NCBI GenBank assembly: GCA_001304315.1
Contig: LJUW01000011.1
Span: 1-33,638, forward strand
From: a candidate division Zixibacteria bacterium SM23_73_2
GTDB lineage: Bacteria; Zixibacteria; MSB-5A5; SM23-73-2
DNA length: 33,638 nucleotides
Direction: 5' to 3'
A program made the translations under genes and the position numbers. The notes below the pieces were generated by a model. That model was not told where the DNA came from and searched no databases. It saw only the letters and a list, made by a program, of their open reading frames with translations. Numbering within the stretch: position 1 is the stretch's first letter; each line of letters starts with the position of its first letter. This document shows positions 1-33,638 of this stretch, in pieces.

Positions 1-2
1 GG

Positions 3-176
3 GACCAGCCAGCTTCGATCGATTGTTATATGCCCTATGCCCATATCGACAGTTTGTTGAAGGATAACCTTCCCAATATACTCGGATCCCAGTTTTATTG
101 CCATGTTTATGATACTTTCAGGGTTCACGAGTATTTGATAAGGACAGACCCGGTAATGCCGATAGATAGAGAATGA
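3..176 (+). CDS. C-terminal fragment of an unrecognised protein (5' end outside window)
   Basis: The third frame is open from the left edge to a TGA at 174-176, giving 57 residues that end in RTDPVMPIDRE. The other two plus frames hit stops within about 85 bases. The composition, with several Tyr, Cys and His residues, reads like real protein rather than noise, but I recognise no family. It would be convergent with the long minus-strand operon that terminates at 361-403, which is a normal arrangement. About 250 bases of gene-free DNA lie between this stop and the next gene. That stretch holds low-complexity TAGG/TAAC-like sequence and a small palindrome (AACAAC-CA-GTTGTT, 270-283). Confidence 0.4.
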   Translation, partial: DQPASIDCYMPYAHIDSLLKDNLPNILGSQFYCHVYDTFRVHEYLIRTDPVMPIDRE

Positions 177-360
177 AATTTGAGATACATAGAAAAAGTG
201 GGTAGTAGACAGTAGGTAGATTTCAGATGAAGGAAAAGGATCAGAATTAACAACCAAAAACTAACCGTTAACAACCAGTTGTTGTAGCCCAGGCTTCCTC
301 CAGCTTTAGCGAAACTCAATAAGGGTGAAAAGATTCAAATATCTTATTGCCTATTTTTAT

Positions 361-403
361 CAAAAAAATAAAAACAAAGGGCTGGATCAAAATGATCCAG
401 CCC
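361..403 (-). terminator. Strong intrinsic terminator of the pepP-to-gcvPB operon
   Basis: A perfect 11-bp stem (379-389 paired with 393-403, arm GGGCTGGATCA) has a 3-base loop. On the minus strand it is followed by an 18-base T-rich run (378 to 361). It lies 24 bases after the stop of the last minus-strand gene, so it should end that operon. There is no T-run on the plus side, so it is directional. Confidence 0.9.
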
Positions 404-426
404 TTATGGTAGCAAATCAAAGGTGG

Positions 427-639
427 CTAACGTCTCCTCCTCTTGGCTTTCTTAGCCATTTTCTTCCTTACGGTCCTCTTCTTACCCTTCTTAGCCATGC
501 CCTTGCCAGCCATCTTGCAGAAGTTGCACATCTTCTTTCCACCAGTTCCAGGAAGCCGGTTCCTTTTCTTTACAGCCTTACCTACCGGGCAGTTGTTCTG
601 GGTATGATAGACCTTGGATCTTTTTGAGTGATAAGCCAA
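427..639 (-). CDS. Small basic protein with putative H-C-CxxC zinc knuckle and Lys/Arg tail
   Basis: This 70-residue protein starts at a TTG (639-637), chosen because AGGAGGTGAG lies about 8 bases upstream. Residues 9-42 carry a compact pattern: VYHT with His12, NCPVG with Cys17, RNRLPGTGGKK, then MCNFCK with Cys38 and Cys41. H12, C17, C38 and C41 could form one zinc site. Residues 43-70 are almost entirely Lys, Arg, Ala, Gly and Met and end in RRRR, like a nucleic-acid-binding tail. It is the last gene of the operon, after gcvPB and two small hairpins, and directly before the terminator. The strong ribosome site and operon position argue that it is real. The family name is unknown to me. RNA or DNA binding, perhaps at the ribosome or nucleoid, is an inference from charge. 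Confidence 0.75.
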   Translation of the reverse strand: MAYHSKRSKVYHTQNNCPVGKAVKKRNRLPGTGGKKMCNFCKMAGKGMAKKGKKRTVRKKMAKKAKRRRR

Positions 640-664
640 CCTTTCTCACCTCCTTTTCTTATTT

Positions 665-703
665 AAAGATTTCAAATCTTTGGCAAACCTGAAAGAGTTT
701 GCC
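665..703 (-). other. Two adjacent hairpins between gcvPB and the small basic gene
   Basis: One palindrome (AAAGATTT / AAATCTTT, 665-681) sits next to a 7-bp stem (GGCAAAC 682-688 with GTTTGCC 697-703). They lie in the 70-base gap after the gcvPB stop and just before the ribosome site of the basic protein. No long T-run follows, so they look more like an RNA processing or stability element, or a weak attenuator, than a full terminator. Confidence 0.4.
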
Positions 704-709
704 ACTGCC

Positions 710-2170
710 TTACTTAACATTTTTACTCCACCTCACGTTAAGCTCCCTGGAGGCTTTTACCTCGTCCAGTCTTAAAACCGGAGTGTTATGGGGAGCGGAT
801 TTTACTATCTCGGGATTCTCCTCGGCTTCTTTTGCGATTTTTATCATACAGGAGACGAATTCATCCAGGCTTTCCCTGCTTTCCGATTCGGTTGGCTCGA
901 TCATCAAAGCTTCAGGGACTATCAGGGGAAAGTATATGGTCGGGGGATGCAGTCCAAAGTCCAGAAGCCTTTTGGCGATATCCAGAGTTTTTACTCCCCT
1001 CTTTTTCTGTTTTGTTCCGGAGAGGACGAACTCGTGCATGCAGAAGCTTTTGTAGGGCAGGTCAAAGTAATCCCCAAGCGAAGCCATGAGATAATTGGCA
1101 TTCAAAACCGCACTCTCCGAGACGTTTTTAAGTCCCGAGGCTCCGCAGGATCTGATGTAAGCGTAAGCCTTGACCATAACCCCGAAGTTCCCGTAGAAAG
1201 TCAGCATTTTACCGATTGAATCCGGAAGACCGTAGTTGAGAAAATAACTTTCTTTTTGATCTTTCTTTTTCTCGACCAGAGGAACCGGCAGAAACGGTGC
1301 CAGATGTTTTTTAACGCCCAGTGGTCCGGAGCCGGGTCCTCCCCCACCATGAGGTGTGGAAAAGGTCTTGTGCAGATTGAAATGCACGATGTCGAATCCC
1401 ATATCCCCGGGCCTGGCTATTCCCATCAGGGCATTGAGATTTGCCCCGTCCATATACAACAAAGCATCGACATCATGAACGATCTTTTCGATCTTTTCTA
1501 TCTGCGATTCGAAAAGTCCCAGGGTATTGGGATTGGTAAGCATGACTGCTGCTACGTCCTGATCGGTAAGTTTTTTTAACTCCTCAACATCCACCAGACC
1601 TTTTTCATCGGATTTCACCTGCACCGGAGAGTAGCCTGCTGTCACCACCGAAGCTGGATTGGTCCCGTGGGCCGAGTCAGGAATGAGCACCTTTGATCTT
1701 CTATGATTTTTCTTTTGGTGATAGGCGGAGGCGATTAAAAGCCCGGTAAGCTCACCCTGGGCTCCGGCTGAAGGTTGCAAGGTAACAGCATCCACTCCCC
1801 CGATCTCCTTTAAATACTCCGAAAGCTCATACATCAGTTTCAGGGCACCCTGAACTGTCCCCTCAGGTTGCAGGGGATGGATATCGGAAAAACCGGAGAA
1901 TCTGGAAACCTCCTCGTTTAATTTGGGATTGTATTTCATGGTGCAGGAGCCCAAAGGGTAAAATCTTTTATCCACGTGGTGATTAAGAACCGAAAGCCGG
2001 GTGAAATGTCTAACCACGTCCACCTCTGAGATCTGGGGAAGATTTTGATTTTCCCTCAGTTTTTCCTGGGGTAAAATGTCTGAGAGTTTCTTTTGGGGCA
2101 CGTCTATCTCAGGTAAAGAAAATCCAATTCTTCCCGGATTGGAAAGCTCGAATATAAGTTTTTCTATCAT
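710..2170 (-). CDS. gcvPB: Glycine dehydrogenase (decarboxylating) subunit 2, P-protein beta
   Basis: With GcvPA this PLP enzyme decarboxylates glycine and passes the aminomethyl group to lipoyl GcvH. It is cytoplasmic. The 486 residues match the usual length of the separate PB subunit. The PLP-lysine motif [16 protein letters not shown] is present with Lys268 as the Schiff-base residue. Family landmarks [13 protein letters not shown] (71-83) and [10 protein letters not shown] (131-140) are also present. No clear Shine-Dalgarno precedes the ATG. It lies 22 bases after the thioredoxin/TPR lipoprotein gene, which separates it from its partner gcvPA. The split PA/PB form is known from Firmicutes, Thermotogae, archaea and many candidate phyla. 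No gcvT is seen in the window. Confidence 0.97.
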
Positions 2171-2192
2171 CTTTTTTTATTTTTCTTTTTGT

Positions 2193-3047
2193 CTACTTTT
2201 CGCCTTTGAGTTCTTTTATCCTTCCTTCCACCCATTCCCTTTCGCTTTTATCGACTGTGGGATGTTTTCCTAAAAATTTCTCATAAAGATTTAAAGCCTT
2301 GGTGGTATCCCCCATCTTCTCGTAAACGTAGGGAATATACTCATCTGCTTCCACCCCAAGACTACTTTTGGGAAATTCAGTTGCAAGCTTCAGAAATTTT
2401 TCAATTGCATCTTTATATTCATTTTCCCGGTAATGAGAATAGGCTAAGTTGAAAAGGGCGCTGTCGGTTTTGCCCCAGTAGTTCTTCGAATCTATGTTTG
2501 TTACCTTTCTGAAAAGATCTTTAGCCTCATCGTATCTTTTTCTGTCCATGTATTTTTCTCCGACTCTCAAAAGGAGTTTCACGTCGGCAGAATCCTTATT
2601 TAGCATTTCCTCCAGATCAGTCAGGGTCCCCTTACCCTTCAGATACAATTTGACCGTTCTGAAAAACTCCCTGGGTGGAAGATAGCCAACGATCCTTTCG
2701 ATCTCCTCCCCATCGGGTTTCAGAATGAGAACTGTGGGATAAGCGCTCACCTTGTGTTCATTGGTAAGTAAAGTATCCTCTTTACCGTTTATTTTGACGA
2801 AAACGAAATCCAAGGTCAGGGATATCACCTCCCTGTCGGTGAAGGTCGAATCATCCAGCCTCTCACACCATTTGCAGTCCTCTCTAAAAAAATCCACTAA
2901 AAGCTTCCTGTTCTGCTTTTCTGCCAGTTCTAATCCCTGATCAAGTGAAGTTTGCCACTCGATCTTCTCAGGAATTTTCTTCACGCAGGAGAATAATACC
3001 AGAGGGAAGAAAGCAAAAACGAAAAAAAGATTAATTTTTCTTAACAT
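2193..3047 (-). CDS. Thioredoxin-fold lipoprotein with C-terminal TPRs
   Basis: This 284-residue protein has a lysine-containing N-terminus, a hydrophobic stretch (7-19) and a lipobox-like LFSC with Cys21, so it is probably lipid-anchored in the envelope. Residues 35-150 form a thioredoxin-like domain of the DUF255/thioredoxin_7 type with a CKWC redox pair (Cys58 and Cys61) and a cis-proline region SAYPTVLIL. From about residue 155 to the end there are TPR-like helices such as RYDEAKDLFRKVTNID and YKDAIEKFLKLATEFP. GGAG lies 9 bases before the ATG. It sits between gcvPA and gcvPB, though an exported redox protein has no obvious role in glycine cleavage. It may be a thiol reductase or a disulfide-handling factor; the substrate is unknown. 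Confidence 0.85.
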   Translation of the reverse strand: MLRKINLFFVFAFFPLVLFSCVKKIPEKIEWQTSLDQGLELAEKQNRKLLVDFFREDCKWCERLDDSTFTDREVISLTLDFVFVKINGKEDTLLTNEHKVSAYPTVLILKPDGEEIERIVGYLPPREFFRTVKLYLKGKGTLTDLEEMLNKDSADVKLLLRVGEKYMDRKRYDEAKDLFRKVTNIDSKNYWGKTDSALFNLAYSHYRENEYKDAIEKFLKLATEFPKSSLGVEADEYIPYVYEKMGDTTKALNLYEKFLGKHPTVDKSEREWVEGRIKELKGEK

Positions 3048-3063
3048 TATTTTTACTCCGAAT

Positions 3064-4404
3064 TTATTTCAGTTTTCTCAACTCCTCAACAAAGGTATCC
3101 ATTTGCTTTTTTGTTCTTTTCTCGGTAACCGAGATCAGAAGACAATCGTCTAATCCCAGTTTAAATTGTGACAGAGCAATCCCAGCTAAAATTTCTTTCT
3201 CAAGGAGGGTTTCGATTATCTTTTGAGGTGGAAGGGGAGTCTGAACCACGAACTCCTTGAAGAAAGGATGATCGAATTTAATTTTAAATCCTTCTGTTTG
3301 TCTTATTCTGTCAGCCAGGTAATGGGATTTCTGCAGGCACAGCTCCGCCACCTTTTTCAGCCCGGTTTTCCCCAGAAGCGAGAGATAAATGCAAGCTGCG
3401 AGTGCACATAGGGCTTGATTGGTGCATATGTTGGAGGTTGCCCTTTCCCTTCTTATGTGCTGTTCCCTAGTCTGCAGGATCATAACGAATCCCCTTTTAC
3501 CCTGATGATCCTGGGTGGCACCTATGATTCTACCCGGCATCCTGCGGATAAGTTCTTTTTTTGCGGTGAAATATCCCAGAAAGGGACCTCCGAAGTTCTG
3601 CCTGTTTCCCAGACTTTGACCCTCGCCAACTGCTATGTCAGCCTTGTATTCACCCGGCGGCTTTAGAATTCCCAGGGATATCGGATCGCAGACTAAAATC
3701 AAAAGCGCACCCGAGGAATGAACCAGGGGCTCAATTTCCTCGACTTTCTCCAGAAGCCCGAAGAAATTGGGATTCTGTATTATCACACCTGCAGTTTTTT
3801 CAGAGAGGGCATTTTTTAAATCGGCCGGATCAGCTATCCCCTTCTGGCTTTTCCTCAAATCGATTTTGATATCCATACCCCGAGTATATGTTCTTAAAAC
3901 ATCGAGGTAAAAAGGGTTGGTTGAATCGAATACCAAAACCTCTTTTCTGCCAGTCCGGGAAAAAGCAAGAATTGCAGCCTCGGCTACAGCAGAACCCGCA
4001 TCGTACATCGAGGCGTTGGACACCTCCATTCCGGTGAGCTCGCAGACGAGGGATTGATACTCGTAGATGGACTGGAGGGTCCCCTGGCTGACCTCAGCCT
4101 GATAAGGGGTATAGGCAGTATAGAACTCGGGACGGGAGAGAATGTGCTCCACCACGCTGGGTATGAAATGGTCATAGGCTCCTCCCCCCAAAAAGGTCAC
4201 CATCTGATCTGAGGATTTGTTTTTTTGGGAGAGCTTTTTAAGATGCTCTTTAAGCTCAAGCTCGGAAATAGGAGAGGGGAGATTTAAATCCCTTTTCAGT
4301 CTCATTTTCTCGGGAATGGACCCAAGAAGCTTCTCCAGGCTTTCCACCCCTATTTTCTCGAGCATCCTCTCTTTGTCCTTTGAGGTATGGGGTACATAAT
4401 CCAT
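3064..4404 (-). CDS. gcvPA: Glycine dehydrogenase (decarboxylating) subunit 1, P-protein alpha
   Basis: This is the 446-residue alpha half of the split glycine dehydrogenase, partner of GcvPB. The N-terminus MDYVPHTSKDKERMLEKIG is the classic start of the family, which fixes the ATG at 4404 even though no Shine-Dalgarno is visible; translation may be coupled to gcvH, which stops 13 bases upstream. Other landmarks are FLGGGAYDHFIPSVV (71-85), TPYQAEVSQGTLQ (98-110) and GGPFLGYF. The alpha subunit lacks the PLP lysine, as expected. It lies between gcvH and the thioredoxin lipoprotein gene. Confidence 0.97.
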   Translation of the reverse strand: MDYVPHTSKDKERMLEKIGVESLEKLLGSIPEKMRLKRDLNLPSPISELELKEHLKKLSQKNKSSDQMVTFLGGGAYDHFIPSVVEHILSRPEFYTAYTPYQAEVSQGTLQSIYEYQSLVCELTGMEVSNASMYDAGSAVAEAAILAFSRTGRKEVLVFDSTNPFYLDVLRTYTRGMDIKIDLRKSQKGIADPADLKNALSEKTAGVIIQNPNFFGLLEKVEEIEPLVHSSGALLILVCDPISLGILKPPGEYKADIAVGEGQSLGNRQNFGGPFLGYFTAKKELIRRMPGRIIGATQDHQGKRGFVMILQTREQHIRRERATSNICTNQALCALAACIYLSLLGKTGLKKVAELCLQKSHYLADRIRQTEGFKIKFDHPFFKEFVVQTPLPPQKIIETLLEKEILAGIALSQFKLGLDDCLLISVTEKRTKKQMDTFVEELRKLK

Positions 4405-4417
4405 TTTTTGGTTCGGG

Positions 4418-4801
4418 TTAATGTTGTTCTAAAAGCTTTTCGTATTCCTCTTTTGAAAGGAGGGAATCAAGTTCTTTTGTGTTTTCCGGTTTGATTTTCA
4501 CAATCCATCCCTCTCCATAGGGGTCCTGGTTGATGATGCTTGGCTCGGTTTCAATTCTGGTGTTAACCTCCACAACCTCGCCACTTAAAGGGGCAAAAAG
4601 GTCAGAGACGGCCTTAACCGCCTCTATGGTTCCCAAGGGCTTGAACTGCTCAACTTTGTTTCCGATCTTTGGTAGCTCCACAAAGACAACGTCACCCAAC
4701 TCACCTTGAGCATAATCGGTGATCCCCATTATGACCTGCTCCCCCTCGATTTTAATCCACTCGTGCTCTCTGGTATATTTCAGATCCTCTCTTATTTCCA
4801 T
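4418..4801 (-). CDS. gcvH: Glycine cleavage system H protein (lipoyl carrier)
   Basis: This 127-residue protein carries the lipoyl arm that shuttles the aminomethyl group between P, T and L proteins. The motif [12 protein letters not shown] holds the lipoylated Lys63. YTREHEWIK at 9-17 is the usual N-terminal signature. I chose the ATG at 4801 because a longer reading from a TTG at 4852 adds only a lysine-rich stretch absent from the family. GGGA lies a few bases upstream. The first 50 bases lie inside the 3' end of accC in another frame, so translation is probably coupled. In an operon with gcvPA and gcvPB it should serve glycine cleavage; with no gcvT nearby, a role in lipoate transfer cannot be excluded. 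Confidence 0.95.
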
Positions 4802-6170
4802 GTTTTTCCCTTTCTTTTTTTTCATCTTTTTCTTTGAAAAGACTCTCCACAAAGGAGGTATCGTACTTTCCGCTTATGAATTTCTGGTCCGAAAAAATCT
4901 TTTTGTGAAAAGGAATGGTGGTTTTGATCCCCTCGATTATGAACTCGTCCAAAGCCCGTCTGATTTTAAGAATAGCTTCCTCCCTGGTTTTTCCTGAAGC
5001 GATGAGCTTGGCGATCAAGGAGTCGTAAAAGGGAGGGATTTTGTATTTGGCATAGGCATGGGTATCCACCCTTATCCCGTGACCGCCGGGAAGATGAAAG
5101 CTTCTGATCTCCCCGGGGTCTGGCAGAAAGTCTTTTTCGGGATCCTCGGCATTGATCCTGCACTCGATGGCATGACCTTTTATCCTTATATCCTTTTGAT
5201 CGTATTCCATCCTTTCCCCGTAAGCGATTTTGATTTGTTCTTTTACCAGGTCGGTGTCAATCACCTCCTCGGTTACCGGGTGCTCCACCTGAATCCTGGT
5301 GTTGATCTCCATGAAATAAAAATTCCCCTCCGAGTCCAGAAGAAACTCAACCGTTCCAGCACTCTGGTATCCGATCCATTTTCCACCCCGGATTGCAGCC
5401 TGACCGATTCTATTCCTGAGCTCCGCATCGATCCCCGGGGATGGCGATTCCTCCACCAGCTTCTGATACCTTCTCTGGATGGAACAGTCCCTCTCCCCCA
5501 GATGAATTATGTTCCCATGAGAGTCACCCAGTATCTGAAACTCGATATGACGCGGGGAGCTGACGAATTTCTCAATGTAAACCTCCGGATTTCCGAAGCT
5601 GGCACTGGCCTCCAGCTGAGCCATCTCCAATCCTTTTTTTAAATCCTTTTGGTTATATGCCAGCCTCATCCCCTTTCCCCCACCCCCGTAACTTGCTTTG
5701 ATAATCACCGGGTAACCTATTTGCTCAGAGATCTGATTGACCTGTTCAAAATCCTTAACTGCTCCGTCGCTTCCCGGAATGATGGGCACCGAGGCTTCCT
5801 TCATTTTCTTTTTGGCTAAAGCCTTGTCCCCGGCCATACGGATTATCTCAGAAGGGGGACCGATGAACCTAATTTTACAGGATTCACAGATCTCAGCGAA
5901 GTCAGCATTCTCAGCCAGAAAACCGTATCCGGGATGGATGGCATCAGCGTTGGTTACCTCGGCTGCGCTGATTATCCTTTTGGGATCCAGATAGGAGTCC
6001 TGAGCTTTGGGGGGACCTATGCATACATCCTCATCGGCGAATCTGACGTGAAGGGAACTTCTGTCTGCCTCGGAGTAAACCGCAACCGTATTTATCCCCA
6101 ACTCCTTGCAGGCCCTGATGATCCTGAGAGCTATCTCACCCCGATTAGCTATCAGTACCTTTTTAAACAA
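4752..6170 (-). CDS. accC: Biotin carboxylase, acetyl-CoA carboxylase subunit
   Basis: This ATP-grasp enzyme carboxylates the biotin of AccB using bicarbonate, the first step towards malonyl-CoA and fatty acids. [17 protein letters not shown] at the N-terminus, the glycine-rich [11 protein letters not shown] loop near 165, the [15 protein letters not shown] motif near 290 and RINAEDP near 340 are all present. The 472 residues are about 20 more than typical. The extra charged tail ([13 protein letters not shown]...) is produced by reading into the start of gcvH. The start is a TTG at 6170 with AAGGAG four bases upstream. In many bacteria accB directly precedes accC; here pilT lies between them. 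It could also serve another biotin-dependent carboxylase such as a pyruvate or acyl-CoA type. Confidence 0.96.
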
Positions 6171-6190
6171 AAAACTCCTTTCAGATCATC

Positions 6191-7315
6191 TTAAACATTT
6201 TTCTTCTTTTTTAACAGATCGAATTCCTTCCATCCTCTGTCCGCGGCTCCGGTTATCCCCTTGAGTCTCAGGTCGAAATCGTCCGGATTGGTGGCCTGGG
6301 ACATGGCTTCCTCATAGGAGATCAGCCCTCTTTTGTGAAGATCCATAATGGATTGATCAAAAGACTGCATTCCGTATTGAATTGCACCCGAATCGATCAG
6401 CTCGGGGATCAAAGGGGTTTTAAGCGGATCCATTATGTATTCCTTTACCGAAGCGGTGTTTATCAATACCTCCACTGCCGGAATCCTTCCGGGACCGTCG
6501 CATCTGGGCAAAAGCCTCTGGCATACTATTGCCTTTAAGGTGGCTCCCAGAAGCATCCTGATCTGCTGATGCTGATGAGGAGGGTAGAAGGAGATTATCC
6601 TGCTTATGGTCTCAACCGCATTCAGGGTATGCAGGGTGGTTAAAACCAGATGTCCGGTGTCGGATGCGGTTAGGGCGATTGACATGGTTTCCAGGTCCCT
6701 TACCTCCCCGATCAGAATCACGTCCGGGTCCTGACGAAAAGCCTGCCTTAAGGCGGTAACAAAGGAATCGGTGTCACCACCGATCTCCCTCTGCGAGACT
6801 ATGCTCTTTTTGTTCTTAAACATAAACTCGATGGGATCCTCGATGGTCAGGATGTTCTCCCTTCTATCCCTGTTTATTTTATCGATTATCGCTGCCAGGG
6901 TGGTAGATTTACCCGAACCGGTCGTTCCGGTAAGGATTATAAGCCCTCTTTTATTATCGGCTAAAATTTCCGTAATCGGTGGGAGATTGAGCTCCTCAAA
7001 AGAGGGAATGTCCAGCCGTACCGATCTCATGGCCACGCCTATGGTTCCCCTTTGTCGGTAGAAATTCACCCTGAAACGACCCATGCCGGAGACGCTTAAT
7101 GCCAAATCCAGCTCATTATTTTCCAGAAACCTCTGCTTCTGCTGTTGGTTCAGTATCTGATCGGTTATCTTCTGAATGTCATCGAGGCTTATAGTGCTGG
7201 AATCTATTTCCTGAAGAAGACCATCCACCCTCAACATCGGACACAAACCAACCCTTAAATGCAGATCCGATGCCTTTTTTTTCATCATCTGGATAAGCAT
7301 GTCTTTAAGATTCAT
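6191..7315 (-). CDS. pilT: PilT-type twitching-motility ATPase
   Basis: This 374-residue hexameric ATPase retracts type IV pili at the inner-membrane base. An N-terminal PAS-like domain (1-110) is followed by Walker A GTTGSGKST (130-138). The Asp box is near EDPIEFMF, Walker B near DVILIGEVRD, and the His box near HLVLTTLHTLNA. The C-terminal PilT family region runs through RIPAVEVLINTASVKEYI. AAGGGG lies before the ATG. It lies between accB and accC, 20 bases before the accC start and 99 bases after the accB stop. No pilus subunit, pilB or pilC is in the window, so the rest of the system must be elsewhere. PilT and PilU are hard to separate by eye. Confidence 0.93.
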   Translation of the reverse strand: MNLKDMLIQMMKKKASDLHLRVGLCPMLRVDGLLQEIDSSTISLDDIQKITDQILNQQQKQRFLENNELDLALSVSGMGRFRVNFYRQRGTIGVAMRSVRLDIPSFEELNLPPITEILADNKRGLIILTGTTGSGKSTTLAAIIDKINRDRRENILTIEDPIEFMFKNKKSIVSQREIGGDTDSFVTALRQAFRQDPDVILIGEVRDLETMSIALTASDTGHLVLTTLHTLNAVETISRIISFYPPHQHQQIRMLLGATLKAIVCQRLLPRCDGPGRIPAVEVLINTASVKEYIMDPLKTPLIPELIDSGAIQYGMQSFDQSIMDLHKRGLISYEEAMSQATNPDDFDLRLKGITGAADRGWKEFDLLKKKKNV

Positions 7316-7414
7316 CTTTATCCCCTTTCTTTTTTGACAGTTTTACCATTCTTATTAATCGACCTGAATTTGGGGTTGGTTTACTTCTCATTTGCCAAAA
7401 AGCAGAGATAAAGA

Positions 7415-7864
7415 TCACGATGGTTCCATCAAAAACAAAACCTGTCCGTATTCAACCGGTTTTCCATTCTCAACCAAAACCTTGGCAACCCTTCCAGCCA
7501 CCTCCGATTCTATCTCGTTCATCAGTTTCATCGCCTCGATAATACAGACCACCTGTCCCATGGTGATCATCTGGTTTAACTCCACGTACGGTTTTGCATC
7601 TGGTGCTGGAGCCCGGTAGAAGGTTCCCACCATGGGTGATTTTATCGGCACCAGTTGATCGGCTGGTTCCGGCTGGGGCTTTTCTTTTTTCTCCTCAACC
7701 GGTATCTGAATCACCTCTTGGGATTCAAGCTTGGGGGCTGGGTTTTCCTTTCGGTCAAGGCGCTTGGTTATCCTTACCTTTCTTCCCCAGCTGGAAACCT
7801 CCAGCTCCTCAACATTGCTTTCCTCCACCAGCTTTATTAGTTTTCTTATGGTTGATTCTTTCAT
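7415..7864 (-). CDS. accB: Biotin carboxyl carrier protein of acetyl-CoA carboxylase
   Basis: A 149-residue carrier. The N-terminal helix [20 protein letters not shown] and a strand rich in VRITKR are followed by a Pro/Glu/Lys/Gln linker (38-70). The C-terminal biotinyl domain (71-149) has [14 protein letters not shown], the AccB thumb region, and EAMKLMNE with biotinylated Lys113. GGGGTGAT precedes the ATG. It is the second gene of the operon, after an Xaa-Pro aminopeptidase gene. The common bacterial order pepP-efp-accB-accC appears here with efp missing and pilT inserted. Confidence 0.96.
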
Positions 7865-7890
7865 CTTATCACCCCTTTTGAGCTCATAGG

Positions 7891-8961
7891 TTAAATTTCT
7901 ATGAGGTGTTTGGGAGAGCGAGTTAAAACCTGGCAGCCGGTTCTGGTGATCAGCACATCGTCCTCAATTCTAACTCCGCCCCAGTTGGGAATGTATATCC
8001 CCGGCTCAATGGTTATCACCATTCCCGGCAACAAAACCTGCTGGCTTTTGCTGTTGACCGTGGGAAAGTCGTGGACTAAAAGACCGATTCCGTGACCCAG
8101 ACCGTGACCGAAATATTTGCCCAAACCTGCCCTTTTGATCACGTCCCGGGCAACTTTATCCAGCTGAGAGCATTTCATTTTGGGCTTTGCAGCCCTGATT
8201 GCCTTTTTCTGGGAGTTAAGCACGGTCTGGTAGACCCTTTTGAATTTTTTGGAGGCCTTTCCCACCACAAAGGTTCTGGTCATGTCGGAGACGTATCCGT
8301 CGACCACTGCCCCGTAATCAAGGGTAACCGGCTCGTTTGGTTTTATCTTTTTTTGTGAAGCTCTACCGTGAGGCAGGGCTGACCTTTTTCCCGAGGCAAC
8401 GATGGTTCCGAAGGCAACCTCCTCTGCTCCCAGTTTTTTAATCATATACTCGATCTCAGCGGCAACGTCGATCTCGGTTATGCCCGGCTGGATGAGTCCC
8501 AGTATCTGGGAGAATACCTGGTCGGTTATCACGGTCGCCTTTTTGATTTTTTCGATTTCCCTTTTGTCCTTTTGAATTAAAATCGACTCCACTACGTTTT
8601 GGGTAGGAACTAAAAGAGCGTCGGGGAGTATGGACTTGAGCCTGAGATAATTGTTGTAGCTTAAATTGGTCTCTTCGAATCCCAGCTTTATCCTTTTCCC
8701 CTTGATCTCTTTTATATTGGACAGATCATCCAGAAGATCCCTCGAACCCAAAATTATCTTGGAGCCTTTCACCTGTTTTTTGGATTGGTCCTTGTATCTG
8801 AAATCGGTAAGAAAAACGGAAGCCTGGGGGGTGATAACGATTATTCCATTGGAGCCGGAATAGCCGGATAGGTATCTAACGTTGGAAGTGGTGGTGACCA
8901 GAAAAGCGTCCAGGTTTTCCTCTTTTAATTTCCCTTGTACCTTTTTTATTCTTTCTCTCAT
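7891..8961 (-). CDS. pepP: Xaa-Pro aminopeptidase (M24B metallopeptidase)
   Basis: A 356-residue creatinase-fold enzyme that removes N-terminal residues before proline. An N-terminal domain (1-125) precedes the pita-bread catalytic domain. All five metal ligands are visible: Asp215 (TLDYGA), Asp226 (SDMTRTF), His290 (GHGLGHGIG), Glu319 (TIEPGIY) and Glu333 (RIEDDV). His198 (LPHGR) is the usual extra catalytic residue. I chose the ATG at 8961, preceded by AAAGGGTG. A longer open frame to 9045 would place the start upstream of the promoter. First gene of the operon, about 15 bases from the predicted transcription start. It could equally be named ypdF or pepQ-like. Confidence 0.93.
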
Positions 8962-8982
8962 TTCACACCCTTTGTTTTGTGT

Positions 8983-9011
8983 AGAATAACACAATGCTTT
9001 TTTTCTGTCAA
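8983..9011 (-). promoter_or_regulatory. Near-consensus sigma-70 promoter of the pepP-accB-pilT-accC-gcv operon
   Basis: On the minus strand TTGACA (9011-9006) and TATTCT (8988-8983) are separated by exactly 17 bases. Transcription should start near 8976, leaving a leader of only about 15 bases that holds the AGGGTG ribosome site of pepP. Confidence 0.8.
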
Positions 9012-9144
9012 GTAAAAAGTTACATAGTTTGACTGTGCATGTCACACTTTTTTATTTTACACTATTCTGAAGGATTTATTTTATTGTGAGATGTGCTTGG
9101 AGGTGAGTTGAATTGTAACGCAGTACCGTGACTTTTTCAAAAGA

Positions 9145-9633
9145 TCATCTATCCCTGCAGTATCTTTCGATGATGGTTTGAATGATGTGCTGGGTTGATT
9201 TCCCCTCGACCTCTGGAATGGTGAAAACCTCTCCCCCGCTTTTTTCAACCGTATCCCTTCCCACGATATTCTCCTCTGCCCAGTCCCCCCCCTTGACCAG
9301 TACATCGGGTACTATTTTTTTTATCAGCTCTGCCGGGGTTTCCTGATCGAAGATGCATACATAGTCCACACAGGCAAGAGCAGATAAAACGAAAGCTCGA
9401 TCACTCTCAGGAACAACAGGTCTTTTCCCCCCTTTTATTTTTTTCACCGAATTATCCGAATTCAACCCCACGATCAATATATCCCCTAATTTTTTTGCCT
9501 CTTCTAAATAGGTAATATGACCACGATGCAGAATATCAAAACACCCGTTGGTGAAAACAACCTTTTTCCCTTCCCTTTTCGCCATCTCCCTTATTTTTAT
9601 CAAAGCATCCAGCTGAACAATTTTACTTTTCAT
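9145..9633 (-). CDS. hldC: D-glycero-beta-D-manno-heptose 1-phosphate adenylyltransferase
   Basis: This 162-residue nucleotidyltransferase makes ADP-heptose for the lipopolysaccharide inner core. The cytidylyltransferase signature VVFTNGCFDILHRGHITYL holds the HRGH motif (36-39), and LIVGLNSDNSVK, PVVPESDRAFVL and VLVKGGDW follow. It matches the C-terminal domain of the fused E. coli HldE, so it is the stand-alone rfaE2/hldC form. It lies 130 bases after the kinase gene, and that gap carries a dispersed hairpin repeat. Only a weak AGAAG lies before the ATG. No terminator was seen after its stop; the 100 bases to the pepP promoter look empty. Confidence 0.94.
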   Translation of the reverse strand: MKSKIVQLDALIKIREMAKREGKKVVFTNGCFDILHRGHITYLEEAKKLGDILIVGLNSDNSVKKIKGGKRPVVPESDRAFVLSALACVDYVCIFDQETPAELIKKIVPDVLVKGGDWAEENIVGRDTVEKSGGEVFTIPEVEGKSTQHIIQTIIERYCRDR

Positions 9634-9718
9634 CTTCTAAAGAATCAGTTTAAGTTAGCAGCAGTCTTTCTGCCTTTGATGGATATTTTGCGTTATTTAA
9701 ATTAATAAAAAAAGTAAT

Positions 9719-9741
9719 CGCAGATTGAAGTCTGTGGCTAC
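9719..9741 (+). repeat. Dispersed hairpin repeat, GGCTAC-tailed family (copy A)
   Basis: A 7+7 bp hairpin (9719-9725 with 9730-9736) is followed by the tail GGCTAC. It aligns without gaps to the repeat at 13191-13213, with 18 of 23 positions identical. One pair changes from A-T to G-C, and two others switch between wobble and G-C pairs. It lies in the gap between hldA and hldC. Confidence 0.7.
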
Positions 9742-9763
9742 TTGAAATTTGTGGTTACAATTT

Positions 9764-10759
9764 TCATTCCACAAACCCCTTTACCTCCTGATAAAGCTGC
9801 TCTTTGGTCACCTGGGCTGCTCCCAATTCCCCAACGGCTATTCCGGCTGCATGGTTGGATAAAAAGGATGCCTCCTTGAAGGTCGCTCCGGATGCTAAAG
9901 CCGAGACAAAGGTCGAGATCACCGTATCCCCTGCTCCGGTAACGTCGAACACCTTTTTTGCCTTGGTGGGAAAATGGGTAATGGAGTTATCTTTTTCGAA
10001 CAAGCTCATTCCTTCCCTTCCTCTGGTGATAAGCAGTGATTCGGTCTCTAAATCTTTTAGAAGCCTCCACCCTACCTCCTCCAAGCTCTTCTCATCTTTT
10101 ATCCTTTTCCCTGCCACAAAGCTTGCCTCGTGATGATTGGGGGTGATCACCGTGACTTTTTTGTAGTTCATGAAATGGGTCTCTTTGGGATCAACCCCTA
10201 TTATGATGTTTTTCTGTTTAGCTAAACTTATCACCTCGGTTAACAGATTAGAAGTTATCACCCCTTTTCCATAATCGGAGATAATTATTCCTTTCAACCC
10301 ATTGATTTTTTTTCTGACGTAATCCAATATCAGAGCCTGGGTGTTCTGGGATATCTCTTCGGTATCTTCCTTATCCGCCCTTACCACCTGCTGCTGCTGG
10401 GCAATGATCCTGGTCTTGGTGGTGGTCTTTCTTGTCCTGTCCGATATTATTCCCTCAACGTGGATTTTCTTTCGGGCAAGCTCGGTTTTCAGTTTCTCGC
10501 CACCTAAATCGTCGCCGATCACCCCTACTAAAATTGGAATATCCTCTAAAGCTGAGATGTTTAAGGCAACGTTGCCTGCTCCTCCAAGTTTGGTGGTCTC
10601 CTCGAAGATCTCCACCACCGGAACCGGAGCCTCAGGGGAGATCCGGGAGACATTCCCCCACATATACTCATCCAGCATAACATCCCCCAAAATCATTATC
10701 TGGTGAGAACCCAAATCGGAGAAGACCTTCTCTGCACTTTGTTTTTTTATCCTATCCAT
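9764..10759 (-). CDS. hldA: D-glycero-beta-D-manno-heptose-7-phosphate kinase
   Basis: This 331-residue PfkB/ribokinase-family enzyme phosphorylates heptose-7-phosphate at C1 for ADP-heptose synthesis. MILGDVMLDEYMWGNVSRISPEAPVPVV (split here only for description: 22-49) is the HldE kinase signature. KLGGAGNVALN (58-68) is the sugar-binding PfkB motif, and DVTGAGDTV (272-280) carries the catalytic Asp278 and anion hole. It matches the N-terminal half of E. coli HldE. The ribosome site is weak. It is transcribed with hldC and divergently from the DUF3467/GH57 pair. Its presence implies a heptose-containing outer-membrane glycolipid or an S-layer or O-antigen heptose. Confidence 0.95.
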   Translation of the reverse strand: MDRIKKQSAEKVFSDLGSHQIMILGDVMLDEYMWGNVSRISPEAPVPVVEIFEETTKLGGAGNVALNISALEDIPILVGVIGDDLGGEKLKTELARKKIHVEGIISDRTRKTTTKTRIIAQQQQVVRADKEDTEEISQNTQALILDYVRKKINGLKGIIISDYGKGVITSNLLTEVISLAKQKNIIIGVDPKETHFMNYKKVTVITPNHHEASFVAGKRIKDEKSLEEVGWRLLKDLETESLLITRGREGMSLFEKDNSITHFPTKAKKVFDVTGAGDTVISTFVSALASGATFKEASFLSNHAAGIAVGELGAAQVTKEQLYQEVKGFVE

Positions 10760-10795
10760 TTTTCAGAGGTTACTGGATAATAATTAAAAGAGCTC

Positions 10796-10823
10796 TTGAC
10801 ATTGGAAATTAATATATTAAAAT
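10796..10823 (+). promoter_or_regulatory. Promoter for DUF3467-GH57 transcript
   Basis: TTGACA at 10796-10801 and TAAAAT at 10818-10823 are separated by 16 bases. The predicted start is near 10830, about 48 bases before the ATG at 10878. It overlaps the divergent minus-strand promoter. Confidence 0.65.
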
Positions 10824-10838
10824 GTCTTTTTAGTGCAA
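10811..10838 (-). promoter_or_regulatory. Divergent promoter for hldA-hldC
   Basis: On the minus strand TTGCAC (10838-10833) and TATATT (10816-10811) are separated by 16 bases. The start would be near 10804, giving a leader of about 45 bases before hldA. The -10 elements of the two opposite promoters are adjacent, so polymerases could not bind both at once. Confidence 0.5.
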
Positions 10839-10877
10839 GCTTTATTTAAAAAACTTTTTAAAAGCGAGGAGGAAAAA

Positions 10878-11180
10878 ATGGAGATGAAAAAACAGCAGGT
10901 GAAGGTGGAGTTACCCGAAAAGGAGTCGGAGGGCATCTATTCCAACTTAGCCTTCATCACCCATTCTCCCTCGGAGATCGTTATAGACTTCGCCAGGCTC
11001 TTGCCCGGAGTTCCCAAGGCAAAGGTTTACGCCCGGATCGTGATGACCCCTCCTCATGCCAAGATGCTTTTGAAAGCCCTGGATGACAACCTGAAGAAAT
11101 TCGAATCCCAGTTTGGTGAGATCAAAATTCACGGCAAACAGGAAAAGGGAGGGATCGGGTTTCAGCAGGTTAAAGAATAA
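10878..11180 (+). CDS. DUF3467 family protein
   Basis: A 100-residue protein with a charged N-terminus (KKQQVKVELPEKESEG). The DUF3467 core follows: IYSNLAFITHSPSEIVIDFAR, then RIVMTPPHAKMLLKALDDNLKKFE. The function of the family is unknown; it is small, soluble and widespread. I chose the ATG at 10878 because GAGGAGG lies five bases upstream. An earlier in-frame start at 10833 lacks such a site. It is first in a two-gene unit with the GH57 branching enzyme, 39 bases apart, which may hint at glycan or envelope stress work, but this is only context. Confidence 0.88.
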   Translation: MEMKKQQVKVELPEKESEGIYSNLAFITHSPSEIVIDFARLLPGVPKAKVYARIVMTPPHAKMLLKALDDNLKKFESQFGEIKIHGKQEKGGIGFQQVKE

Positions 11181-11219
11181 ATTTAAACCTCGAAGTATAA
11201 TCAGCAAAGGAGAAAGGCT

Positions 11220-12953
11220 ATGAAAGGAAATACAATAGGCAGCTTTGCTTTGGTTTTGCATTCGCATCTACCCTACGTTATCGCCCATGGAAGATGGCCC
11301 CATGGAATGGACTGGCTCAACGAGGCTGCAAGCGAGACCTATATCCCCCTTTTGAATATACTTTATGAGCTTGTGGAGGAGGGTTATTCACCGAAAATCA
11401 CCATCGGAATATCTCCGGTTTTGACCGAACAGTTGAAAGACAGAGCTTTTTCCGAAGAACTTTTAACTTACCTGGATCTGAAAATCGAGGCTGCGGAAAA
11501 GGATGCTACAGAATTCAAAAGGCATTCGAGTAAAAACCTACAAAACATCGCTTTCATGTGGAGGGATCATTACAAGAAGTTAAAGACCTATTTCGAAAAA
11601 ACATACAAAAAAGACCTGGTGGGCGCTTTCAAAAATCTTCAGGATTCCGGTCACATCGAGATAATGACCTGCGCGGCAACCCACGGGTACCTTCCCCTTC
11701 TTTCCCAGGATACCTCGGTTCAGGCTCAGATAAAGCTTGCGGTTTCAAACTGCAAAAAACATTTCGGTAAAAAGCCCAGGGGGATATGGCTTCCCGAATG
11801 CGCCTACCGGCCAGGATACAGGTGGATTCCGCCGGTTGGAGCTAAAAAAGAGGGGTACCAGAGAAAAGGGGTGGAGGAGTTTTTATCCGAGAATGGACTC
11901 GATTATTTTATAATAGACTCCGCACTTTTAAAGGGTGGAAAAGCCATCGGGGTTTATATTGACCGGTTCAAAGCATTAAAACAGCTCTGGGGACAGTTCG
12001 AGAAACAGTACCAGCCTCGGGAGGAGGAATTCGATAAAACACCCAGGGAGGTATATCTGGTAAGCTCAGGTGAAGGCAAAAAGCCGGTGGCGATCTTCAC
12101 CCGGGACCCCGATACCGGGCTTCAGGTCTGGAGCGGAGATTGGGGTTATCCCGGAGATGGTAACTATCTGGATTTTCACAAAAAGCACTTTCCAGGAGGG
12201 CACAGATACTGGAGGGTAACCTCACCCAAGTCCGATCTGGCTGATAAAAAGGAATACAATTTGAAAGATGCCCTAAAAAGGGTTCCTGAGAACGCAGGGC
12301 ATTTCAAGGAGATGATTAAAAAGCTTCTTTCCGATTATCACAAAAAGACCAATAAAAAGGGTGTGGTGTGTGCACCTTATGATTGTGAGCTTTTCGGTCA
12401 CTGGTGGTCTGAGGGGCCACATTTTTTGAAACTGGTTTTAAAGTGGGTTTCGGATGATCCGGAAATAGAGCTTGTCACCTGCAGCAGTTTTCTGGATCAA
12501 ACAAAACCAACCCAGGTGATATCGATTCCCGAGGGTTCCTGGGGAGAGGGTGGGTATCACTACATCTGGCTTAACCAGTGGACCCAGTGGAGCTGGAAGC
12601 ACATCTATGCCGATGAGAAAAGAATGCAGAAGTTGGCTTCGGAATTCGAAACCAAAAAAGACGAAAAATTAAAAAACATATTAAAACAGGCTGCCCGGGA
12701 GCTTCTTTTACTTCAGGCTTCTGACTGGCAGTTTCTGATCTCCACCTGGAGCGCCAGGGATTACGCTGAGTTGAGAATCTCCGAGCATCACCACAATTTC
12801 AACCGGTTGTGCGATATGGCTGAAAAGTACGCTAAAGGTGAGCAAGTGGATCAGGGTGAATGGACTTTTCTGGGTGACTGCGAGGCTAAAAACAAGGTTT
12901 TCGAGGATATAAAATTGGAATGGTTTGCCAGGGTGGAATATCCGCCACGGTAG
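11220..12953 (+). CDS. GH57 family 1,4-alpha-glucan branching enzyme (DUF1957 type)
   Basis: A 577-residue cytoplasmic enzyme that would form alpha-1,6 branches in glycogen-like glucans. The N-terminal GH57 barrel begins GSFALVLHSHLPYV (7-20). The nucleophile region GIWLPECAYRPGY puts Glu193 as catalytic nucleophile, and APYDCELFGHWWSEGP puts Asp388 as acid/base; both match the Thermotoga/Thermus branching-enzyme type rather than amylopullulanase. A C-terminal helical domain (about 430-577) contains LLLLQASDWQFLISTW, typical of this subgroup. AAAGGAGAAAGG precedes the ATG. No other glycogen gene is in the window. Confidence 0.92.
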   Translation: MKGNTIGSFALVLHSHLPYVIAHGRWPHGMDWLNEAASETYIPLLNILYELVEEGYSPKITIGISPVLTEQLKDRAFSEELLTYLDLKIEAAEKDATEFKRHSSKNLQNIAFMWRDHYKKLKTYFEKTYKKDLVGAFKNLQDSGHIEIMTCAATHGYLPLLSQDTSVQAQIKLAVSNCKKHFGKKPRGIWLPECAYRPGYRWIPPVGAKKEGYQRKGVEEFLSENGLDYFIIDSALLKGGKAIGVYIDRFKALKQLWGQFEKQYQPREEEFDKTPREVYLVSSGEGKKPVAIFTRDPDTGLQVWSGDWGYPGDGNYLDFHKKHFPGGHRYWRVTSPKSDLADKKEYNLKDALKRVPENAGHFKEMIKKLLSDYHKKTNKKGVVCAPYDCELFGHWWSEGPHFLKLVLKWVSDDPEIELVTCSSFLDQTKPTQVISIPEGSWGEGGYHYIWLNQWTQWSWKHIYADEKRMQKLASEFETKKDEKLKNILKQAARELLLLQASDWQFLISTWSARDYAELRISEHHHNFNRLCDMAEKYAKGEQVDQGEWTFLGDCEAKNKVFEDIKLEWFARVEYPPR

Positions 12954-13024
12954 ATAATTATATTCTGAGTTAAATTTTTAAAATAATAATACAACAGATG
13001 TAAAGTTTTACTCGTGACCGAAAT

Positions 13025-13079
13025 AATGCCCCAGCAAGACTGGGGAATTATCTTTGTCTACCCACGTTGGGGGCAACGT
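13025..13079 (+). repeat. Tandem double-hairpin repeat, copy 1
   Basis: A first stem (GCCCCAG / CTGGGG, 13028-13046) is followed by ATTATCTTTGT and a second stem (CAACGTTG family: 13061-13069 with 13074-13079). A near-identical unit recurs at 13315-13373 in the same orientation. It lies about 70 bases after the GH57 stop and may weakly terminate that gene. Confidence 0.7.
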
Positions 13080-13108
13080 TGACTGTGTGAAAAATATGTT
13101 TTGAAGTG

Positions 13109-13161
13109 GTAGCCACAACCTTTCCGCCAAAGGCGGATCCACCTACGGTGGATAGGTTGCG
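13109..13161 (-). repeat. Three-way-junction hairpin repeat, GGCTAC-tailed family (copy B)
   Basis: An 8-bp outer stem (13114-13121 with 13154-13161) encloses two perfect hairpins: TCCGCC-AAA-GGCGGA (13123-13137) and ATCCACC-TAC-GGTGGAT (13137-13153). On the minus strand the outer stem ends in GTGGCTAC, the same tail as copies A and C. It appears to be the same element with extra hairpins in the loop. Confidence 0.65.
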
Positions 13162-13190
13162 TAAGTCATTGAAATTAAATACCCCGATTT

Positions 13191-13213
13191 CGCAGGCTAA
13201 AGCCTGCGGCTAC
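13191..13213 (+). repeat. Dispersed hairpin repeat, GGCTAC-tailed family (copy C)
   Basis: A perfect 7-bp stem (CGCAGGC 13191-13197, GCCTGCG 13202-13208) with loop TAAA and tail GGCTAC (13208-13213). It is homologous to copy A at 9719-9741. It lies between the GH57 and tldE genes with the other repeats of the 442-base convergent gap (12954-13395), which otherwise holds no gene. Confidence 0.7.
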
Positions 13214-13308
13214 CAAAAATAAAGGTTTTTACACAATCTGACATGGTATTACCAATTAATTTTAAAAATTACATTACACAGAATAGTTCACAAGTCTTGT
13301 TGGTGATC

Positions 13309-13339
13309 AAAAAAAATGCCCCAGCAAAACTGGGGCATT
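13309..13339 (-). terminator. Intrinsic terminator of tldD-tldE
   Basis: A perfect 10-bp stem (AATGCCCCAG 13315-13324 with CTGGGGCATT 13330-13339) has a 5-base loop. On the minus strand a run of T follows (13316 to 13309). It lies about 55 bases after the tldE stop. On the plus strand it is followed by ATCTTTGTTTT, so it may work in both directions. Confidence 0.85.
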
Positions 13340-13373
13340 ATCTTTGTTTTGCCCACGTTGAGGGCAACGTGGG
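13315..13373 (+). repeat. Tandem double-hairpin repeat, copy 2
   Basis: This matches the unit at 13025-13079: a GCCCCAG-type stem, the spacer ATTATCTTTGT, then a perfect 9-bp stem (CCCACGTTG 13352-13360, CAACGTGGG 13365-13373, loop AGGG). The two units are 290 bases apart in the same orientation. The first stem is also the tldE terminator. Confidence 0.75.
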
Positions 13374-13395
13374 AATACTTTTATTTTAACAAAAA

Positions 13396-14745
13396 TCAGA
13401 ACTCGGTTTTTCCGGTGAATTTGAATTTTTTAATCAGTACCGCAGGGCAGACTATGCAGCCTACGTCCTCCCACCATGAGTTAATCACCTTTCTGTCCCG
13501 GGAAAGCTCGACTACATTGGAGAAAGCCTTAAGCATCGACTCGGTGAACCTTAGGTTTTTAATCCCGTGTTTTATTTTTCCATTCTCGATAAAGAAGGTT
13601 CCGTCCCTGGTCATTCCGGTAAACAGAGCATTACGGGTGTCCAGATAGCCGTTGATGTAATGAAACCTGGTTATCAGAAGACCGCGTTTGGTTTTCTCGA
13701 TCATCTTCTTTATGGAGGAATTGCCTGCTTTGACAAATAGGTTTAAGGCTATGGCACCCTCAGAGAAATCAGGGGTTAGGGCATGACCGGTGGATTTAAC
13801 CTTATCCTTGGTAGCGCTCAAAGAATCGTAGACCACCCCTTTGGCTACCCCGCTCTGAATGATGGTCACCTTCTTTTTGGGAACGCCCTCGAAGTCAAAG
13901 GGAAATCCCATGGCGGACTCATCGTTTCCGTCATCGTAGATGCTGATCGAATCACCCATTATCTTTTTACCGATTCTATCAGCCATAAAGCTGGTCTTCT
14001 CCTGGAGCGGTTTTGAGCCGAATCCGATGTAGTTCAGCCACTCGATAAGGTTAGCCAGGGCAGCCGGCTCCAGTATCACATCATATTCCCCGGGTTCCAC
14101 CCCCTTTGGGTTTTTACTTTCCAGACATTTACCTATGGCAACCTCAGCTAACTTTTCGACATCGACTGTGGTTACGTCCCGGGTCAAAAACTCCGAATAA
14201 CCGGAGGAATTACCGGACATCACCACGATGTTAATAAAAGAGGAGGTAAGAGGCTGGTAACAGGCAACCCCCAGGGAATTGACCACCGCTATCTCCGATT
14301 CTGCGGTTGAAAAAGAACCTGCCACGTCAAGGTCGTGTTTTTTAGCTTTTTCGAATATCTCTTTTACCTTCTCTGCCCTCTGGATTGGGGTGAAGGAAGC
14401 GGTTTTCTTGAAATGGGTTTTTATCTTTTTGTAACTCTGCTTGGAAGGGAGGGAAACGAAATCGGGATTTTCCCTCTGGTTTTTTGCGATTTCCATAGCA
14501 TTATCCAGAGCCCTTTTCAAATCCTCCCTTTTCAAGGAGTTGGTGATTGCCACCCCGATCTTTTTCCCCAGGATCGTCCTGAAATAGATTTTGGAATTGT
14601 TCTCGGAGACGTTCTGGTGAATGGTGGAGTTAGCGTATCGGGTCAGCCCGTTTTCTCCGCCGATGAATATGGCCTCGGTCTGATCGGCTGTGGATTTTTT
14701 GATGGCGGTTTTTAAGGTGCTGAGTATCTTGTCTTTTCCTATCAT
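13396..14745 (-). CDS. tldE: TldE/PmbA-type metalloprotease partner subunit
   Basis: A 449-residue PmbA/TldD-family protein that lacks the HExxxH motif, as expected for the TldE partner of a TldD/E protease complex. Landmarks are LTRYANSTIHQN, a middle region FDFEGVPKKKVTII, and STGHALTPDFS. Such complexes mature peptides or degrade unfolded ones in the cytoplasm. I chose the ATG at 14745, which overlaps the tldD stop by four bases (ATGA), rather than a longer frame to 14850 whose first residues come from the tldD 3' end. The C-terminus has a CIVC pair. The terminator lies at 13309-13339. Confidence 0.9.
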   Translation of the reverse strand: MIGKDKILSTLKTAIKKSTADQTEAIFIGGENGLTRYANSTIHQNVSENNSKIYFRTILGKKIGVAITNSLKREDLKRALDNAMEIAKNQRENPDFVSLPSKQSYKKIKTHFKKTASFTPIQRAEKVKEIFEKAKKHDLDVAGSFSTAESEIAVVNSLGVACYQPLTSSFINIVVMSGNSSGYSEFLTRDVTTVDVEKLAEVAIGKCLESKNPKGVEPGEYDVILEPAALANLIEWLNYIGFGSKPLQEKTSFMADRIGKKIMGDSISIYDDGNDESAMGFPFDFEGVPKKKVTIIQSGVAKGVVYDSLSATKDKVKSTGHALTPDFSEGAIALNLFVKAGNSSIKKMIEKTKRGLLITRFHYINGYLDTRNALFTGMTRDGTFFIENGKIKHGIKNLRFTESMLKAFSNVVELSRDRKVINSWWEDVGCIVCPAVLIKKFKFTGKTEF

Positions 14746-16184
14746 TTGCTCACCCCCACCTTTATGTTTCTGAACCTTGTCGGGGAGGCACCGTGAGCCA
14801 CGTGCATGATCTGCATGGGCTCGCCTTTTCCACAGTTGGGAACTCCCCACACCCTCCAGTGCTTTCTGTTGCAGACCGCATCGCAGGAGTTCCAGAACTC
14901 AGGGGTTATGCCGGTGTAAACCGGATTTTTGTAAACCTTGCCCACCTTCCCGTTTTTTATCTCCCAGGCGATCTCGGTACCGAACTGGAAGTTGAGCCTT
15001 TTGTCATCGATGCTCCAGGATTTGTTCATATCCACTAGTATACCCTCCTGGGTGTCGGCGATAAGATCATTAAGTTCCCATTCGCCGGGTTCCAGATTGA
15101 TATTGGTCATCCTTATCAGAGGGATCCGGTTCCATCCGTCCGCCCTCATGGTGCCATTGCTTTTCTGTTTCAAAACCGGTGCGGTTTCCCTGGAGGTGAG
15201 GTATCCCACAAAAAGTCCGTCTTTCACCAGAAAACTTCTCTGGGCTTTCACTCCCTCATCGTCGTATCCGAAAGTCCCCAATCCTCCGGGAACGGTTGCA
15301 TCCGCAGTTATGGAGACTTTATCCGAACCGTACCTGAGCTTGCTCAGCTTATCCAGAGTCAGAAAGCTCCCTCCAGCCAGGCTGATCTCGGTTCCCAGCA
15401 CCCGATCCAGCTCGGTGGGATGGCCGCAGGATTCGTGAATCTGCAGGGCCATCTGGGGACCGGTGATTATCAAGGTTGTGGTAGTATCGGGACAGGGGTC
15501 CGCTGATAGAAGTTGAATCGCCTCCTCCCTGGTCCTCTCAGCATTTTCCAGAAATCTCATCTCCTGGATGAACTCATAACCTCTGGTGGCGAAATCTCCG
15601 GTGTGGGAGCCGGGATAGGACCTTCTTTGTACCTCGCCATCATCAACCGCGGTGGCGAATATTCCTGCTCCCGATTCCAGTATAGCCTGGGTGATGTAAG
15701 CGCCCTCAGTTGAAGCAAAGACCTTGTCGGTTTTGTAAAATCCCATGTATCCCTCAGCTACTTTAATCTTTTTGCTTTTTGAAAGTATCTGGGTCGAATT
15801 CAAAAGGAGCTCTATCTTTCTATCCAAAGGCACGGTGAATGGATCGAGCTGATAAAAAGACTGGTATTTGTCCACAAAAGATTCCTGCTCGGCTAAGACC
15901 ACGTTCTCCTTCTTGGTGATGGCGCTGGCTTTCGCTATCTGGATTGCCTTGTTGGCCACCCTCTTCATCTCAGCTTCGGTGGTTACCGAGGATGAGGCAA
16001 ATCCCCACGAACCGGAGTTGATGACCCTGATCCCGAATCCCTGATCCTCGTTTCTGGAGATGGATTCTACGTTTTTGTTTTTTACCTTTATGCTCTCGGC
16101 AAGCTTTTTCTGGAGTCGGATGTCCGCATAATCCACCTTCTTTTTTTTGAGATAGTCGATGGTGACTTTGATTTTATCTTCCAA
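14742..16184 (-). CDS. tldD: TldD-type zinc metalloprotease subunit
   Basis: A 480-residue protease with the zinc motif HESCGHPTELD: His250, Glu251 and His255, plus a likely third ligand in the C-terminal VPNCGKGEP/HGASP region. The N-terminal DYADIRLQ and the region near NMTNINLEPG-like TNINLEPGE are family landmarks. With TldE downstream it should form a heterodimer with a chambered active site. Start is a TTG at 16184 with AAAGGAGG six bases upstream. Known targets are microcins and CcdA in E. coli; the substrate here is unknown and no peptide-precursor gene was seen nearby. Confidence 0.93.
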   Translation of the reverse strand: MEDKIKVTIDYLKKKKVDYADIRLQKKLAESIKVKNKNVESISRNEDQGFGIRVINSGSWGFASSSVTTEAEMKRVANKAIQIAKASAITKKENVVLAEQESFVDKYQSFYQLDPFTVPLDRKIELLLNSTQILSKSKKIKVAEGYMGFYKTDKVFASTEGAYITQAILESGAGIFATAVDDGEVQRRSYPGSHTGDFATRGYEFIQEMRFLENAERTREEAIQLLSADPCPDTTTTLIITGPQMALQIHESCGHPTELDRVLGTEISLAGGSFLTLDKLSKLRYGSDKVSITADATVPGGLGTFGYDDEGVKAQRSFLVKDGLFVGYLTSRETAPVLKQKSNGTMRADGWNRIPLIRMTNINLEPGEWELNDLIADTQEGILVDMNKSWSIDDKRLNFQFGTEIAWEIKNGKVGKVYKNPVYTGITPEFWNSCDAVCNRKHWRVWGVPNCGKGEPMQIMHVAHGASPTRFRNIKVGVSK

Positions 16185-16240
16185 TTAAACCTCCTTTCAC
16201 ATAGGGGTAAAACTACTTAAAAAAAACAATTTGAAAATAA

Positions 16241-16268
16241 AATTTAAAAAATAAAAAATTTAAGTCAA
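16241..16268 (-). promoter_or_regulatory. Possible promoter for tldD-tldE
   Basis: TTGACT (16268-16263) and TAAATT (16246-16241) on the minus strand are separated by 16 bases in very AT-rich DNA. Such matches arise easily there, so this is tentative. The 264-base gap (16185-16448) holds nothing else I can name. Confidence 0.35.
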
Positions 16269-16448
16269 GTTTTTTATATAAACTTTAAATGAGCAAATTC
16301 ATATATCATGGTATCTTATGGAGTGTAATATATTATCGATGATATACATAAAGGTACTTATTAAAGTGTTAGTTTAATTTGAAATATATAAAACTTAACT
16401 TGCAATCCCAATGATTCTCCTGAGTTTAATATGTGTTTTAACTCCTTT

Positions 16449-16808
16449 CTATTTACCAACCAGAACGACTCCTAAAAGGATCAGAAATATTCCTATCCAT
16501 TTGATAGTTGTAAAGGGTTCTCTGAATACCTGCCAGGAAATTATGATTATCAGAGCATAAGCCAGTCCGGTTAAAAGAGGATATGCATAAGAAAGGTGTG
16601 CCCTGGACAGGACCACCAGATACATCGCCACGCTTAAAACATAGGATAGAAGACCTAAGATTATATATGGAGTTGAGAAGACCCTGGTGAAATCGGTTAA
16701 AAGCTGAAAAGGCGAAATCCCCCCGATCCTGTTCATCCCCGCTTTTAATAAGACGTGCCCTAAAACGTTGAGAACTATAACCGCAGAAAGCAGTACTAAT
16801 TGTGACAT
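16449..16808 (-). CDS. Small four-helix SMR/EamA-type membrane transporter
   Basis: A 119-residue protein with four predicted membrane helices (about 3-22, 45-65, 72-90, 97-117), the size and layout of small multidrug-resistance proteins. It has LLKAGMNRIGG after helix 1, YAYPLLTGLAYALII in helix 3 and a C-terminal helix IGIFLILLGVVLVG. The key SMR residue Glu14 of EmrE is replaced by Asn14 in the aligned position (VIVLNVLGHVLLK). It is therefore more like the ArnE/EamA branch, perhaps a lipid-linked sugar or other non-proton-coupled carrier. AAGGAG precedes the ATG. No partner of similar size lies beside it. Confidence 0.8.
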   Translation of the reverse strand: MSQLVLLSAVIVLNVLGHVLLKAGMNRIGGISPFQLLTDFTRVFSTPYIILGLLSYVLSVAMYLVVLSRAHLSYAYPLLTGLAYALIIIISWQVFREPFTTIKWIGIFLILLGVVLVGK

Positions 16809-16828
16809 AATTCTCCTTTTTATTTTGT

Positions 16829-16857
16829 GTTATATTAGAGTTTTTAAACCTCTGTAA
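16829..16857 (-). promoter_or_regulatory. Possible promoter for the small transporter
   Basis: TTACAG (16857-16852) and TATAAC (16834-16829) on the minus strand are separated by 17 bases. The predicted leader is about 14 bases before the ATG at 16808, holding the AAGGAG site. Confidence 0.45.
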
Positions 16858-16868
16858 TAAAATTATTA

Positions 16869-16897
16869 TTGACTTCTGATTTAAAAAGTATTAGTAA
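16869..16897 (+). promoter_or_regulatory. Possible promoter for the isochorismatase-type gene
   Basis: TTGACT at 16869-16874 is followed after 17 bases by TAGTAA at 16892-16897. The -10 match is modest and the DNA is AT-rich. Confidence 0.35.
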
Positions 16898-16961
16898 ATG
16901 TAAAATTTTATTTAATGCTGTCAACTAAAATCAATTTCTGATTTTTAAAACGGAGGAGATT

Positions 16962-17627
16962 ATGAATGATGAATATTACGTAAGCGAGAAAAATCTTAAA
17001 GAGAAAGCAGTTCTCTGGGAAAAAGAGATAAAACCATATAATATTCACAGAATGAAACCTGCTTTATCATCCTCTGCCCTCCTGGTTATTGATATGCAGA
17101 ATTTCTTTTTGAATCCCAAAAGCCAGACTTTCACTCCAGGGGGATTGGCTATAATCTCAAATGTCTCACAGCTCATAAAGGCTTTCAGGAAAAACAGGCT
17201 TCCGGTTATCTACACTGCTCACGTTCATAAAAGCCAGAAGATGGACGGGGGTCTGATGTCCTGGTGGTGGGAGGGGATGGTTATCGAGAACACCGAGGAT
17301 GCAAAGATTCACCCAGATTTAGCTCCCCTGCCTGAGGAGAAGGTCGTTTTTAAGCATAGATACAGCGGATTCTACAATACTGATTTAGAGATTACTTTAA
17401 GATGTTTAAAGATAACTGATCTTGTAATCTGCGGAATAATGACCAACCTGTGCTGCGAGACCACAGCCAGGGAAGCTTTCATGCGGGATTTTAAAGTTTT
17501 CTTTCTTTTAGATGCAACCGGAACCGTGGATGAGGAGCTTCATTTAGCCACTCTAAAAAACCTTGCTTTCGGGTTTGCTTATGTGACTAAGACGGAGGAG
17601 ATTTTAAGTAGTTTTCGTGAGGTATAA
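16962..17627 (+). CDS. Isochorismatase-family cysteine hydrolase
   Basis: A 221-residue hydrolase of the isochorismatase/nicotinamidase superfamily. The triad is visible: Asp44 in LLVIDMQNFF, Lys131 in VVFKHRYSGFYNT, and Cys164 in GIMTNLCCETTAR, where a second Cys165 takes the usual Val place. The cis-peptide ICGIMTN is in order. Members cleave isochorismate, nicotinamide, N-carbamoyl compounds or ureidoacrylate; the substrate cannot be told here. It is a single gene with GGAGGAG before the ATG and its own terminator at 17658-17690. A neighbour is a divergent small transporter, but a link is not shown. Confidence 0.88.
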   Translation: MNDEYYVSEKNLKEKAVLWEKEIKPYNIHRMKPALSSSALLVIDMQNFFLNPKSQTFTPGGLAIISNVSQLIKAFRKNRLPVIYTAHVHKSQKMDGGLMSWWWEGMVIENTEDAKIHPDLAPLPEEKVVFKHRYSGFYNTDLEITLRCLKITDLVICGIMTNLCCETTAREAFMRDFKVFFLLDATGTVDEELHLATLKNLAFGFAYVTKTEEILSSFREV

Positions 17628-17657
17628 AATTAAGAAGCTAACTTAAGCTTCACGTGG

Positions 17658-17690
17658 CGGAGGGTTTATCCCTCCGATTTATTTTTATAT
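17658..17690 (+). terminator. Intrinsic terminator of the isochorismatase-type gene
   Basis: Stem CGGAGGG (17658-17664) with CCCTCCG (17670-17676), 5-base loop, then ATTTATTTTTATAT. It lies about 30 bases after the stop codon. Confidence 0.8.
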
Positions 17691-17752
17691 GTCATTGCGG
17701 GCGTAGCGAAGCCAACCTTAGGTAGGCTTCTATTTTCGGACAAGTAATGACA
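17690..17752 (+). repeat. Miniature palindromic element with TGTCATT ends
   Basis: The 63-base unit begins TGTCATTGCGGGCG and ends in AATGACA, an inverted match to its start. Inside, GAAGCC-A-ACC (17708-17717) pairs with GGT-A-GGCTTC (17721-17730). It resembles the TGTCATTGCGAGC-type elements seen dispersed in many bacterial genomes. It directly follows the terminator at 17658-17690. The rest of the gap to 17897 holds low-complexity CCTACAACCTA-like sequence and no gene. Confidence 0.55.
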
Positions 17753-17897
17753 GTGTAAATGTAACTGTTAATCTCAAGTTCCTCTCCCTCACCGGGTAGT
17801 CAACCTGGGGAGAGAAATTAAAACCTACCTTGAGGGCAAGGCGGGTTGACATTTTTATTTATCTAAAAGCTATTCCCTATAACCTACAACCTACCCC

Positions 17898-18971
17898 CTA
17901 ATACCTCTCAAAAAGCTCCCCCCACTCGGTCTTTTTAAATCTATTAATAATACTCCTCCCTATGGTGGGATACCAGAAGAAGTCGTGATATAAATTAGAG
18001 GCAAATGGTGCCCAGCCAACCAGAGGTGATTTCAAAAGTATCCCTTCTAAAAATCTCAGATGCCCGATTCTTAACATCTGGTCTCCCCAGATCACAAAGC
18101 TTTTTTTAACCTTGAATCCGAAGTTAACTGAGGAGATATCCTCCCCTATTATCTCAATCTTTTCTGGATCAGCTACACCCAATCCCATATCGTGGCACAT
18201 CCTTAGATAAGGGATACTCAGAGGCTCAAAGCCCATCAGCTTCGCAGCAATAGAATCTATGGCTACTGAATCAGAAGATGCTAAGAGGAAGTTTTTTATC
18301 TTAGGCTCCATTGTTCTGGGACCTGCTCCATCCCCGCAAACAGTACCGTCCATCACCGCGAAGACGCTGGGATTGATTTCCTTTTGCATAAGCATCAGGT
18401 CAACTAAAACCTCGTGAATGTATTTATGCCCGTAATGCCTGAACTCCTTTAACAGACCTCCGAAGGCGTTTTTTATCGCACCGGTTGTGATAGAGTGGCC
18501 ATGGGTTTTAACGGTTGGAAGATGGATCATCTGTTTTCCAACGAACATCCTGGGGATCTCGATTCCCTTTGGAAAGAGGGTGTTTAGCTTTAAAAGCTTA
18601 CTTTTGAACTTATACTTTATCCATTCCACCTCGGTCAGAGGGATAAACTCAAGATCGTATCTGTTCAAAACGCCCATCCATCTGTTCTCCCTTGCTCCTT
18701 TGATCGGATCCGTGACCACGGTCCTGTTCTCCACCGGGAAAAGTTTTTCGGTTTTGAATCCATCCTCCAGAAGAGTTTTCAAAACCCCCTCAAGCTGCCA
18801 GGGCTGAGAGGAGCAGGATGGGAAATATTTGGTCCAGGAGAGGTTGAGCTTTATAAGGGTATCTTTGTCCCTGGAGATAAACTTCTGATACCCGGATAGT
18901 AAAAGGAGCTTTTTGTAATCCTCTAAAACGGTATCCGGCGAGGTCTTTAATACTGCGACTTTAGGTTCTGA
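17898..18971 (-). CDS. DUF362 domain protein
   Basis: A protein of about 357 residues with the DUF362 core: PTVKTHGHSITTGAIKNAFGG in the middle and DGTVCGDGAGPRTMEPK further on. DUF362 proteins are thought to act in iron-sulfur or electron-transfer contexts, but this one has no CxxCxxC ferredoxin cluster. The chemical role is unknown. I chose the GTG at 18971 because AGGTGA lies five bases upstream; an earlier GTG at 18983 directly abuts the preceding stop codon and lacks a ribosome site. It follows the UbiA-family gene within 12 bases, so the two are co-transcribed and may share a pathway. Confidence 0.8.
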   Translation of the reverse strand, partial: SEPKVAVLKTSPDTVLEDYKKLLLLSGYQKFISRDKDTLIKLNLSWTKYFPSCSSQPWQLEGVLKTLLEDGFKTEKLFPVENRTVVTDPIKGARENRWMGVLNRYDLEFIPLTEVEWIKYKFKSKLLKLNTLFPKGIEIPRMFVGKQMIHLPTVKTHGHSITTGAIKNAFGGLLKEFRHYGHKYIHEVLVDLMLMQKEINPSVFAVMDGTVCGDGAGPRTMEPKIKNFLLASSDSVAIDSIAAKLMGFEPLSIPYLRMCHDMGLGVADPEKIEIIGEDISSVNFGFKVKKSFVIWGDQMLRIGHLRFLEGILLKSPLVGWAPFASNLYHDFFWYPTIGRSIINRFKKTEWGELFERY

Positions 18972-18983
18972 CACAAAAATCAC

Positions 18984-19853
18984 CTATATATATACGACTA
19001 CCAGGACGCAGACAAGCCATAAAAAGATGTCGATTAAAATCGGCAGGTCGGTCAAAAGGAGCCTGGAGGGGCTTCCCCCCTTTTCCTTTTGATGGATCAG
19101 GTAAAGATACCTGAATATCCCGTACAGGACAAAGGGGATGGTTAACTCCAGGTGTTCTACATTCAGTTTTTCCTTGACCTCAGCTGAAAGGGTATAGAAA
19201 GCATAAGCCACCACAGTCGATGCCGTGACCACCGAGATCAACTGATCCAAAAAATAGGGGCTGTACTCGGTCAGAATCTTTCTGTGAGCATCAGCTTTTT
19301 CTTCTAAAAGGATCAGCTCATATCTTCTCTTGCCGAAACCCAAAAACAGTGCCAGAAGGGTGGTACAAACCACCAGCCAGGGAGATATTATAACCTGGAT
19401 AACCACAGCTCCAGCCACTGCCCTTAATACAAATCCCGCAGCAATGCACATCACGTCGAGTATGACCGCATGTTTCAAATACCTGGAGTAAAGCAGATTC
19501 AGAATAAAGTAAGTTATCCCTACGATGAAAAAACCGAAGCTTAAAAGATAGGAGAGAAAAAGGGACAGAAAAGAAAGAAAAATTACAAAAATTAAAGCTG
19601 AATGAGTCTTGAGTTTACCCGAAGCTATGGGTCTTTTTGATTTTACTGGATGAACCCTGTCGTTTTTCAAATCCAGAAGATCATTTATAATGTAGACGCT
19701 GGAGGAAATAAGGCAGAAAAGAAAAAAGGCATAGATGGTTTTTAAGAGCAGATCAGAGTTGAAAAGATTCTGGGAGAAGATCAGTCCGGCAAAAAGCAGA
19801 AGGTTTTTGACCCACTGGTTGAGCCTCATCGAGACGAAGATATTTTTAACCAT
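18984..19853 (-). CDS. UbiA-family decaprenyl-phosphate phosphoribosyltransferase-like protein
   Basis: A polytopic membrane prenyltransferase of 289 residues with about nine helices. N-terminal MRLNQWVKNLLLFAGLIFS and the first Asp motif NDLLDLKNDRVHPVKSKRP (57-75) match the DPPR synthase (Rv3806c-like) subfamily, which moves phosphoribose from PRPP to polyprenyl phosphate. The second motif YSRYLKHAVILDVM is also present. The ATG at 19853 is chosen for AAGGGA just upstream; a TTG at 19871 would add six residues. In actinobacteria the product feeds arabinan synthesis; in Gram-negatives the role is less known. Operon with the DUF362 gene. Confidence 0.88.
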   Translation of the reverse strand: MVKNIFVSMRLNQWVKNLLLFAGLIFSQNLFNSDLLLKTIYAFFLFCLISSSVYIINDLLDLKNDRVHPVKSKRPIASGKLKTHSALIFVIFLSFLSLFLSYLLSFGFFIVGITYFILNLLYSRYLKHAVILDVMCIAAGFVLRAVAGAVVIQVIISPWLVVCTTLLALFLGFGKRRYELILLEEKADAHRKILTEYSPYFLDQLISVVTASTVVAYAFYTLSAEVKEKLNVEHLELTIPFVLYGIFRYLYLIHQKEKGGSPSRLLLTDLPILIDIFLWLVCVLVVVYI

Positions 19854-19949
19854 AGAGTTTCCCTTAAACAAATCGGTTTAATATACCAAAATTTGAGGGA
19901 ATGTAAAGAGGAAAAGGTTTATTTAATTTTGCTGAGTATGTTATTGCAA

Positions 19950-19977
19950 ATAAAAAAAGATCGGATTTCAAAATCCG
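19950..19977 (-). terminator. Intrinsic terminator of the dockerin gene
   Basis: A short stem (CGGATTT 19962-19968 with AAATCCG 19971-19977) is followed on the minus strand by ATCTTTTTTTATT (19961 to about 19949). It lies about 70 bases after the dockerin stop, beyond a further hairpin array. Confidence 0.75.
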
Positions 19978-19988
19978 ACTATAAGAGA

Positions 19989-20034
19989 GTCGATTTTAGA
20001 AAATCGATCCAAAGGATCAATCCTTCGGATCGAC
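19989..20034 (-). repeat. Multi-hairpin element downstream of the dockerin gene
   Basis: GTCGAT (19989-19994) pairs with ATCGAC (20029-20034) around smaller hairpins: CGATTTT/AAAATCG (19991-20006), GATCC-AAA-GGATC (20006-20018) and ATCC-TTC-GGAT (20020-20030). Some of these are alternatives to one another. The layout, an outer stem around two hairpins, recalls the element at 13109-13161. Confidence 0.5.
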
Positions 20035-20044
20035 CTACTGTTAT

Positions 20045-20812
20045 CTAACACTCCACTTGTGGAGGTGGACCACTTTTTAAAAGGTAGTTAGCTAAATAGA
20101 TCACGTCAGATAAATTAATCAGACAGTCTGCGTTCATATCTGCGTTAGTATTGGAACAGGGAAAATACCCCGGCTCAGGGCCACCCTTCAAGTAATAATT
20201 GGCAAGGTAAATTACATCTGATAAATTCACTGAATCGTCCAAATTAACATCTCCAGCTGCAATTTGTGAAGACTCCAAATGTAAGACTCCTTTTTCAAAT
20301 TGAGGGACAAAGGTAATACCGCTTGGATCGAGCTTAAATTCGTAAACATGTGGTCCAACAATTATGAATGTTGTATCTAATGTTGTAACTCCGGTGTCAG
20401 TAGCACTAAAGAACAGATTAACTGCTGGACCTCGTCCGGGCTTAATCGTGTGGGTTGTAAAGAAGGCTGTAGCCCCGCACCACAAAGTCTTGCTTGCATT
20501 ATCAATGAAGTCATCTTTTACGGTCATAGGTTCTGCTCTGGTACCTACAAAGCTTAACGAGTCCGCGAAAAGAGGTCCGGTCCACAGAAAAGGGAAAGAG
20601 AGGCCGATTATTTCCTCATCATTTTGCAAAATGACAGAAAAAACAGTTTTGCCTAAAAGTGATGAACTATCAATGTAAGAACATCTCTTTTGAAATAAGA
20701 CCGAGTCTGGCCCACCCGGGTCATCAGAGTCCTGCTGAGCAAGGATATTGCAGGGAAATATAAATGTAAAAATCAAACCCATTAAAAGAAATTTTGTTAC
20801 TGTTTTGCTCAC
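20045..20812 (-). CDS. Secreted protein with cohesin-like body and two dockerin repeats
   Basis: A 255-residue protein with a signal peptide (1-25, cut likely after ILA). A beta-rich middle region (about 36-180) follows, which looks cohesin/Ig-like. At the C-terminus are two dockerin repeats, GDVNLDDSVNLSDVIYLANY (about 188-207) and ADMNADCLINLSDVIYLANY (about 224-243). Both keep the Asp/Asn calcium loop positions D-x-N-x-D...N..D. It should be exported and calcium-stabilised. GTG start at 20812 with AGGAGG six bases upstream. Dockerin with a cohesin-like body is common in several candidate phyla where no cellulosome is known. It may help cell-surface assembly or simply be a secreted adhesin. 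Confidence 0.85.
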   Translation of the reverse strand: MSKTVTKFLLMGLIFTFIFPCNILAQQDSDDPGGPDSVLFQKRCSYIDSSSLLGKTVFSVILQNDEEIIGLSFPFLWTGPLFADSLSFVGTRAEPMTVKDDFIDNASKTLWCGATAFFTTHTIKPGRGPAVNLFFSATDTGVTTLDTTFIIVGPHVYEFKLDPSGITFVPQFEKGVLHLESSQIAAGDVNLDDSVNLSDVIYLANYYLKGGPEPGYFPCSNTNADMNADCLINLSDVIYLANYLLKSGPPPQVEC

Positions 20813-20871
20813 CCCTGGCCTCCTATGCTTAAGTCTTAAACCCTATCATAAAAATGCAACAACCTATTTAT

Positions 20872-20900
20872 ATAATAATAAAGACCTTAATATTTGTCAA
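20872..20900 (-). promoter_or_regulatory. Near-consensus promoter of the dockerin gene
   Basis: TTGACA (20900-20895) and TATTAT (20877-20872) on the minus strand are 17 bases apart. The predicted start is near 20865, giving a leader of about 52 bases. It lies in the gap after the diguanylate cyclase gene, so the dockerin gene is likely transcribed on its own. Confidence 0.75.
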
Positions 20901-20953
20901 ACGAAAAATTCAATTTTTTATTAATTCTTATATCGTAAAGAAAAAAAGTGGAA

Positions 20954-22774
20954 TTATATGGTGTTTTTAACCGCTGCCTCTTCCCTCTCGTAGATTATCG
21001 ACCTGTTCCTTCCCTCGTTTTTGGCCTCAAGCAAAGCCATATCCGCGCACCAGATCAGCTTATCAGCATTCTTTGCATCCTGGGGATAGATGGCTGCTCC
21101 CAGGCTTACGGTTATATGATGGTTGTGGTCTAAATATTCGTCCTTGAATTCATAGTCCTCTATGCTTTTCCTCAGCCTTTCCATAAACCGGATGCATTCT
21201 TTTGAATCGGTCTCGGGCATTATCACACAGAACTCCTCACCCCCATACCTGCAAACCACATCGATTGACCTGACCACCTTCAAAAGATGGCTGCCCAGCT
21301 GTTTTAAAAGACCATCCCCTGCCTGGTGACCGAAGGAATCGTTGTAGATTTTGAACTGGTCGATATCGAATATCACCAAAGCCAGCTTTCTTTCGAACCT
21401 TTTAGCCCTGAATATCTCCTCATTTAACCTCTGGTAGAAGTAACGGTAATTATAAAGGCTGGTCATACTGTCGGTATAGGAGAGCTCCTCGATGGTTTTG
21501 AACTGCTTTATGTTTTTCAGAGATAGAGAGGTCATGCTTAAAAGTATGGAAAAAGAGGATAGGTCGATTTCCTGATAATCCTCGTTTTTGTCCTTTTTAC
21601 CCAGAACCACCATCCCGAATCGTCCATCGGGCAAATTCAATTTAGAGCCCAACAGAAGCTGATTGGACCGAAGAAATTCTAAAAGCTTATTCTCTTTTAG
21701 TTTTTTTTCAACCTCACTAATGAAAAAAGGCTCGGCTTTGTTCTGAACCCAGAAGTAAAGATCTGATTTTTTTAGAAGGGAATCCGGAGACAAATTCTCC
21801 AGTTCTATATTCTTTGAGTACTTTGGATAAAGGTTGGGAGTCTTTTCTTCCGGAAGAAAGACCAAGATTTTTGTAGTATCGAAGTGTTTCTGTAAGGTAT
21901 CTATTAGAATGAAAAACAGCCTCTCCTCATCTAAGGAATTATATAGCTTTTCTGTTTCCTGAAAAAGGGAGAAAAGGTCAAAGACCTTTTTCTTTAATTC
22001 CTTTTCTGAAGTTGCCTCCTTCCATTTCACCAGGGAGAGGTAGCTTTTCATCCTTCTTTTTTTTGACTGCAATTCCTCTTTCAACTTTTCTATCTCGAAT
22101 TCTTTGGCGATCTTTTTACCTGCCCAGAGGATTAAGTTGAATTCAAATTCGGAAAGCTTTTTGTCCTCAGTTTTAATCAGAGCAAAAGCAAAAATCTCAG
22201 GCCCGTCTCCTATCTGAAAAAGGAGGTTAAAGCCAGCCTGGTCTGAAAGCTCTTTTAACTCTTTTGGTATATGGTCTTCCCCTACCGATTCGATTTCAAA
22301 GATGGTTTTGTGGGTTGAGTATACCAAGGATTTTAACCTGGAGAATAACTTAAGATTTGACTCCAGGGAAATACCCTGGTAAGCTGATCTGGATAGATTG
22401 TATCCGTAAATCGGTTTGAATTTATTTTTGTTTTCAACGAAGAACAAAAGGGCATCTACACCAATCAGTCCATCCAGAAACTCGGTGGTGAATTTCCCCC
22501 ATCTCGAGTAGTTGGATTTTTTCTTGGTGCCTGCTTTAACCTCGAAGATCTTCTGGTTTAAAAGCTTTACTTTACGGACAAACTCAAAGCTTTTTTGGCT
22601 GGCTTTGTTCCAGGCATTATAGATGAATCCCAGAATGAAGAACAAACCTAAAAAGATAATTTTTACCCCAAGCTCTATCTGAGCCCAGAAAACCCAGGCA
22701 ATCGACAGCATCAAAAGCAGAGAAAAAACAACCAGGGGGGAGATGTCTTTGGATTTAAAAGGATTGAAATTCAT
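20954..22774 (-). CDS. Membrane-bound GAF-like/GGDEF diguanylate cyclase
   Basis: A 606-residue enzyme that should make cyclic di-GMP. Two membrane helices (about 12-30 and 37-52) anchor it, followed by a GAF-like region (about 85-225), a coiled segment (225-250) and a second GAF-like region (about 280-420). A C-terminal GGDEF domain carries GGEEF (511-515), LVIFDIDQFKIYNDSFGHQAGD for metal and substrate, and an inhibitory site RSID (502-505) five residues before the active loop. It is therefore likely active and product-inhibited. Start ATG at 22774 overlaps the previous stop by four bases (ATGA). It is the last gene of a TPR-TPR-GGDEF operon, so those TPR proteins may tune or sense for it. 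Confidence 0.92.
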   Translation of the reverse strand: MNFNPFKSKDISPLVVFSLLLMLSIAWVFWAQIELGVKIIFLGLFFILGFIYNAWNKASQKSFEFVRKVKLLNQKIFEVKAGTKKKSNYSRWGKFTTEFLDGLIGVDALLFFVENKNKFKPIYGYNLSRSAYQGISLESNLKLFSRLKSLVYSTHKTIFEIESVGEDHIPKELKELSDQAGFNLLFQIGDGPEIFAFALIKTEDKKLSEFEFNLILWAGKKIAKEFEIEKLKEELQSKKRRMKSYLSLVKWKEATSEKELKKKVFDLFSLFQETEKLYNSLDEERLFFILIDTLQKHFDTTKILVFLPEEKTPNLYPKYSKNIELENLSPDSLLKKSDLYFWVQNKAEPFFISEVEKKLKENKLLEFLRSNQLLLGSKLNLPDGRFGMVVLGKKDKNEDYQEIDLSSFSILLSMTSLSLKNIKQFKTIEELSYTDSMTSLYNYRYFYQRLNEEIFRAKRFERKLALVIFDIDQFKIYNDSFGHQAGDGLLKQLGSHLLKVVRSIDVVCRYGGEEFCVIMPETDSKECIRFMERLRKSIEDYEFKDEYLDHNHHITVSLGAAIYPQDAKNADKLIWCADMALLEAKNEGRNRSIIYEREEAAVKNTI

Positions 22775-23709
22775 AGGACAAGCTCGAGATCCGAGTATAA
22801 AAAGTTAAATCTGGATTCTGCGTCGTTTAATACTTTCAAATTATATTTAGCCTTTTTGAATTTAGGATCAAGCGCACAGGCGATTTCAAGATTTTTTTTC
22901 CCCTCCCTCAAAAGAATTTTTAAAAACAAAAGGTATGCTATTCCCAGACGCTTTTTTAATTCTGGGGGAGAGCTTTCACCTTCGATTAGGCTTTCATATC
23001 CGGAGACGATTTTCTCCACGTCATTTTTTTCAACTTTTGTCTGGTCTAAGAAGAAAAGAAGTAAAAGTCTTTCGAAATCCTCCAGATATCTGAATATCCT
23101 TTTGTCTTCTGCGGTAAGAAGATGATCGAATTTCTCTTTCAGTTTAACCCGGGCATTCTGGTACTTACCATCTCTTAGAAGTTTCAAGGCTTCAGTGAAG
23201 TCTTTGTCCCCGGATAGAAAACCCAAAGCGGAGGATTTCTCTAAATTGGTTTTGGTTTTAGAGATAAAGCCCTGATCCAAGTTCGGGGAATGGGTGCAGG
23301 CGAGGTTCAGATACAAATATCCCAAGAGAAATAAAACCTCGGAGTTTTCAGGTTCTTTACCGATGACCTCCTTTAAACAACTCTCCCCTTTTTGAAACTG
23401 GTTTTCAAAAAGATGGATTTTACCCAGATTTATTAAAGCGTCAAAATCCCTTTTCTCTTTCAGGATCTTTTCAAAGGTTGTTTTTGCCAGGTTCAACTTG
23501 CCTGTTTTTAACGCCAAAATCAATAGAGCCTGGTATAGTCTTTTATCCTTCTTAGACAGAGCTGCCAACTCAAGATGAAGAAGCCCTGTTGTGTAGTCTT
23601 TTCTGGACAGAAAATAGCGGGCCAGAAGATAATTCAAATTGGGGTTCAAGCTCTCCGGCACGAAAGCAGAAGAGTTCATCAACTGGTCTATTTTTTTCTG
23701 TTCTATCAT
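22771..23709 (-). CDS. TPR-repeat protein upstream of the diguanylate cyclase
   Basis: A 312-residue protein made almost wholly of TPR-like helix pairs, such as YFLSRKDYTTGLLHLELAAL, LINLGKIHLFENQFQKGESC and KKRLGIAYLLFLKILLREGK. There is no signal peptide or membrane helix, so it is probably cytoplasmic. AGAGGT lies 4 bases before the ATG, just after the stop of the previous TPR gene. Its stop overlaps the start of the GGDEF gene. TPRs bind proteins; the partner may be the cyclase or the other TPR protein. No enzyme motif is visible. Confidence 0.8.
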   Translation of the reverse strand: MIEQKKIDQLMNSSAFVPESLNPNLNYLLARYFLSRKDYTTGLLHLELAALSKKDKRLYQALLILALKTGKLNLAKTTFEKILKEKRDFDALINLGKIHLFENQFQKGESCLKEVIGKEPENSEVLFLLGYLYLNLACTHSPNLDQGFISKTKTNLEKSSALGFLSGDKDFTEALKLLRDGKYQNARVKLKEKFDHLLTAEDKRIFRYLEDFERLLLLFFLDQTKVEKNDVEKIVSGYESLIEGESSPPELKKRLGIAYLLFLKILLREGKKNLEIACALDPKFKKAKYNLKVLNDAESRFNFLYSDLELVL

Positions 23710-23718
23710 AAAGACCTC

Positions 23719-24855
23719 TTAAGCTGAAATTGAGCTCAACAAAAGCTCAAGGTTTTGCCCTATATCCTTTACCACAGAGAGGTTTTTTTCATCTTCTTTC
23801 TGCTCGAAGTTTTTTAAGGAAAGTAAAACAAAATACCTCGAATAATAAAGATGAGCCAAGGTTAAGCTGTTTCGCAGGTCCGGATAGTTTTTACCCTCAA
23901 CCAGATTTTTACCCACCAAAAGCAGATAATCCTCAACCTCCTTTTTTTCCAGCGATTCCGGCTCATATTTGAATCTCAAGCTGAAATATTCACAGATCGA
24001 TTTTATTCTGAAGCTGTCGGTATATAAAAGCAGGTCTTTTAATATCATGTAAATCCTGGAGAGGTCCTCCCAGGTGATAGCTCTCTGGAACATATAGGCA
24101 ATGGCTTTGTCCTTTCTGGGACCGTACTTATATGCTTTCTTAAAGTAGTTCAATGCTAAAATAAGGTTCTGGGAGTTGAATATATCACAGGAGATTTCAG
24201 TTTGCTCAAGATAGGCAAAACCCAGATTTAAAAATGCTTCCTGGTATCTGGGATTTATTGCCACGGCTTTTTCCAGCTGAGAGATAGCTTCCCGGTACAT
24301 TTTTTTCTCCAGGAAGGCACAGCCATAATTATGCAGGAAATCTGCGTAAAGAGAATTAATTTTCAAGGCGCTCTGGAAGGCTTTTATAGCTGAGTCGTTT
24401 TTCCCTTTTTTTAAAAATACCAGTCCAAGTAAATTGTGAGGCTGCGAGAATTCCGGTGATTTGGATATCGCTTGATTGAATTGCTCTTCCGCCTCATCCA
24501 GAAGATCCATCCCCAAAAATACCATCCCCAATTTGAAATCTGCTTCCCCGTCATCTAAATTGGCAATCCTTTCTTTCATCTGGAAGATCGAATCTAAAAG
24601 TGAAGCCTCTGCCTTGTGATAGTGATGAAGTTTTCCCTTTAGATTTTCATTTACCTCCTCTGAGGAAAAACGGATGTTCTGGGAGGAGATAAGCTTGTTA
24701 TCCTTAAATAGCCTTATCACCCCGCAGCTTTCAAGGGATTCGAAACCGGTTTTTATCGTGTAAACCCGATCTCCGAATACTTTTTTATCCTTGAATTCAG
24801 GCAGATTCTCTGGGGAGAGGATATCCTTTTCCGTTTGTATTTTTAAATGCTCCAT
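23719..24855 (-). CDS. TPR-repeat protein with unrecognised N-terminal domain
   Basis: A 378-residue protein. Residues 1-95 (MEHLKIQTEKDILSP...) form a small domain I do not recognise, with strands such as VFGDRVYTIKTGFESLESCG. From about 105 onward there are TPR units such as FKLGMVFLGMDLLDEAEEQF, NLLGLVFLKKGKNDSAIKAF and LHNYGCAFLEKKMYREAISQ. The C-terminal third (about 250-378) is helical but poorly repeated. No signal peptide. It is the first gene of the TPR-TPR-GGDEF operon. The start has only a weak ribosome site (AGGGT next to the ATG). A regulator or scaffold for c-di-GMP output is a guess from context. Confidence 0.75.
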   Translation of the reverse strand: MEHLKIQTEKDILSPENLPEFKDKKVFGDRVYTIKTGFESLESCGVIRLFKDNKLISSQNIRFSSEEVNENLKGKLHHYHKAEASLLDSIFQMKERIANLDDGEADFKLGMVFLGMDLLDEAEEQFNQAISKSPEFSQPHNLLGLVFLKKGKNDSAIKAFQSALKINSLYADFLHNYGCAFLEKKMYREAISQLEKAVAINPRYQEAFLNLGFAYLEQTEISCDIFNSQNLILALNYFKKAYKYGPRKDKAIAYMFQRAITWEDLSRIYMILKDLLLYTDSFRIKSICEYFSLRFKYEPESLEKKEVEDYLLLVGKNLVEGKNYPDLRNSLTLAHLYYSRYFVLLSLKNFEQKEDEKNLSVVKDIGQNLELLLSSISA

Positions 24856-24971
24856 ACCCTATTGGATTCAAAAAGTTCAAGTTGTACTACTTCTTTTTAC
24901 TTATCGGCTGGTTTTTCTAAGGAATAAAGGGGGAAATGGGATTTAGCTTTAGCTGGTCTTCAGTTTTTCGA

Positions 24972-25293
24972 TTAAATTTTTGATATTTTAATCTCTTTTT
25001 GGTCCCTTGTGGTATCCTCTGAGATGTTCAAAAGGAGATTGAGAAGTTCTGTTGCCTTTGAGTCCAATCCGTTGCAGCTAAGGCTGTTTTTAAGATTTGA
25101 TATGCTAAGAAATAATTGAGTTTTTTTAATATAGTTTTTATAGAAATATTAATCCAAAAAGAGATACGATATAAGCCAGATGATCTATCCCCCACAGTCT
25201 CTTTTCCGGGAAAAATGATGCGATGAAATGGGCTGCAATCATGGCAGCACAGAGAATCACCACGCTTTTCTCAAATTTTGAAAGTTTTATCAT
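24972..25293 (-). pseudogene. Broken partial copy of the adjacent TPR membrane-protein gene
   Basis: An ATG at 25293 opens 51 codons ending in TAA (25138-25140). The translation aligns with the N-terminus of the neighbouring large membrane protein. In my hand alignment 28 of 39 residues match, including the unbroken run HFIASFFPEKRLWGI. A frame change then lets another open stretch run to a TAA at 24972, ending ...LLNISEDTTRDQKEIK; this has weak likeness to the parent C-terminus (SSEDTARKEEARD). It begins 11 bases after the parent's stop. The likely cause is a tandem duplication followed by large internal deletion and frameshift. It could instead be a live 51-residue membrane peptide; no ribosome site is visible. 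Confidence 0.7.
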
Positions 25294-25304
25294 CGGAGAC
25301 AATT

Positions 25305-27476
25305 TTATTTCACTTCTTTTCTATTATCCTTTTCGAGCTTTTTTATCAAATCACGTGCTTCCTCTTTTCGAGCGGTATCTTCGGAAGACTCAAGATAAAG
25401 CTTTAAATGTTGAATTGCTTCTTGAGGTAGATTTTCTCTGGTTAAAGCAAAACCTAGGGCGAAGTGAGTCTGGGCATGATGAGGTTTGATTTTTAAAGCT
25501 TTTTGAAAGATAAGTATTGCTTCATTTATATTCTCCATTTCCAGATAGGTAATCCCTAAATCATAGTATGCTCGAACATAATCGTTTTTTAACTCTATTG
25601 AGTTTTTAAAAGATTCAATGGCTTTGTGCAACAATCCTTCTTTAGCATAAAAAAGACCAAGCCTGTGGTGTGCTTCTGGATTCTCCGGGTCGAGTCTTTT
25701 CGCCTTTTCATATTGTTCTATTGACTCCTCAAAAAGACCCTTTTCTGAAAACGCATCTCCTAAGTTTACATAGTATGAGGATTGGGTAGGTTTCGAACGG
25801 ATTGCCGATTTAAACTCTGAAATTGCCTCATCTAATAATCCCTTTTTCAAATAGGCAAGACCTAAATTATTATGAGCATACGATGCATTGGGATCTATTC
25901 GAATTGCATTTTCAAACAATGAGATACCCTTTTCTACTTCCCCTATTTCAAAATACCGAACACCTAATTTGACGATGTTTCTGGGATTTTTTTCCAATGT
26001 TATGGTTTTTTCCAGTTCCTCCATTTCCCTTTCGGTCATCCCCAGTTCCCGGTAGCAGATAGACAATGTCTCATATCCATAAGATTTTCCACGCTGGTAT
26101 AAACCCAAAAGGTTTTCGAATCTTCTCACCGATTTTGATATATCGGCATTTAATAGAAACCAGGGTAACGAGCAGGTCAAAAGGGTAATGGTTAAAGCAA
26201 GAACAACGTATTTGGCATTTTTTAATTTTTCATGTAAATCAACCATTAGATAAATAGCCCAAATAGTGTAACCTAATCCGGTAAAAGCGAAAAGATCCCA
26301 GTCTCTGGCATAACCTAACACCGGGTCAACCAAAAGTGCGAAAGCGAGAGAAAATATCGTAACAAGAAAAAAGAATCTTGAAGTGTTGCTTTTGATATTA
26401 ATTTTCTTCCTGGCAGAGATAAAAATTGCTGCCCAGATCAAAATTCCGAGTGAGGCAACTAAAAACTGCTGGTTGATCACATCCAAAAGATGGTTGAGGC
26501 TAAAAAGTGAATAAAGATCTTTTCCAGATCCCCAAAAAGCGATCAGAAAATGACTGATTTTTTGTTCGGATCCTTTAAGGGGATAAAACTTGAAAAGTAA
26601 AAATCCTAATATGGTTGAAATGACTATTATAACAACACATAAAATCTTCTGCAGGATAATCCCTTCAGGATTTAAAGCATCCTTGGTGGGGTTTTTAATT
26701 AAAAGCAGAAAAAGAAAAGATGGAAAAAGAACCAAGGCTGAAATATGAAAAAATCCCGATATCAAAAGGACAAAACAGGGAAGAATAAGACTATTTTTCC
26801 CATTCAAATAACCAATTGAGAAATAGATATACAAAAGGATAGCAAGATATAAAATAGTATAGCTCTCCACATAGCCTAAGAATAGCTGGGTACCACCTGA
26901 AAAAACCAGCAAAACCAAAATTAACATTTTATCCCTTCCACTTCTGCCAATCATATCCCCCAAAAGAAAAACAAAAAAGACAAAAACAGCACCGCAGACA
27001 ACGCTTACAAAAGCATAAGTTGTGTAGGCATCCCAATTGAAAATTTGATGAAAGAAACCATACAGAGTGCTATGAAGGGATAAATCCAAAAATTCGGTAA
27101 AGAAAGGTCTGGCTCCTGTAGAAATCTCTTTTGCCCTCAAATAGCCATCACCTAAAAGGTAGGTCTTTGTTCTGAGCAGCCAAAAAATTACCAAAAATAT
27201 TAAACTGACAATAATGTATCTCAGATATTTGAGTTTACCTATCCAGGCGAAATGTGGTAAGCGGAGCTTATATCTATCCAGTGCAGTTGATTTCGGTACA
27301 AGAACCAAAAGCAACAAACCTAAAAAGAGAATGATTATCCTAAAACTTAGAGAAAAATAAGCCAGGTGATTTATCCCCCACAATCTCTTTTCCGGGAAAA
27401 AGGAGGCTATGAAATGAAGGAGAATTAAAATAAAACAGAGGATGGCTATCGTTTTTTCGAGCCTGGATAATTTCAT
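25305..27476 (-). CDS. Polytopic membrane protein with C-terminal TPRs, GT-C-like
   Basis: A 723-residue protein. About 11 membrane helices fill residues 8-440, with an early loop LLGDGYLRAKE and later GYVESYT and DPVLGYARDWDLF, a layout like GT-C glycosyltransferases (PMT/ArnT type). Seven or so TPRs follow (about 460-715), such as AHNNLGLAYLKKGLLDEAIS and YVNLGDAFSEKGLFEESIEQ. Such membrane-plus-TPR proteins recall eukaryotic TMTC O-mannosyltransferases, but no activity is shown. The ATG at 27476 overlaps the stop of the Ig-like lipoprotein gene (ATGA), so I prefer it over a start at 27512. A truncated paralogue follows directly. Acting on secreted proteins is an inference. Confidence 0.85.
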   Translation of the reverse strand: MKLSRLEKTIAILCFILILLHFIASFFPEKRLWGINHLAYFSLSFRIIILFLGLLLLVLVPKSTALDRYKLRLPHFAWIGKLKYLRYIIVSLIFLVIFWLLRTKTYLLGDGYLRAKEISTGARPFFTEFLDLSLHSTLYGFFHQIFNWDAYTTYAFVSVVCGAVFVFFVFLLGDMIGRSGRDKMLILVLLVFSGGTQLFLGYVESYTILYLAILLYIYFSIGYLNGKNSLILPCFVLLISGFFHISALVLFPSFLFLLLIKNPTKDALNPEGIILQKILCVVIIVISTILGFLLFKFYPLKGSEQKISHFLIAFWGSGKDLYSLFSLNHLLDVINQQFLVASLGILIWAAIFISARKKINIKSNTSRFFFLVTIFSLAFALLVDPVLGYARDWDLFAFTGLGYTIWAIYLMVDLHEKLKNAKYVVLALTITLLTCSLPWFLLNADISKSVRRFENLLGLYQRGKSYGYETLSICYRELGMTEREMEELEKTITLEKNPRNIVKLGVRYFEIGEVEKGISLFENAIRIDPNASYAHNNLGLAYLKKGLLDEAISEFKSAIRSKPTQSSYYVNLGDAFSEKGLFEESIEQYEKAKRLDPENPEAHHRLGLFYAKEGLLHKAIESFKNSIELKNDYVRAYYDLGITYLEMENINEAILIFQKALKIKPHHAQTHFALGFALTRENLPQEAIQHLKLYLESSEDTARKEEARDLIKKLEKDNRKEVK

Positions 27477-29185
27477 CTCTTGAACTCGATAACGATCCCC
27501 TCGGTTTCCCATCTGGAGCGAACACTTATTGTGTCCGGATATATCGCTTTTGGCTCCGAAGGAGAAAAGGGATAAAGTTTACCAAAATCAAATTTTTGGT
27601 CCTGATCCAAATCGACAAAAGCGCTTAATATATATTTTCCAGGAAGAATACTGTCGAACAAAAATTCCCCGGGTGCCTCCAGTAGTTTCTGGTAATCCAG
27701 CTCAGGCGATTCTATTTTTGAGAGAGTCACAAAAATTTCTTTATCCTGATTTTCGGATAAAAGCATAACTTCACCAGAAAGGCTTCCCAGGGTATCCGGA
27801 TTCAAAGTGGCAAAACTCACCTCAAAAGGAATTGTGTCCAGAGAATTCCCGAAAAGGTCTTTAACTTCGTCTTTCAACTCAATTTCATATTCGGTTTCTC
27901 CTGAAAGGATACTTTCCGGTTCGAAGACAAAGGTTACCGGATTTACCCAGAAATACTGGCCTTTGATTTCGATGCCATCTTTCTCTTTCAATAAAAAAGC
28001 TTTCTCCACCGAGGTTTTTTCAGGAGGTTTTTCAAAAAAGATTTTTAACTTTTTATCCAAGGATACGATTTTCTCTTTATCCTCTGGTGAAGTTGCCAAG
28101 ATCTTCAATTTCGCAGTATCGGGGGAATCGGTGCCAGAAAAAAAGCATTTGTTTTTTTCAGGATTGATTTCATTACCGGATTGATCGGTCAAATCTGTTA
28201 CTTTTAACTCATATTCTGTTTTTGAATCGAGATCATCGGTTATCAAAAATGAGTTCTGGTCTTGGTTATGAAGAGAGTACACCAGCTTGATCTCTAAAGT
28301 GCTTTTTGGCTTTTCCCCAGAGGTGATAAGGTATGATTTTGGATTGACCAGTTTTTGCAGGTCAATTGGTTGGTCGAAAGTCACCCTTATTAGATTTTTA
28401 TTCAAAGCCTCACATTCGACTAAAGAGGGTTTAGTTGTATCCTGTTTGGACAGGAAGAAATCCATATTCTCTTTTCTGAAAAATTGGTAGTTTAATTCAA
28501 CGTCGGATGTTGTAATGCCAGCCTGCTCAGATTCAAGATCCAAAAGAAAATCTTTGTTGATATCATCTATGGCGAACAGTCTATAAGTACCGAAGGAAAG
28601 ATTCTTAAGCTCATATCTTCCCTTTTCATCAGTCTGGGTAACATAATCAGGTAAAACATAAGGTAACTCTGGTTCATTTTGAGCGAAAAGGTAGGCTGAG
28701 ACAGTTATTCCGGGAGCTACTTTTTTTCCCGAGTAAACACAACCGGATACAAAACCGGAATCGATTAAGTCTCCGGTTGAGAAAGCAAAGGAAAAAGGTG
28801 AGATTAAACTGTTGCCGTGTGAATCGGTAGCATCCGTTCCTAAACTGACAACGTAGGTTTTGTCTTTTAAAAGAGGCTCCTGTGGAATAACCTCGAGTCT
28901 CTTTTTATGCCATTTGAACTCAAAAGGAGTTTTGGGCAAAGGCGAAACGAAAACCGCCTCCTGGGTTTTTTTCTGCATCATACTTTCGGAGAAGAAAATC
29001 TCGATTTTGGTTTCCAGGCTCACTCGGACTGAATCCTTTGGTGGAGATGTTTTGATTACCCGTGGAGGAGTCTTATCCTCAGGACCTCCTGGGGGCATGC
29101 CCTGTTTGGCGCAATGAAACAGAAATAGGATTATAAAAGTTAGATTTATTAACCTTATCGCTTTTTTTTTACTTCTGATATTCAA
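27473..29185 (-). CDS. Ig-like (Big_5/SbsA) domain lipoprotein
   Basis: A 570-residue lipoprotein with basic start, hydrophobic segment (12-23) and lipobox LFHC with Cys25, followed by QGMPPGGPEDKTPP, the typical opening of the Ig-like lipoproteins of the FCB group. The first Big_5 domain (about 38-135) ends in FSFAFSTGD. A carboxypeptidase-regulatory-like region (145-215) contains GRYELKNLSFGTYRLFAIDD. Further Ig-like domains (about 250-470) end with VSFATLN, then another carboxypeptidase-like fold to the end. It should be an outer-membrane-anchored structural protein. Start is a TTG at 29185 with weak AAGAGA; no ATG is in frame nearby. It precedes the TPR membrane gene with a four-base overlap. 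Confidence 0.85.
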   Translation of the reverse strand: MNIRSKKKAIRLINLTFIILFLFHCAKQGMPPGGPEDKTPPRVIKTSPPKDSVRVSLETKIEIFFSESMMQKKTQEAVFVSPLPKTPFEFKWHKKRLEVIPQEPLLKDKTYVVSLGTDATDSHGNSLISPFSFAFSTGDLIDSGFVSGCVYSGKKVAPGITVSAYLFAQNEPELPYVLPDYVTQTDEKGRYELKNLSFGTYRLFAIDDINKDFLLDLESEQAGITTSDVELNYQFFRKENMDFFLSKQDTTKPSLVECEALNKNLIRVTFDQPIDLQKLVNPKSYLITSGEKPKSTLEIKLVYSLHNQDQNSFLITDDLDSKTEYELKVTDLTDQSGNEINPEKNKCFFSGTDSPDTAKLKILATSPEDKEKIVSLDKKLKIFFEKPPEKTSVEKAFLLKEKDGIEIKGQYFWVNPVTFVFEPESILSGETEYEIELKDEVKDLFGNSLDTIPFEVSFATLNPDTLGSLSGEVMLLSENQDKEIFVTLSKIESPELDYQKLLEAPGEFLFDSILPGKYILSAFVDLDQDQKFDFGKLYPFSPSEPKAIYPDTISVRSRWETEGIVIEFKR

Positions 29186-29306
29186 ATCTCTTAATTTAAA
29201 TGAAAGAAGGATTAACTATTTCAGGACCCAATTCCTGACACCAATTTAAACCTTAAGGATATATTGATATATGCTTTTACTCTCTGCAACCTTAAAGCGA
29301 TGTTCT

Positions 29307-30977
29307 CTACTTTTCCAGCTTTTTCTTTAAGTTTTCGTTCTCCGGATCAAACTCCAGAGCTTTTCCCCAGTATTCTATCGCTTTCTGCCTTTCCCCTTTT
29401 GCCTCCAGGATATCTCCCAGGTGTTCGAAGATAACCGCATCGGTATCCAGAAGCTCCGCTGCTTTTCTAATATTTTCCTCTGCCCTGTCGATCTCTCCCA
29501 GTTTAAACAGCACCCAACCATAGGAATCTATATAAGCGGGATTATCCGGTTTTTTCTCCAGAGCTTTTTCTATCATCATCTTTGCTTCTTCCAGCCTTAT
29601 TCCTCTATCCGCCAGAGTATAACCAAGATAATTCAAAACCAGGTCGTTTTCGGGTTCGATCTCAAGAAGCCTTTCGAATACCTTAATCGATTCGTCCAGC
29701 TGTCCGATTCTCTCCAGAGATGAACCCAAACCAAAGAGGATATGGGAAGCGTTTGGAGAGAGGCTGTCAGCTTTTTGGAAAAAGACCGAGGCTTTTTCAT
29801 ACTCCTCTAAACGATTATGAGATATTCCCAGATAATAATAAAGCCCTGATTTAATCTCCACATTTTTCAAACCATCCTGAAAAACTTCAATAGCCTTTCT
29901 GGTGCTGTCCTCCTCCAGGTAGGTCAAGCCCAGATAAATCCAGCCATCGGGCAGAGAATCGTTAAGGGTCGTGGTCTTTTTGAAATTCTCTTTTGCCGAA
30001 GCGAAATCCTTTTTCTCTAAAGCTGCTTTTCCTGATAGAAGAAAGACGAAATAGTCGGAGGGATAATCCTGCTTAACAGCGGTAAGCAGGGATTCGGCTT
30101 TATCTATCTGATGGTTTAGAATATACAATTCGGCTAAAATATTCTGTGTGGTCTGGTCCTTGGGAGTAAGTTCTGCCAGTTTTTCTGCTTCGGAGATAGC
30201 TTCTTTTAACCTTCCTTGATTCTTTAAAAGAAATACAAGTCTTTTTGTGATGTAGACATTGGGGTAACCGATGCTTGAAGCTCTTTGGTATCTTTCAATC
30301 GCACTCTCCGGATCATCCATTGCTTCGTATGTTTGAGCCAGGCCCAGCCAGGTTTCCCTGTCATCAGGAGCTATCTGAGTTGCCTTTTTGTATTGCCTTT
30401 CAGCCTCGTCATATTCCGTGTTCTTCAAAAAAAAGGAGGCAGCTTGAAGCCTGACCTCTAAATTGAAGGGATAAAGCTCCACTATCTTTTTCCAGGCAGA
30501 ACCAGCCTCTTTGATCCTGCCGGTAGCTTGATAGAGCAAGATCAGATTCCAGAGAGGGTGGGTATAGGTGGAATCGAGTTCAACCGACTTTTGATAGGAT
30601 TCTATAGCTTTTTCCATCTGGCGCATCCTACCATACAAATCCCCTAAAAATGACCAGACCACCGAGGTTTTAGGCTGGATTAACAAAGCTTCTTTTAAGG
30701 CTTTTTCGAATTCCTCTTTTTTATAATGGGCTTTGGCTAAAGCTAATCTGATCTCTTCTTTTTGCGGATCAGCTTTAAGGGCTTTATGATATTCTGAAAT
30801 GGCCGAGTCAAGCTCCCCCTGAAGTTGATACCATTCTCCCTTTACGAAGTGGTGGAAAGAAAGATATTCATCGGTTTTTTCCTTTTCCGCCTGCTTGTTC
30901 ATTAAAGCAGGAGCACAACTTAAAAAGAAGATCAGAACCGTTATGAATAAAAAAGCTAAAGGTTGTCTTTTGCACAT
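29307..30977 (-). CDS. TPR-repeat lipoprotein
   Basis: A 556-residue lipoprotein with hydrophobic segment (7-19) and lipobox FLSC with Cys21. From residue 45 it consists of about 14 TPR units, such as EWYQLQGELDSAISEYHKAL, VWSFLGDLYGRMRQMEKAIE and LGYTLADRGIRLEEAKMMIE. It resembles the large YrrB/PelB-like envelope TPR proteins that organise assembly or secretion. The last units (YIDSYGWVLFKLGEIDRAEE) are typical of the family. No Shine-Dalgarno lies before the ATG, and TAAAAT lies only seven bases upstream, so the mRNA may be leaderless. It heads the rightmost minus-strand group and is divergent from the C25 peptidase. Confidence 0.88.
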   Translation of the reverse strand: MCKRQPLAFLFITVLIFFLSCAPALMNKQAEKEKTDEYLSFHHFVKGEWYQLQGELDSAISEYHKALKADPQKEEIRLALAKAHYKKEEFEKALKEALLIQPKTSVVWSFLGDLYGRMRQMEKAIESYQKSVELDSTYTHPLWNLILLYQATGRIKEAGSAWKKIVELYPFNLEVRLQAASFFLKNTEYDEAERQYKKATQIAPDDRETWLGLAQTYEAMDDPESAIERYQRASSIGYPNVYITKRLVFLLKNQGRLKEAISEAEKLAELTPKDQTTQNILAELYILNHQIDKAESLLTAVKQDYPSDYFVFLLSGKAALEKKDFASAKENFKKTTTLNDSLPDGWIYLGLTYLEEDSTRKAIEVFQDGLKNVEIKSGLYYYLGISHNRLEEYEKASVFFQKADSLSPNASHILFGLGSSLERIGQLDESIKVFERLLEIEPENDLVLNYLGYTLADRGIRLEEAKMMIEKALEKKPDNPAYIDSYGWVLFKLGEIDRAEENIRKAAELLDTDAVIFEHLGDILEAKGERQKAIEYWGKALEFDPENENLKKKLEK

Positions 30978-31159
30978 ACCTACATTTTAAGCTTTTCCTT
31001 CAAAAAAACAAGGGGAAATTAGATTTAATTCAGATGAAATTAAAAATCAGCTAAACACTCCTTTAGTTTTACCAGCAGCAAAAAAAAAGTATCTATATGA
31101 TTTGCAGAAAAATGAGTAATTGTTAGATTTAAAAATAAAAATCCCCAGAATTCGTATGG

Positions 31160-31180
31160 GCAAGCAAAGCTCTTGCTCGC
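31160..31180 (+). repeat. Small hairpin in the divergent gap before the C25 gene
   Basis: GCAAG (31160-31164) pairs with CTTGC (31172-31176), followed by TCGCTTTTTAT. No gene lies upstream on this strand, so it is not an obvious terminator and may be a dispersed repeat. The rest of the 325-base gap (30978-31302) is AT-rich and holds only the promoter at 31243-31272. Confidence 0.35.
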
Positions 31181-31242
31181 TTTTTATATGTTTGGAATCT
31201 TTTTCCTGGGGTTTGTCAGCCCAGCTTTAGCTAATTTTTGCC

Positions 31243-31272
31243 TTGACAAACATCATAAGAACTTATTATTAT
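31243..31272 (+). promoter_or_regulatory. Promoter for the C25 peptidase gene
   Basis: TTGACA at 31243-31248 and TATTAT at 31267-31272 are 18 bases apart. The predicted start near 31279 leaves a leader of about 24 bases before the ATG at 31303. Confidence 0.65.
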
Positions 31273-31302
31273 ATTTCAATCTGAAGAAAAAGCTAAAATT
31301 CT

Positions 31303-33638
31303 ATGTTGCAAAAAAGGATTTATCTTATCTTAGCCATTATATTTTTCTTTTCTCTGCTTAGTGCACATCAGAAACCAAAAGCTCCATTTCAAAATAGTCT
31401 CGAATTAGTTCGCTCAACAAAAGATGAACTTATAGTCGAACTTCGGGTCTCGGATTTTCAGGAGGAGGATATTTATCAGGGTGGGGAAATTTTTCAGAGG
31501 ATTAAAGCAAAAGGATTTGGTTATGTAAACCAGCCAGGCAAACCAATGCTCCCCTTTTCCGGAACTCTGGTTGAGATTCCACAGGGAGCAAAAGTTGAAC
31601 TCGAGATTTTGGATTATGAAAAATCTTTAAAATCCAATTACCACATTTGCCCATTTCCTGAACTTGAGATCCAAAGAAAAGATGGAAAGATATTCACTTA
31701 TGAAAACTATATAAAGGATGAAGACCTCTACTCTTCTGACATCTATTTCCCTCAAAGGATAGTTGAGCTGGGTTTTCAAGGCAAGCTGAGGGATAAAAAG
31801 GTGGTGCAGCTAAAGTTTTTGCCCTTCCAGTTCAATCCCCAGAGGGGCCAGCTGATCGTTTATACAAGTATTTTGGTAAAAGTGAAACTTGTTGGAGGAC
31901 AGTTCAAAAGGTCTGAGATCGGATTACCCACATTATACACAAAAAAAGATCCTTTTGAACCTGTATACCGATCCAAGATTTTAAATTACAGTCCGGGTAA
32001 GGAAAGACATATACAAAATGAAGCGTATTTCAAAAAGCATGATTTCAACTTTTTTGAAAATGCTTACAAGATAAAAGTTGCGGAAGACGGTATTTACAAG
32101 CTGACCTATGATGATTTAACCCGGGCGGGAGTTGACCTCCCCTCTTTGAATCCTGAAAAAATCGATGTTTACAACAGGGGCCAAAGGATGGGCATTTTAG
32201 TTTTCGGTGAAGAGGACCAGGTCTTTGACCCGGGGGATTGTATCATATTTTACGGAGCCAAAAACGAAAGCCCTTATTCGGACACGAATTTCTACTGGCT
32301 GACCTGGGAAGCAGAGAAAGGTTTGAGAATGGAAAAAAAGGATGTTTATCCTGAGGATATCCTGCCTTCCTTGGAAAGCTACATATACCAGGTTCATTTG
32401 GAGGAAAACGGGTTATATTATCCTAACGTCTGGCAGGGGAGGGAACAATCACACTGGTTCTGGAAAAGCCTTCTACCCATCCAATTTCTGCAGGATACGG
32501 TTGATTTAAATGCCCTGGCTGATATGGATGAGGATTTTTGTTTTAGAATAGTGCTGAGAGGCAAAACCAACGACACCTCAGTGGATCCAGATCATCATGT
32601 TCAAATCTCAATCAACAGCTTGGTTATCTCAGACCTTTTCTGGGATGGTAAAATCGAATATGACACCACGGTTTATTTTGCCCAGACCATTCTTGAGGAA
32701 AAAGAAAACGAGATTAAAATACAAAGCGTCTCCACCGGAACTTTCGTTAACCAGTTATATATCGACTATTATGAGATCGGGTATTGGCGCAGATACCGGG
32801 CAGCAGAGGATTTTTTAAAATTCGGTGTTCCGGAATCAGGTCTATCCCACCATGAGAAGATCCAGTTTGAACTTGAAAATTTCACAAGCAACCAAATCGA
32901 GATTTTTGAGGTGTCGAATCCCTGCAGTGTGAAACATTTAATTGACTTTTCTGTCCATGCTGAGGGACCGACCTACACCACAAAATTTCAAGATGAGTTT
33001 GAAAAGGGTAAAAGATATCTGGCTTTGACCCGGGGAAAAATAAAATCACCTGTTTCGATTGAAAAGGATCAACCCTCGGATCTTGTGTCAACTTCAAATC
33101 AAGCTGATTATATTATCATCACCCACCCTGATTTTTTCCAGGCGGTAAAGCCCCTTAAGGAGTTGAGGGAAAGCGAGGGTCTAAAAGTCAAGGTAGTTAA
33201 AGTAACCGATATTTACGATGAGTTCAACCATGGGAATTTCGATCCCTCTGCTCTCAAGGATTTCCTGTCCCATGCTTACTTCAACTGGCAGCTTCCCCAA
33301 CCGACCTACGTTCTTTTGATTGGAGATGCCAGTTACGATTTCAAAGGTTACCTGGATCAGAACATAAATTACGTTCCCACTCATCTTTTCATCGCCTCGG
33401 ATGGGCGCTTCACCGAGATAGGATCTGACAGCTGGTTTGCCTGCGTTGACGGGGAGGATGATCTTGCTGACCTTTTGATAGGAAGGCTCTCGGGACAAAG
33501 CGTCTCTGATATAGAGAATATGGTGGGTAAGACTATTCAATATGAGAGGATGCTGCCTGACCAGAGCTGGAGGAAAAGGATTCTTTTTGTAGCTGACAAT
33601 CCGGACGCGGGTGGGGATTTCGAAGGGGTCTCGGATCT
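31303..33638 (+). CDS. C25 (gingipain/PorU-like) peptidase, 3' end outside window
   Basis: An open frame from the ATG at 31303 runs to the right edge without a stop, giving 778 codons of a longer gene. A signal peptide spans 1-21 (LILAIIFFFSLLSA, cut near AHQ). Residues 40-220 resemble the C25 propeptide (GKPMLPFSGTLVEIPQGAKV, FNPQRGQLIVYTSILVKVKL). Residues near 250-350 (VAEDGIYKLTYDDLTRAGVD, IIFYGAKNESPYSDTNFYW) are typical of PorU-type members. The C25 catalytic domain begins near 600 (ADYIIITHPDFFQAVKPLKE) with YVLLIGDASYDFKGY near 670. The catalytic His and Cys lie beyond the edge. PorU cuts sorting signals in the type IX system; whether this organism has that system is not shown here. 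The ribosome site is weak (GAAGAAAAAG). Confidence 0.9.
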   Translation, partial: MLQKRIYLILAIIFFFSLLSAHQKPKAPFQNSLELVRSTKDELIVELRVSDFQEEDIYQGGEIFQRIKAKGFGYVNQPGKPMLPFSGTLVEIPQGAKVELEILDYEKSLKSNYHICPFPELEIQRKDGKIFTYENYIKDEDLYSSDIYFPQRIVELGFQGKLRDKKVVQLKFLPFQFNPQRGQLIVYTSILVKVKLVGGQFKRSEIGLPTLYTKKDPFEPVYRSKILNYSPGKERHIQNEAYFKKHDFNFFENAYKIKVAEDGIYKLTYDDLTRAGVDLPSLNPEKIDVYNRGQRMGILVFGEEDQVFDPGDCIIFYGAKNESPYSDTNFYWLTWEAEKGLRMEKKDVYPEDILPSLESYIYQVHLEENGLYYPNVWQGREQSHWFWKSLLPIQFLQDTVDLNALADMDEDFCFRIVLRGKTNDTSVDPDHHVQISINSLVISDLFWDGKIEYDTTVYFAQTILEEKENEIKIQSVSTGTFVNQLYIDYYEIGYWRRYRAAEDFLKFGVPESGLSHHEKIQFELENFTSNQIEIFEVSNPCSVKHLIDFSVHAEGPTYTTKFQDEFEKGKRYLALTRGKIKSPVSIEKDQPSDLVSTSNQADYIIITHPDFFQAVKPLKELRESEGLKVKVVKVTDIYDEFNHGNFDPSALKDFLSHAYFNWQLPQPTYVLLIGDASYDFKGYLDQNINYVPTHLFIASDGRFTEIGSDSWFACVDGEDDLADLLIGRLSGQSVSDIENMVGKTIQYERMLPDQSWRKRILFVADNPDAGGDFEGVSD

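Follow-up and report, generated by a model that had tools for sequence, protein, structure and literature searches.

The hairpin repeats of the window, the whole stretch of 33,638 nucleotides analysed here, are GTAG-tagged REPs, and positions 13109–13213 hold a REPIN, an inverted head-to-head heterodimer of two such REPs; we hold this reading with high confidence. REPs are well-known bacterial mini-elements whose movement is attributed to a special transposase. On its GTAG strand the repeat reads 5'-GTAGC-CGCANNCT-TN-AGNNTGCG, with an 8-bp stem. The features assigned in the window are as follows.

13109–13161, plus strand: left REP of the REPIN, 53-nt form, with a GTAGC tag and a 30-nt double-hairpin insert between AACCTT and TAGGTT
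13123–13137, plus strand: first hairpin of the loop insert, TCCGCC-AAA-GGCGGA, a perfect 6 bp
13138–13152, plus strand: second hairpin of the loop insert, TCCACC-TAC-GGTGGA, a perfect 6 bp
13162–13190, no strand: REPIN spacer of the TAAGTCATTGAAATTnAATACnCCGATTTC type, kept between copies of the larger element
13191–13213, minus strand: right REP of the REPIN, canonical 23-nt form GTAGCCGCAGGCTTTAGCCTGCG
13081–13108, plus strand: left arm of a larger dispersed element, GACTGTGTGAAAAATATGTTTTGAAGTG, whose outer part matches the right arm as an imperfect inverted repeat
13214–13242, plus strand: right arm of the larger dispersed element, CAAAAATAAAGGTTTTTACACAATCTGAC
9719–9741, minus strand: decayed singleton REP GTAGCCACAGACTTCAATCTGCG, with a pfkB-family gene on one side and a cytidylyltransferase gene on the other

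On the forward strand, 9719–9741 is CGCAGATTGAAGTCTGTGGCTAC and 13191–13213 is CGCAGGCTAAAGCCTGCGGCTAC, and the shared GGCTAC tail is the complement of GTAGCC. A sequence-only reading had aligned these copies over 23 bases and described three altered stem pairs, all of which are present: one pair changes from A-T to G-C between CGCAGATTGAAGTCTGTGGCTAC and CGCAGGCTAAAGCCTGCGGCTAC, and on the GGCTAC-tailed strand two others differ as G-T wobble versus G-C. On the GTAG strand of the 9719 copy, those two wobble pairs are A.C mismatches. The single-stranded DNA fold of this copy is weak (-1.5 kcal/mol, z -0.9), and we consider it decayed. The corresponding z-scores are -4.4 for the copy read from 13213 to 13191 and -5.3 for 13109–13161, whose predicted fold is a three-way junction. 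The latter reads GTAGCCACAACCTT-[TCCGCCAAAGGCGGATCCACCTACGGTGGA]-TAGGTTGCG on its GTAG strand, and it does keep the outer stem (CACAACCT/AGGTTGCG, with one A.C mismatch) while carrying two perfect hairpins in its loop, as that reading had stated. Both the REPIN and the 9719 REP fall between predicted genes, the REPIN between a converging pair (GH57, 11220–12953; TldD/PmbA-like, 13396–14850).

The repeats belong to a family of about a dozen copies in the window genome, a Zixibacteria MAG. A 23-nt pattern gave 12 exact matches in this 2.26-Mb genome, versus none for the reversed pattern. The genome-wide covariance-model search that had been proposed, run with a model built from seven copies (the 53-nt form among them), returned 13 candidates, the last few weak, together with strong matches in relatives; E-values reach 2e-5 per genome. 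When the pattern was applied to 133 genomes of the phylum, at least three copies were found in all eleven genomes of the order and in Zixibacteria bacterium RBG-1 (G026), and the other 121 genomes had zero or one match, with which the covariance model concurs. Copy numbers, at about 3–30 per genome, are low compared with classical REP families, a point against our reading. The GTAG tag is present in 35/35 distinct 23-nt copies, though the search pattern itself demanded most of it; a scan of RAYT flanks recovered the tag independently. The two bases 5' of GTAG are mostly TG (T in 104 and G in 128 of 168 REP copies), possibly an extension of the recognition or cut site. On viral contigs, the 23-nt pattern matches 37 stretches.

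The stem is kept as pairs while its letters change, as in GTAG-type REPs. Among the 35 distinct 23-nt copies, pair 5 is GC in 17, AU in 13 and CG in 4, pair 6 is GC in 13, CG in 10, UA in 6 and AU in 5, and each is unpaired once. We counted 39 double-changed cells versus 12.0 +/- 3.1 in shuffles, and the covariation score was reached by 0/500 shuffles. Paired cells make up 96.1%; shuffles give 83.8%, and the best slid control reaches 38.4%. Across all 149 copies, pairs 5 and 6 are mismatched in 3/298 cases. The pattern that gave the 12 genome matches left these two pairs free, yet it recovered solely paired copies except for the decayed 9719 REP. The six remaining pairs are nearly invariant, a low variation that was partly imposed, since the pattern fixed some of them and near-perfect pairing was required when copies were collected. 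The proposal that the hairpins form a family selected for its fold is thus supported by further copies and by covarying stems. The narrower claim of compensatory changes survives in part: pairs 5 and 6 covary across the family, but the two wobble pairs, found in a decayed copy, are near-constant G-C elsewhere. Chance palindromes in AT-rich intergenic DNA are refuted as an explanation; three copies in a window say little by themselves, but genome-wide controls are close to zero, covariation lies far above the shuffles and the repeats are tied to a transposase clade (see below).

Non-Watson-Crick stem pairs on the GTAG strand are A.C in 12 cases and G.T in 2 among the 168 REP copies, an excess that may stem from mutation biased by strand, from RNA pairing of the opposite strand or from the search pattern. 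The REPIN adjoins terminator-like hairpins with a shared core, CAGCAARACTG, on either side (13029–13045 and 13315–13339; also 13352–13373). The CAGCAARACTG hairpins form a direct repeat, after which comes a CCCACGTTG/CAACGT hairpin, and the core has 8 matches in the genome versus 1 for a reversed control. A search against Rfam gave just two sub-threshold matches, both in this terminator-like hairpin region beside the REPIN. These surroundings, the converging genes and the A.C excess, which would be G.U on the other strand, are what an RNA role would draw on, with the repeats kept for 3'-end processing, mRNA stability or termination and the fold selected as RNA. We consider such a role improbable: the GTAG tag is conserved outside the stem and matches a transposase clade, an intergenic site is expected of any repeat, and the wobble count is small, non-independent and swayed by the search pattern.

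The REPs at 13109 (plus strand) and 13213 (minus strand) lie head to head, with GTAG outward and a short spacer between them, the arrangement of a REPIN or BIME, which the sequence-only reading had not mentioned. The family set contains 30 distinct head-to-head spacers. Partners share a stem class in 0/25 of the distinct head-to-head dimers outside the larger element, the usual dimer joining one GCAA stem to one GCAG stem. Permutation of partners reproduced the absence of a shared class in 0/100,000 trials and the absence of identical stems in 0.09%. A preference for heterodimers is known in several GTAG families, and the main text of the 2013 description calls it unexplained (PMC3733652); the strict different-stem rule seen here bears on that preference.

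In six REPIN copies of the window genome, and in further copies from G001, G005 and G009, the REPIN and about 28 nt of shared flank on each side appear to make up an element of about 160 bp. Its ends are imperfect inverted repeats of the type GRCTGTGTSAnAAT. Its left slot holds GCAACC, GCAATC, the double-hairpin form or GYCCATATGGRC, and its right slot GCAGGC, GCAGAC, GCCCCGC or GTCCCGC, with pairing restored in most copies. This element counts against RAYT movement alone, which does not explain a unit with inverted-repeat ends. The dispersing unit could instead be a TIR-type MITE of about 160 bp, moved in trans by a conventional transposase with the REPs as passengers, as the shared flanks past both GTAG tags and the inverted ends would lead one to suppose. 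We judge this rather unlikely. The flanks are missing from most REPs and REPINs (25/30 distinct head-to-head spacers), the REPtron evidence does not depend on them, target duplications appear inconsistent by eye, and no transposase with matching ends was identified. In four G005 contigs (C441, C228, C387 and C227; loci L244–L247) the right REP is cut in its loop, at GCAGACTAAA or GCAGGCTAAA, and runs into GGGRCTGTTGAAAAA, which seems to be the end of insertion sequences with the REP loop as their target. At five further loci in G005 and G009 (L238, L239, L241, L243 and L254) the larger element sits between inverted-repeat arms of the CCCTCTCC type, suggestive of an insertion into the loop of a second hairpin.

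Our preferred reading, GTAG-tagged REPs and REPINs, gains its transposase from RBG-1, which carries a full REPtron: an HuH transposase (RAYT) gene at 1359563–1360045 lies amid family REPs, with GTAGCCGCAACC...GGTTGCG on both sides. With the RBG-1 RAYT protein as the sole query, the named genomes yielded 17 loci, RBG-1 included, and 15 of these form one clade (support 100/99), whose hosts include Ignavibacteria, Omnitrophota, Spirochaetota, Bacteroidota and others. HuH and Tyr motifs together with a flanking REP were found in RBG-1 and 14 other loci. At all 15 clade loci, GTAG[CGT]C REPs lie within 700 bp of the RAYT gene; 13 include GTAG[CGT]CGCA types and two have GTAGCCCA. Sister RAYT branches bear other tags (GTAGCGGA, GTAGTGCG and GTAGCTCG), and with the match in 15/15 loci this indicates that tag and RAYT clade travel together. 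MAG binning error could misplace single organisms; it cannot explain a gene and its REPs on one contig.

The suggested link to a RAYT gene therefore holds in RBG-1 and in other phyla, but not in the window or the window genome. The window genome has six Y1_Tnp (RAYT-like) genes, three of which adjoin REPs of other tags (GTAGGTCG twice, GTAGGGG once), and we rejected a RAYT linkage in its own genome because the three REP-bearing RAYTs carry GTAGGTCG or GTAGGGG types. A RAYT of the cognate clade was found neither in the window genome (86% complete), whose best relative is 33% identical and has no REP alongside, nor in its genus-mate (98% complete), and thus the family is probably orphaned there. 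A Bacteroidetes origin was also considered and rejected, as RBG-1 belongs to the same class as the window organism. Further tags occur in these Zixibacteria at loci L014, L015, L017 and L110–L139 (GTAGGTCG, GTAGGGG, GTAGCGTC, GTAGCGGA and GTAGTGCG/GTAGCGCG), each beside its own RAYT.

From TnpAREP work in E. coli, Stenotrophomonas and Marinomonas, we infer that the repeats were moved by a RAYT. Purified TnpAREP is guided by GTAG and cuts the strand that bears it, at CT or CA (PMC8266576). By analogy, the GTAG strand would fold when single-stranded, and an HuH RAYT would read GTAG and the stem, cut nearby and move or copy the REP or REPIN. The RAYT of the RBG-1 clade would act in this way on GTAGCCGCA REPs as single-stranded DNA. 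Since the cognate RAYT was found in neither the window genome nor its genus-mate, the copies of the former were probably left behind by an earlier RAYT, or were moved rarely in trans.

The 53-nt form differs from the 23-nt REP by exactly 30 nt, placed between AACCTT and TAGGTT. It recurs in G000 (C6, C107, C77 and C49, the last degenerate) and in G001 (C55). Elsewhere the same insertion point holds 15 nt (G001, five loci), 19 nt (RBG-1), 29 nt (G007, three loci) or 30 nt of different sequence (G003 and G005), and all of these inserts are self-complementary, wholly or in part. For the second 30-nt kind the prediction is a single extended stem and no three-way junction. The 15-nt insert is found on outer stems GCAACC and GCAATC, and the second 30-nt kind on GCAGGC and GCACTC; stem and loop are thus combined freely. 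The TCCRCC double hairpin also tops unrelated outer stems, GTGTCAGGAC/GTCCTGACAC in G001 and GTAGGGGCGATT/AATCRCCCCTAC in G003, where the predicted fold differs from the two-hairpin form. Covariation in the double hairpin is modest, with 6 double changes in one pair and 1 in another. The 30-nt module is present in 7/130 genomes, five of them in the order. In the viral collection the double-hairpin pattern has one match (L331, 12785–12814), in another context, near a tRNA-like stretch.

Loop-inserted forms occupy 14 sites with distinct flanks, which suggests that they moved with the insert or that the insert was gained repeatedly. In our preferred reading the REP loop acts as an expansion slot in which the 30-nt module is placed between CTT and TAG; tag and stem are left undisturbed, so that the REP still folds. 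It is doubtful, in our estimate, that the 30-nt double hairpin TCCRCCNNNGGYGGATCCRCCNNNGGYGGA and its 15–30 nt counterparts are mobile mini-elements that enter the loops of larger hairpin repeats exactly and with no target duplication, to give nested palindromes in which hairpins lie in a REP, the REP in a REPIN and the REPIN in an inverted-repeat element. In mitochondrial genomes, double-hairpin elements are known in which two adjacent small hairpins form a dispersed unit; the genomes differ and the likeness is one of description, and we take the comparison with the 30-nt module as an analogy only. Variation of REP loops is already known. The placement of one or two extra hairpins exactly in the loop of some copies is the sole unusual part of the family, and we found no description of a loop-inserted form in the main texts of the papers searched.

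The family is a new member of the GTAG REP/RAYT kind and extends REP/RAYT systems to a Zixibacteria group. With the GTAG REP superfamily, as set out in the text of Di Nocera 2013 (PMC3733652), it shares a terminal GTAG, a stem within 6–13 bp, a short loop, alternative complementary stem residues, HH/TT dimers, heterodimers and association with RAYTs, and the two sites in the window are intergenic, as in that superfamily. That text makes no mention of Zixibacteria, and the comparison is by its descriptions and not by its 24 family consensuses; it speaks of self-complementary loop regions and, within the text, of no two-hairpin loop inserts, which are a trait of the Zixibacteria family. The REPIN/BIME of Bertels and Rainey 2011 (PMC3116915), as described in PMC6006769, likewise has two inverted REPs with GTAG outside and a spacer, whereas some Zixibacteria copies extend into conserved inverted-repeat flanks and the left REP may hold a loop insert. 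The 'double foot' REPs of TnpAREP subclass 2.4 (Corneloup 2018, PMC6006769) are likewise a complex kind of REP from lineages that have more than one type of RAYT, but each bears GTAG at its 5' end and CTAC at its 3' end. The 53-nt form combines one GTAG with an insert in the loop; we rejected the label for this form, whose unit ends in TGCG with no 3' CTAC.

One RAYT clade tied to one REP tag across several phyla offers a clean natural data set on hairpin choice by HuH enzymes, and the loop-inserted forms are natural test substrates for RAYTs. How far the loop may vary depends on the group: it is free in E. coli, but Stenotrophomonas and Marinomonas are strict about some of its positions (PMC8266576). 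Because some RAYTs allow no change at certain loop positions, loop tolerance is directly testable with the dispersed copies that carry the 30-nt insert. A contrast is offered by the Marinomonas REPtron Mb (PMC8266576), which, like the Zixibacteria family, has a TTTA-type loop on a perfect stem and a GTAG tag; certain positions of the Mb loop tolerate no change, whereas the Zixibacteria loops hold inserts of 15–30 nt in copies that are dispersed.
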